From contig JALONO010000002.1 of NCBI GenBank assembly GCA_025454895.1, positions 1 through 42,651 on the forward strand: a stretch of DNA of 42,651 nucleotides. The letters run 5' to 3'. Position 1 is the first letter of the stretch, and every line of letters begins with the position of its first letter. The notes below the pieces were generated by a model. The model saw only the letters and a list, made by a program, of their open reading frames with translations. It did no database searches and had not been told where the DNA came from. Positions 1 through 42,651 of the stretch are shown in pieces. The position numbers and the translations under genes are program-made. The DNA comes from Bernardetiaceae bacterium. Lineage in GTDB: Bacteria; Bacteroidota; Bacteroidia; Cytophagales; Thermoflexibacteraceae.

Positions 1-1
1 C

Positions 2-1399
2 CTAAATCCCCTCGAACAAGGAAAAACTCTCCAGGTACTCGGGGACCACGGTGCTCCAGCCCAGTTGCTCTTTTAGCAGTTGGCCAAATACCTGGGCACT
101 GGCCTTTTCGCCGTGGACGATGAACGTGCGCTTGGGCGGCTCGGTAAACTGTTTGGCCCAGTCGAGCAGTTGGCTTTGGTCGGCGTGGGCCGACATGCCG
201 TCGATGGCTTTGACCTGGCAGCGCACTGGCACGGACTCGCCGAAAATTTTGATGTGGTCGTGGCCCTCGAGCAAGTCGCGGCCGCGGGTGCCCTCGCCTT
301 GGTGGCCCACGATGAGCACGGTGTCTTGCGGACGGGGCAGGCGGTTAAACAGGTGGTGCAGGATGCGCCCGCCCGACATCATGCCGCCCGCCGAGATGAT
401 GATGGCCCCGGACTTGACCCCGTTGATGCGCATCGATTCTTCTTGGTCGCTGCAAAATTGGAGGTTGGGGAACTCGAAAAACCCGTGCTGGGAGAACGGC
501 GCGTCGTGGTGGCGGTAAATATCCAAGTGCCGCTCGTAGAGGCGGGTAGCCTTGATGGCCATGGGGCTGTCCACATAAACGGGGCAGGGTTTGAGCCGTT
601 TTTCCAGAAAAAGCTCCTTTAAGTAATGGAGCAAGGTTTGGGTGCGGCCCACCGCAAAGGCCGGGATGATGAGGCAGCCGCCCCGGTCGAGGGCCTCTTC
701 CACGGCTTGGGCAAAGGTTTCCTTGGCATCGATCTCGGGCCGGTCGCGGTCGCCGTAGGTGGCCTCGATGAGCAGCACGTCGGTGTTGGATATCGGCGTG
801 GGCGGGTATAGCAGGGGGTCGTGCTGGATGCCCAAATCGCCGGAGAAGGTGATTTTCTTGCGCATCCGCTCGCCTAAAAGCTCGAGTTCGATAATGGCCG
901 CCCCCAACAAATGGCCGGCATCGCGCAAGGTAAACAGCACGTTGGGTAGGAGGGCAAAAGGTTCGTCCATGGCCACGGGGTGCAGCAACGGGGTAACGCG
1001 GGCGGCGTCTTGTACGGTGTAGAGCGGCTGGGGCTTGTCGTGCTTGGAGTAGCCTTTGCGGGCGGCCCACTCGGCCTCTTCCTCTTGCAGCTTGGCCGAG
1101 TCGGCCAGCATCATGGGGATCAGGTCGGCCGAGGCCTCCGAGCAGTAGATTTTGCCCGCGAAACCATCTTTACAAAGCCGGGGCAGGTAGCCCACGTGGT
1201 CGATGTGGGCGTGGGTAACCAGCACCACGTCAATGCTGCTAGCTGCGACTGGGAAAGACTGCCAGTTGCGCACCCGCAATTCTTTAAGCCCCTGAAAAAG
1301 CCCACAGTCGACCATGATCCGGTAGTCGTCGACATCGAGGATGTATTTGGATCCCGTAACGGTTTGGGTGGCACCCAAAAATTTGATTCGAACGTTCAT
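2..1399 (-). CDS. Metallo-beta-lactamase/beta-CASP RNA-processing-type hydrolase
   Basis: This 465-residue protein is complete; the TAG stop lies at bases 2-4. It has the metal-binding motif HAHIDH at about residues 63-68 (H63, H65, D67, H68), then the beta-CASP insert and the C-terminal RMMBL region. Diagnostic motifs are EATYGDR, PAFAVGRTQ, SAGGMMSGGR and a late VHGE. This is the Ysh1/CPSF73-like bacterial family of zinc-dependent RNases, expected in the cytoplasm; the RNA-processing role is inferred from the family, not seen. The ATG at 1399 begins a typical first beta strand (MNVRIKFLGA). Upstream are an A11 tract and a 12-unit 8-bp tandem repeat, so its leader may vary in length. It lies downstream of, and codirectional with, the MBL/cyclic-nucleotide gene, 111 bp away. 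Confidence 0.9.
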   Translation of the reverse strand: MNVRIKFLGATQTVTGSKYILDVDDYRIMVDCGLFQGLKELRVRNWQSFPVAASSIDVVLVTHAHIDHVGYLPRLCKDGFAGKIYCSEASADLIPMMLADSAKLQEEEAEWAARKGYSKHDKPQPLYTVQDAARVTPLLHPVAMDEPFALLPNVLFTLRDAGHLLGAAIIELELLGERMRKKITFSGDLGIQHDPLLYPPTPISNTDVLLIEATYGDRDRPEIDAKETFAQAVEEALDRGGCLIIPAFAVGRTQTLLHYLKELFLEKRLKPCPVYVDSPMAIKATRLYERHLDIYRHHDAPFSQHGFFEFPNLQFCSDQEESMRINGVKSGAIIISAGGMMSGGRILHHLFNRLPRPQDTVLIVGHQGEGTRGRDLLEGHDHIKIFGESVPVRCQVKAIDGMSAHADQSQLLDWAKQFTEPPKRTFIVHGEKASAQVFGQLLKEQLGWSTVVPEYLESFSLFEGI

Positions 1400-1418
1400 G
1401 AAGGCGAGGAGATGGATT

Positions 1419-1429
1419 AAAAAAAAAAA
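1419..1429. repeat. A11 homopolymer in the leader of the beta-CASP gene
   Basis: Eleven consecutive A residues (T11 on the coding strand) lie 20 bp upstream of the ATG at 1399, followed by TTT and the AAATGACT array. Tracts of this length can slip during replication. Confidence 0.85.
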
Positions 1430-1432
1430 TTT

Positions 1433-1528
1433 AAATGACTAAATGACTAAATGACTAAATGACTAAATGACTAAATGACTAAATGACTAAATGACTAAAT
1501 GACTAAATGACTAAATGACTAAATGACT
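1433..1528. repeat. Microsatellite: 12 perfect copies of AAATGACT
   Basis: The 8-bp unit AAATGACT is repeated twelve times without a mismatch (96 bp), with a partial unit after it. On the minus strand it enters the 3' end of the upstream gene and supplies its last codons and TAG stop (1511-1513). Its other edge is 33 bp from the start codon of the beta-CASP gene. Because 8 is not a multiple of 3, any frame entering the array meets a stop within three units. The unit resembles the CTAAAATGACTTAATGA end of the 102-bp dispersed element found elsewhere in the window. Confidence 0.97.
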
Positions 1529-3742
1529 AAAGGTTTCCAGCATTTTCCAGTGCACCATGGGGATATCCAAAACCAGGGCCAAAGGCAGGGCGTGGAGCAT
1601 GGCCCCGTTGGCCCCGCCGGTAGCCCCGGCCGAGCGTACCTGGCGGGCCAACCCTTCGCCCAGCAACGCGGTGTCGCCGCCAAAAAACTCGCCCCGGCCC
1701 AGTTGGGCAACCGGGGTTTCGTTGATCCTGAACGTGGCCTGCCCGCTGGCCACCAAGTACAGGTAGCGGCTATCGGCGGCCCCGGCCCCGGTTTGGTACA
1801 GTTGAATGTGCTCACGGGGCGAAAGCGGTAGTTTGCTCATCCGCTGGGCCAACCGGGCCAACCCGGGGAACGAGACCACTTGACCAAACAGCCAGGTGCT
1901 TTCTAAAAAATGGATGTGCTCTTCTATCCGCAATAGCTCGGGGGCCAGGTGGTGGCGGGCCACAAAGGCTTGGTAGGCCGCCACCGGGATTTCCAAGGCG
2001 GTCAGGTGGCAGGCCGCCCGGTAGGTTTGCGCCGCCGGGCGGCCGGTAAAGCCCGCGCCCAACCCTAGAAACGACCCAGCGGGTAGCCGCTCGGGGGGCA
2101 TGGGGGCGGCGCACTCCACCGCCCCGGTAAGGATCAGGTACACATGGCGTACCTCGGTGGCTTTTTTTAATAGCACCGAGCCAGCGGGGTATTGGCGCAG
2201 TGGGTAGTTGAGCAGTTGCTCGATTTCGGGGGCCGGGGCCGCCGCAAAGTAAAATTGGAGGTGGTGCCGCGCCTGATCCAGCAAGTAGTCGTGCCCGCTG
2301 GGGATCAGTACGTCCACCTGGCCAAAGTCGGCCACGGCCCCAATCTCCAACTGGCGGGCGGTGGGGGCACCGCTCAGGTGGGCCAGCAGCAACTTGCCGG
2401 ACGGGTCGGTGGCGAAGTCTTCGGCCTGGCCGTGGATCAGCCCGCCGCCCGCGTCGATTTTCTTCAGTTGGGCGGGCAACAAGTAATGCTCGCGCGCTTG
2501 TTGGAGTAACCGCTGGGCTTGCTCGGCGGCGGGGCCGCCCAAGGTAGCCAGGGTTTGGCCCATCCGGTCCAGCAGCCCCAGCGAGGCGATGTCGGCCAGG
2601 TGGGCGTAGGTTGGGTAGCCCCCTTGCCAGGGCACCCTAAATTGGAACACGTTGGTCTCGACCGGGTGGGGCGAAAACGCCGGGTACACCTCCAGGCCGT
2701 TTACCGGGTTCCACTCGTTAAACCGCAGGTTGTGGACCTCAAAGCAGAATGAAAAATAGGTTTCGGGCACTCCCATTAAGGCGCAGAACTTTTTGGTAAC
2801 GGCCAGCCGGACCAGCGGGGTAGCATAATACTTGAGTGGGTGGTCGGCGCGGGCCAGGGTGGCCAGGCCCGCAAAATGGTCGTCGTGCGCGTGGGTGTGG
2901 AAAACGCCTTCCACCTCGTTCAAGCTGATGCCCAGGGCGTTCAAATTGGCCAGAATGTTAGGCCCGGCATCCACCAAATACACCTTGCCCTGGAACAACA
3001 GCACGCTGCCCATGCAGGGACGGGTTACGTCCCAGCCATCGCCCTCGCCCGCGTGGGCCACGGCAAAGTATTCGCGGCGCACCCAGTGGTGGCCCAGTGG
3101 GTACGGCGGCGGATAGAGCTGGCCGGGAGGTAGGTTCAGGTCGACCTCGGTGTGCTCGCCTTGGTAGCTGATCACGAACACGTTAACCGACTTGCGGGCA
3201 ATGAGCACGCCCGGGGCCGCCGCCACGGGGGCTTCCGCTAGGGCCAGGCAATCTACCAGCTCCTCGGGTTGGCGCAAGGCCCCGTAAGCAAACTGTTCTT
3301 TCAACAGCCAATGCGCCTGGGCGGTGTTAGCATCCAGCCCGGCGGCCAACAGTTCAGCGGGGCTTAGCAGGCCGTAGAGGCCCCGGTGCAAGTAGGCCAA
3401 CTGGGCGGCCAATTGCCCGGCCGCTCCAATGAGCAAAGGCTTGCGCCCAGTGTTTTGCGGGTGCCCGGGCAGGGCCATGCCTTGCAAATACCGCATTTGC
3501 ATCACCGGGAACTCGGTCAAATTGGAAAACTGGCCGTGTTGGACCAGCACGTCGGAGAGCAAGACGGCGTTGGGGCCCGTTTGGTGGGCCACGCCCCCGG
3601 TTTCCGTGTCGGTGATTAGCCCGCGCTTGCGCAGGTGCTTCACCACGTCGGCCGGGCAGCCGCAAAGCATCCGTAGGTTGGCCGCCTCAATCTCCAGCCA
3701 AAATACCCCGTTGGTAACCTCGATTTTGCGGATTTTCGTCAT
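1511..3742 (-). CDS. MBL-fold hydrolase fused to cyclic-nucleotide-binding domains
   Basis: The protein has 743 residues from ATG 3742; an in-frame ATG at 3766 would add eight residues (GQRRAYP…) and looks less likely. The N-terminal ~190 residues match nothing I recognise. A metallo-beta-lactamase domain follows, with HAHDDH at about residues 284-289 and an upstream LVDAGPN strand. The C-terminal third holds two cNMP-binding-like beta-barrels, one around residues 530-610 (LRQYPAGSVLLKKA … VYLILTGAVE) and one at the C-terminus (YLYLVASGQATFRI … LGRGEFFGGDTALLG). Cyclic-nucleotide-gated hydrolysis is an inference from the domain order; the substrate is unknown. The last residues (FSHLVI) and the stop are encoded by the AAATGACT microsatellite, so the original C-terminus may have been replaced. 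Two ATTGGCCAAA boxes lie just upstream. Confidence 0.85.
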   Translation of the reverse strand: MTKIRKIEVTNGVFWLEIEAANLRMLCGCPADVVKHLRKRGLITDTETGGVAHQTGPNAVLLSDVLVQHGQFSNLTEFPVMQMRYLQGMALPGHPQNTGRKPLLIGAAGQLAAQLAYLHRGLYGLLSPAELLAAGLDANTAQAHWLLKEQFAYGALRQPEELVDCLALAEAPVAAAPGVLIARKSVNVFVISYQGEHTEVDLNLPPGQLYPPPYPLGHHWVRREYFAVAHAGEGDGWDVTRPCMGSVLLFQGKVYLVDAGPNILANLNALGISLNEVEGVFHTHAHDDHFAGLATLARADHPLKYYATPLVRLAVTKKFCALMGVPETYFSFCFEVHNLRFNEWNPVNGLEVYPAFSPHPVETNVFQFRVPWQGGYPTYAHLADIASLGLLDRMGQTLATLGGPAAEQAQRLLQQAREHYLLPAQLKKIDAGGGLIHGQAEDFATDPSGKLLLAHLSGAPTARQLEIGAVADFGQVDVLIPSGHDYLLDQARHHLQFYFAAAPAPEIEQLLNYPLRQYPAGSVLLKKATEVRHVYLILTGAVECAAPMPPERLPAGSFLGLGAGFTGRPAAQTYRAACHLTALEIPVAAYQAFVARHHLAPELLRIEEHIHFLESTWLFGQVVSFPGLARLAQRMSKLPLSPREHIQLYQTGAGAADSRYLYLVASGQATFRINETPVAQLGRGEFFGGDTALLGEGLARQVRSAGATGGANGAMLHALPLALVLDIPMVHWKMLETFSHLVI

Positions 3743-3770
3743 CGGGTAGGCCCGCCTTTGCCCCAAGGCG

Positions 3771-3802
3771 ATTGGCCAAATTAAGGCAAACTATTGGCCA
3801 AA
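3771..3802. promoter_or_regulatory. Paired ATTGGCCAAA boxes, putative operator
   Basis: Two identical 10-mers ATTGGCCAAA (3771-3780 and 3793-3802), each containing the palindrome TTGGCCAA, are spaced 22 bp start to start, about two helical turns. They lie 29-60 bp upstream of the chosen start of the MBL/cyclic-nucleotide gene. This geometry suits a dimeric repressor or activator binding one face of the DNA. The factor is unknown. Confidence 0.45.
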
Positions 3803-3855
3803 TGCAAAAAACCGGGCGGGCCGGGCGGTCAAGGCTTGCGGCTGGCCAGTTTTAT

Positions 3856-4407
3856 CTACTTGGGCGTGTTGAGTTTTAACTCGCTACTGATGGTAACTTC
3901 CACCTCTTCGGCGATTTTTTGGAACACCACTTTGGGGATGTCGATTTTGTGGTCGGCCAACTTGACCATGAACTTGGCCCGCAGGCTAGGCTGCCCGTTT
4001 TTGACCACCAAGGTGGCCGGGAGGCTGCGTTGGTGCGCCACCCCGTGGATGTTGAGCTCACCCACGGCCGTAACGGCATATTCGCCGTCTTTTTTCAAAT
4101 CAAAAGGGCCCTCGATTTTGCCTTTGAACGTGCCGTTGGGGTATTTTTCGCTTTCCAGGTAATTTTCGTTGAAATGCTCTTGCATCAGCGAGTTAGGAAA
4201 CTGAAACTGTTTAATGGGCACCCGGAACAGGAAACTGCGCCCGCTCAAATCGATGGCCCCGACGGCTCCTTGGCACACGGCCGTGATGTCTTCCAGCGGC
4301 GCATCGGAATAGAAACTCACCTGGGCGTTTTGCAACATATACACCTGGGCGCGGGCCGGGGCGGCGGCCAGGGTCAACCCAACGATAAAAGCAAGGCGTG
4401 TCAACAT
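3856..4407 (-). CDS. YceI-family periplasmic lipocalin-like protein
   Basis: This 183-residue protein has a signal peptide (MLTRLAFIVGLTLAAAPARA, cleavage before QVY). YceI features are the pattern NAQVSFYSDAPLEDITA, the FRVPIKQFQF strand, ESEKYPNGTFKGKI, an internal NIHGVAHQRSLPATL, and KLADHKIDIPKVVF. YceI proteins are beta-barrels that bind isoprenoids or similar lipids in the periplasm; the ligand here is unknown. The frame stays open upstream to 4728, but only because the 82-bp repeats contain no stop, and the signal peptide fixes the start at 4407. It is 89-113 bp upstream of the MBL/cyclic-nucleotide gene on the same strand. Confidence 0.88.
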   Translation of the reverse strand: MLTRLAFIVGLTLAAAPARAQVYMLQNAQVSFYSDAPLEDITAVCQGAVGAIDLSGRSFLFRVPIKQFQFPNSLMQEHFNENYLESEKYPNGTFKGKIEGPFDLKKDGEYAVTAVGELNIHGVAHQRSLPATLVVKNGQPSLRAKFMVKLADHKIDIPKVVFQKIAEEVEVTISSELKLNTPK

Positions 4408-4513
4408 GGTAACAAACAAGTTAAGTGAAAAAGCAACGCCAACACCGACGTTTTGTTTAACCAAATACCGAGGTACGGGCAAAAAAGTTGCTTTGGGGGG
4501 TGAACAAAAGCGT

Positions 4514-4595
4514 CCTCCACCCCTCACAGGGGCGAAAGACACACCCCTGGCCCCTCTCAAGAGGGGAAATGCCCACTGGTAGGGTTTCGGGGCCT
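4514..4595. repeat. 82-bp direct repeat, copy 1
   Basis: This copy is identical to bases 4682-4763, 168 bp downstream start to start. It contains two short inverted repeats, CCCCTCACAGGGG and CCCCTCTCAAGAGGGG, so transcripts can form hairpins on either strand. It has no coding capacity of its own. Confidence 0.95.
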
Positions 4596-4681
4596 TACGG
4601 AGTGGCTTTTGATCTAGCCTAAAATGTCCCAAAAAGTAGGGGAGGGCCTTGTGCCCGCCCTGGTGGCCAGTGAACGCTCGA

Positions 4682-4763
4682 CCTCCACCCCTCACAGGGG
4701 CGAAAGACACACCCCTGGCCCCTCTCAAGAGGGGAAATGCCCACTGGTAGGGTTTCGGGGCCT
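4682..4763. repeat. 82-bp direct repeat, copy 2
   Basis: Second perfect copy of the 82-bp unit. The 86-bp spacer between the copies is unique sequence. The unit reads as a non-autonomous intergenic repeat; no transposase is nearby. Confidence 0.95.
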
Positions 4764-4792
4764 GGAACAGGGCCGCTCTTGATTTTAAGGTA

Positions 4793-4870
4793 GAGTAACC
4801 TTATTGTAAAGTTATTGGTTAAATATTTGATAATCAAATGAATAATCACTTGGCTATTATGGTATCAGCA
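4793..4870 (+). repeat. Decayed copy of the 102-bp dispersed element
   Basis: It retains the core TTTGATAATCAAATGAA, an AATCACTTGG equivalent of AATCATTTGG, and a terminal TATGGTATC equivalent of TTTTAGTATC. The segment between the last two is deleted. The assignment rests on similarity read by eye. Confidence 0.45.
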
Positions 4871-4874
4871 CTAA

Positions 4875-4912
4875 CCCCAGCCCGGCTTGCGCCAAAGCAG
4901 GCCGGGCTGGGG
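4875..4912 (-). terminator. Strong stem-loop 3' of the PspC/GIN gene
   Basis: A perfect 12-bp stem (CCCCAGCCCGGC paired with GCCGGGCTGGGG) with a 14-nt loop lies 18 bp beyond the stop of the PspC gene. No U-tract follows on the minus strand, so it could be a processing or stabilising hairpin rather than an intrinsic terminator. Confidence 0.45.
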
Positions 4913-4929
4913 GTGGCGTTTTGCCAGGG

Positions 4930-7404
4930 TTACTCTTCGTCGGCTTGGAAATTGCCCGCCCCGTTCACCACTTTGGGGCGGCCTTTGTAGGTAACTTGGC
5001 TGTCGCCGGTGGAGGCCACCGTGATCTGGCGGCGGGCCAGCACCTGGGCTTGGCTGCTCCCCTTGGCCGTAACGGTGAGGTCGTCGGCCTCAAACTCAAA
5101 GGCGGCCAGGTCGGAGTCGCCGCTGAGCACGGCGGTGAGCTTTTGCCCCCGCCCGCGCAGGTCTAGGCTACAGTCGCCGTCCATGGCCACGGTCAGGTCG
5201 TCGGTTTCCAGGTCGGCATCCAGGTCGATGTTGCCGGAGAGGGCCACCTCCATTTTGGGGCCTTTGAAGCCTTCCACGCTCAAACTGCTGGAACCATCGG
5301 CGGCCAGGGCGGCCAACTCCGGCAGGGCGATGTACAGCCGTAGTTCGTTGCCCACCAAGCCGCGGCCCTGGTGGGTGATGCGCAGTTCGGAGCCTTCTTG
5401 GGTAACGTCCACCTTCACCACGTCCGATTTTTCGCCCTCGAGCACGATCTCGAACTGGTCGCCCCGGCGGATTTCCACCTCGAAATTGCGGCTGATACTG
5501 AGGCGGTTAAAGTCTTTGAAGTCCTTAAATTCTTTTACGAAGCCCTGCATCTGGTCGCGGTCGAAGGTGCGGCCGCGTTCGGTTTGGGCGGTTTGGCAGT
5601 TGAGGCAAGTCAGCCCTTTTTCGTTGTACACCCAGCGCACGGAGTCGCCCAGGTCGCGGGCACTGTACCCGAACGGGAACAGCGTGCCGCGCAAGATGTC
5701 CGCCAAATCTGGCTGCATCACAAACGGTTTGCCGTAGGGCACGTAGAGCTCTAGTTTCAGATGTTGGACCCTAAACTTGGCTTGGGGCTTAAACACGAAA
5801 CCCGGCGCAAAGGCCAAAAGAGGTTTTTTTTCAGGTTTTATAAATTGATAATCAATCATTTGGGCGTTTTGGATGGCATCTTCCCGGGTTTGGCCGTGGG
5901 CCTGGATAATGCGCACCAGTTTCAATTGCTGGCCCTCGTAACCCCGCACGGTAAGTTCGGTAAAATCGTTCTCGAGGTGGTTGGCGTTAGCGTCCAGGCC
6001 CAGGGTGAGCAGCGAGTCGGGCATTGCGATCAGCTCTTCGGTGCGCAGGTCGGCTTCGGTGTTGAAGCTCCGCAAAAAGTTGGGCAAGGTAAAGGCCACC
6101 CCCACCAGCCCCAATAGCCACAGGCCAAAAACGGTGAGGGCAAAAGTGCGGCTCATAATGCGGCGGCGCACCAATTGGGAGGCCCCGGCCGCGCTGAGCA
6201 CCAAAAACGGCACGCCCACCACCAGCATGCTCGCTATTAAGCCCGGCAGCGGATAGCTATTGCGCACTACTTCCATGGGTATCCCGCCCATTCGCACCTG
6301 AGCGGGCGCGAATGTGATGCCGAACAACGCGGCCCCGACAATGAACAAGGCCACCACTACCAAGGCCCCCAATAGCAACATGCCCAAGCCCGATACCACC
6401 CGGAGCACCTGGCCCAAGAAATGGCCCACCGTGCCGGCCGGGCCGCCCAGGCTGTCGAGCAGCATGGCCAGGAGCCGGAAGGGGAACAGCAAAATTTTGG
6501 TGAGCAGGTTTTCCTCCTCGTCTTGGTCCAGGTTGAGGCCCTGTTTGATCTTTTTCTCGATGTTGGACAGCGTAACCGGCTCGCCTTCCATTTGCATCCG
6601 GTCGGTGAGGGTTTTGGCCTCCGGGGCGATGAACCACAAAATCAGGTACACGATAATGCCCGAGCCGCCCAAGAAGATGCCCAAAATGAACAGCAGGCGC
6701 ACCAAAGTAACATCGATGCCGAAATAAGCGGCCAGCCCGGCCCCCACGCCGCCCAGCACCCGGCCTTCTGGGTCGCGGTAGAGGCGTTTATATTGGCTGC
6801 CCTCGCCCAGGTGGTGGCTGCCGGGGGTAATGGCCCAGAGCACAATGTAGGCCACCACGGCCACCCCGCTTACCGATACCACGTAAAACACGTCAAAAAA
6901 TGTGGCGAGGAACAATAACCGGACCCACAGCGGGTCGATGCTAAAGTAATGGGCCAGGCCCGCAGCCACCCCGCCCAAAATTTTCCGGTCCAGGTCGCGG
7001 TACAATTTCCGGGGCTTCCGCTCGTCGGTGGGCGGGGCCTCGGTTTCGGCGAACCCCGTGCCCGTAGAGGAGTAACCCGTGGAACTGCTGCTGCCGTAGG
7101 CGGTTTGGTGGGCGGTCGTTGAGTCGGTGTACTGTTCCTCGGCGGCTTCAAAGTCGGCCACGGTGCCCATGGTGGTCATCAGGTCGTCCACATCCTCGAG
7201 GGTGATCACCTGCTTGTGGTCGCCCAGGCGGGCCAAAAACAGCTCGGCGATCCGGCTCTCGATATCGGCGATGATCTCGGTGCTGTCTTCGTAGTTGGAA
7301 AAGTAGCGGGCAATACTGGCCAGGTAATGTTTGAGTTTGTCGTAGCCGTCTTCCTCGATATGGAAAATAATGCCGCTTATGTTGATGCTTATATTCTTTT
7401 TCAT
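4930..7404 (-). CDS. Dual PspC-domain membrane protein with C-terminal GIN/DUF2807 domain
   Basis: This 824-residue inner-membrane protein starts with a ~90-residue cytoplasmic domain (ISINISGIIFHIEEDG…). Two PspC domains follow at about residues 133-195 and 206-262 (KLYRDLDRKILGGVAAGL, then KRLYRDPEGRVLGGVGAGL), each with a hydrophobic helix. More transmembrane helices lie between about 330 and 440. The C-terminal ~200 residues are a beta-helical GIN/DUF2807 domain ending in QADEE. PspC proteins sense envelope stress or modulate regulators; this fused form is common in Bacteroidota and its exact job is unknown. It lies 26 bp downstream of a PadR regulator gene, almost surely in one operon. 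The start is ATG 7404 (MKKNISINISG). Confidence 0.9.
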   Translation of the reverse strand: MKKNISINISGIIFHIEEDGYDKLKHYLASIARYFSNYEDSTEIIADIESRIAELFLARLGDHKQVITLEDVDDLMTTMGTVADFEAAEEQYTDSTTAHQTAYGSSSSTGYSSTGTGFAETEAPPTDERKPRKLYRDLDRKILGGVAAGLAHYFSIDPLWVRLLFLATFFDVFYVVSVSGVAVVAYIVLWAITPGSHHLGEGSQYKRLYRDPEGRVLGGVGAGLAAYFGIDVTLVRLLFILGIFLGGSGIIVYLILWFIAPEAKTLTDRMQMEGEPVTLSNIEKKIKQGLNLDQDEEENLLTKILLFPFRLLAMLLDSLGGPAGTVGHFLGQVLRVVSGLGMLLLGALVVVALFIVGAALFGITFAPAQVRMGGIPMEVVRNSYPLPGLIASMLVVGVPFLVLSAAGASQLVRRRIMSRTFALTVFGLWLLGLVGVAFTLPNFLRSFNTEADLRTEELIAMPDSLLTLGLDANANHLENDFTELTVRGYEGQQLKLVRIIQAHGQTREDAIQNAQMIDYQFIKPEKKPLLAFAPGFVFKPQAKFRVQHLKLELYVPYGKPFVMQPDLADILRGTLFPFGYSARDLGDSVRWVYNEKGLTCLNCQTAQTERGRTFDRDQMQGFVKEFKDFKDFNRLSISRNFEVEIRRGDQFEIVLEGEKSDVVKVDVTQEGSELRITHQGRGLVGNELRLYIALPELAALAADGSSSLSVEGFKGPKMEVALSGNIDLDADLETDDLTVAMDGDCSLDLRGRGQKLTAVLSGDSDLAAFEFEADDLTVTAKGSSQAQVLARRQITVASTGDSQVTYKGRPKVVNGAGNFQADEE

Positions 7405-7430
7405 GGTGTAATATCTTGTGGGCGAGAGGC

Positions 7431-7757
7431 TTAGGGCTTTACAATGGCGTGGGTGGAAGTGATAAGCTCGTCCCAGGTTTGGCGCAAACCTTGCAAAAAC
7501 CGCTCACCCTCGGGCGTGAGCGTGTAGTACTTGCGGGGCGGCCCAAAAGCCGATTCGATCCATTTGTAATCGACCAGGCCCGCCTTGCGCAGCCGGGTCA
7601 ATAGCGGGTAAAGCGTGCCTTCCACCACCATAATTCTGGCCCCGGTAAGCTCGGCCAGCATGTCGGAGGCATACACTTCGCCGCGGGCAATGATGCTGAG
7701 GATGCAAAATTCCAGCACACCCTTGCGCATTTGCACCTGCGTGTTCTCGAGGTTCAT
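7431..7757 (-). CDS. PadR-family transcriptional regulator
   Basis: This 108-residue winged-helix regulator starts at ATG 7757 (MNLENTQVQMRKGVLEF). Classic PadR signatures are the opening helix QMRKGVLEFCILSII, Y-A-S-D-M, the EGTLYPLLTRL recognition region, and the wing PPRKYYTLTPEG. PadR proteins usually repress the adjacent gene and respond to small ligands or stress. Here the partner is the PspC/GIN membrane protein 26 bp downstream, so autoregulation of a PadR-PspC operon is inferred. An in-frame ATG at 7814 would add a proline-rich 19-residue extension unlike the family. A well-matched promoter lies at 7907-7937. Confidence 0.92.
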   Translation of the reverse strand: MNLENTQVQMRKGVLEFCILSIIARGEVYASDMLAELTGARIMVVEGTLYPLLTRLRKAGLVDYKWIESAFGPPRKYYTLTPEGERFLQGLRQTWDELITSTHAIVKP

Positions 7758-7906
7758 TACCGTGGCGGGGTTAGGGGTGGGCAACAGGGGCGGCCCGTCC
7801 AAGTCAGGTGGCACGGGCGGCCGGGAAAAGGGGGCCGACGGCCCTCCCGGTCGTGCGGTGTGGCTAGCATAAAGTCTAAGTTTCTATATAAGTTATTTGA
7901 ACGGAA

Positions 7907-7937
7907 CAAAACTAAAAAAGTTACCTTGTATTACCAA
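7907..7937 (-). promoter_or_regulatory. Bacteroidota promoter for the padR-pspC operon
   Basis: On the minus strand TTG (7937-7935), a 20-bp spacer and TAGTTTTG (7914-7907) match TTG-N20-TAnnTTTG. Predicted transcription would start about 140 nt before the PadR ATG. Confidence 0.65.
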
Positions 7938-7993
7938 GTACCTTGGAAAAATGTTGGTGGCAGCCCGCAGAAGAGGCCGGGTGAATGGTAGAG

Positions 7994-8068
7994 TCAATAT
8001 CTTCTACCAACTAAATAATTGATAATCAACGGCAATAGCCATTTGCCTATGCAATCATCAAGTCGTGC
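7994..8068 (+). repeat. Decayed copy of the 102-bp dispersed element
   Basis: The right half is recognisable: AAATAATTGATAATCAA, then CCATTTGCCTATGCAATC and ATCAAGTCG, matching the order in the intact copies. The left half and terminal repeats are lost. Confidence 0.55.
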
Positions 8069-8242
8069 CAGGGGAAGGTAAGCGGCTAGAAAGGCGTTAA
8101 AAGGTAGCCAGGCGGCCCCGTTCTGCCAGAAACAAATCAAGGGAGCAGCCGCTGCAATGGCCGCGCGGGGTGGCCCTTCCGGCCAGGAGCGGCCCACCAA
8201 GCTAACTAGGCGAATTACCCCATTTTTTGAGAAAAGCCCCGG

Positions 8243-8821
8243 TTAAGCCCGCAACATGGCCACGAGCAAATTCACCACTTCAGCCTGGGCCGGGGCACCG
8301 TAGCGGCCCCGGTCGGCTACCCGCAGGCCCATGAGGGTGGTGTAGAGTAGCCCTGCCGTTGCTTTGGCCGGGTGCTGGCGGCTCACTTCGCCGCTGGCTT
8401 GGCCGCGCTCTACCGCCCGGGCCAACGCCGCCTCGATATCAAGGCGGGTTTGGGTAACCAGTTGGTAAACTTCGGCATCGTGGGGGGCCAGCTCGGTGGA
8501 AGCGTTCACCACGAAGCAGCCCACGTGGGCCAGCTCTTCTGGGGCTTCGGCCGCAAACAGGATGGACTGCACCACGGGCAGTACTTCCTGGGCCGCGTTT
8601 AGCCGGTCGATGATGCCCTGGGCCACCTTGACCCGGTAGCGCTCCAGGGCTTTGATGAACAGGGTACGTTTGTCGCCAAAGGTGTCGTACAAACTGGAAC
8701 GGCTGATGCCTAAGTGCTCTACCACTTCTTGGATGGACGTGGCGTTGAAGCCTTGGTCCCAAAAGAGGTCAACGGCTTTGTCCAGTACTTCAATTTCCTC
8801 GAATTCTTTGCTGCGCGCCAT
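8243..8821 (-). CDS. TetR/AcrR-family transcriptional regulator
   Basis: This 192-residue protein starts at ATG 8821 (MARSKEFEEIEVLDKAV). The N-terminal helix-turn-helix is typical (ALDLFW-type helix, GFNATSIQEVVEHLGISRSS, LYDTFGDKRTLFIKAL), followed by an all-helical ligand/dimerisation domain with the pattern HVGCFVVNASTELAPHD seen in the AcrR/YcdC branch. The ligand is unknown. An upstream in-frame ATG at 8893 is excluded because the predicted promoter covers it. No transporter or enzyme is adjacent in the usual divergent arrangement, so its regulon is elsewhere or limited to itself. Confidence 0.9.
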   Translation of the reverse strand: MARSKEFEEIEVLDKAVDLFWDQGFNATSIQEVVEHLGISRSSLYDTFGDKRTLFIKALERYRVKVAQGIIDRLNAAQEVLPVVQSILFAAEAPEELAHVGCFVVNASTELAPHDAEVYQLVTQTRLDIEAALARAVERGQASGEVSRQHPAKATAGLLYTTLMGLRVADRGRYGAPAQAEVVNLLVAMLRA

Positions 8822-8862
8822 TTTGGGCTGGGGAAAATTAAACAAAGGTTTGTAAGTGTGAA

Positions 8863-8893
8863 CAAAAATAGGATGGATTGTCCTACAACGCAA
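8863..8893 (-). promoter_or_regulatory. Bacteroidota promoter for the tetR gene with possible operator
   Basis: TTG (8893-8891), 20 bp, TATTTTTG (8870-8863) on the minus strand match the consensus. Between the boxes is an imperfect inverted repeat, AGGA-N7-TCCT, a possible site for autoregulation by the TetR protein. Confidence 0.65.
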
Positions 8894-9018
8894 CTAATTG
8901 ATTATAAAGAACTTTTGTTCCAAAAATTTATTCACCAAACGCAAAATCAGTTGGCAGATAAGGACTGGCCAAAGCACCGTTCAAGGGAAAAATTAGCGAT
9001 TGTACAATGTTACTAAAG

Positions 9019-9687
9019 TTAGCAACCAGCCAAATAAATGGCGGAAAGGGCGGTGTCCTTATACTTGCGGCCGGGGTACACTTCTTCAATAACAAAGGTA
9101 ACGATACACTCTTTGTCTAGGTAATGCTCGGTATTGATCAGTTGATTCAACCTGACTGACTGTTCGCCCATGATGTCCAATAGCTCGATGGTGCAAATAG
9201 GCTGGTTGTTCACCAGCATTTTCAGGGTTTTAATCCGGGAGTTGTCCTCCCAAGTACTCGGATTTTTTTGGTAGCCGTTCAAAAACCGCCAGCCCAACCC
9301 TAAGCTCGCCCCGCTGCTCATCGTAAGCACGATTGACACCCCCACTCCGTGGTCGGGGCGACCCTCGACCCAGGCGGTGGTAGGGTCGTCGTCGAGGAGG
9401 CGGGAAGCACTGTAATTATTTTTGCCCTGGGCGGCCAAAGTGCTGGTGGCCCCCGCCGTTTGGGGCGTATCACTACACTCACAGAGTATCCAGCAATCGG
9501 GTTCGTCTTCTTCCGGCTTGGGTTTTTGCCAACTCACATACCGCTCGCCGGGGCTGAGGGCTTGGGCGCGCACCACGGGCAGCCCTTGGGCGTGGTTGGG
9601 GCCAGGCTTGGTGGGCGGCGGGGCCACCTGGGCTTGGGTGGCCAGGGCGAGGCCCAGGCAAGCGGCTAGCAAACCGAATTTTTTCAT
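9019..9687 (-). CDS. Secreted NADase-type glycan-binding (discoidin-like) domain protein
   Basis: This 222-residue protein has a signal peptide (MKKFGLLAACLGLALATQAQ). A proline-rich linker with a short cysteine cluster (CWILCEC) follows. A C-terminal domain at about 80-222 starts with TSTLAAQGKNNYSASRLLDD and has DPTTAWVEG, the pattern of the beta-sandwich found beside bacterial NADase and translocation domains. A carbohydrate-binding role at the cell surface is inferred from that family; no catalytic residues are visible. It stands alone between the tetR and DUF2911 genes, with no clear promoter match upstream. The conserved W in TAWVEG supports the fold call. Confidence 0.75.
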   Translation of the reverse strand: MKKFGLLAACLGLALATQAQVAPPPTKPGPNHAQGLPVVRAQALSPGERYVSWQKPKPEEDEPDCWILCECSDTPQTAGATSTLAAQGKNNYSASRLLDDDPTTAWVEGRPDHGVGVSIVLTMSSGASLGLGWRFLNGYQKNPSTWEDNSRIKTLKMLVNNQPICTIELLDIMGEQSVRLNQLINTEHYLDKECIVTFVIEEVYPGRKYKDTALSAIYLAGC

Positions 9688-9762
9688 CTTAACCTAAAAT
9701 AATGATTTTGAAAGATTGGTAAATCAGAAGCTGAATTTCCAAGGTAGAAATAGTGGTTAGGC

Positions 9763-9792
9763 ACAAAAAAACCTTTGCTTGAGCGCAAAGGT
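9763..9792 (-). terminator. Intrinsic terminator of the DUF2911 gene
   Basis: A perfect 8-bp stem ACCTTTGC / GCAAAGGT (9771-9778 and 9785-9792) is followed on the minus strand by a T-tract (A-run at 9765-9771 on plus). It lies 33 bp after the DUF2911 stop. Confidence 0.85.
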
Positions 9793-9824
9793 CAATAAAA
9801 ATCAGGATTGCGGGGAACCTCCGC

Positions 9825-10364
9825 TTATTTTGCCTTTACCATGAAGGGCACTTTCACGTTTTCCCAGATGATGGCGGCTTTGCCGTCGGCGGCCAGCTCG
9901 ATGGTGAGCATTTCGGTCATGGCGGCGGCTTTTTCCGGTTTGGCCGTTACGCGCAGCACGTCTTTGCCTTTTTCGTACTTGTAGGCACCCCACTGGCCCG
10001 CGTCGGAATTGAAGATAATCGTCCATTCCTTTTCGCCAGGGATGGTGAACAGCGCGTACTTGCCGGCGGGCAGTTCCTTGCCCTGGATCATCACGGGCTT
10101 GTCGGTCTCGAACACAGTGGCGGCGTTGGCCCCGGTGCGCCAAACTTCGCCCATGGGCACTAGTTCACCCCAAACCTTCCGGCCTTTTACCGAGGGGCGG
10201 CTGTAATCGATGTTGATTTTGGCCGAGCCGACCGTTTGGGTCACTTTGGCGGCTGGGCTGGCGGCGGGCTTCTTGTCTTGCGCTTGCGCGGGCAAGGCGG
10301 CCCACACAAAAATCAACCCCAGCATTGCCGCAATGTTAAAAATGCTTTTGCTTTGTTTTTGCAT
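9825..10364 (-). CDS. DUF2911 secreted protein
   Basis: This 179-residue protein has a signal peptide ending near ALPAQAQ. The family core is clear: QTVGSAKINIDYSRPSVKGR, KVWGELVPMGEVWRTGANAA, PAGKYALFTIPGEKEWTIIF, and a C-terminal LTIEL…IIWENVKVPF strand. DUF2911 proteins are periplasmic or secreted in Bacteroidota and have no established biochemical function. It is monocistronic: a good terminator follows it and the VOC gene diverges from it. A weak promoter-like match (TTG-N17-TAATTTAG, one mismatch) lies in the 92-bp divergent gap. Confidence 0.92.
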   Translation of the reverse strand: MQKQSKSIFNIAAMLGLIFVWAALPAQAQDKKPAASPAAKVTQTVGSAKINIDYSRPSVKGRKVWGELVPMGEVWRTGANAATVFETDKPVMIQGKELPAGKYALFTIPGEKEWTIIFNSDAGQWGAYKYEKGKDVLRVTAKPEKAAAMTEMLTIELAADGKAAIIWENVKVPFMVKAK

Positions 10365-10456
10365 AATCTTGAATGGCGATTTGGTTAAAGCGAGGCTAAA
10401 TTAGACCATCAGGGCCTAGCCAAGAAGCGATTTTTGAGTTTTTAACACCACCTACA

Positions 10457-10951
10457 ATGGCCACGAAGCAGCGCGGGCAGATTAAATGGCTGATATTTAG
10501 CACGTTGGCATTATTCACGATCACGGCTTTTGCGAGTTTGGAACCTACCACCCAGCCGCCTCAGTATCAAAGTTTGGGGTTGCGCCTCACGGTGCGCAAC
10601 GTGGAAAAGTCCCTCAAATTTTACCAGGAGCGGCTTGGGTTCGAGGTGCTGCAAAAAATGCGGGAACGCGGCACCATGAACTATGCCTTGCTCAAGGCGG
10701 GCGGGGCCACCCTGGCCCTGCAAACGGAGCAGAAATTGAAGGAGGATTTCCCGCAACTGAAAAACCCGGCCCGGCCCGGCCCCAACCTCAACCTGATTTT
10801 GAAGGTGGACGACGCGGCCACCTTGTTTGCCCAACTGCGCAAAGGCACCGAGGTGGTAAAGCCCCTTGAAACCACTTTTTACGGGGCCAGCGAGTTCACC
10901 CTGCGCGACCCCGACGGCTACCTCATTACCTTCCAGCAATTGAGCGAGTGA
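10457..10951 (+). CDS. VOC-superfamily (glyoxalase/bleomycin-resistance fold) protein with N-terminal anchor
   Basis: This 164-residue protein has a hydrophobic N-terminal segment (about residues 11-27, IKWLIFSTLALFTITAFA), either a signal peptide or an anchor. A single VOC module covers about 38-162: LGLRLTVRNVEKSLKFYQER, LGFEVLQKM, then YGASEFTLRDPDGYLITFQQ. VOC proteins form betaalphabetabetabeta modules that bind metals or small ligands; the substrate cannot be named. The usual metal ligands (H or E at strand starts) are not all evident, so it may bind rather than catalyse. Export of a VOC domain is somewhat unusual. A stem-loop spans its stop codon. Confidence 0.85.
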   Translation: MATKQRGQIKWLIFSTLALFTITAFASLEPTTQPPQYQSLGLRLTVRNVEKSLKFYQERLGFEVLQKMRERGTMNYALLKAGGATLALQTEQKLKEDFPQLKNPARPGPNLNLILKVDDAATLFAQLRKGTEVVKPLETTFYGASEFTLRDPDGYLITFQQLSE

Positions 10952-10968
10952 TGAACCAAGCATCACTC
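10946..10968 (+). terminator. Stem-loop across the VOC stop codon
   Basis: GAGTGATG (10946-10953) pairs perfectly with CATCACTC (10961-10968) around a 7-nt loop, with the TGA stop at 10949-10951. Only a weak T-run follows, so termination is uncertain. Confidence 0.4.
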
Positions 10969-11018
10969 ACTCGGCCTTTGGTTGCCAATTCTTTGTGAGA
11001 AGACCCGCCCCGCCCCAT

Positions 11019-11049
11019 AAAAAAGCCCGACGACCTAAAGCCGCCGGGC
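11019..11049 (-). terminator. Intrinsic terminator of the propeller-OmpA gene
   Basis: GCCCGACG (11025-11032) pairs with CGCCGGGC (11042-11049) with one A-C mismatch. On the minus strand it is followed by T6, 20 bp past the stop at 11069. Confidence 0.75.
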
Positions 11050-11068
11050 CGAGGTTGATATGAATTAA

Positions 11069-12658
11069 CTAATTGATATTCAATATCTTTAATTCTACCC
11101 GCATATTTTTGGGCGAGGCTCCGTTTACAATGGGCCGGTCGCCGCCGTAAGCCTGGGTGGCAATGCGGGCGGGGTCAACGCCTTTCTTCACCAGGTAATT
11201 GACTACGGTTTCCACCCGGCGGCGCGACAAGTCCAGGTGGTAGGTGCTAATGCGTTGGTACTCAGGATGCCCCGGCTCGGGGTTTTTGTCGGCATGGCCC
11301 GCTAGCTCGATGCTCACGTTGGGGTTCTCGACCATGAATTTCACCAGCACGTCGGCCCCGATGTAGTCGGTGAGGCGGTCGCTACCCTTTACAAAGGTGA
11401 TTTTCTCGAGGTTGATCGTTTCACCCTTCTTCACTTTTTGGTTATTGATCACCACTTCTTCTTTGGCCACGGGCTTTACCTCGGGTTCCGGCTCGGGCTG
11501 GGGCACGGCCACCACTTCGGCCTTTTTGGGCTTCACATCGGCGCGGATGGGCACATTGACCGCCGCCGGGGCCGACTTGTTTTCCACGGGTTTGGTATCC
11601 ACCCGGGCCACCACTGGTTCGGGCTCAGGCGCGGGGGCTGGTTCCACTTGCGCCAGCACGGGTTCCGCTTCCGGCTCGGCGGGTTTGGCCTGCTTGGCCC
11701 GGAAATCGAGGCGGTACACGCCCTTGTCCTCTGTCCCGATCCACACAAACCGCTCGCCTTTGAACGTGGTGCTGGCCAAACTGGTAGCTAAGTTGCTATC
11801 AAGGCCCGAGTTGTCGATGTCGAAAGTCTGGCGGCTGTTTTTCACGTATTGGCCCAACCCGGTGCCCGCGGCCCACACAGTACCATTTTCGTGGATCAAA
11901 ATGTCTTTAATAACAAAAACCTGGGCCTTGTTGGTGTTCTTAAACAGTTCGCGGTTACAATAAAGCGAGGTGCGGCCTTTGCGGTCCAGTACCGACACGC
12001 ACACTTGGCTTTTGCCGTCGGCCGTAACGGCGTTGATGGCCCCGGCCAGTTCGTAGGTGTCCCAGTTTTGGCCGTCGGCGGTGCTCAGCAGGCCCTCGTC
12101 CGTCCCGATCCACTTCACGTCGTCCTCGTCCACGGCAATGCTGAGGATGGTGTTGGTCATGAACACGCGCGGCTGGTTTTCCATGCCGAAGTTAGACCAT
12201 TTCCCAGCCTCGTCGATCATCCACACCCCGCCCTCGGCGGTAGCCAACCACTTGTTGCCTTTTTTATCAATCGCGATGCCGTTGATAAACAGGTCTTTGT
12301 CGTTTTGGAAGTTGGGCATTTCCACTTGGGCGAGTACTTGGCCGTTGCTGGCCACCTGCACTAATTTAATCCCTTGGTGGAAGGTGCCCACCCATACTTG
12401 CCCGGTGCGGTCCACGGCCAGGGCACTGATCTGGGCCAATTCGGGGGCGGCAAACACCCGCCAAGTCGAATCGGAGGAGGTGAACTTGGCCAGGCCCCGC
12501 TCGGTACCGGCCCACACGTTTTGTTCCGCATCGGCGGCCAGGCAGCGCACTTTGGCGGCGGGCAAGCCTTGGGCGGTGCCGTAGTGGGTAAAATTTTGGG
12601 CTTTTATAAAGCTCACCCAACCCAAACTAAGGGTCAAGATGGCAAGAAAACGCTTCAT
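11069..12658 (-). CDS. Beta-propeller repeat protein fused to C-terminal OmpA peptidoglycan-binding domain
   Basis: The protein has 529 residues and a signal peptide (MKRFLAILTLSLGWVSFIKA). Residues ~20-330 carry two-component-regulator-propeller-type blades: NFTHYGTAQGLPAAKVRCLA, NVWAGTERGLAKF, QVWVGTFHQGIKL, KWLATAEGGVWMI, KWIGTDEGLLST, FVWIGTEDKGVYRL. A proline, glutamate and valine-rich linker (~335-400) leads to an OmpA-like domain with ITFVKGSDRL, VSIELAGHADKNPEPGHP, SRRRVETVVNYL and ARIATQAYGGDRP. OmpA domains bind diaminopimelate in peptidoglycan, so this should be a lipid-less periplasmic protein tethered to the wall. The propeller is normally the sensor part of hybrid histidine kinases; here the kinase is absent. 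Confidence 0.88.
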   Translation of the reverse strand: MKRFLAILTLSLGWVSFIKAQNFTHYGTAQGLPAAKVRCLAADAEQNVWAGTERGLAKFTSSDSTWRVFAAPELAQISALAVDRTGQVWVGTFHQGIKLVQVASNGQVLAQVEMPNFQNDKDLFINGIAIDKKGNKWLATAEGGVWMIDEAGKWSNFGMENQPRVFMTNTILSIAVDEDDVKWIGTDEGLLSTADGQNWDTYELAGAINAVTADGKSQVCVSVLDRKGRTSLYCNRELFKNTNKAQVFVIKDILIHENGTVWAAGTGLGQYVKNSRQTFDIDNSGLDSNLATSLASTTFKGERFVWIGTEDKGVYRLDFRAKQAKPAEPEAEPVLAQVEPAPAPEPEPVVARVDTKPVENKSAPAAVNVPIRADVKPKKAEVVAVPQPEPEPEVKPVAKEEVVINNQKVKKGETINLEKITFVKGSDRLTDYIGADVLVKFMVENPNVSIELAGHADKNPEPGHPEYQRISTYHLDLSRRRVETVVNYLVKKGVDPARIATQAYGGDRPIVNGASPKNMRVELKILNIN

Positions 12659-13008
12659 GGGGCGCAGAGGGGCATTGTAAAGGGTAAACGAAGTTAGTTA
12701 AACGTATTGACTTGCTCTAACAACGAATACCCAATGCAAAAAATTTGCCGATTGAGCGATTAAACGTTGGTTTGGCGGCCCGGCGGGCCAGGTTGGGCGG
12801 TAAGCGGCGGCTTTTCAACGCCTTTTTGCTAAAACGGGGCGTTAAAAAATGTTGAAGGGCCAGCGGCTTGCTCCAGGGCGGGCCTCAACGCGAGCGAGTG
12901 CCCGCCGAACGGGCCAGTGAGGTTAGCGGCCACTTGCGCATCGCCGAAAGCCGGGAACACTAAAAAGGAATTTGGCGAGCGGGGGCTTTAGGAGCCGAAT
13001 TACTCGTC
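12659..13008. other. 350-bp GC-rich gap, no gene seen
   Basis: I find no supported coding or RNA gene. A 7-bp-stem hairpin (GGCGGGC 12877-12883 with GCCCGCC 12900-12906) lies 3' of dcd without a U-tract. Another inverted repeat (AACGCC 12817-12822 / GGCGTT 12838-12843) is weak. Confidence 0.6.
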
Positions 13009-13545
13009 TTAAAACTTGTTTTTCCACATCATTGACTCCACGGGCTTGTCGCTGCGCTGGTTGTACTTGGCCGAGGGCTTGCGGTGGTAGTAATTTTGGA
13101 TGGAGCCTTGGATAACGAAATAAATGAGCTGGCCCACGGGCATGCCTGCGTACACGCGCACCCGCTGCGACACGGAGATTTCCAACGTCCAGTGGTTGCA
13201 AAAGCCCACGTCGCCTTTGCCCGCCGTGGCGTGGATGTCGATGCCCAGCCGCCCCACGCTCGACTTGCCCTCCAAAAACGGCACATGGGCGTGGGTTTCG
13301 GTGTACTCTTCGGTTACGCCCAGGTACAGCCGCCCCGGCTCCAGGATGATGCCCTCGGGCGGGATAGGGAAAATGTCCAGTTGGTTGTGCTGGCGGGCAT
13401 CCAGCACCTCGTTGCGGTACGTGCCCAGCCAGGGGCCTAAGTGGACGTCGTAGGAGTTAGTGCCCAGGCACTCGGCCCGGAAAGGTTCAATCACGATCTG
13501 GCCGTTTTCACGGTACTTGGTAATCTCGGCGTCGCTCAAAATCAT
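13009..13545 (-). CDS. dcd: dCTP deaminase
   Basis: The protein has 178 residues, the normal length for the family, from ATG 13545 (MILSDAEITKYRENGQIVIE). Signature segments are LGTNSYDVHLGPWLGTYR, the active-site region FLEGKSSVGRLGIDIHATAG (catalytic Glu context) followed by GDVGFCNHWTLEI, and the C-terminal MPVGQLIYFVIQGSIQNYY. The enzyme deaminates dCTP to dUTP in the cytoplasm to feed dTMP synthesis. An ATG at 13590 would add a 15-residue non-conserved extension. It follows the tRNA-Arg terminator by about 37 bp, so it probably has its own promoter, which I cannot place. Confidence 0.96.
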   Translation of the reverse strand: MILSDAEITKYRENGQIVIEPFRAECLGTNSYDVHLGPWLGTYRNEVLDARQHNQLDIFPIPPEGIILEPGRLYLGVTEEYTETHAHVPFLEGKSSVGRLGIDIHATAGKGDVGFCNHWTLEISVSQRVRVYAGMPVGQLIYFVIQGSIQNYYHRKPSAKYNQRSDKPVESMMWKNKF

Positions 13546-13581
13546 GGCGGGGTGGGGAGTAAAGGCCCGAGGGCCGAAGGT

Positions 13582-13616
13582 AAAAAACAACCCTGCCTTT
13601 GATGCAAAAGCAGGGT
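13582..13616 (-). terminator. Intrinsic terminator after tRNA-Arg
   Basis: ACCCTGC (13590-13596) pairs with GCAGGGT (13610-13616), extended by TTT/AAA inside. On the minus strand TGTTTTTT follows. It lies 11 nt beyond the tRNA 3' end and upstream of dcd. Confidence 0.8.
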
Positions 13617-13626
13617 GAAAACCAAG

Positions 13627-13698
13627 TGGCCGCGCCAGGAATCGAACCTGGATCCTGAGCTCCGGAGGCTCATATACTATCCGTTGTACGACGCTGCC
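13627..13698 (-). tRNA. tRNA-Arg, anticodon CCG
   Basis: The 72-nt cloverleaf on the minus strand has acceptor GGCAGCG / CGCGGCC, D-stem GTAC/GTAT, anticodon stem TGAGC/GCTCA with loop CTCCGGA (anticodon CCG, reading CGG), a 4-nt variable region and T-arm CCAGG TTCGATT CCTGG. The discriminator base is A and CCA is not encoded. Position 4 (A) opposes position 69 (G), a mismatch in the acceptor stem. Promoter and terminator flank it closely. Confidence 0.93.
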
Positions 13699-13713
13699 GG
13701 GTTAAACGGGAGG

Positions 13714-13744
13714 CAAAATTAGCGCACGCCTAATAAAAAGCCAA
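13714..13744 (-). promoter_or_regulatory. Bacteroidota promoter for tRNA-Arg
   Basis: TTG (13744-13742), 20-bp spacer and TAATTTTG (13721-13714) on the minus strand lie just 15 bp upstream of the mature tRNA 5' end. It is the best consensus match in the window. Confidence 0.75.
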
Positions 13745-13816
13745 GGCCAGGGGGAAATTGGTTGCGGCGGATGCGAAACCGCTGGCAGGGCTTGGAGCCT
13801 CTGCCAGGGTGGGGAA

Positions 13817-14794
13817 CTAGAGGTCCCAGATCAACTCATTTTTTACGGGGGCCAGCCGCTGGTTCACGGCCAGGCAAAAACTGGCCGCAAACGCAAAAGT
13901 GGCGTAGTACTGCTGCCAATAGGTGGCCCCGTCCAGGGCCTCGTTGGGCGTAATGGCCAGCAGCGGCCCTTCAATGGCCAAGCAAATGCGTTTATCGATA
14001 AACGACACCGACACCTCGCGCCCGGTAGTTTGCTCAAAATCGAGCAGCAGTTGCTGGGTGGTAGCGTCCAGTACCCGGCGCACTTCCACCGCGTCGGGGC
14101 TGTAAACCGCAAATTGATCGGCAAACTGGCCGCGCAGATAAGGTACAAACGGGGGCCGGTAGGGATCGTAGGCGTTGAGTAGCTTGCCCAGGGTGCCCAG
14201 CCGCTGCGGGGCGTTGTTGGCCAGCACTACCACGGGCGCGGCAAACTGGCCCCGGAACCCGCTCACGTAAAACAGGCCCTCAAAAATGACCTCTTCCGGT
14301 GGGTTTTGGGCGGTTTCGCCGTTGGTGAACGAGGCCACTAACTCCGAGCAAATGAACGGCACATCGGCATTTTTACCTTTGAGCAAATGGCGGCCCGAGT
14401 AGTTTTGGGGCAGGTGCAAAAACAAGCCGCTCTCCTGAAAATACCGGTAACCCACGGGCAAATTGGCGGCGTACTGGCACTCCTTATACAAATTGGGGAC
14501 TAGGGCGTTGCTAATCAGTTGGTTAACTTGAGCGGGCACAACTTCGTCCACCTTGTACTGGGCCACGGTGAGGTAAATGAGCGCGGCTACGGCGGGGGCC
14601 GCCAACAGTACAAACCACACCACGCCCAGCCCAAACGTCCAAGTAACGACCACCAAGGCCAATAGCAAGCCGGTGAACACCCCCAGCCACCGCCTACGCT
14701 GGCGGCGGGCCTGCTCGCGCGTGGCGGCCAGGGCGGCCAACTGGGGGGCCACTTGTTCTGCGTAAAGGGTCTGGAGGTCGGTGAGTGGTTTCAA
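13817..14794 (-). CDS. DUF3137 membrane protein
   Basis: This 325-residue protein has an N-terminal basic helix (EQARRQRRRWLG), two adjacent transmembrane helices (about residues 37-75), and a C-terminal soluble domain with FICSELVASFTNG, FEGLFYVSGFRG and PYDPYRPPF-like segments typical of DUF3137 (galanin-like) proteins. The family is membrane-anchored with no assigned function. The protein ends KNELIWDL. It is the last of three same-strand genes (moaA, exbD, this), 65 bp after exbD, so cotranscription is plausible but not shown. Confidence 0.82.
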   Translation of the reverse strand: MKPLTDLQTLYAEQVAPQLAALAATREQARRQRRRWLGVFTGLLLALVVVTWTFGLGVVWFVLLAAPAVAALIYLTVAQYKVDEVVPAQVNQLISNALVPNLYKECQYAANLPVGYRYFQESGLFLHLPQNYSGRHLLKGKNADVPFICSELVASFTNGETAQNPPEEVIFEGLFYVSGFRGQFAAPVVVLANNAPQRLGTLGKLLNAYDPYRPPFVPYLRGQFADQFAVYSPDAVEVRRVLDATTQQLLLDFEQTTGREVSVSFIDKRICLAIEGPLLAITPNEALDGATYWQQYYATFAFAASFCLAVNQRLAPVKNELIWDL

Positions 14795-14859
14795 AGCGGC
14801 GGGGCCGGGTGGTAACTGGGCAAAGTTGCGCCACTTGGGCCAAAAAATTACCCGGCCCG

Positions 14860-15429
14860 TTACTGGCCGCCTTGGCTAGGTTCGGCTTCGGAAAGTTGCA
14901 TGGGCAAGCGGGCTTGCAGTTGCTCTAAGATTTTTTGTTGCTGGGGCGAAAGTTTTTCCGGGCGCAGCAGGTAGGTTTTCTGGTAGTCGGCCAGCGAGAT
15001 GCCCAGGTCGGCGGCCCGCAGTTCGTGGTAGGTCTGTTTCACTGCGTCCAGCACGGCAATGTAGGCCGCGTACTGGGTGCCCCGGTCGGCTTTGAGCGAC
15101 ACCACCGCCCGGCTTGGGCTTTCGGCCAAATAGCTGACTTGCAGAGGATTGAGCACAAATTCTTTCACCGCGCTGGTAAGTTGGGGCAGGGCCATCGGCT
15201 GGCCGTCCACCAGTAGCTCGTTACGCGAGTTGAGCAAAATGTTGAGCACGTTACGCTCGTTCATGGGCAACGGCGGCGTTTGGCTCAGGGGCGGCAGGCG
15301 GAGGGCCAGGCCCTGCTCGCTGGCAATAGTGGTGGTAACCAGGAAGAAAATGAGCAGCAGAAAGGCGATGTCGGCCATGGAACTGGCGTTGATCTCCCGG
15401 TCGCCCCGGCGGGCTTTGGTGGTAAACAT
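14860..15429 (-). CDS. ExbD/TolR-family biopolymer transport protein
   Basis: This 189-residue protein has a short cytoplasmic N-terminus (MFTTKARRGDREINASSMAD), one transmembrane helix (about residues 21-37, IAFLLLIFFLVTTT) with the conserved membrane Asp at D20, and a periplasmic domain (LPPLSQTPPLP … NVLNILLNSRNELLVDGQPM). ExbD works with ExbB in the proton-driven motor that energises TonB or Tol systems. No ExbB, second ExbD or TonB lies in the window, so the partner is encoded elsewhere. It lies 115 bp downstream of moaA on the same strand. The C-terminal ~35 residues (SPQQQKILEQL…) are a polar helical tail. Confidence 0.9.
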   Translation of the reverse strand: MFTTKARRGDREINASSMADIAFLLLIFFLVTTTIASEQGLALRLPPLSQTPPLPMNERNVLNILLNSRNELLVDGQPMALPQLTSAVKEFVLNPLQVSYLAESPSRAVVSLKADRGTQYAAYIAVLDAVKQTYHELRAADLGISLADYQKTYLLRPEKLSPQQQKILEQLQARLPMQLSEAEPSQGGQ

Positions 15430-15544
15430 AAACCAAGTGGGTTTGGCGTGGGTGCGCGCTGGGCGGCCCGTTTGGGTGCCCCGGCGCCCGCATAATGCCC
15501 GGGCGGGGGCGGTTGGTTACACCCACCGGAAAAATTTGCATGGC

Positions 15545-16543
15545 CTAGCCGCCAATGGTGCTCATCGACTCCTGCACGGGATGGGCCAGCCGCCCACGTT
15601 CGGCCTCGTGGCCGTCTTTGGGGCGGCTGCCAAAGGCCCGCAGCAGGGCGGCGGTCAGGGTTTCGTCGCTGGCGTTGGCCCGCAGCAGGGCGCGCAGGTC
15701 CAACACGCCGTGGTCGTAGAGGCAGGTTTTGAGCGTGCCCTGGGCCGTGATGCGGATGCGGTTGCAAGTACCGCAAAACGTGCGGCTGTAAGCGGCGATG
15801 ATCCCCAATTTACCTTTAAAACCCGGAACTTGGTAGTGGTAAGCCGTCGAAAACGCCGGGTCGGGCACTTTGTGCAGGCCGGGGTACAGTTCGGTGAGGC
15901 GGGCCAAAATGGCGCGGTGCGTCCAGGTGAGCACCGGGTAATGGCTGCCTTCGCCGTTAAAAGGCATCTCCTCGATAAACCGGACTTCGACGGGCTGGTG
16001 GCGGGCCAGTTCGGCCAGGGGGCCAAGGTCTTCGGTGTTTTGGCCCTCCATCACCACGGCGTTGAGCTTGACCGGGATGTCGTGGGCCAGCAACGCATCC
16101 AGGGTGGCCATCACCTTGGGCAGGTCGTCGCGGCGGGTGATGCGATGGAACCGCTCCCGGTCTAGCGTGTCGAGGCTGAGGTTAACGGCCCCCACGCCCA
16201 GTTGCTTCAGTTCGGGCACGAGGGGGGCGGTGAGCAGGCCGTTGGTGGTGAGGTGCAACTGCTCGATGCCGGGTAAGGCCCGCAGCCGCCACAGGAACGG
16301 CACCAGGTCGCGGCGCACAAACGGCTCGCCGCCGGTAATGCGCACTTTGCTAATGCCCAGCCGGGCCAGTAGCCCCACCAGCCGCTCCATCTCCTCGTAA
16401 GTAAGTAATTGGTTTTTAGGGAGATATTTGATGCCTTCTTCCGGCATACAGTAAAAACAGCGCAGGTTGCAGCGGTCAGTAACGGCCAGCCGCACGTAGC
16501 TGAGCGGGCGGCCGTGGTTATCGTAAAGCTGGGCAGCGGGCAT
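15545..16543 (-). CDS. moaA: GTP 3',8-cyclase (molybdenum cofactor biosynthesis)
   Basis: The radical-SAM enzyme has 332 residues from ATG 16543 (MPAAQLYDNHGRPLSYVRLA). The N-terminal cluster motif is CNLRCFYC (C25, C29, C32). TGGEPFVRRDL follows, and the C-terminal cluster is FCGTCNRIRIT … TLKTCLYD. The protein ends STIGG, and the terminal GG is required for activity in MoaA. It converts GTP to 3',8-cyclo-GTP, the first step of molybdopterin synthesis, in the cytoplasm. No other moa, moe or mob gene is in the window. An ATG 15 bp upstream (MLLCA) is an alternative. A 67-bp gap separates it from a divergent unknown gene. Confidence 0.96.
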   Translation of the reverse strand: MPAAQLYDNHGRPLSYVRLAVTDRCNLRCFYCMPEEGIKYLPKNQLLTYEEMERLVGLLARLGISKVRITGGEPFVRRDLVPFLWRLRALPGIEQLHLTTNGLLTAPLVPELKQLGVGAVNLSLDTLDRERFHRITRRDDLPKVMATLDALLAHDIPVKLNAVVMEGQNTEDLGPLAELARHQPVEVRFIEEMPFNGEGSHYPVLTWTHRAILARLTELYPGLHKVPDPAFSTAYHYQVPGFKGKLGIIAAYSRTFCGTCNRIRITAQGTLKTCLYDHGVLDLRALLRANASDETLTAALLRAFGSRPKDGHEAERGRLAHPVQESMSTIGG

Positions 16544-16577
16544 GGCGCAAAGTAACACATTTATGCCAGTTGGCCGC

Positions 16578-16585
16578 TAGCTTTG
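16578..16585 (+). promoter_or_regulatory. Possible -7 box (TAGCTTTG)
   Basis: TAGCTTTG matches TAnnTTTG 25 bp before the ATG at 16611, but no TTG lies at the expected distance upstream. Confidence 0.35.
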
Positions 16586-16610
16586 TTGCCAATTATTTGC
16601 CGCCCGCGCT

Positions 16611-17168
16611 ATGATGCTCACCGCCGAAGAAATCTTGTTTTTGCTAGCGCCCGGCCCGGTGCTGGCCCAGGTGCAAGCGGCCAAGCAGGAGTGGGGGTTC
16701 ACCGATTTGGCCGACGAGGATTTTTTTGCCCTGGTGCTTTTGGCCCCCACTGTGGGCATGGCCCTGGCCAACGGCAGCATTAGCCTGTACGAAGAACTGG
16801 CCCTCAACAAAAAAGCCCGGCAACTGTCAAAAGGCAATTATTTTCTGCGGAAAGACCCGTTCATGGGCGGGCTGAGCCGGTTCGTACAAGAATTTGCCCG
16901 GTTCGAGGCCGGCTGCTATGCCCTGATCAACCAGGCCGTTGCCGCGCAATTGCCCGGCGGTCCGCCCCCAAGCCCCCACCTCATGACCGCCCCTTATTTT
17001 TTGGTCAAATTGCTGGCCCTCCTGTTCTTAAGGGAAGAAGAAAGCATTTTGGCCAGCCGGGGCATCTCGCGCACCGAAATGGTTAAGTTGCGCGAAATCG
17101 GGGATGCGCTGGGGCTGGGCAACTCGGCGGTGTTCGAGGCTTTTTGCGCCACCTTTGTGGGCGCGTAG
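16611..17168 (+). CDS. Conserved-looking cytosolic protein of unknown function
   Basis: This 185-residue protein has no signal peptide or transmembrane helix and I do not recognise it. It is mostly alpha-helical by composition, with acidic and hydrophobic alternation (TAEEILFLLAPGPVLAQV, WGFTDLADEDFFALVLL, a central YFLRKDPFMGGLSRFVQEF, and FLVKLLALLFLREEESILA). The C-terminal third (ISRTEMVKLREIGDALGLG) could be a helix-turn-helix-like segment. Two ATGs in tandem (16611, 16614) could start it. It diverges from moaA and is convergent with the helical-protein gene; the intervening 105 bp is filled by one 102-bp element. Confidence 0.75.
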   Translation: MMLTAEEILFLLAPGPVLAQVQAAKQEWGFTDLADEDFFALVLLAPTVGMALANGSISLYEELALNKKARQLSKGNYFLRKDPFMGGLSRFVQEFARFEAGCYALINQAVAAQLPGGPPPSPHLMTAPYFLVKLLALLFLREEESILASRGISRTEMVKLREIGDALGLGNSAVFEAFCATFVGA

Positions 17169-17172
17169 GCTC

Positions 17173-17275
17173 ACACTAAAATGACTTAATGATTGCATGA
17201 TTAAATGATCGTTTTATTTGATTATCAATCATTTATAACATGAGAAATGCACAATCTCTATTTGATTTTAGTATT
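17173..17275 (-). repeat. 102-bp dispersed element, copy A (convergent gap)
   Basis: Full-length copy in minus orientation. The plus strand starts ACACTAAAATGACTTAATGA and ends GATTTTAGTATT, so the ends are inverted repeats. It fills the gap between two convergent stop codons (17168 and 17274) and overlaps the TAA of the minus-strand gene. Core TGATTATCAATCA is itself an inverted repeat. Confidence 0.85.
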
Positions 17276-17786
17276 ACCTACCCGGAAAATCCTTTTTAAA
17301 TTGATTGACCATTTGTTGCAGATCGGCCAGGGCCTCCAGGGCGGTTTTTACCTTGGCAAAAGCCGAGGAGTCTAGGCCCTGCAACTCGCGCTGGGCTTCC
17401 TGCCAAATACGGATGGCGTTGGTGGCGTACGACAGCCCCAGGGCCACTTTGTTCATCTGGGGGTTCAGTTGGCGGTCCATCCGCTTCAGCTCACCGGTGG
17501 TAATGTTGAGCGAGGCGATGAGCCGCAGCAGGTCGAGGCTGCGGGCCTCGATGTCCTTGATGGCCTGGTCAATGAGGCTGTTGGAAAGGGCGGCGGCGGC
17601 TCCCACCGCTGTAGCCTGGAACCGGAACGGCGAGCGGCGGGCGTATTCTTGCAGCCAGCGGCGTACTTGGTCACGCTCGGGGCGTTGGTTGGTGCGCAGG
17701 GCCAGCTCGGCGGCGCGGAGCAGTTGTTGCAAAGTAGCCGCCCAGTCGCGCAGGCTTTGCAGTTCGTTCCATTTAGGCTCTTGCAT
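17274..17786 (-). CDS. Unknown helical protein, partner of the downstream-promoted lipoprotein operon
   Basis: This 170-residue protein has no signal peptide and no transmembrane segment. It is almost entirely helical and rich in Gln, Arg and Leu (LRDWAATLQQLLRAAELALR, QVRRWLQEYARRSPF, SLIDQAIKDIEARSLDLLRL, ALADLQQMVNQFKKDF). I do not recognise the family. It lies 8 bp downstream of the lipoprotein gene, so the two form an operon and probably act in one complex or process. Its TAA stop is inside the terminal repeat of the 102-bp element. A helix-bundle or phasin-like fold is possible but not shown. Confidence 0.72.
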   Translation of the reverse strand: MQEPKWNELQSLRDWAATLQQLLRAAELALRTNQRPERDQVRRWLQEYARRSPFRFQATAVGAAAALSNSLIDQAIKDIEARSLDLLRLIASLNITTGELKRMDRQLNPQMNKVALGLSYATNAIRIWQEAQRELQGLDSSAFAKVKTALEALADLQQMVNQFKKDFPGR

Positions 17787-17794
17787 GGGCGGGG

Positions 17795-18811
17795 TTAGTT
17801 TTTGCGGTCGTAAAATTCGTACAACTTCTGCAATGCTTCTACGGTAAAAGCGAGTTCGCGCAAGCTCACTTGTTGGTTGAGCGAAACGGCCTCGGCAATT
17901 TTGCCGTGGGCCTCCAACCAGGCGGCCAAGGTTTTGCGGCTCTGGGCAATTACCTGGGTGTGTTGGTTTTGCCGTTCGGTCAGCTTGGCGGTGGCGGTTT
18001 GGTATTCTTTAAACTGGCCCTCAAACTGCTGGCGGGTGGCCTCTACGGCCTTCTGCTGGGCCAACAGGGCATTTTCCCGGTCTTGCACCCGGCGGTTCAG
18101 GGTGGCGGCGGGTTGGGCGGGCACCTTGGTTTCCTCCAAGTCGGCCGGGCGGCGGCCGGTTTTAAAGCGGTTGAGGGCGGCAATCTCGGTGGTGATCACC
18201 CGCAGTTCGGCGGTTTTGCTGTCGTACACGGTGAGGGCGGGCGCGTATTGCAGGCGCACGGCGTCGCGTTCTTGCTCCACCAGTTCGTTGGCGATCACGC
18301 CCAGGTCGTTGAGGTTGAGGTTGAGCACGGCCACGATTTCCTGCATGGCGGGCTGGGCTTGCTCCACGGCTTGGTGGAGGCTGCGCTGCACTTTTACGGC
18401 CACCATTTGCCGGGCGGTTACTTCCAGCAGTTTGCTCACCTCGGTGAGGCTGGTGCCCGCCACCGGGTAAATGGTTTGCACTAGCTTGCCCAAGTCCTGA
18501 AATTTATCGGCAAAGGCTTTGGCGGTGGCTTGGCCATTGGTACCCCGCACCGAAAGGGCCGCCAGGGCATCGGAATAGGCGGCCAGGGCGGTCAGCGTCT
18601 GTTCGGTAGGTTTCCAGGCGGTTTGCAACTTTTGGGCCTTGGCGGGTTGCTGGTTGGCCAAGGCGGTTTCGGTTTGTTTGTAAGTTTGGTTGAGGGTGCT
18701 CACCATTTGCCCGGTTTGGTTGGCAAAGTTTTGCAGGCTGGGCAGCGAGGCACATCCCGTGCCCAGCCACAGCAACCCTCCGAGGGCGGTTACCCGCAAA
18801 GCATGGCTCAT
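17795..18811 (-). CDS. Lipoprotein with long helical/coiled-coil body
   Basis: This 338-residue protein begins MSHALRVTALGGLLWLGTGC, a lipoprotein signal with the acylated Cys at residue 20, so it should be membrane-anchored in the periplasm. The rest is helical with Gln-, Ala- and Thr-rich stretches and a coiled coil around residues 240-300 (VQDRENALLAQQKAVEATRQ, FKEYQTATAKLTERQNQ). I recognise no family. It heads a two-gene operon with the helical protein 8 bp downstream and has a consensus promoter at 18910-18940 with a leader of about 95 nt. The topology puts the two products on opposite sides of the inner membrane unless the partner is exported by another route. Confidence 0.75.
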   Translation of the reverse strand: MSHALRVTALGGLLWLGTGCASLPSLQNFANQTGQMVSTLNQTYKQTETALANQQPAKAQKLQTAWKPTEQTLTALAAYSDALAALSVRGTNGQATAKAFADKFQDLGKLVQTIYPVAGTSLTEVSKLLEVTARQMVAVKVQRSLHQAVEQAQPAMQEIVAVLNLNLNDLGVIANELVEQERDAVRLQYAPALTVYDSKTAELRVITTEIAALNRFKTGRRPADLEETKVPAQPAATLNRRVQDRENALLAQQKAVEATRQQFEGQFKEYQTATAKLTERQNQHTQVIAQSRKTLAAWLEAHGKIAEAVSLNQQVSLRELAFTVEALQKLYEFYDRKN

Positions 18812-19220
18812 TTTTAGTTGCGTGGTTAAGATAAAAAGTTGCCCAGCCTAAACCCCGGCCGGGCACCGGGCCACCTCCGGCAGCCCAACGGGGCATTGTC
18901 CTAAACGTCCAAATGTACAACGTATGGGCTTTATTGGCAATTGTCCGGTGGCAGGTTTGGCTGCCCTACTGCCCCATCACAATTGCGAACGAGCGGTTCC
19001 GTTAGGTCAATTTTCCGTTGATTATTAGGGATTTATGCCTTTGTTTTGTCTTTTACAAACTGCCTGGCCCCGGTTTTGGGTGAGGCTAAAGAGCGGCCAG
19101 GCGGCGAAAATGTACTTTTCAACCTTAAATGGTACGCTTTCGCTCAAAGAGGGCGAATGGCAAGGTTTTTTTTGGAGAAGTCTTTGTTGTTCTTAATTCT
19201 TAAACAGAAATCATCCCCGC
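18812..19220. other. 409-bp divergent gap
   Basis: It separates the lipoprotein operon from the histidine kinase. It contains the lipoprotein promoter and no supported gene. I cannot place a consensus promoter for the kinase; TACTTTTC near 19111 is one base off the -7 box and lacks an upstream TTG. Confidence 0.65.
18910..18940 (-). promoter_or_regulatory. Bacteroidota promoter for the lipoprotein operon
   Basis: TTG (18940-18938), 20 bp, TACATTTG (18917-18910) on the minus strand match the consensus exactly. Confidence 0.7.
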
Positions 19221-21212
19221 GTGCGGATCGCTATTTTTTTTATCTGGCTTTTGGGGTTTGCCCCGGCAATGGCCCAGCCTGGTGCTCCGGCCCGCCAGGG
19301 GGGGGCACCACTGCCCATGGCCGCCCCGGCCGTGGCCCACGTGCGCGACAGTATCCGAAGACAATTGGTCAATCTGAGCCGCCAAGATACCCTCCTGGCC
19401 GATACCTGGCTCAACCTAGGCTGGACCTACCGCTTGGCCGAGGCCGATACTGCCTTCGTCTATTTGGAGAAGGGCCACCAATTGGCCGAGCAACTCCAAT
19501 GGCAAGCCGGCATAGCCAAGGCCCGGCTGTATCAAGGGGCCGTTAACCGGATTGTGGGCAACTACGCCCTGGCTTATCAGCAAGTGCTAGAGGCCCAAAA
19601 GTTGTTTGAAGCCCTGAGCGACCAGGCCCGGCTGGCCGACTGCCACAATAACCTAGGCATTATTTTGGGTAAAGAAGAGCGCTGGCCCGAGGCTATCGCG
19701 TTTTTTGAGCAGGCATTGGCCTATGGCCGCCAACATAACAACGATAGGCTAATAGGTACGGTTTTGAATAACCTGGCCGCGCTCCAGCTAGAGCAAAAAG
19801 ACTATGCCGCCGCTATCCAGTTGCTGCAAGAGGCTTATCCCGTAAGTATCAAAATCGGCGACAAGCTCACCACCGCCAACCTGCTGCGCAACTTGGGCAA
19901 GTGCTACCTCCAACTGGGCCGTTACGACAGTGCCATTTATTACTTGCGGACTTCGCGGACGTATTTTCAAGTGATGGACAGCCGGGTGGGCCAAACTACC
20001 GCCATGCAGCTACTAGCCAAGGCGCACCTCAAAACCAACCGACTGGACCTGGCCAAACCCCTGGCCGATAGCAGTTTGGCCACGGCCATGCAGCTCAAGG
20101 GCAAGGAACAGATCCGCGATGGTTACGAACTGATGTACCTCATGGCCGAGCAGCGGGGCGACCTAGGAACCGCTTTGCGCTACCACAAGCTTTGGTACGG
20201 CCTGGCCGATAGTTTAGTGAATGACCAGATTGTAAAAAAGTTAGCCAACTTACAGGCCAGCCACGACCTGGCCGCCGAGCGTGCCCGCAACCAGGTCCTC
20301 CAAGCCGAGCAAGCGGCCAAAAACCGTCAACTAGTTTGGGCCGGGCTGGTGGTATTGGCCCTAGTGGGGGCCTCGGTTTTGCTTTTGCGAAGCTATCTGG
20401 CCAAGCGAACGGCCTACCAGCTATTGGCGCAAACCCGGCAGCAAGAGGAACAAAAAAACCAGGAACTCCTAGCCCGCAACCAAGAACTGGCCCAATTGAA
20501 CCAGCAACTGGCCGGCCTCAACCAGGAACAAGCCGGCCTGATCGGCGTAGTGGCCCACGACCTTCGTTCGCCCTTTGGCCAGATCAAGGGCCTGCTGCAA
20601 CTGGCCCAACTAAGCGGCGAACTCAACCTGGAGCAGGCCGAGGCCCTAGCCCTGGCCGAGAAAGCCAGCGACGGCGGACTGGCCTTGATCCGCGACATCT
20701 TGTGGATTAGCGAGTTAGATAACCAAAAGCAACCCGCCCAGCCACAGCTTATCGCTGTTGGCCCGCTCATGGAACAAATTTTCCATACTCACCAAAGCCT
20801 GGCCCAGCCCAAGAATATCCCCATCAATTTGTTACCGCCCGAGAACGCCAAAGCGAGCTTTGTTACCGACCCTAACCGGCTTACGCGCGTTCTGAACAAT
20901 TTGCTATCGAACGCCATCAAGTTTTCGCCGCCTGAGCGCGGGGTAGAACTGGCCTGGTGGCTCGGGAACGACCAGTTGCACGTGCGGGTGAGCGACCAAG
21001 GGCCGGGCATCACCCAGGCCGACCAGGCCGAATTGTTCAAAAAGTTCAAGAAACTATCGGCCCGGCCCACCGGCGGCGAGGAGTCCACGGGCCTTGGCTT
21101 GGCCATTGTGAAAGGCTTGGTAGATCAATTGGGCGGGCAAATCGCGGTAGAGAGCCAAGTAGGTAAGGGCAGCGCGTTCACGGTGAGTTTGCCCCCGTTG
21201 CCCACTGTCTAA
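19221..21212 (+). CDS. TPR-containing membrane sensor histidine kinase
   Basis: The protein has 663 residues. The start is GTG 19221: an in-frame stop at 19194 and no ATG between leave it as the only start that yields the signal peptide (MRIAIFFIWLLGFAPAMAQ). Periplasmic TPR repeats fill about residues 45-340 (ADCHNNLGIILGKEERWPEA, VLNNLAALQLEQKDYAAAI, LLRNLGKCYLQLGRYDSAI). A transmembrane helix (~371-391) and a coiled coil precede the H-box VVAHDLRSPFGQ (His446). The N-box is NNLLSNAIKFS (~559), then VSDQGPGI and STGLGLAIVKGL. It lacks a receiver domain and no response regulator is adjacent. Periplasmic TPRs imply a protein-protein input. The phosphate acceptor is unknown. Confidence 0.92.
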   Translation: MRIAIFFIWLLGFAPAMAQPGAPARQGGAPLPMAAPAVAHVRDSIRRQLVNLSRQDTLLADTWLNLGWTYRLAEADTAFVYLEKGHQLAEQLQWQAGIAKARLYQGAVNRIVGNYALAYQQVLEAQKLFEALSDQARLADCHNNLGIILGKEERWPEAIAFFEQALAYGRQHNNDRLIGTVLNNLAALQLEQKDYAAAIQLLQEAYPVSIKIGDKLTTANLLRNLGKCYLQLGRYDSAIYYLRTSRTYFQVMDSRVGQTTAMQLLAKAHLKTNRLDLAKPLADSSLATAMQLKGKEQIRDGYELMYLMAEQRGDLGTALRYHKLWYGLADSLVNDQIVKKLANLQASHDLAAERARNQVLQAEQAAKNRQLVWAGLVVLALVGASVLLLRSYLAKRTAYQLLAQTRQQEEQKNQELLARNQELAQLNQQLAGLNQEQAGLIGVVAHDLRSPFGQIKGLLQLAQLSGELNLEQAEALALAEKASDGGLALIRDILWISELDNQKQPAQPQLIAVGPLMEQIFHTHQSLAQPKNIPINLLPPENAKASFVTDPNRLTRVLNNLLSNAIKFSPPERGVELAWWLGNDQLHVRVSDQGPGITQADQAELFKKFKKLSARPTGGEESTGLGLAIVKGLVDQLGGQIAVESQVGKGSAFTVSLPPLPTV

Positions 21213-21389
21213 GCTATGGCCTTGTCTTGCCCACTTGTTAGCTCTTTACATCCAAACTGAGTAGGATGTGTCTATTGCTGATGATGTAAATACTTTAGAC
21301 CTCTTGCAGATTAGATTTTTGACCAGGTGAAAGCCCGATTTTTCGTCTAAAATTCCCCCTTTTTTGGCCCCACCCTATACAGCCGCACT

Positions 21390-21460
21390 TACTCGCTCAA
21401 AAACTCCCGTTTTTGCCGTCCGTCGGACGACCAAAAGCGAATGAGCTTTTGGGGCGAGTA
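21390..21460. other. Perfect 71-nt cloverleaf (four-way junction)
   Basis: Outer stem TACTCGC (21390-21396) pairs with GCGAGTA (21454-21460). Inside are three perfect hairpins: CAAAAAC-TCCC-GTTTTTG (21398-21415), CGTCC-GTC-GGACG (21417-21429) and CCAAAAGC-GAATGA-GCTTTTGG (21431-21452). Single unpaired bases T97, C116, A130 and G153 (last three digits +21300) join the stems. All 27 pairs are Watson-Crick. It is not a tRNA: no T-arm and no 7-base anticodon loop. Confidence 0.85.
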
Positions 21461-21570
21461 TGTGGGTTGGGGCGCAATTACGGCCTGAGTACGGGTAATG
21501 TGCAAGAGTTCTTTTATAATCAGGCAGAAAACCATTTGATTTGGCAATCGCTAAGTCATGCAATCATTTT

Positions 21571-21673
21571 ATTCCAAAATCAAATAAGAATTGCGTGTTC
21601 CAGATGCTGTAAATGATTGATAAACAAGGAGCACAATCATTTAATCATGCAATCATTAAGTCATTTTAGTATC
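21571..21673 (+). repeat. 102-bp dispersed element, copy B (convergent gap)
   Basis: Starts ATTCCAAAATCAAATAAG and ends AAGTCATTTTAGTATC, 8 bp from the TGA of the minus-strand gene. It contains AAATGATTGATAAACAA and AATCATTTAATCATGCAATC in consensus order. Confidence 0.87.
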
Positions 21674-21680
21674 TGCCTAA

Positions 21681-23408
21681 TCAATATTTTCCGGTTTTGA
21701 ACTTGATTTCGGTAGTGGTGGAATTGCCCAGTTTATCCTCGGCCCGCACCCGCACCGTGTAGGTTTTATTTTTGCCGAAGCCCTTTATCTGCCCGGGATA
21801 AGCCGCTTCTTTGCTGCCGTTGAGGCTGTAGCGCAGCCCCTCAAAGCCCGTTTGGGTGTCGGTAGCGGCCAGGAACAGCGAGGCGTAGCTGGGGTAAACG
21901 GGTAGCCCGCCGTCGGTGCCAATGGGCGATACGCTGAAGGTGTGGCTCACCAACGGGCCTTGGTTGTCCAGCACAAACAAAAAGCTGCGCAAGTTGCGGT
22001 TGTTCACGTTATCGTACCCCACAATGGTGATCTGGTGCGCGCCCTCGTCGTTGAAAACAAACGGGGTAGTGTAGCGTCGTTCTTCCGTTTCGCCGTCCAC
22101 CTGGTAGGCGATGTATTGCAGGCCCGCCTCGGCGTCGGAGGCCCCTAGCTGGATCCGGGTTTGGCGGTTGATGAACACCGTATCGCCTTTGGTAAAATAC
22201 TTACCCAAAAATTGGTGGTTGAGGCTGGGCCCGGTTAGGTCTACGTACACCAGGCCCACGGTGTGGTCAACCTCGTCATACTTGCGGTCCGGGTTGCCCG
22301 CGCCTTGGTTGCCCATGTTGTCGATGGCATAATAACGGATAGTGTGTAGTCCCGATTTGGCGGGCAGGTAAAACGGCTCGGTGTAATCGTGGTAAGGCTC
22401 CCCATCTAATGAGTAAAGGGTTTGTTTGATGCCGGCTCGGTTATCCACCGCGGTGAGCTTGAGCTTGGTGCGGCCGGAGAAGTAAACCCGGTCGTCCACG
22501 ATGAAGCGGTCGCCCAAAATATCGGCCGACATGATGGGGGCGGTTTTATCGAGGTAGAAGCTAAATGTTTGCTCCGGTTCGCGGTTCCCGGTTTCGTCCA
22601 CCGAGTAATAGGTGAGGGTATGGCTGCCCTCCTCCCACTGGGCCAGGGGCAGGTTGCTGCCCGGCACCACCGGGACAAACGGCCGGTCGTCGAGCTTGTA
22701 AAAAGTGCGGGCTACCCCAGCCACCGAATCGACGCTGGTGAGGTAGAGCTTGGTGGTAAGCGAGATCACATTGTTTTGGGCAATGCCCACCACGTTATGG
22801 TAAGTGCGCGGCGGCGCAATATCAACCGTAATTTGTTGATCGTGAATATTTTCCATATTTCCCACCCGATCCACGGCGTAGTACTTGCACACCACTTGGC
22901 CCGCTTGGTCAAGTTGGATGGGGCCGGTGTAAGGGGCAAAATCGCGCCCGTTTAGCGAGTAATAAATCTGCTCTAGGCCGCTCATCTGGTCGCGGGCGGT
23001 GAGCGTAAGCGTAAGGCCCGGCCCAAAATACTGCCGCCCGTTGGCCTGGTGGCGCGCCGCGTTGCTAAACTTGGCCTCGGTGGTGGGGGGCAGGCCGTCA
23101 GCATAAATGGCGAAGTAATCGGTGTGGGGGTCCACCGCGTCAAGGTGCCGCAGGTAGTGCTTGCCGTGCCCGTCCAAGTAAATGGCCCGGCGTTCCATTT
23201 CCGTCCGTTCGCCTTGCTCGCGGCCTAGGGGCACGGGGGGGCCGGTGGGCGAGGTGGCCACAAACACGTACACAGGCAAGCTCACGTGCTGGTAGTAGCG
23301 GTTGAGGCTATCGGTATAAGTTTTTTTAGGATGATTTGGCGGGGTTTGCGCTAGGGCCACCGAAGTAGTGAACACCCAGAACAGTAGCCAGCTATGTTTC
23401 AACAACAT
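21681..23408 (-). CDS. Secreted repeat protein with OmpL47/chitobiase-like Ig modules
   Basis: The protein has 575 residues and a signal peptide (MLLKHSWLLFWVFTTSVALAQ). After an N-terminal segment, about five repeats of roughly 95 residues share the pattern: D..SG…YSLNG.…Y..P..L…G.H.…YYA.D..GN. Examples are IYYSLNGRDFAPYTGPIQLD, TFYKLDDRPFVPVV…SVDETGNRE and TLYSLDGEPYHDYTEPFYLP. This is the OmpL47-type beta-sandwich repeat found in surface proteins. No catalytic domain, sortase or Por sorting domain is visible. A structural or binding role at the cell surface is likely. It is convergent with the histidine kinase and has no recognisable promoter. Confidence 0.78.
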   Translation of the reverse strand: MLLKHSWLLFWVFTTSVALAQTPPNHPKKTYTDSLNRYYQHVSLPVYVFVATSPTGPPVPLGREQGERTEMERRAIYLDGHGKHYLRHLDAVDPHTDYFAIYADGLPPTTEAKFSNAARHQANGRQYFGPGLTLTLTARDQMSGLEQIYYSLNGRDFAPYTGPIQLDQAGQVVCKYYAVDRVGNMENIHDQQITVDIAPPRTYHNVVGIAQNNVISLTTKLYLTSVDSVAGVARTFYKLDDRPFVPVVPGSNLPLAQWEEGSHTLTYYSVDETGNREPEQTFSFYLDKTAPIMSADILGDRFIVDDRVYFSGRTKLKLTAVDNRAGIKQTLYSLDGEPYHDYTEPFYLPAKSGLHTIRYYAIDNMGNQGAGNPDRKYDEVDHTVGLVYVDLTGPSLNHQFLGKYFTKGDTVFINRQTRIQLGASDAEAGLQYIAYQVDGETEERRYTTPFVFNDEGAHQITIVGYDNVNNRNLRSFLFVLDNQGPLVSHTFSVSPIGTDGGLPVYPSYASLFLAATDTQTGFEGLRYSLNGSKEAAYPGQIKGFGKNKTYTVRVRAEDKLGNSTTTEIKFKTGKY

Positions 23409-23575
23409 GACTTACAAAAAATGGACAGTAAATAAGGGTTGGCGGCAGACGCGCCTGGATAGTACGGGGGTTAGGGGTTGCGGCGGGTGGCAAATTAACG
23501 ACAAAAAAACATCTCGGAATCAGCCTTGCTCAATTAACCTACCCTAATGGTTAGGTTGAAGCATCCCATTGTAAC

Positions 23576-23610
23576 TTGGCCCCGGCATAACCACAAATGG
23601 GCTACTTTTG
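23576..23610 (+). promoter_or_regulatory. Possible promoter of the glycosyltransferase gene
   Basis: TACTTTTG (23603-23610) fits the -7 box; the nearest TTG (23576-23578) is 24 bp upstream, longer than the 20-21 bp seen elsewhere in the window. The leader would be only about 15 nt. Confidence 0.4.
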
Positions 23611-23632
23611 TTGGCCTACCTAGCCTTTGCCT

Positions 23633-24868
23633 GTGGACACCCGCCCGCCCCACTCTGTGTTGGTTACCACCTTTTGGTCTTACAAAGATGCCCTGGTGCA
23701 AACCTACACCCTGCCCTACCTCAAGATCATGCACCGTTACCTGCCGCCGGGCAGCGTCATCTACCTGCTTACCCTGGAACAGCCCCGGTTTAAGGTAAAC
23801 CCGGCCGACTGGCCCGCCGAGTACGCCGCCCTGGCCCAGCATGGCATCCGGTTGATCCATTTCCCGTATTTCCCTTATGGCCTGCGCTCGTTGCTTAACT
23901 GGGGGCGGATTGTGCTGTTTTTGTGGTGGTTAGTGATGCGCAAGGGCGTGCAAACCATCCACTCGTTTTGTACCCCAGCGGCCTTGGCGGGCTACTTGCT
24001 GTCCATGTCCACGGGCCGCCGATTGATCATGGATAGCTACGAACCCCACGCCGAGGCTTCGGTCGAGAACGGCGACTGGGCCCGCGACAGTTTCCGCTTC
24101 CGCTTGTTGTTTGGGGTAGAACGGCTGGCCAGCCGCCGGGCCGCCCTGGTCATTTCGGCCACGGAGGGGATGCGCCACTACGCCCGGGAAAAATACGGGG
24201 TTATCTTTAAACGGTTTTACGTCAAGCCCGCCTGCGTGGACCTGGCCCTCTTCTCCGAGCGGAACCTCAAAAAACCAGACTTAGTGACCCAATTGGGCTT
24301 GGCCGATAAAATCGTGGCGGTGTACGCGGGTAAATTCGGCGGGATTTATTTGGATAAAGAAGTGTTCGATCTGCTGCGGGTGGCCCAGTTGCACTGGGGC
24401 GACCGGCTGAGGGTGCTGGTGCTCACCAGCCACTCCCCGGACCAGGTGGCCGCCTTGGCCCAGGCTAGCGGACTGGACCCGGCGGTGGTGATCACCCAGT
24501 TTGTGCCCCATGCCCACATTGCCGACTACCTGGGACTGGCCGATTTTGCTCTCACGCCCGTGAAGCCCATCCCGACTAAACGCTACTGCACCCCCATTAA
24601 AAACGGCGAGTACTGGGCCTTGGGCCTACCGGTGGTGATCACCCCCCAAATCTCGGATGACAGTGAGATCATTGATAATGAAGAGATTGGAGCTATCATG
24701 AACCATTTTGACGACGCGGATTATGCCCGTGTGGTTGCCCGCATTGATCAGTTGCTCAGCCAACCCCGGGCCGCCCTTTACCAGAAAATTAGGGCGGTGG
24801 CCGAGCGGTACCGCAGTTTCCTGATCGCTGAACAAATTTACCGCGAAGTGTATGGCCCCACCCCCTAG
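23633..24868 (+). CDS. Glycosyltransferase, family-4-like
   Basis: About 411 residues. No ATG is available after the in-frame TAG at 23621; the start is GTG 23633 or TTG 23627 (adding two residues). The N-terminal Rossmann strand is HSVLVTTFWSY. DSYEPHAEASVENGDWAR and LVISATEGMRHYAREKYG are acceptor-domain features. The donor domain has VYAGKFGGIY, LVLTSHSPDQVAAL and the C-terminal YCTPIKNGEYWALGLPVV, where the Glu is the expected nucleotide-sugar ligand. It is a cytosolic or membrane-associated glycan-building enzyme; sugar and acceptor are unknown. A hydrophobic stretch (LFLWWLVM) may touch the membrane. It overlaps the next gene by 17 bp, so the two are cotranslated. Confidence 0.85.
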   Translation: MDTRPPHSVLVTTFWSYKDALVQTYTLPYLKIMHRYLPPGSVIYLLTLEQPRFKVNPADWPAEYAALAQHGIRLIHFPYFPYGLRSLLNWGRIVLFLWWLVMRKGVQTIHSFCTPAALAGYLLSMSTGRRLIMDSYEPHAEASVENGDWARDSFRFRLLFGVERLASRRAALVISATEGMRHYAREKYGVIFKRFYVKPACVDLALFSERNLKKPDLVTQLGLADKIVAVYAGKFGGIYLDKEVFDLLRVAQLHWGDRLRVLVLTSHSPDQVAALAQASGLDPAVVITQFVPHAHIADYLGLADFALTPVKPIPTKRYCTPIKNGEYWALGLPVVITPQISDDSEIIDNEEIGAIMNHFDDADYARVVARIDQLLSQPRAALYQKIRAVAERYRSFLIAEQIYREVYGPTP

Positions 24869-25538
24869 CGGGCTGCAACTGGCCCGGCGCAACCGCCGCT
24901 CGCTGGGGTTGATGCTGGGGCTGCTGGTGGCCCAGTTACTGGCCGGAGGCTTGGCCGCCCGGCTGGTGCAAACCCAAGGGCACTCCCTGCCGCCCACCGA
25001 TAGCCCGTGGCCGCTCTTGGTTTTCATCGTCCTGGGCGTGCTCATGACCTTGGGGCTGGCTTCGGCCACGCTGGTGGCCATGTTGGGTGGGTTTTGGCTG
25101 GGGGCCTGGGGCTTGGCCTACACGGTTCCGGTGTACCTGCTGGCCACCTGGGCGGGCTATCGCTTGGGCCGCTACACCGATGGCGGGGCCTTGGCCGCCA
25201 GTATCCCCGCCACGGGGCGGTTCCGGCGGTGGTGGGACCGGCTGCGCGACCGCCCCCTGGCTTTGGCCTTCATTTGCCGATTGTTGCCCTTGGGCCTCAG
25301 TTTTGCCCTTACCAACACGGTGCTGGCCATGAGCGGGCTGCGCCCCCGGCCTTACCTACTGGGCGGCCTGTTGGGCATGTTGCCCCGCACCCTGCTGGCC
25401 ACCTGGGCGGGCGCACAGGTGCACCACCTTCCCGATCTGTTGACGGGGCTGGGGCTTTACCAGCCCTATGTTTGGGCCGGGGGCCTGCTGTTGGCGGCCT
25501 TCGTGGTCGCGCTGGCCTGGTATCGCCGCCAGGTTTGA
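24852..25538 (+). CDS. TVP38/TMEM64 (VTT/DedA-like) membrane protein
   Basis: This 228-residue protein has about five to six hydrophobic helices. The VTT domain is seen in TLGLASATLVAMLGGFWLGA, then RLRDRPLALAFICRLLPLG with the amphipathic re-entrant region, LLGGLLGMLPRTLLATWAGA, and a final helix before RRQV. VTT/DedA proteins act as lipid scramblases or undecaprenyl-phosphate carriers; pairing with an overlapping glycosyltransferase suggests handling of a lipid-linked sugar, which is an inference. ATG 24852 lies inside the last codons of the glycosyltransferase gene. It is convergent with the methyltransferase operon, with a 102-bp element between them. Confidence 0.87.
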   Translation: MAPPPSGLQLARRNRRSLGLMLGLLVAQLLAGGLAARLVQTQGHSLPPTDSPWPLLVFIVLGVLMTLGLASATLVAMLGGFWLGAWGLAYTVPVYLLATWAGYRLGRYTDGGALAASIPATGRFRRWWDRLRDRPLALAFICRLLPLGLSFALTNTVLAMSGLRPRPYLLGGLLGMLPRTLLATWAGAQVHHLPDLLTGLGLYQPYVWAGGLLLAAFVVALAWYRRQV

Positions 25539-25611
25539 GGACGGGCGTTCATTTACCACCAGGGCGGGCACAAGGCTCGGGGGCTTTCTAGGTTTAGTCA
25601 AAAATCAACTC

Positions 25612-25713
25612 ATTCTAAAATCAAATGGAAATTGTGTCTTTCCTATTTTGTAAGTGATTGATAACCAAATAGAAAATCATTTGGTCATGCAATCATTTAG
25701 TTATTTTAGTATC
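25612..25713 (+). repeat. 102-bp dispersed element, copy C (convergent gap)
   Basis: Starts ATTCTAAAATCAAATGG and ends TTATTTTAGTATC. Core AGTGATTGATAACCAAATAG. It lies between the VTT stop (25538) and the methyltransferase stop (25837), 124 bp from the latter. Confidence 0.87.
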
Positions 25714-25836
25714 AGTCAAGCAGAAAACCTTTACAAGATTAGTCCGAGTGAAGGGGACGTAATTTCGCACGAGTACAGGTAATGCGAAGGAGGGATACGC
25801 TTTGAAACTCGCCAAAAATCAATAACGAACCAGCCA

Positions 25837-26532
25837 TCACTGAATAATAAAAACCACCGGGATTTTATGGAGGTCGGGCGGGGCGGTTTTCCAGGCACTG
25901 ACTTTTTTGGTGCGCACAAAACCATCCGGGGCCGTCAAATTAGCCGCTATGCACAGGCGGGTATCAGGTTGGAGGTGGGTGAGCAGCAGGCCCAGTAGCC
26001 CATTGTTGCGGTAGGGGGTCTCGATAAAAAGCTGGGCCTGGCCCGTTTGGCGGGCGGTGCGCTCCAGGGCCTTGGCCTTGGTGGCGGCTTCTTCTCTTTT
26101 CACGGGTAGGTAGCCGTGGAAGGTGAACCCCTGCCCGTTTAACCCGGAGCCCATGAGGGCCAGCAATAACGACGACGGCCCCACGAGCGGTACCACCTCC
26201 CACCCGTGGGCGTGCGCGTACTGCACGGCCAGCGCGCCGGGGTCGGCAATGCCGGGGCAGCCCGCTTCCGACATCACACCCACGGTTTGCGTGGGCTGAA
26301 CCAGTTTTAAAAACGCGGCTAAGTCGGCTTGGCTGGTATGCTTATCTAATTGAAAAAACGGGATTTGATCGATTTTGCGGCCGGTTTTGAGGCTGCTCAC
26401 AAAACGGCGGGCCGTGCGCAGTTCCTCGGCCAGCACGTAGTCGACCGTGGCCACCACGGCTTGCACCTGGGGGGCCAAAGTGTCCAAGGCTTCGGGGGCT
26501 AGTGGCAGCGGGATCAGGTACAGCCGGGGCAT
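25837..26532 (-). CDS. SAM-dependent methyltransferase, RsmI-like (tetrapyrrole-methylase fold)
   Basis: The protein has 231 residues, shorter than classical RsmI (~280). It has YLIPLPLAPEALDTL, YVLAEELRTARRFVSSL, VGVMSEAGCPGIADPGALAV, VVPLVGPSSLLLALMGSGL and FIETPYRNN, all hallmarks of the rRNA small-subunit 2'-O-methyltransferase branch of this superfamily. It probably methylates 16S rRNA or a related target using SAM; the short form is a known Bacteroidota variant whose exact site is not visible here. It starts one base after the stop of the upstream gene, so the pair is an operon. It ends VVFIIQ. Confidence 0.88.
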   Translation of the reverse strand: MPRLYLIPLPLAPEALDTLAPQVQAVVATVDYVLAEELRTARRFVSSLKTGRKIDQIPFFQLDKHTSQADLAAFLKLVQPTQTVGVMSEAGCPGIADPGALAVQYAHAHGWEVVPLVGPSSLLLALMGSGLNGQGFTFHGYLPVKREEAATKAKALERTARQTGQAQLFIETPYRNNGLLGLLLTHLQPDTRLCIAANLTAPDGFVRTKKVSAWKTAPPDLHKIPVVFIIQ

Positions 26533-26533
26533 T

Positions 26534-27028
26534 TTAAGCGGCCAACTGGGGCTTGAAATACCGGGCCAGCCAGGTTTGGGCGGCGGGCACTTCCAGTTGG
26601 GTGGCCAGGTCGCCCCAGCGCTCGGCTAGCAGGTTAAACACTACGGTTTCGGGGCGGAGCAGGCCCTGGGCCACGGCGGTTTTAAGCTCGCCCATTTTCA
26701 GGGTGGCAATGTGCCCTTGCGCGTCGCGGTAGGCCACCGTGGTCCGGTCGAAAAAGTCGGTGCCCAGTTGCTGGCCCAGTTGGCGCAGCAGGGCCACCGA
26801 CTTATCAATGGAGCAGCCGCTGGGGGCGGCTTGGAGTTGGTCCACCGCTACGGCCACAAACCGGCGGTGCAACACCTGGGCGGCGGCGGCCAGCGGTTGG
26901 CCGTGGCTGGCCCAACTTTCCACAAATCCCGCCAGGGTTTGTTCCACTTGGGCCGTTTCGGCGGGCGAAAGTTCGCGCCCGGCTTGGTAAAGCCACAGGC
27001 GGGCGTGGGGGGGCAGGGTTGGTTCCAT
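26534..27028 (-). CDS. Bacteroidota-conserved protein of unknown function (often named ABC transporter ATPase)
   Basis: This 164-residue cytosolic protein has no Walker A or ABC signature, so the ATPase label found on similar proteins is not supported. Conserved-looking parts are RLWLYQAGRELSPAE, FVESWASHGQPLAA, RRFVAVAVDQ, PSGCSIDKSVALLRQL and FFDRTTVAYRD. The PSGCSID motif with its Cys and the GQPL motif are the most distinctive. It is cotranscribed with the RsmI-like methyltransferase, 1 bp apart. A link to ribosome maturation is only guilt by association. Confidence 0.82.
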   Translation of the reverse strand: MEPTLPPHARLWLYQAGRELSPAETAQVEQTLAGFVESWASHGQPLAAAAQVLHRRFVAVAVDQLQAAPSGCSIDKSVALLRQLGQQLGTDFFDRTTVAYRDAQGHIATLKMGELKTAVAQGLLRPETVVFNLLAERWGDLATQLEVPAAQTWLARYFKPQLAA

Positions 27029-27342
27029 CGCAGTTTTTTAGTTGGGCAAAGTTCGGGGTTTTTCCGGGGTTTTGGCAAGTTTTGGCCAACTTGCCCCCAT
27101 ATCCTGGCAGCGGCGAGTCTTTAAAATGACGGAATGCTTGCAGGATTAGATCGCCGTTTCATCTGATTGTCAATGATTGGCAAGATGGAAAATCCGCATT
27201 CTCCATTTGATCTTGGTATAAACGCCCAGGCTGCAATTTGAATATGGGCAAATTGAGGCACAAATTTTTGGGGCATAGCCTGGGGGCGGTGCAACCCGCC
27301 GGGCAGTGGGGGAGTCTTTAGCAAAACTTAAACGATTGCTTT
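27029..27342. other. 314-bp divergent gap holding element copy D
   Basis: It separates the unknown/methyltransferase operon from the DUF2807 gene. It holds element copy D and no gene. I find no consensus promoter for either side. Confidence 0.6.
27117..27219 (-). repeat. 102-bp dispersed element, copy D (divergent gap)
   Basis: Minus orientation: starts GTCTTTAAAATGACGGAATG and ends GATCTTGGTAT on plus. It is the most diverged of the six full-length copies and the only one in a divergent gap, between the 5' ends of two genes. Confidence 0.75.
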
Positions 27343-28038
27343 ATGAAAAAGTGGCTGGGCTTGGCCCTTATGTTGACGATAGTAGCCGCCGGAGCTTCGG
27401 CGCAAACGATTTTAGACCGCGACTTGCCCGCTTTTAGCAGCCTAAGCCTGGGCCTGGGCGGTAAAACCACCCTCCAAGCTGGCGACCGGGAGCACATCCG
27501 CATTGAGGGCACGGGGATCGCGGCCGACGACCTAGAGGTGGAAGTTCGGGGCGGGCGGCTGGTAGTGGGCACCGAAAACGGTTGGGATTGGCGACGCAAG
27601 CAACCCAAGGATATCCGCATCGTCATCACCTATAAAACCCTCAATGCCATTGACGTGAGCGGTTCGGGCCAGGTAACGGTTACCAGCAAGCTCAAAGCCA
27701 GTCGGTTCGAGGTTCGGATCAGCGGTTCGGCCGATTTGACGGCCAGCCTGGAGGCCAACGAGGTGGAAGTGGACATCTCCGGCTCGGGCGGGGTAACGCT
27801 GGCTGGGCAAAGTAAGCGGGCCGACCTCACGCTCAGCGGCTCGGGCCAAGTAAATGCGTTCGACCTCCAAACCGAGGAGACCGAGGTAACCATCAGTGGC
27901 TCGGGCGGGGTAGATGTGTCGGTGAGCCGGTCCATCGAGACCCAGGTAAGCGGCTCGGGCGATGTGCGTTATAAAGGCAACCCAGCCCGGCAAATTTGCA
28001 ATAACAGTGGCTCGGGTACCTGCAAACGGGTAAACTAG
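27343..28038 (+). CDS. Secreted DUF2807 (head GIN domain) protein
   Basis: This 231-residue protein has a signal peptide (MKKWLGLALMLTIVAAGASA). The body is a right-handed beta-helix of about seven turns marked by SGSG: DVSGSGQVTVTSKL, RISGSADLTA, DISGSGGVTLAG, LSGSGQVNA, TISGSGGVDVS, QVSGSGDVRYKG, NNSGSGTCK. Two Cys near the C-terminus may form a disulfide. GIN domains are frequent in Bacteroidota envelopes and have no defined ligand. A second GIN domain in this window is fused to the PspC protein. No promoter was recognised upstream. Confidence 0.9.
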   Translation: MKKWLGLALMLTIVAAGASAQTILDRDLPAFSSLSLGLGGKTTLQAGDREHIRIEGTGIAADDLEVEVRGGRLVVGTENGWDWRRKQPKDIRIVITYKTLNAIDVSGSGQVTVTSKLKASRFEVRISGSADLTASLEANEVEVDISGSGGVTLAGQSKRADLTLSGSGQVNAFDLQTEETEVTISGSGGVDVSVSRSIETQVSGSGDVRYKGNPARQICNNSGSGTCKRVN

Positions 28039-28379
28039 CCAAGAAAATTAGCAAACCTGCGGACGCTCGGGTACGCGGATCCACGATGGATAACCAATCG
28101 GCGGCGGTCAGTAACGGCCAAGCTACTGGTTGGTTTTTGCCTTTGAGCCAATGGCTGGGCCAGCTATTTGGCAATGCTGCCTAGCGGCTTACAATTGGCA
28201 CAAACTGGGGCGGTTTCTTACAAGGCTGGGTATTGCCGATTAACTTTGCCACTGGTGGTAGCGCGGCCTTTGCACGGATTTTGCACCTAGGCGGTTACCC
28301 CTTACCTTCATCAGTCATTAACCAAACCTATCTTATCCCTTTCCATTGCGGTTTAGCCCGCCTGGCCGCCACTGTCCAA
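28039..28379. other. 341-bp gap before the SpoIIE phosphatase
   Basis: No gene seen. A weak stem (CAGTA 28109-28113 / TACTG 28124-28128) followed by T5 (28133-28137) could terminate the DUF2807 transcript. A one-mismatch promoter match for the phosphatase lies at 28218-28248. Confidence 0.5.
28218..28248 (+). promoter_or_regulatory. Possible promoter of the SpoIIE phosphatase gene
   Basis: TTA (one off TTG) at 28218-28220, a 20-bp spacer, and TAACTTTG at 28241-28248 match the consensus with one mismatch. Confidence 0.4.
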
Positions 28380-30458
28380 ATGTTCCGGTTCTTATTATTT
28401 GCGCTGATTTTGTTTGCCGTGCTGCCCGCGTCGGCCCAAGCTTGGGACGACAACCTGGAACGCTTGGTGAAAATCATTGCCGAAAACAAAAGGGATACCC
28501 GCCATGTGGACGCGCTAAACGGGGCCAGCGACCTGCTGTTGAGCCGGGAGCCAGCCAAAGCGACTGCTTACGCCGAAGAGGCGGCCCGGCTGGCCCTAGT
28601 GCTAGACTACGATGCCGCCCAAGCCCACGCCCTAGCCAACCTGGGCTATTTGGTGGCCGGCCAAAAAAATGATCACAGCAAAGCGGCCGACTACTTTACC
28701 CAAGCCACCCGGTTGTATCAAACCATGTTGGCCCAAGGCAAAGTGAACAAAACCGTGGTGTACGATTTTGCCACCAACCGCCTCATTCCCGCCGGCAAGT
28801 TGTTAGAAGCCAAGGGAGAGGACCTTAGTCGTCGGGAGAAAAAAGCCTTAAAAGAATACAAAATCCTACAAGGCGAGTTTGCCGACCTCATTGCCGAGGT
28901 GGCCCGCCTGAAAGAGCAGGAAAAAGAGCGCCGGGCCAGGGATGCCCGCCTCGACTCAGCAGCGGCCGTGTTAGTATCGCGCAAAAACGAACTGATGACC
29001 AAAGATGCGGAACTGGCCAAAAAAGAGAGCGAGCTAGTTCGTAAAAACCGGCTCATCACCATCCGCAACCGCGAAAAACAAGCCCTGGCCCAAATCAATG
29101 CCGAACTATCAACGGGCCTGAGCACCACTGCCGACAGCTTGAAAGATGTACTGGACAGCTTGGAGGCCACCGCTGGGCATTTGCAAGTAACTACCGAAAC
29201 TTTGCTGCTGCACGAAATGCGGTTGCAGCAAGAGGCAATGGCCAACATGGAGGAAAAAGCCCGCGTGGAAAAACTCCAGGAAGAAAAACGCCAGCAGTGG
29301 TGGTTGGTAGCCGGAGCCGGGGCCTTGGTGCTGCTGGGGGCCGTTTTTTCTTTCTTCGTGTGGCGGCAATTGCGCCTACGCAAGCGACTGTACGTGGCCC
29401 TGGAGGAACGCAACTTTGAACTCAACCAAAAAAATGTTGAGATCAACAACCAAAAAGACGAAATTGAGGCCCAGCACAACGATATTTTATTGCAGAAAGA
29501 AGAAATTGAAGCCCAGCGCGACGATATTTTAGCCAAAAACTCTCAGATCACCTCGAGCATCCAGTACGCGCAGCGCATCCAGTCGGCGATTTTGCCGGAC
29601 CCTACCCGCCTGCAGTTGATGCTGCCCGAGTCATTCATTTTGTTCATGCCGCGCGATATGGTGAGCGGCGATTTTTACTGGTTCACCGAGATTTACGACT
29701 ACCGCAAACCCCAGTTGGTGGACCATACCGCCACCGTGCCGCCCCGGCAGTGGGGCGACTGGCCCGAGCAAACTGGCTGGGGGGCCGCAGCCCAGCCCGG
29801 CGGGCGGCAAATGCCCCAGTCTCCCGAGGAAAGCCCGGCCTTGACAGGCTCGTCCAAGATCATCGTGGCTGCGGTGGATTGTACGGGTCACGGCGTGCCG
29901 GGGGCTTTCATGAGCATGATCGGCAACAAATTGCTCGACGACATTGTCCACGTGCGCCGCATCACCTCGCCCGAGCTGATTTTGCAAGAACTGCACCGGG
30001 GCGTAGTGGAGTCGTTGCGCCAGCGCGATACCAACAACCGCGACGGCATGGACATCGCCCTGTGCGTGATCGACCGTGCCAACCATACTTTGGAGTTTGC
30101 CGGGGCCATGAACCCACTTATTTACATCCGCGACGAAGAACTGCTCGAGATCAAGGCCGACAAGCGCTCCGTGGGAGGCTTTATCGTGGACGACGACCGG
30201 ACGTTTAGCAAACACACCATCGACATTTCCCGGCCGGGTATGTACTACATCTTCTCCGATGGGATACCCGACCAGTTTGGCGGGCCGGAGAAGCGCAAGT
30301 TTATGCTCAAAAACCTGCGCAACCGGTTGGTACAAGTACACGACCAACCTCCGGCCACCCAAAAGTCCGCCATCGAGAAAACCATTGAAGGTTGGCGATA
30401 TAACTACGGCTATAACAAACAAACCGACGACATTTTACTCATCGGTTTTCGGGTGTAA
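28380..30458 (+). CDS. Membrane-anchored SpoIIE-type serine phosphatase with N-terminal TPR-like and coiled-coil regions
   Basis: The protein has 692 residues from ATG 28380, which gives a signal peptide (MFRFLLFALILFAVLPASAQ); an ATG at 28233 would bury it. A periplasmic helical/TPR-like region (residues ~20-120) and a long coiled coil (~150-300, EQEKERRARD, KDAELAKKESELVRKN) lead to a transmembrane helix (~307-329). A second heptad region (EINNQKDEIEAQ, repeated) precedes the PP2C domain (~420-690): FMPRDMVSGDFYWF, AAVDCTGHGVPGAFMSMIG, DGMDIALCVID, YYIFSDGIPDQFGG, with the metal-binding Asp residues in place. It likely dephosphorylates an anti-anti-sigma-type target, unknown here. A strong terminator follows. 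Confidence 0.92.
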   Translation: MFRFLLFALILFAVLPASAQAWDDNLERLVKIIAENKRDTRHVDALNGASDLLLSREPAKATAYAEEAARLALVLDYDAAQAHALANLGYLVAGQKNDHSKAADYFTQATRLYQTMLAQGKVNKTVVYDFATNRLIPAGKLLEAKGEDLSRREKKALKEYKILQGEFADLIAEVARLKEQEKERRARDARLDSAAAVLVSRKNELMTKDAELAKKESELVRKNRLITIRNREKQALAQINAELSTGLSTTADSLKDVLDSLEATAGHLQVTTETLLLHEMRLQQEAMANMEEKARVEKLQEEKRQQWWLVAGAGALVLLGAVFSFFVWRQLRLRKRLYVALEERNFELNQKNVEINNQKDEIEAQHNDILLQKEEIEAQRDDILAKNSQITSSIQYAQRIQSAILPDPTRLQLMLPESFILFMPRDMVSGDFYWFTEIYDYRKPQLVDHTATVPPRQWGDWPEQTGWGAAAQPGGRQMPQSPEESPALTGSSKIIVAAVDCTGHGVPGAFMSMIGNKLLDDIVHVRRITSPELILQELHRGVVESLRQRDTNNRDGMDIALCVIDRANHTLEFAGAMNPLIYIRDEELLEIKADKRSVGGFIVDDDRTFSKHTIDISRPGMYYIFSDGIPDQFGGPEKRKFMLKNLRNRLVQVHDQPPATQKSAIEKTIEGWRYNYGYNKQTDDILLIGFRV

Positions 30459-30479
30459 CGGCCCGCTACTTAACGCAAT

Positions 30480-30509
30480 GGCGCGAGGGTTTTCCTTCGC
30501 GCCGTTTTT
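30480..30509 (+). terminator. Intrinsic terminator of the SpoIIE phosphatase gene
   Basis: GGCGCGAGGG (30480-30489) and CCTTCGCGCC (30494-30503) form a 10-bp stem with one G-T pair and a TTTT loop, followed by GTTTTTA. Confidence 0.9.
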
Positions 30510-30734
30510 ATTTGGCCTAATTCCTCCATCATACTTTTGGGGTAGGGTGGGTGGTTTTTCATGGTTTACAGCGCGGGCAGGTTTCGCTTGCTAGGTGGGC
30601 AGACCCGGGTGCTGGCACGCCCACCCGCGAGGCGAATTTTGCCGCTCACCCAACAAACTGGCTCATTAATGGGTTGGGAAATTGGTTGATTTCTGTTGCC
30701 AGCCCCAGCCCTGGTTAAAATCGCTAACGTGGAT

Positions 30735-30795
30735 TTCTGGTATAATCATTTGTAAATCATTGAAAAACAATAACTTGTTTGATTTTATTGCTAAA
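30735..30795 (-). repeat. Possible decayed copy of the 102-bp element
   Basis: TGGTATAATCATTTGTAAATC and TTTGATTTTATTGCT on plus resemble the element ends in minus orientation, but the spacing is short and the core is poorly kept. Confidence 0.3.
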
Positions 30796-30892
30796 GGCAA
30801 ATACTGGTTCCGTATCTATAATTCACTAGCAAAAGATCATCACAATCAAAGTCATACCCTCAGTAAATCATTCAGCATAAGCATTTTTTTAG

Positions 30893-31840
30893 ATGAGTTC
30901 ACCTACTTTGTCCGGCTTGGCCCAAGACGTTCGCCACGGGCTGCACCAAACTCCCAAACGGCTTTTGTCAAAATACTTCTACGACGAGGTGGGCAGCCGT
31001 TTGTTCCAGCAGATCATGCACTTGCCGGAGTATTACCTCACCCGTTGCGAGCACGAGATCCTAAGTACTTACCAAGACGAGATTGGGGCGTGGTCCCGCC
31101 CGCCATTTGACTTAGTGGAACTGGGCGCGGGCGACGGGTTAAAAACCAAAATATTGCTGCGGCGGTGGCTCCAACTGGGCCATGATTTTACCTACTGGCC
31201 CATCGACATCTCGGCGGATACCCTGGCCGGGCTGGGCCGCTCGCTAGGGGCAGAATTACCCCAGTTGCGGTTTCAGCCCCTGCAAAACGATTACTTGCAG
31301 GCCCTTGCCCAACTGCCCGGCCACCGGCCCAAGTTGGTGTTGTTTTTGGGTTCCAATATCGGCAATTTTGCCAACCCGGAAGCCCTGGCCTTTTTGCGGG
31401 CCTTGTACCAAGTAATGCACCCCGGCGACGGGCTGCTCATCGGCTACGACCTTAAAAAGCACCCGGCCACCATTCTGGCTGCCTATAACGATGCCCAGGG
31501 GGTAACCAAAGCCTTCAATCTCAATATTTTAGCCCGCCTTAACCGAGAGTTGCTGGCCAATTTTGACCTGGCGGCGTTCGACCACTATGCCCTCTACCAT
31601 CCCGAGCTTGGCGAAGCCCGTAGTTACTTGGTGAGCCAACGCAGCCAGCAAGTGGCACTGGCGGCCCTGGACCTGCAAATAGACTTAGGTGCGGGCGAGG
31701 TGATCCACACGGAGGTGTCGCGCAAGTATACATCCGCTGAAATGGACGAACTGGTGAGCCAGGCGGGATTTGTTCCACTGCGTACTTTTTTGGATGCCAG
31801 GCGGCAGTTTGCCGATGGGCTGTTCCAACGCGGGGGCTAG
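30893..31840 (+). CDS. egtD: EgtD-like L-histidine N-alpha-methyltransferase
   Basis: This 315-residue cytosolic SAM-dependent methyltransferase has the Methyltransf_33 fold. The N-terminal segment SKYFYDEVGSRLFQQIMHLP and YYLTRCEHEIL is diagnostic. The SAM loop is DLVELGAGDGLKT, then TYWPIDISADTLAGL, LVLFLGSNIGNFANPE and DLKKHPATILAAYND. The C-terminal EVSRKYT is also typical. In ergothioneine or ovothiol-type pathways EgtD trimethylates histidine to hercynine. EgtB, the usual adjacent sulfoxide synthase, is absent from the window, so the pathway assignment is open. Its TAG overlaps the stop of the MFS gene (CTAG at 31837-31840). Confidence 0.88.
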   Translation: MSSPTLSGLAQDVRHGLHQTPKRLLSKYFYDEVGSRLFQQIMHLPEYYLTRCEHEILSTYQDEIGAWSRPPFDLVELGAGDGLKTKILLRRWLQLGHDFTYWPIDISADTLAGLGRSLGAELPQLRFQPLQNDYLQALAQLPGHRPKLVLFLGSNIGNFANPEALAFLRALYQVMHPGDGLLIGYDLKKHPATILAAYNDAQGVTKAFNLNILARLNRELLANFDLAAFDHYALYHPELGEARSYLVSQRSQQVALAALDLQIDLGAGEVIHTEVSRKYTSAEMDELVSQAGFVPLRTFLDARRQFADGLFQRGG

Positions 31841-33111
31841 GAGGAGGGCGGTGCGGTACTCCCTGAGGTTTCGGAGGCCGATCGGCGCAAATCGCTAGTC
31901 AAAAGGAAGCCGATAATGGCCAACAAGGTTAGCGGCAAGGCGGTGAAAACAATGGAAACCGTGGGGGCAAACCCCTCCAACAAGGCCGAGGAGAGCCGTT
32001 GGCTTGTCCAGAAACCGGCTACACTTACCAGGGCCATTAGTCCGGCCATTGCCGCTTGGCCAGGGCGGGGGGTATGCCACAGCACCACCGAACACAGAGT
32101 GGGCAAAATAGGGCCTTGGACAAACAAAGTAAAATAATATAACCAAATCACATTGGGCATTTGTAACCATTCGGCCAGCGTGGTTGGCTCAAGATGCGGC
32201 TGGGCCAGCTCTGCGATGCCAATGATAACTACCCCGCTCATTGCAGCAAAGATGCTGATAATGAGCAGAATGGCTGGAGAGGTTAGGTACGCCAAGTAGC
32301 TCGCTACCAAGCGGCCCACCGCCAGTGCCAGCATACCGGCCAGGCCCGCTTGGGTGGCCAGCCCATCGCTAACGAGGTAATGCTGTTCCAGAAAAATGGT
32401 TTGCCAACCTGTTAAATGGCCCTCGATGAACTCAATGGTCAGCAAAGCGGTGAGGGCCAACCAGACTAATGAATAGCTCAGCAGATGAACCAAAGCCAAC
32501 GGGCCGCTCCGCAGGCTGGCCGTAGGCAACGTGGCTAAGGCGGGTAGGGGATGCCGGTGTAAATACCACATCACGGCCGCTACCCCCAGGGCAAATAACC
32601 CGAAGTTATGGTGAACCTCGACCCCCCATTGGCTGGTAAGCCCCCCCGCCACTACAATGGTGAGGATGCTGCCAATGAAAAAGAGAGCTTCTAATCGGTT
32701 AAGAAAACTAACGTGGGCGGCTTGGCTACGGCAAAATGCCCAGGCATAAGAGTAGGCTACCGCTTTGACCACGGTAAACGCAAACCCGATTAATAAGAAA
32801 AATGCCGAAGGCACCCAAAAGTTAAGGGCCACCGGCATAAAGCAACACCCCAGCAACATAAGCCCCAAGGCGGCCATCAGGGATTTTTGATGCCCCCAGC
32901 GGGCGATAAAACCGGTCAGGCTCAGCCCGCCCAGGCCGCTGCCCACGTTGGTGAGTACCAATAGCAGGCCCGCATCGCTGCTGGCCACGTCGTACTTAAA
33001 CGATTGCAGCATCACCAGCCCCAGGCTTGACAACAGCACCGAGGCCATGCCGAAACTCAAATACAGCATTGTGCTGGGGCTCTTTCTGGCTAGGTTGTCC
33101 GCAACGGCCAT
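31837..33111 (-). CDS. MFS transporter, substrate unknown
   Basis: The protein has 424 residues and about 12 transmembrane helices. The start is ATG 33111 (MAVADNLARKSPSTMLYL); upstream ATGs overlap the predicted promoter. The first half has LVLTNVGSGLGGLSLTGFIA, then RWGHQK, an MFS A-like loop between helices 2 and 3. The long loop expected between helices 6 and 7 falls near PLPALATLPTASLRSGP. No substrate-specific motif is visible. It is convergent with egtD and their stop codons share CTAG. That neighbourhood could suggest export or import of a thiol or histidine derivative, but this is speculation. The 3' end (SETSGSTAPPSS) is a polar tail. Confidence 0.85.
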   Translation of the reverse strand: MAVADNLARKSPSTMLYLSFGMASVLLSSLGLVMLQSFKYDVASSDAGLLLVLTNVGSGLGGLSLTGFIARWGHQKSLMAALGLMLLGCCFMPVALNFWVPSAFFLLIGFAFTVVKAVAYSYAWAFCRSQAAHVSFLNRLEALFFIGSILTIVVAGGLTSQWGVEVHHNFGLFALGVAAVMWYLHRHPLPALATLPTASLRSGPLALVHLLSYSLVWLALTALLTIEFIEGHLTGWQTIFLEQHYLVSDGLATQAGLAGMLALAVGRLVASYLAYLTSPAILLIISIFAAMSGVVIIGIAELAQPHLEPTTLAEWLQMPNVIWLYYFTLFVQGPILPTLCSVVLWHTPRPGQAAMAGLMALVSVAGFWTSQRLSSALLEGFAPTVSIVFTALPLTLLAIIGFLLTSDLRRSASETSGSTAPPSS

Positions 33112-33428
33112 TGATATATGGATAATAAAACGAGGGCAATGAGCAACTTTACTTTGGCTAAACCGACCAACCTTGAACCCCAACCTGCGAGGCGAGGGGG
33201 CGAGGCTTGGCAGAGAGCTATTAGTGATCAGCAAAGTTATATACCCACCTCGTTATTAGTCAAACACTTGGCTAGGTAGGGGACGAAAGGCGCGTTTTCG
33301 TTCCGGTAACCATCAAAAAACAAGGGTTGCCCCGGGCCACCATCATTTTTCAATTCGGGGCGGTTCGTTTAATTTCCGGCCCGGTTAGCAGTAAGCTATT
33401 TTGTTTGTTTCAGATTAGACGATTGATC
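33112..33428. other. 317-bp divergent gap
   Basis: It lies between the MFS and DoxX genes. It contains the MFS promoter and no supported gene. For DoxX only a one-base-short -7-like box (CTATTTTG near 33397) is present. Confidence 0.6.
33232..33263 (-). promoter_or_regulatory. Bacteroidota promoter for the MFS gene
   Basis: TTG (33263-33261), 21-bp spacer, TAACTTTG (33239-33232) on the minus strand. It places the start of transcription about 115 nt before the ATG at 33111. Confidence 0.68.
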
Positions 33429-33851
33429 ATGCGCAATTTCTTTTTCAGTGTCCAGCCCTCCAACTGGGGGATCAATTTGGCGGCCCTTTTGTTGAGGGTA
33501 GCTTTTGGGGGGCTTATGGTGCCCCACGGTTGGCAAAAATTGAGCGGGCTGCTGGCCGGCAAAACCCAATTTGCCGACCCCGTAGGTCTGGGTGAGTACC
33601 CCTCGCTGGTGCTCACGGTGTTTGCCGAGTTTTTTTGCGCGCTGCTGGTTGTATTGGGGCTTTTTCACCGGTTGGCGCTCATTCCGCTCAGCATCACCAT
33701 GCTGGTGGCAGCCTTTGTCGTCCATGCCAACGATGCGTTTGATGTCAAGGAGCACGCCCTGCTTTTTCTGGGGGCTTACGTGCCCATGTGGCTGCTGGGG
33801 CCGGGCCGCTATTCGGTAGATGCGATGTTGGCCCGTCAGAAATTGAAATAA
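33429..33851 (+). CDS. DoxX-family membrane protein
   Basis: This 140-residue protein has four transmembrane helices. The start is ATG 33429 (MRNFFFSVQPSNWG). Features are LLLRVAFGGLMVPHGWQKLS, FAEFFCALLVVLGLFHRLA, ALIPLSITMLVAAFVVHAND and HALLFLGAYVPMWLLGPGRY, matching the DoxX/SURF4 pattern (RxxxGxxxxxHGWQK). DoxX proteins are inner-membrane proteins linked to redox or thiol stress responses; no enzyme activity is assigned here. The gene overlaps the 3' end of uxaC by 16 bp in convergent orientation. Confidence 0.9.
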   Translation: MRNFFFSVQPSNWGINLAALLLRVAFGGLMVPHGWQKLSGLLAGKTQFADPVGLGEYPSLVLTVFAEFFCALLVVLGLFHRLALIPLSITMLVAAFVVHANDAFDVKEHALLFLGAYVPMWLLGPGRYSVDAMLARQKLK

Positions 33852-35242
33852 TTTTTGGCGTTGAAGTAGCATACGTCGCGCACGATCTGGCCTAGCAGGT
33901 CCAGGTCGGGGGGCAGTTGGCCGTCTTCTGCCTCTTGGCCCAGCAGGTTGCACAAAATGCGCCGGAAATACTCGTGCCGAGGGAACGACAAAAAGCTGCG
34001 CGAGTCGGTGAGCATGCCCACAAAGCAACTCAGCAGGCCCATGTTCGACAGGGCGTTGAGTTGTTTCTCCATACCGTCTTTTTGGTCCAAAAACCACCAC
34101 CCGGAGCCAAACTGGATTTTGCCCCGCACCGAGCCGTCGTTGAAGTTGCCGATCATGGTGGCCATCAGTTCGTTGTCGCGGGGGTTGAGGTTGTACAAAA
34201 TGGTGCGGGCCAGTTGGTTTTTCTCGTCCAGCTTGTCCAAAAACTTGGCCAGGGGGCGGGCCTGCTCAAAATCACCGATGGAGTCGAAGCCCGTGTCGGG
34301 GCCAAGCTGGCGCAGCAGGCGGGTGTTGTTGTTGCGCAGGGCTCCCAGGTGAAACTGCTGGGTCCAGCCCTTTTGGTGGTAAAGCTCGCCCAAAAAGCGG
34401 AGCAAGGCCGAGCGGAATTTGCGCACTTCTTTTTTGGTCAAAGGCTCGTCGGCCGTCCAGGCTTTTTTGAAGATGGCTTTGGCCTGGCTTTCGGTTACGT
34501 CGTCGGCGTAGAGCTGCTCCAGGCCGTGGTCGGCCAGTTTGCAGCCCACATCGGCAAAGGCTTCGGCCCGCATGGCCAAGGCTTCCAGCAAATGTTTGTA
34601 CTTGCTTACCTCGATATTGGCCGCATCGCCGAGGCGTAGCAGGTAGCGTTTCCAGGTAGCGGGTTGGTCGATGGCCAGGGCCTTGTCGGGCCGGAAGGTG
34701 GGCAGTACTTGCAGGCCGCCAGGGCCGTGGCTGCGCAATCGCTCGTGCCACACCAGCGAGTCGGCGGGGTCGTCGGTGCTGCACACTACTTCTACCTTGG
34801 CTTGGCGCAGCAAACCCTGCACCCTAAAGTCCGGGCCTTGGAGCAGCCGGGTGCAGGTTTCATAAATATCACGGGCCGAAGCCGGATTGAGCAACTGGTT
34901 GATCCCGAAGGGTTTCTTCAGTTCCAGGTGGGTCCAGTGGTAGAGCGGGTTGCGCAGGGTGTAGGGCACTACCTCGGCCCATTTCTCAAACTTTTCGTAG
35001 TCATCGGCATCGCCAGTGATAAATTTTTCCGGCACGCCAAAGGTGCGCATGGCCCGCCACTTGTAATGGTCGCCGGCCAGCCAAATCTGGGTAAGGTTCT
35101 CAAATTGGCGGTTCTCGGCAATGTCTTGCGGCGAGAGGTGGCAGTGGTAGTCGATAATAGGTAGATCGGCGGCGTGGTCGTGGTACAACGCCTGGGCGGT
35201 CTTGGTTTTGAGCAGGAAGTGATCGGTCAAAAAGGGTTTCAT
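33836..35242 (-). CDS. uxaC: Glucuronate isomerase
   Basis: The protein has 468 residues from ATG 35242 (MKPFLTDHFLLKTKTAQALY); an ATG 60 bp upstream would add a non-conserved leader. The amidohydrolase-fold UxaC pattern is clear: DLPIIDYHCHLSPQDIAENR, GDHYKWRAMRTFGVPEKFIT, EVVCSTDDPADSLVWHERLR, GWTQQFHLGALRNNNTR, FDSIGDFEQ and GMLTDSRSFLSFPRHEYFRR. It interconverts glucuronate and fructuronate (and galacturonate/tagaturonate) in hexuronate breakdown. No UxuA, UxuB, KdgK or uronate transporter is nearby, so the pathway is scattered. The last codons overlap DoxX by 16 bp. Confidence 0.95.
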   Translation of the reverse strand: MKPFLTDHFLLKTKTAQALYHDHAADLPIIDYHCHLSPQDIAENRQFENLTQIWLAGDHYKWRAMRTFGVPEKFITGDADDYEKFEKWAEVVPYTLRNPLYHWTHLELKKPFGINQLLNPASARDIYETCTRLLQGPDFRVQGLLRQAKVEVVCSTDDPADSLVWHERLRSHGPGGLQVLPTFRPDKALAIDQPATWKRYLLRLGDAANIEVSKYKHLLEALAMRAEAFADVGCKLADHGLEQLYADDVTESQAKAIFKKAWTADEPLTKKEVRKFRSALLRFLGELYHQKGWTQQFHLGALRNNNTRLLRQLGPDTGFDSIGDFEQARPLAKFLDKLDEKNQLARTILYNLNPRDNELMATMIGNFNDGSVRGKIQFGSGWWFLDQKDGMEKQLNALSNMGLLSCFVGMLTDSRSFLSFPRHEYFRRILCNLLGQEAEDGQLPPDLDLLGQIVRDVCYFNAKNYFNF

Positions 35243-35555
35243 GGCGTTCAAGGTAGGCCCCTGCCTAAAGGGCCGGGCGTAAAAGTAAGGCCGGGCGCGC
35301 AAAATGTTGAATCGGCCACGCGCTAGGAACGTGCAACCTGGCAGTGGCTTGCTAACCTGACAGCGGTCAGCGTCGTAGGATTTCTGTTTACCTACCGAGC
35401 CACCCCAAACTAGGGACGCTGCTGGTGGCTAAAAGCCGTGGCTGTGGCCGGTTTTATACCCAAATCAAATCAAGATTGCCGATCCATCCGGTATAAACGA
35501 TTGATGACCAAATGAAAAAATCATTTGATCATGCCATCATTAAGTCATTTTACGA
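35243..35555. other. 313-bp gap with element copy E
   Basis: No gene is seen between the uxaC start and the DUF5686 stop. Beside element copy E there is only a small CTGAC/GTCAG stem near 35357. I find no consensus promoter for uxaC. Confidence 0.6.
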
Positions 35556-35556
35556 T
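35456..35556 (+). repeat. 102-bp dispersed element, copy E
   Basis: Starts ATACCCAAATCAAATCAAG and ends AAGTCATTTTACGAT, abutting the TAA of the DUF5686 gene at 35556-35558. Contains AAATCATTTGATCATGCCAT. Confidence 0.85.
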
Positions 35557-38279
35557 TAATCGTCGCCCACGCCCACGCCAAAGCCGAAGGTGGTGGTGAT
35601 GCCCAGGCGGATGCCCCAGTCGCGGTATTGGCCGTTCTCGAACACGGCCACACCCTCCAGCCGGAACAAGCGCAGCACGCCGTCCAGGGTGTAGCCCACC
35701 TCGGTGTAGTTGTGGATGGTGGGGGTTAACAGGTAGTGGGCAAAAATATTCTCCTTAATGCCCAAGGCCCGCAGGGCAAAAAACTGGGTGAGCAGCAGTT
35801 TGCGGAACTGCAGGTAGCCGTGGGCTTCCAGAAATTCCTGACTGGTGCTGGCCCGGTAGTAATCTAACATGCGGAAACCGCGCACCGGGTCGGTAAATTG
35901 GACGAACACGCGGTTGCCCAAAAAGTGGGCAAAATCAGGGAAATAGACCCGGTTGCGGTTGAAGAACCGGCCCGCCGTAACGGCGTAGCCCAACTTGCCC
36001 CGGATGCCCATTTTGGCCTGGTGTTGGATGCCCAGGCTCAGGAAATCGAAGTCAGCATCGGCCAGGCCCTTGCGGTATTGCAGCCGCAGCACGGGCGAAG
36101 CTTCGTCGTCGCGGATTTTGCGGCCGTTGCGCATCCGGTAGCGGATCAGCGGCTTGTAGTCCACGGCCAGGCTGAGCAAGGCCGCCCGGTGGTCGGGGAA
36201 GGTGGCCAGGCCCAGGTCTTGGCCGGCAAACTCGCTGTTCTCCGGCTGGTTGGGCGTGTATTCGCGCTCCCGCCAGTTAATGAGCCGCCAGTCGGAGTTA
36301 TTGTTGAGCTGGCGCCGCTGGGCCAGTTCGGCGGCGGCGTTAAGGGTAAAGCCCGGGAACAGCTCGCGCTCGAACCGCGCGCGCACGTAGTCGCGCTCGT
36401 AGAGTTTCATGAAGTTTTGCTCCAACAGCAGCGTGGTGAGCGTGTTCAAAAACGGCGGCAGCGGAATTTGCGGGTTGAGTTGCTCGACAAACCGGCCGCC
36501 ATCGAGCCACAGCAGCGGGGTGCGCCACTTGGGCGGGCGTAGTTTTAGGTCGGCTTTGGCCAGCAGCACGTTGCGTGCGAACGAGTAACGCACCAAGGGC
36601 GAAAAACTGAACTGGCCGCTGGTGCGCTTCACCGTGTCGCGGGCGAAACTGCGCCGATAGGTGAGGCGCAGGTTCATGGCGTAGCCTTCCACGGTATTGA
36701 AGTTCACGTTTTGCAGCAGCGACGAGTACTCGAACGACGACTGTTTGCCCGTGCGGAACGTGTAGCCGGTAAACACATCGCCAAAACCGAAACGCTTGCG
36801 TTTTTTGGGCTTGCCTTGTAGGGTACTGTCTTCCGGGGCCTTGCTTTTGGCCCGGTCCAACGAGTCCACGCGCCGGAGGCTGTCGCGTTCGGTATAGCTC
36901 TTGGTCTCGAACTGAGTGAGGGGGATGGGCCGCAGCGTATCCCAAAAAGTAGTGGCCTTTTTGGTGGCCAGGCTGTCGATAGTCAGGCTGTAGTTGCTGG
37001 TGATTTCGCTGGGCGGGGTTTCGTTTTTGGCTTTGGCGGCTTTGCGCTCCTGGGCCAGTTGCTCCTTTTCGGCCTGCTTCATCATCTTTTTCAGGTCCTT
37101 GCGGCGCAGTTCGCGGCCTTCGTTCAGGGCTTCTTCCAGTTCTTTACTGGGGTCGGCACTGGGGGCTTTTTTGCTGGCTTGGGCAATTTTTTTGGCCTGC
37201 TCGGCCCGTTCGCGCTCAATTTTTTCGTCGATGAGCTTTACTTCGGGGATAAACTTGGGGTTCAGCTTCACCTTGTAGTTGCTCAGCGAGGCCACGTAGG
37301 AAAACTCGCCCTCGAAGCCCAGGTAGCGGCCGCCGATGCGGGCTTGCAGGCCCACGGGCATAAACACGTCGGCCTCGACGGGGGCGTAAGTTTGCTCAAT
37401 GTGGACCTTGAAACCGAGCTTTTCGGTGTCCAGTTGTAGGCTGTGGATGCACCATTTATCTTCCACAATGTAAATGTAGCCGCCCCATACGTCGTCGCCT
37501 TTGGAGCGGGGAATCACCCGGATCTTGTTCACCGTGTAATTGCGGTCGCGGAAGGTGTTCTCGAGTTTGAAAGCGTAGTATGCAAACGACGACGGGGCCA
37601 GCGGCGACACCGTACCGGCCACATCGGGGTCGTAAAAGGTGGCGTTCACGTAGTCCATGGGCGACACGTTTTTGGGGTCAATGTCGCTAGAGCGCATGGC
37701 CAGCACTTTCTGCTTGTACACGTTGGGCTGCTCAAAGTGCAAGTCGGCCACGGTTTCGCTCAGGTAGGTTTTGCCTTTCACCACGCCTTCTTTTTTGAGT
37801 CTGCCTTCGGCGACCCAGGGGATGTCAAGCACCCGGCCAGTGCCCTTCAGGTACACCCGGCAGTCGTAAGCATCTACCTGCAACTTGTGGATTTTGGCCT
37901 TGGCAATGGCCTTACGCATGATGGTGTAGGCGGGGTCTTCGCGCCCGGCCCGCACTTCCACTTCTTTTAACTGATACACCAGCAAAGGCATGGCCACGTC
38001 CAAGGTTTGCAGCGTGGTGCCAATTTCCACGGTTTTTTCCACCGTTTGGTAGCCCACAAACTGGAACACTACCTGTTGGCGGCCCGAGGGCAGGCGGATT
38101 TCGTACTCGCCGTCGGCGTTGCTGGCCGTGCCGCTTTGGGTGTTTTTGATGTAGATGTTGGCAAAGGGCAGGAGTTCACCGGTTTCGGAGCGCACCTTGC
38201 CGCGCAGGCCCCCGGTTTGGGCCATAATTTGCCCCAGGGTTAAACAGCCAAAAAAAACGAGTAACGTAATTTTTTTCAT
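35556..38279 (-). CDS. DUF5686 outer-membrane protein with carboxypeptidase-like regulatory domain
   Basis: The protein has 907 residues from ATG 38279, with a signal peptide (MKKITLLVFFGCLTLGQIMAQ). A carboxypeptidase-D regulatory-like domain covers about 22-115 (GLRGKVRSETGELLPFANIY, GEYEIRLPSGRQQVVFQFVG). Then comes the DUF5686 region (YTIMRKAIAKAKIHKLQVDA, YDCRVYLKGTG). A charged linker (about 360-480, EERxx/KK-rich, EKEQLAQERKAAKAKNE) separates it from a C-terminal half with the alternating pattern of outer-membrane beta strands. Members resemble TonB-receptor-like barrels without a plug; substrate unknown. Its TAA lies at the end of element copy E, and uxaC follows 313 bp downstream on the same strand. 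Confidence 0.88.
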   Translation of the reverse strand: MKKITLLVFFGCLTLGQIMAQTGGLRGKVRSETGELLPFANIYIKNTQSGTASNADGEYEIRLPSGRQQVVFQFVGYQTVEKTVEIGTTLQTLDVAMPLLVYQLKEVEVRAGREDPAYTIMRKAIAKAKIHKLQVDAYDCRVYLKGTGRVLDIPWVAEGRLKKEGVVKGKTYLSETVADLHFEQPNVYKQKVLAMRSSDIDPKNVSPMDYVNATFYDPDVAGTVSPLAPSSFAYYAFKLENTFRDRNYTVNKIRVIPRSKGDDVWGGYIYIVEDKWCIHSLQLDTEKLGFKVHIEQTYAPVEADVFMPVGLQARIGGRYLGFEGEFSYVASLSNYKVKLNPKFIPEVKLIDEKIERERAEQAKKIAQASKKAPSADPSKELEEALNEGRELRRKDLKKMMKQAEKEQLAQERKAAKAKNETPPSEITSNYSLTIDSLATKKATTFWDTLRPIPLTQFETKSYTERDSLRRVDSLDRAKSKAPEDSTLQGKPKKRKRFGFGDVFTGYTFRTGKQSSFEYSSLLQNVNFNTVEGYAMNLRLTYRRSFARDTVKRTSGQFSFSPLVRYSFARNVLLAKADLKLRPPKWRTPLLWLDGGRFVEQLNPQIPLPPFLNTLTTLLLEQNFMKLYERDYVRARFERELFPGFTLNAAAELAQRRQLNNNSDWRLINWREREYTPNQPENSEFAGQDLGLATFPDHRAALLSLAVDYKPLIRYRMRNGRKIRDDEASPVLRLQYRKGLADADFDFLSLGIQHQAKMGIRGKLGYAVTAGRFFNRNRVYFPDFAHFLGNRVFVQFTDPVRGFRMLDYYRASTSQEFLEAHGYLQFRKLLLTQFFALRALGIKENIFAHYLLTPTIHNYTEVGYTLDGVLRLFRLEGVAVFENGQYRDWGIRLGITTTFGFGVGVGDD

Positions 38280-38779
38280 AAGAAGCATTTGGACACCTGG
38301 ACCCAGGCGGCCAAGTGGTTTTGTTGCATAGATGCCCGCCACCCGGCAAAGGTTGCCAAGGCTGGGCGATATTGTAACCTAACCTAACCTGGGCGGGTGT
38401 TGTTTAAAGATTGGTTTGGGTCCGACTAGTGTTCGCGCCGGACGGACCGCCGGGCTATCATGCTCAAGTGGTAGGCCTGACTGGACGAAAAGCAACCAAC
38501 CAACGCTCGTTGATGGTAGAAACCACCCAATTAGCCAGCGCAACTTTCTCCGTTTTGCCTAACGAGGATTTTCACCAATTGTCAGCAAGATCAAAAGCAC
38601 TCGCCCCAAACGGGGCAAGTGTTTTTAACAATTGATAAACCGAGGCATGACATTTAGTTGACTTATTTAGGCAAACTTGTGCCAAAACCAAATAGCGATT
38701 GCGGGTTTCTTGGGCTATAAATAATGGATAGTCAGGAATAACAGTCATTTGATCATGCAATCATTAAGTCATTTTAGAC
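38280..38779. other. 500-bp gap with orphan terminator and element copy F
   Basis: No supported protein gene. An intrinsic-terminator-like hairpin at 38598-38626 has no gene upstream on plus, and element copy F reaches the stop of the HlyD gene. Short frames at 38411-38635 (plus) and 38572-38760 (minus) have no family features. Confidence 0.65.
38598..38626 (+). terminator. Orphan intrinsic terminator
   Basis: CACTCGCCCC (38598-38607) pairs with GGGGCAAGTG (38612-38621) with one C-A mismatch, loop AAAC, then T5. The plus strand has no gene for 4.7 kb upstream, so it may end an unannotated small RNA; on minus it is followed by TTTT too. Confidence 0.7.
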
Positions 38780-38780
38780 T
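38679..38780 (+). repeat. 102-bp dispersed element, copy F
   Basis: Starts GTGCCAAAACCAAATAG and ends AAGTCATTTTAGACTT, touching the TAA of the HlyD gene (38780-38782). Right half TCATTTGATCATGCAATC is perfect to consensus. Confidence 0.83.
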
Positions 38781-39955
38781 TATTTGCTCTTCTCCTTGGC
38801 ATCGGGCACTTTGAGTTTGGCCCCTTTGGTAACCCCGTTAAGCACCTCGATGTTGATGCCGTCAGACAGGCCGGTTTTTACCAGCCGCTTCTCAAATACC
38901 TGTGGCTTGGTTTCCAACTCGACAAACACGCTGTCGTTTTTGCCAAATTGGAGGGTGCTTTCCTTAATGGCCAGCACTTGTTGGCGGGTGTCCAGCACAA
39001 TATCGGCATTGGCACTGTAACCGGCCCGTAGGTAGTCGCCGGGTTTGAGCATTACCTTGGCCCGGATGTCGAATTTCACGGCCCCTTCTTCGGTTTTGCC
39101 CTTGGGCGCGATGTACTCCAGCCGGGCCGGGAACACCTGGTTGGGCAACGCCCCGATGGTGAGGTTGAGGTCCATGCCTTCGCGGAGCTTGCCCACTTCC
39201 GACTCATCGATTTTGCCCTCGAAAATGAGGCTGTTCATATCGGCTACGGTGGCCAGGGTGGTGCCTTCGTTAAAATTGTTGCGCTCAATCACCGAGCCAC
39301 CTACTTTCACGGGCACGTCCAGCACCACGCCGTCGGCGGTGGCGTACACCTCGTTGGCAATGCGGCCCGAGTTTTGGAGCACGTTTTGGCGCAAAATGTT
39401 AAGCTCCCGCTCGGCGGCGGCAAAAGCCTCGGTGCGCACGTTAAAATCGAGCAAAAAGCGGTTGTACTCTTGCTGCGAAATGGCTTTTTGGGCCAGCAGT
39501 TTCTCCTGGCGTTCTTTTTCCACTCGGGCGTTTTCCAGGTTCACGCGGGCGGTTTCCAGGCCGTTTTCGGCCGAGTTGATGCTGCGGAGGTCGTTGTTTT
39601 TGCCCGCCAGGTTTTGCACCACCCGCACCTTGGCAATCACTTGGCCCGCCCGCACGGGTTGGCCTGCCTCCACAAACAGGGCCTCGATCACCCCGGATAC
39701 CTGCGGCTTGATCTGCACCTCGCGGCGCGGGATGATAGACCCGGTGGCCACGGTTTTTTTCACGATATCGGTTACAAACGGGCTCTCGGTTTTGTAAGTT
39801 ACCGTGGGCGCGCTCGACTTGTTGATAAAATAGTAGGTGAGCCAGACCACGCTGGCCAGCAGGCCCGTTACCAGCAGGCCAATCAAAATCCGTTTAAAAA
39901 CGGTAGCAGTCTTCATCGTTTTAGGTTGGGTCAAAACCAACGTTTGGGTGCTCAT
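38780..39955 (-). CDS. HlyD/MacA-type periplasmic adaptor of an efflux transporter
   Basis: The protein has 391 residues from ATG 39955; ATG 39916 (MKTATVFKRILIG) is an alternative start. One transmembrane helix (~23-43) anchors it. The lipoyl-type half-motifs are VATGSIIPRREVQIKPQVSG and VIERNNFNEGTTLATVADM. Between them lies a coiled-coil hairpin (ENGLETARVNLENARVEKER, QKAISQQEYNRF). The C-terminal membrane-proximal domain has TEEGAVKFDIRAKVML. Such adaptors join an inner-membrane ABC transporter to an outer-membrane channel. The ATPase gene is upstream (215 bp) on the same strand, but no permease or TolC-like gene follows. Confidence 0.9.
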   Translation of the reverse strand: MSTQTLVLTQPKTMKTATVFKRILIGLLVTGLLASVVWLTYYFINKSSAPTVTYKTESPFVTDIVKKTVATGSIIPRREVQIKPQVSGVIEALFVEAGQPVRAGQVIAKVRVVQNLAGKNNDLRSINSAENGLETARVNLENARVEKERQEKLLAQKAISQQEYNRFLLDFNVRTEAFAAAERELNILRQNVLQNSGRIANEVYATADGVVLDVPVKVGGSVIERNNFNEGTTLATVADMNSLIFEGKIDESEVGKLREGMDLNLTIGALPNQVFPARLEYIAPKGKTEEGAVKFDIRAKVMLKPGDYLRAGYSANADIVLDTRQQVLAIKESTLQFGKNDSVFVELETKPQVFEKRLVKTGLSDGINIEVLNGVTKGAKLKVPDAKEKSK

Positions 39956-39992
39956 GGGTGGGTAAAGTTTAAGTTTTGCCTAAAGACCCGCG

Positions 39993-40041
39993 CCGGGGCG
40001 GCCAGGTTGCCTGGATCGCCGCCCCGGGGGCGGTTTTTTTT
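39993..40041. other. Competing hairpins with T8 tract in the HlyD leader
   Basis: CCGGGGCGG (39993-40001) pairs with CCGCCCCGG (40019-40027), with an inner CCAGG-TTG-CCTGG stem. The segment CCGCCCC (40019-40025) can instead pair with GGGGCGG (40027-40033), which is followed by T8 (40034-40041) on plus. The two structures exclude each other. Confidence 0.6.
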
Positions 40042-40170
40042 AGCCAATAAACGTACCCTTTTACTAAGCAGTTGATTTTGATTGACTTAACCAAACGGTT
40101 GTGCCAAGATTGTCCGTTGGCGGACACCCACCTGTACGGGCGGGAACAAGCCCGGCCCGGCTGGGGCCGG

Positions 40171-40845
40171 TTATACGGGTTCGTCTTTGACCAGGCGGCC
40201 GTCCAGCACTTCCAAAATACGTTTGCCGTATTGGGCGTTGGCCTCCGAGTGGGTTACCTGCACAATGGTCATGCCCTCGCTGTTCAGTTTTTGGAACAGT
40301 TCCATGATTTCCTGGCCTTGTTTGGTGTGGAGGTTACCGGTAGGCTCGTCGGCCAACAGCACTTTGGGCCGCCCGATGATGGCCCGGGCCACGCCCACCA
40401 GTTGTTGCTGCCCGCCGGAGAGTTGGTGGGGGAACAGGTCTTTCTTGGCCACCATTTGGAACCGGTCCAGCATTTCGGCCACCAGGCTCTGCCGCTCCGC
40501 ACTTTTGATGTCGCGGTAAAGCAGCGGGGTCTCGATGTTCTCGTACACGGTCAGCTCGTCGATGAGGTGGTAGGCCTGGAACACAAACCCCATGTGCGAT
40601 TTGTGGAGTTCGGCCTTGCGCTTCTCCTTCAGTTTGGCCACCGGTTCGGCAAAAAAGCGGTACTCGCCCTCGCTGGGGGCATCCAACAGGCCCACGATGT
40701 TGAGCAAACTAGACTTGCCTGCTCCGCTAGGCCCCATCAGGGTTACAAATTCGCCTTGGCCGATGTTCAGGCTCACGTCTTTGAGCACATAATGGCGTTG
40801 GAACTTGTTTTCGTAATACTTGAAAATGTTGCTGAGTTCGATCAT
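40171..40845 (-). CDS. ABC transporter ATPase, LolD/MacB type
   Basis: This 224-residue ATPase has Walker A GPSGAGKSS (~39-47), Q-loop GFVFQAYHLIDELTV, signature LSGGQQQ, Walker B VLLADEPTGNLHT and the H-loop VQVTHSE. The short length and ELTVYENIETPL context match the LolD/FtsE/MacB branch, which powers lipoprotein or peptide extrusion through a membrane-integral partner rather than classical transport. The partner permease is not next to it; the following gene is the HlyD adaptor, so the operon appears split or incomplete. The 215-bp gap to the HlyD gene contains a strong hairpin and T8 tract. Confidence 0.95.
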   Translation of the reverse strand: MIELSNIFKYYENKFQRHYVLKDVSLNIGQGEFVTLMGPSGAGKSSLLNIVGLLDAPSEGEYRFFAEPVAKLKEKRKAELHKSHMGFVFQAYHLIDELTVYENIETPLLYRDIKSAERQSLVAEMLDRFQMVAKKDLFPHQLSGGQQQLVGVARAIIGRPKVLLADEPTGNLHTKQGQEIMELFQKLNSEGMTIVQVTHSEANAQYGKRILEVLDGRLVKDEPV

Positions 40846-40962
40846 GAAACAAAAATAAACGGCTTTACGCGATTGGGTTGACCAACAACCGCACCAATCG
40901 GCAACTATTTGTTTTTCAAGCTATTGCCGTTTTGCTTCGGCGAAGAGCCGTCGCTCCAGCGG

Positions 40963-41490
40963 TCAACTCCGTCCGATTTCGGACGGTGGCCGGGAGTGGG
41001 CGAGGCGGGTTTGGCGGCCCCAGCGGTAGGTGGAGATGAGGAGCGCGATTAGGAGGATGAACCCAAGCCCAAATAAAAGATAGGGAGCATAATGCAGACG
41101 GGTAAGCCGGCCTAGCTCGGATGGGCTTGATTGGGCTAGATTCGGATGCCCGATTATCAAACTAGGCTGGGCTAAGAATGAGGTAAGAACGACCAGCAGG
41201 TTGATTACTTGGTAGAAGAGGATTAACCCCACCAAGACCAGTAGCCAGTAAGTGAAACGGGAGTTCGTTTTATGGAAAAATTGTTTGCCGAAAAAGATCA
41301 AGAAAAGAAGAAGGCCAAACAGCGTAGTCAAAAGCTCCCGATTTGAGATCACCAGGAAAACATCGTGCAGCTGAATGTCAAGCCCGGTTTGCCAAACCAT
41401 TGGCCCCAACCACCCGGCCAGCCCAGCCGTGAGCAGCAGGGCGAGCAATAGCCAGCGGGCTTCGGCCCAGATTTGGGGGAGTGGGGGCAT
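40963..41490 (-). CDS. Small four-helix membrane protein of unknown function
   Basis: This 175-residue protein has about four transmembrane helices (residues ~13-33, 53-70, 82-103, 136-155). The segment DIQLHDVFLVI recalls the DxxLHDTYFVV stretch of heme-copper oxidase subunit I and of small Bacteroidota membrane proteins, but the metal-binding His pattern of an oxidase is absent. No family can be named. Its last codons (SEIGRS) lie in a CCGTCCG-ATTT-CGGACGG hairpin (40969-40986). It lies upstream of the ABC ATPase gene on the same strand with a 117-bp gap. Confidence 0.7.
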   Translation of the reverse strand: MPPLPQIWAEARWLLLALLLTAGLAGWLGPMVWQTGLDIQLHDVFLVISNRELLTTLFGLLLFLIFFGKQFFHKTNSRFTYWLLVLVGLILFYQVINLLVVLTSFLAQPSLIIGHPNLAQSSPSELGRLTRLHYAPYLLFGLGFILLIALLISTYRWGRQTRLAHSRPPSEIGRS

Positions 41491-41550
41491 GGTAAAAATT
41501 TTCTGCCTGCCTACAGCGGGCCGTAATTTGATGATGAGAGATCAAAATTT

Positions 41551-42375
41551 TCAGGATTGCTCAGCTTGTAATTGCTCGACTTGGGCCACAGTTAAGCCTG
41601 TATGCTTGGCAATGTCCTCGGTAGATAGAGAAGAGTGCAGCAAACTCTTGGCGATTTCCTTCTGTTTGTTTTCAATCGCCAACAGTTTTTCCGCAATTTC
41701 ATCGGTTTCACGCATCCGGGCGTATTCATACTCTTCCAACTCTTCTTTGGTCCAGGTATGGCGGTCTGCTTCCTGATAGGCGCTTTTCAATCCCTCATCA
41801 GTTACATTGGCCGGAATTACATTCAAGTTTTCGGCATTTTTGATAAAGAACACCCATTTTTCAATCATGGTGTACAGTTCTGCCTCGGTTTTGTTGAATT
41901 TGGGCAGCTCAATGAAAGTAAACTCCAAATCTTTCAGCTTATGCTCTTGGGTTTCAGCATCCAAAATCAAGTGCCTTGATAGATAGTGATCGCTTTGCAA
42001 ATAAACAAAATCTAATATGCCAATAAAAATGACAGGCTTGAGTTTGTAGTAGTTCTCGCTAGCATCTAGTTGCGAAGCGTAGCCCCTAGCGCTATAGAAG
42101 GTGATACGTTTGTCAAGTCCTTTTTTGTCAGTAACCTGCATTTCTACAATGTAAGTACTACCAGACTTGTCTCGGGCCCTCACATCTAGAATAGTAGATT
42201 TAGAGCCAGCTATGCGTGGAAGTTGATAGGGATTAAGTATCTCAATCCAATTAATTTGTCTTGGCCCTTCTAATTTTAGGACTGCATTAAGAAAGGAGAT
42301 TAAGATTTCCTTCTTATTTTCATTGCCAAAAATTTTGCGAAAGGCAATGTCGTTTTTTATATCAACAAATTGCAT
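41551..42375 (-). CDS. Rpn/PD-(D/E)XK-family recombination-promoting nuclease-like protein
   Basis: This 274-residue protein from ATG 42375 (MQFVDIKNDIAFRKIFGNEN) has the typical N-terminus DIAFRKIFGNENKKEILISF. The PD-(D/E)XK core is ILDVRARDKSGSTYIVEMQV: D64 and E78-M-Q80, the ExQ variant of this family. The C-terminal helical tail ends in TEDIAKHTGLTVAQVEQLQA, a small HTH-like segment. Family members are linked to RecA-independent recombination and are often duplicated as mobile genes. The gene is clearly more AT-rich than its neighbours, which suggests recent acquisition. An upstream ATG (42480) lies before a consensus promoter and is unlikely. Confidence 0.88.
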   Translation of the reverse strand: MQFVDIKNDIAFRKIFGNENKKEILISFLNAVLKLEGPRQINWIEILNPYQLPRIAGSKSTILDVRARDKSGSTYIVEMQVTDKKGLDKRITFYSARGYASQLDASENYYKLKPVIFIGILDFVYLQSDHYLSRHLILDAETQEHKLKDLEFTFIELPKFNKTEAELYTMIEKWVFFIKNAENLNVIPANVTDEGLKSAYQEADRHTWTKEELEEYEYARMRETDEIAEKLLAIENKQKEIAKSLLHSSLSTEDIAKHTGLTVAQVEQLQAEQS

Positions 42376-42401
42376 GACTATTCTTAATAATGTTTTTAAG
42401 A

Positions 42402-42433
42402 CAAATATATTTAAAATTAGCCAATGTAGCCAA
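42402..42433 (-). promoter_or_regulatory. Bacteroidota promoter for the Rpn-like gene
   Basis: TTG (42433-42431), 21-bp spacer, TATATTTG (42409-42402) on the minus strand, about 25 nt before the ATG. Confidence 0.65.
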
Positions 42434-42543
42434 GGGCTGATGGGTAGAAAGAGGCGTATTACTAATACATTGGCATACAACCGATTTATAGTTGAACATC
42501 TTGCTTATAAATCATGTAGCAGACAATAGGGCAATTCTCCCCT

Positions 42544-42651
42544 TTACCTCATCGCCCCCCAAAGCACCTCCACCGGGTGCAGGGCGTGGCGGCCGGTGCC
42601 GTCCTTGATCTGGTGGCGGCAACTGGTGCCCGGTGCGGCGATGATCACTTC
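42544..42651 (-). CDS. C-terminal fragment of an FAD-linked/Fe-S oxidoreductase (GlcD/GlpC or DLD-type), truncated by window edge
   Basis: The last 35 codons of a minus-strand gene enter the window. Translation ends in APGTSCRHQIKDGTGRHALH then PVEVLWGAMR and a TAA stop (42544-42546). The pattern GTSCRHQI.DGTGR.ALHP is characteristic of the C-terminus of fused FAD-binding and Fe-S (CCG-domain) oxidoreductases such as bacterial D-lactate or glycolate dehydrogenase-type proteins. The Cys is a cluster-domain ligand in that family. The rest of the gene, including the FAD-binding domain, is beyond base 42651. There is no evidence for its substrate. Confidence 0.8.
   Translation of the reverse strand, partial: EVIIAAPGTSCRHQIKDGTGRHALHPVEVLWGAMR

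Follow-up and report, generated by a model that had tools for sequence, protein, structure and literature searches.

The cloverleaf at positions 21390-21460 of the window (the whole stretch of 42,651 nucleotides analyzed here, from a Bernardetiaceae bacterium) is, with a probability of about 0.85, a by-product of nested inverted DNA repeats, in which REP-like hairpin units lie inside a MITE-like palindrome. The palindrome carries a hairpin in each arm and therefore gives a perfect four-way junction, so that the nesting of two repeat kinds accounts for the striking fold, and a cloverleaf is what such nesting ordinarily produces. The original prediction had taken the cloverleaf as the functional unit; our analysis replaces it with a unit made of one hairpin arm and its flank, the cloverleaf being an inverted pair of differing versions within a larger palindrome. 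Our verdict is that this unit represents a new family of REP-like repeats, here housed within a MITE, which may or may not coincide with the structures linked to RAYT subclass 2.6.

The geometry first reported for the cloverleaf (stems of 7, 7, 5 and 8 bp in 71 nt, with single-base junctions) is exact base for base, both in the sequence and on folding. All 27 of its 27 pairs are Watson-Crick, and each of the four junctions holds one free base (21397, 21416, 21430 and 21453). The outer stem TACTCGC/GCGAGTA (7 bp; 21390-21396/21454-21460) encloses hairpin 1 (CAAAAAC-TCCC-GTTTTTG; 21398-21404/21409-21415; type a), hairpin 2 (CGTCC-GTC-GGACG; 21417-21421/21425-21429) and hairpin 3 (CCAAAAGC-GAATGA-GCTTTTGG; 21431-21438/21445-21452; type b). 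The sequence folds to exactly four stems under both RNA and DNA parameters and is, as had been claimed, too regular for chance: none of 200 shuffles folded as well in either case, with z at about -6.7 (minimum free energy z = -6.76 for RNA in a 91-nt segment around the cloverleaf and z = -6.65 for DNA in the 71-nt cloverleaf). It is also rightly described as not a tRNA, since ARAGORN made no call there (the sole tRNA found is tRNA-Arg at 13626-13698) and the tRNA fold with an anticodon is absent; a known Rfam family is likewise ruled out, as no Rfam 15 covariance model matched the cloverleaf at E<=1 and none matched the unit either.

The perfection of 27 of 27 pairs is a property of the window copy and not of all cloverleaf copies. 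Across 13 full copies, 329 of 351 pair cells are Watson-Crick; the three hairpins are nearly intact, and the outermost two pairs of the outer stem are broken in 4/13 and 9/13 copies. Compensatory changes in homologues do exist, and the three hairpins withstand the refuting condition set by the original prediction (no homologous copy, or uncompensated changes), whereas these two outermost pairs do not.

The cloverleaf is the centre of an imperfect, MITE-like palindrome of 216 bp, which lies at window positions 21296-21513 with the terminal inverted repeat (TIR) GACCTCTTGCA and flanking TA. Read from end to end, the whole element (no strand assigned) comprises TA, an imperfect palindrome of ~214 bp bounded by terminal inverted repeats, and TT at the right as a decayed TA. 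The left repeat, TAGACCTCTTGCAGATTAG (21296-21314, plus strand), has zero mismatches against the family TIR, and the right one, TAATGTGCAAGAGTTCTT (21496-21513, minus strand), is slightly decayed. The location in a convergent gap is confirmed, the element being flanked by a TPR-histidine kinase gene (19221-21212, plus strand) and an OmpL47/Ig-like surface protein gene (21681-23408, minus strand). Homologous copies exist: a BLAST search of the same genome with 21360-21480 returned 63 places, including about 15 at full length, and the core of the cloverleaf is also present in more than 25 partial copies. In the aligned copies the repeat reaches well past the cloverleaf, from TAGACCTCTTGCAGATTAG to its inverse at the far end. 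With up to 3 mismatches the TIR pattern occurs at 253 places of the genome (125+128), vs 1 for the reversed control, and the matches pair up at a spacing of 137-420 bp. TA is present at both ends in 47 of the 61 classified elements and, judging by the flanks, would be a target duplication. These results show that the region belongs to a family of non-coding, MITE-like palindromes that is present in high copy number, has GACCTCTTGCA termini and is flanked by TA. By rough ORF calls, 32 elements of this genome lie in tandem gaps, 22 in convergent gaps and 2 in divergent gaps. No carriage by plasmids or phages was found, and a viral scan with the flanking protein gave no match.

Like MITEs with TA duplication, the element has short TIRs common to many copies, TA at both ends, more than 100 near-identical non-coding copies and a strong fold. 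It differs from them in its modular interior, where hairpin units are swapped into the arms of the central palindrome, and in that no parent IS was found: searches of the 389-contig draft assembly for DDE_Tnp_1 and DDE_Tnp_1_2 identified no element with these TIRs, and no DDE_Tnp_1_2 gene at all. A single DDE_Tnp_1 gene was found there; it belongs to a complete-looking IS5-like element within a coding region (L115, G000:C209:6659-7123) and is ruled out as the parent by its different ends (TIR AGAAGCTGTTTGAGTTAAA). With up to 1 mismatch the TIR pattern had no match elsewhere in the order sample (194 further genomes), and the MITE part is for this reason without a comparative history. The MITE would have spread in trans through a TA-targeting DDE transposase, the candidate enzyme for this step.

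The anatomy of the family was read from 61 TIR-bounded elements in fetched loci of the same genome, whose lengths cluster at 144-147, 178-185 and 211-220 bp. The plain form is a 145-bp element with the GC-rich central hairpin CCCTCCCC-GTC-GGGGAGGG; 18 of the 61 elements hold no hairpin unit, and 15 of these 18 measure 137-167 bp and have this centre. In the derived forms, by our reading of the alignment, a unit of ~40 nt takes the place of CTCC in the left arm or of the complementary GGAG in the right arm. One unit is present in 28 elements (18 mostly of 178-185 bp, and 10 with a further insert of ~100-200 bp), units in both arms, and hence the cloverleaf core, are present in 14 (182-238 bp, mostly 211-220), and a single element has the insert and no unit.

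The window copy carries units in both arms, of two sequence types (a and b) that are inverted relative to each other. Unit a (CACTTACTCGC-T-CAAAAAC-TCCC-GTTTTTG-C-CGTC; 21379-21426, plus strand), whose loop on the minus strand is the GNRA tetraloop GGGA, is matched by the covariance model described below (C369:21379-21426, with a rough E-value of 1.6e-13). Unit b (CACATACTCGC-C-CCAAAAGC-TCATTC-GCTTTTGG-T-CGTC; 21420-21471, minus strand) was placed by its sequence, and in locus L251 model R2 makes a call on each strand of a dimer homologous to the window pair (1501-1548, plus; 1542-1593, minus). Judged from sequence, hairpins 1 and 3 represent a single unit in two versions that point in opposite directions. 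When base, one-unit and two-unit elements are compared, the inverted units are seen to meet in hairpin 2 (21417-21429, no strand assigned), on either side of the GTC loop that belonged to the ancestral hairpin CCCTCCCC-GTC-GGGGAGGG. Intermediate versions of the unit (CCAAAAC-TCTC-GTTTTGG and CAAAAGC-TCAATC-GCTTTTG) also occur in this genome. The unit is ruled out as a coding sequence, since, by our own reading, a difference of 4 nt between the cores of types a and b leaves them no common reading frame.

Two further observations concern the interior of these elements. About one fifth of them (L022, L024, L028, L029, L030, L087 and others) have in the central hairpin the insert of ~100-200 bp (GGGCAGGGGTGATCC...GGATCACCCCTGCCC), apparently bordered by repeated GTCGG and forming a third nesting layer. 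In addition, identical central cores are found within other termini (AGAGTTTTTGCATATTGA / TCAACACGCAAAAACTCT) at L031-L034, L036-L038, L043, L044 and L094; the cores appear to have been exchanged between the MITE-like family with GACCTCTTGCA termini and that with AGAGTTTTTGCATATTGA / TCAACACGCAAAAACTCT.

The unit first came to light as a repeat in its own right through one match of 29 nt in G015, a distant genome within the order. The unit follows the formula S-CACA-n-CTSGC-Y-[hairpin]-Y-CS over ~40 nt, and an IUPAC pattern for the unit has 88 copies in the genome of the window, 4 each in G015 and G114, and 0 in 394 other genomes of the class. A covariance model built from 29 units detected the unit in 14 of 195 order genomes, and a second model, from units of other genomes only, in 27 of 395 class genomes, the E-values of both models being rough. 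Copy number ranges from none to dozens between genomes, and the host repeats differ: they are GC-rich palindromes in the genome of the window (G000) and in G114, TTTTTGCTTGnCCAAAA palindromes in G015, G034, G049 and G140, and another MITE-like palindrome in G060. The G114 unit has a compensatory C-G in place of A-T and occupies the same position within a different GC-rich palindrome. Our analysis thus showed that the unit is a REP-like repeat that recurs in unrelated host palindromes across Bacteroidia; its flanks are conserved, and its stem is free in sequence but complementary. Separately, three loci of G015 (L061, L062 and L064) contain two to three differing hairpin units with TCTC loops in tandem within one intergenic stretch, which suggests arrays of hairpin units.

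In G114 the unit-bearing palindrome is found in frame within several conserved genes, including carB. Residues 1-329 and 381-677 of this CarB query align to E. coli CarB 218-549 and 557-853, and residues 330-380 correspond to only about 7 residues of the E. coli protein. About 45 residues were thus added to G114 CarB precisely at the position of the repeat, which shows that the host repeat was inserted; the unit may have come with it or later. The GC-rich unit-bearing repeat also lies in frame inside genes at L193 (G114:C351, 993-1041, minus strand), L194, L195 and L197, the genes being carB and also an apparent helicase, penicillin-binding protein and glycosyltransferase. These repeats are like Rickettsia palindromic elements, some of which are CGTC REPs (PMC3733652), in that a palindromic repeat lies in frame in conserved genes; they differ in sequence and in phylum, being in Bacteroidia, and their host palindrome is GC-rich, with the unit making up just a part of it. 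In-frame copies in housekeeping genes represent datable insertion events.

Among known systems, the unit was compared with REP, BIME and REPIN sequences of the GTAG and CGTC super-families, which are hairpins of 20-40 nt with a conserved foot (Di Nocera et al., 2013; PMC3733652). In the broad sense it is REP-like, being a dispersed extragenic hairpin with a compensatory stem and inverted dimers. REPs likewise show compensatory stem changes, form inverted dimers that are often heterodimers, lie sometimes within other palindromes, and are mainly extragenic and downstream of genes, with some intragenic copies (PMC3733652); our elements likewise avoid divergent gaps. In contrast to GTAG REPs, the unit has no GTAG (or GTGG, GYRG) 5' of the hairpin in alignments A2-A4, and no cognate Y1 (RAYT) gene flanked by the repeat was found. 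CGTC REPs have a 5'-CGTC, a CCA tail and a stem whose first two pairs are A-T (PMC3733652), whereas in the unit this tetranucleotide varies (CGTC, CGCC, CCTT, CCCC) and follows the stem on its 3' side, and the first stem pair is C-G. Both super-families also lack the flank S-CACA...CTSGC-Y, the co-varying Y/Y junction and the mostly GNRA-type loops of the unit. We found no description of the unit, or of interspersed palindromes of Bacteroidetes matching it, in the open-access literature.

The closest alternative is a REP system proper, in which a Y1 (HUH) transposase, perhaps one of RAYT subclass 2.6, would recognize the unit as its hairpin and the window pair would be a REPIN. That subclass is specific to Bacteroidetes and has "atypical secondary structures" without GT[AG]G flanking the transposase gene, according to PMC6006769; the unit resembles these structures in being a repeated, Bacteroidetes secondary structure without GT[AG]G, and it may or may not be identical with them, the comparison being by description only. 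Its size, the inverted pairing of differing versions, the conserved foot by the hairpin and the extragenic and in-frame intragenic sites are also as in REPs (PMC3733652). Y1 genes are present in 11 of the 13 unit-bearing genomes, and some units lie within about 0.5-1.8 kb of one, in G088 (L174), G140 (L222) and G031 (L247, L280). However, the genome of the window, in which the unit pattern occurs 88 times, yielded no Y1_Tnp gene, and G034 and G049 yielded none either. This rules out a REPIN with a resident RAYT and leaves IS200/IS605 membership without its Y1 transposase. Moreover, a clear unit was found at only two of about 50 Y1 loci (3-kb pieces), none flanked the Y1 gene on both sides, and tblastn of Y1 proteins against 119 unit loci placed a Y1 gene at two places only (L158 and L222 overlap); on these counts linkage to subclass 2.6 is also rejected. 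A REP system proper, which would in addition have to do without the GTAG or GTGG tag, is in our view unlikely, and the conserved position next to a recombinase, a check proposed in the original prediction, is not supported, units being near Y1 genes only sporadically in other genomes. Recognition as a folded single strand is possible for the hairpin unit.

Covariation within the unit was assessed in alignments A3 (88 distinct units of 12 other genomes) and A4 (23 class-wide units), both of which were fitted to the model and have related rows, so that counts are not independent events; the rows of A2 were chosen by a regular expression that required AAA..TTT. In A3, 98.6% of cells are paired over the 7-bp stem and a 2-bp lower helix, 91 cells are doubly changed (shuffles, 20; slid versions, far fewer), and the covariation score is 0.350 vs 0.112. 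In A4, all 198 of 198 cells are Watson-Crick with a score of 0.486 vs 0.124, and the stem interiors are as dissimilar as AAACTCTCGTTT, AAGTCCACTGGACTT and ACAGCCACTGGCTGT. The bases flanking the stem co-vary as T..C in 53 and C..T in 37 units, with 5 exceptions and 2 gapped rows, which on the opposite strand is a G.A/A.G swap. On the purine strand the loop is of GNRA type in 87 of 97 units (GAGA 61, GGGA 9, GAAA 9, GCGA 4, GCAA 2, GGAA 2).

Perfect stems with double changes could also come from template-switch repair instead of selection. A second alternative, which we consider somewhat less probable than a REP system, is accordingly a mutational product, where template switching at quasi-palindromes during replication perfects and diversifies palindromes without any recognition of the hairpin. 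Stem interiors that differ wholesale and are nonetheless Watson-Crick, with almost no wobble intermediates, are what such concerted correction predicts. However, the unpaired flanks (S-CACA...CTSGC-Y / Y-CS) and the GNRA-type loops are conserved across families, and palindrome correction alone is therefore insufficient.

The least probable of the three alternatives is an RNA motif, in which the GNRA-strand hairpin or the whole cloverleaf would be transcribed, e.g., as a 3'-end stabilizer, terminator or protein-binding element. The GNRA-type loops leave room for RNA-level recognition, and the covarying stem with its purine-purine junction, the strong RNA fold and the location of elements downstream of genes, in convergent and seldom in divergent gaps, are consistent with it. 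GNRA-like loops, however, are also stable in DNA hairpins. Moreover, the GNRA strand has no significant sense preference relative to the upstream gene (45 sense vs 33 antisense, by rough ORF calls), and G-U wobbles are nearly absent from it (2 in about 770 cells; the pyrimidine strand has 7, compared with 754 Watson-Crick cells). The lack of strand bias and the rarity of wobbles therefore favor a DNA-level element, or the perfecting of palindromes by template switching. Copy numbers of none to dozens between genomes and the lack of an Rfam family also argue against an RNA, and the structured small RNA among the candidates of the original prediction is not upheld; the cloverleaf is most likely not a stand-alone small RNA.

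Under the preferred reading of hairpin units nested in a MITE-like palindrome, the unit would settle in pre-existing palindromes and be kept and copied as folded single-stranded DNA (on the lagging strand or in a cruciform), as is thought for REP repeats. Any effect on the host would be secondary, for instance by providing a 3'-end structure that works in both directions for the convergent flanking genes. We tentatively propose, at somewhat less than even odds, that a third large super-family of REP-like repeats, spread across Bacteroidia, is founded on the unit, which would be recognized as folded single-stranded DNA by an enzyme other than an adjacent Y1 transposase and would insert into palindrome arms; if so, insertion of the unit turns simple hairpins into cloverleaves. 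The unit is a hairpin repeat of many Bacteroidia genomes that is present neither in Rfam nor in the text of the two REP surveys compared (PMC3733652 and PMC6006769). Its variable stem interior with a stable flank and loop offers a comparative system for the copying of CGTC-like and other transposase-less REPs, a question left open in PMC3733652.

Other features of the window were also observed. A second, AT-rich repeat family with AATGACTTAATGATTGCATG words occurs at 21569-21669, 17166-17274, 35453-35553, 38677-38777 and 1408-1551, and is within 200 bp of 25 of 73 MITE elements, about 9x the density further away; it is probably what the original prediction called element copy B. An 85-bp direct repeat rich in CCCCT/AGGGG is present at 4511-4595 and 4679-4763 (99% identity, 168 bp apart). 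Finally, the minus strand at 5-1399 encodes a protein like beta-CASP nucleases, including the type VII CRISPR Cas14 model (369 bits vs a cut-off of 800), which is probably an aCPSF1-like RNase.
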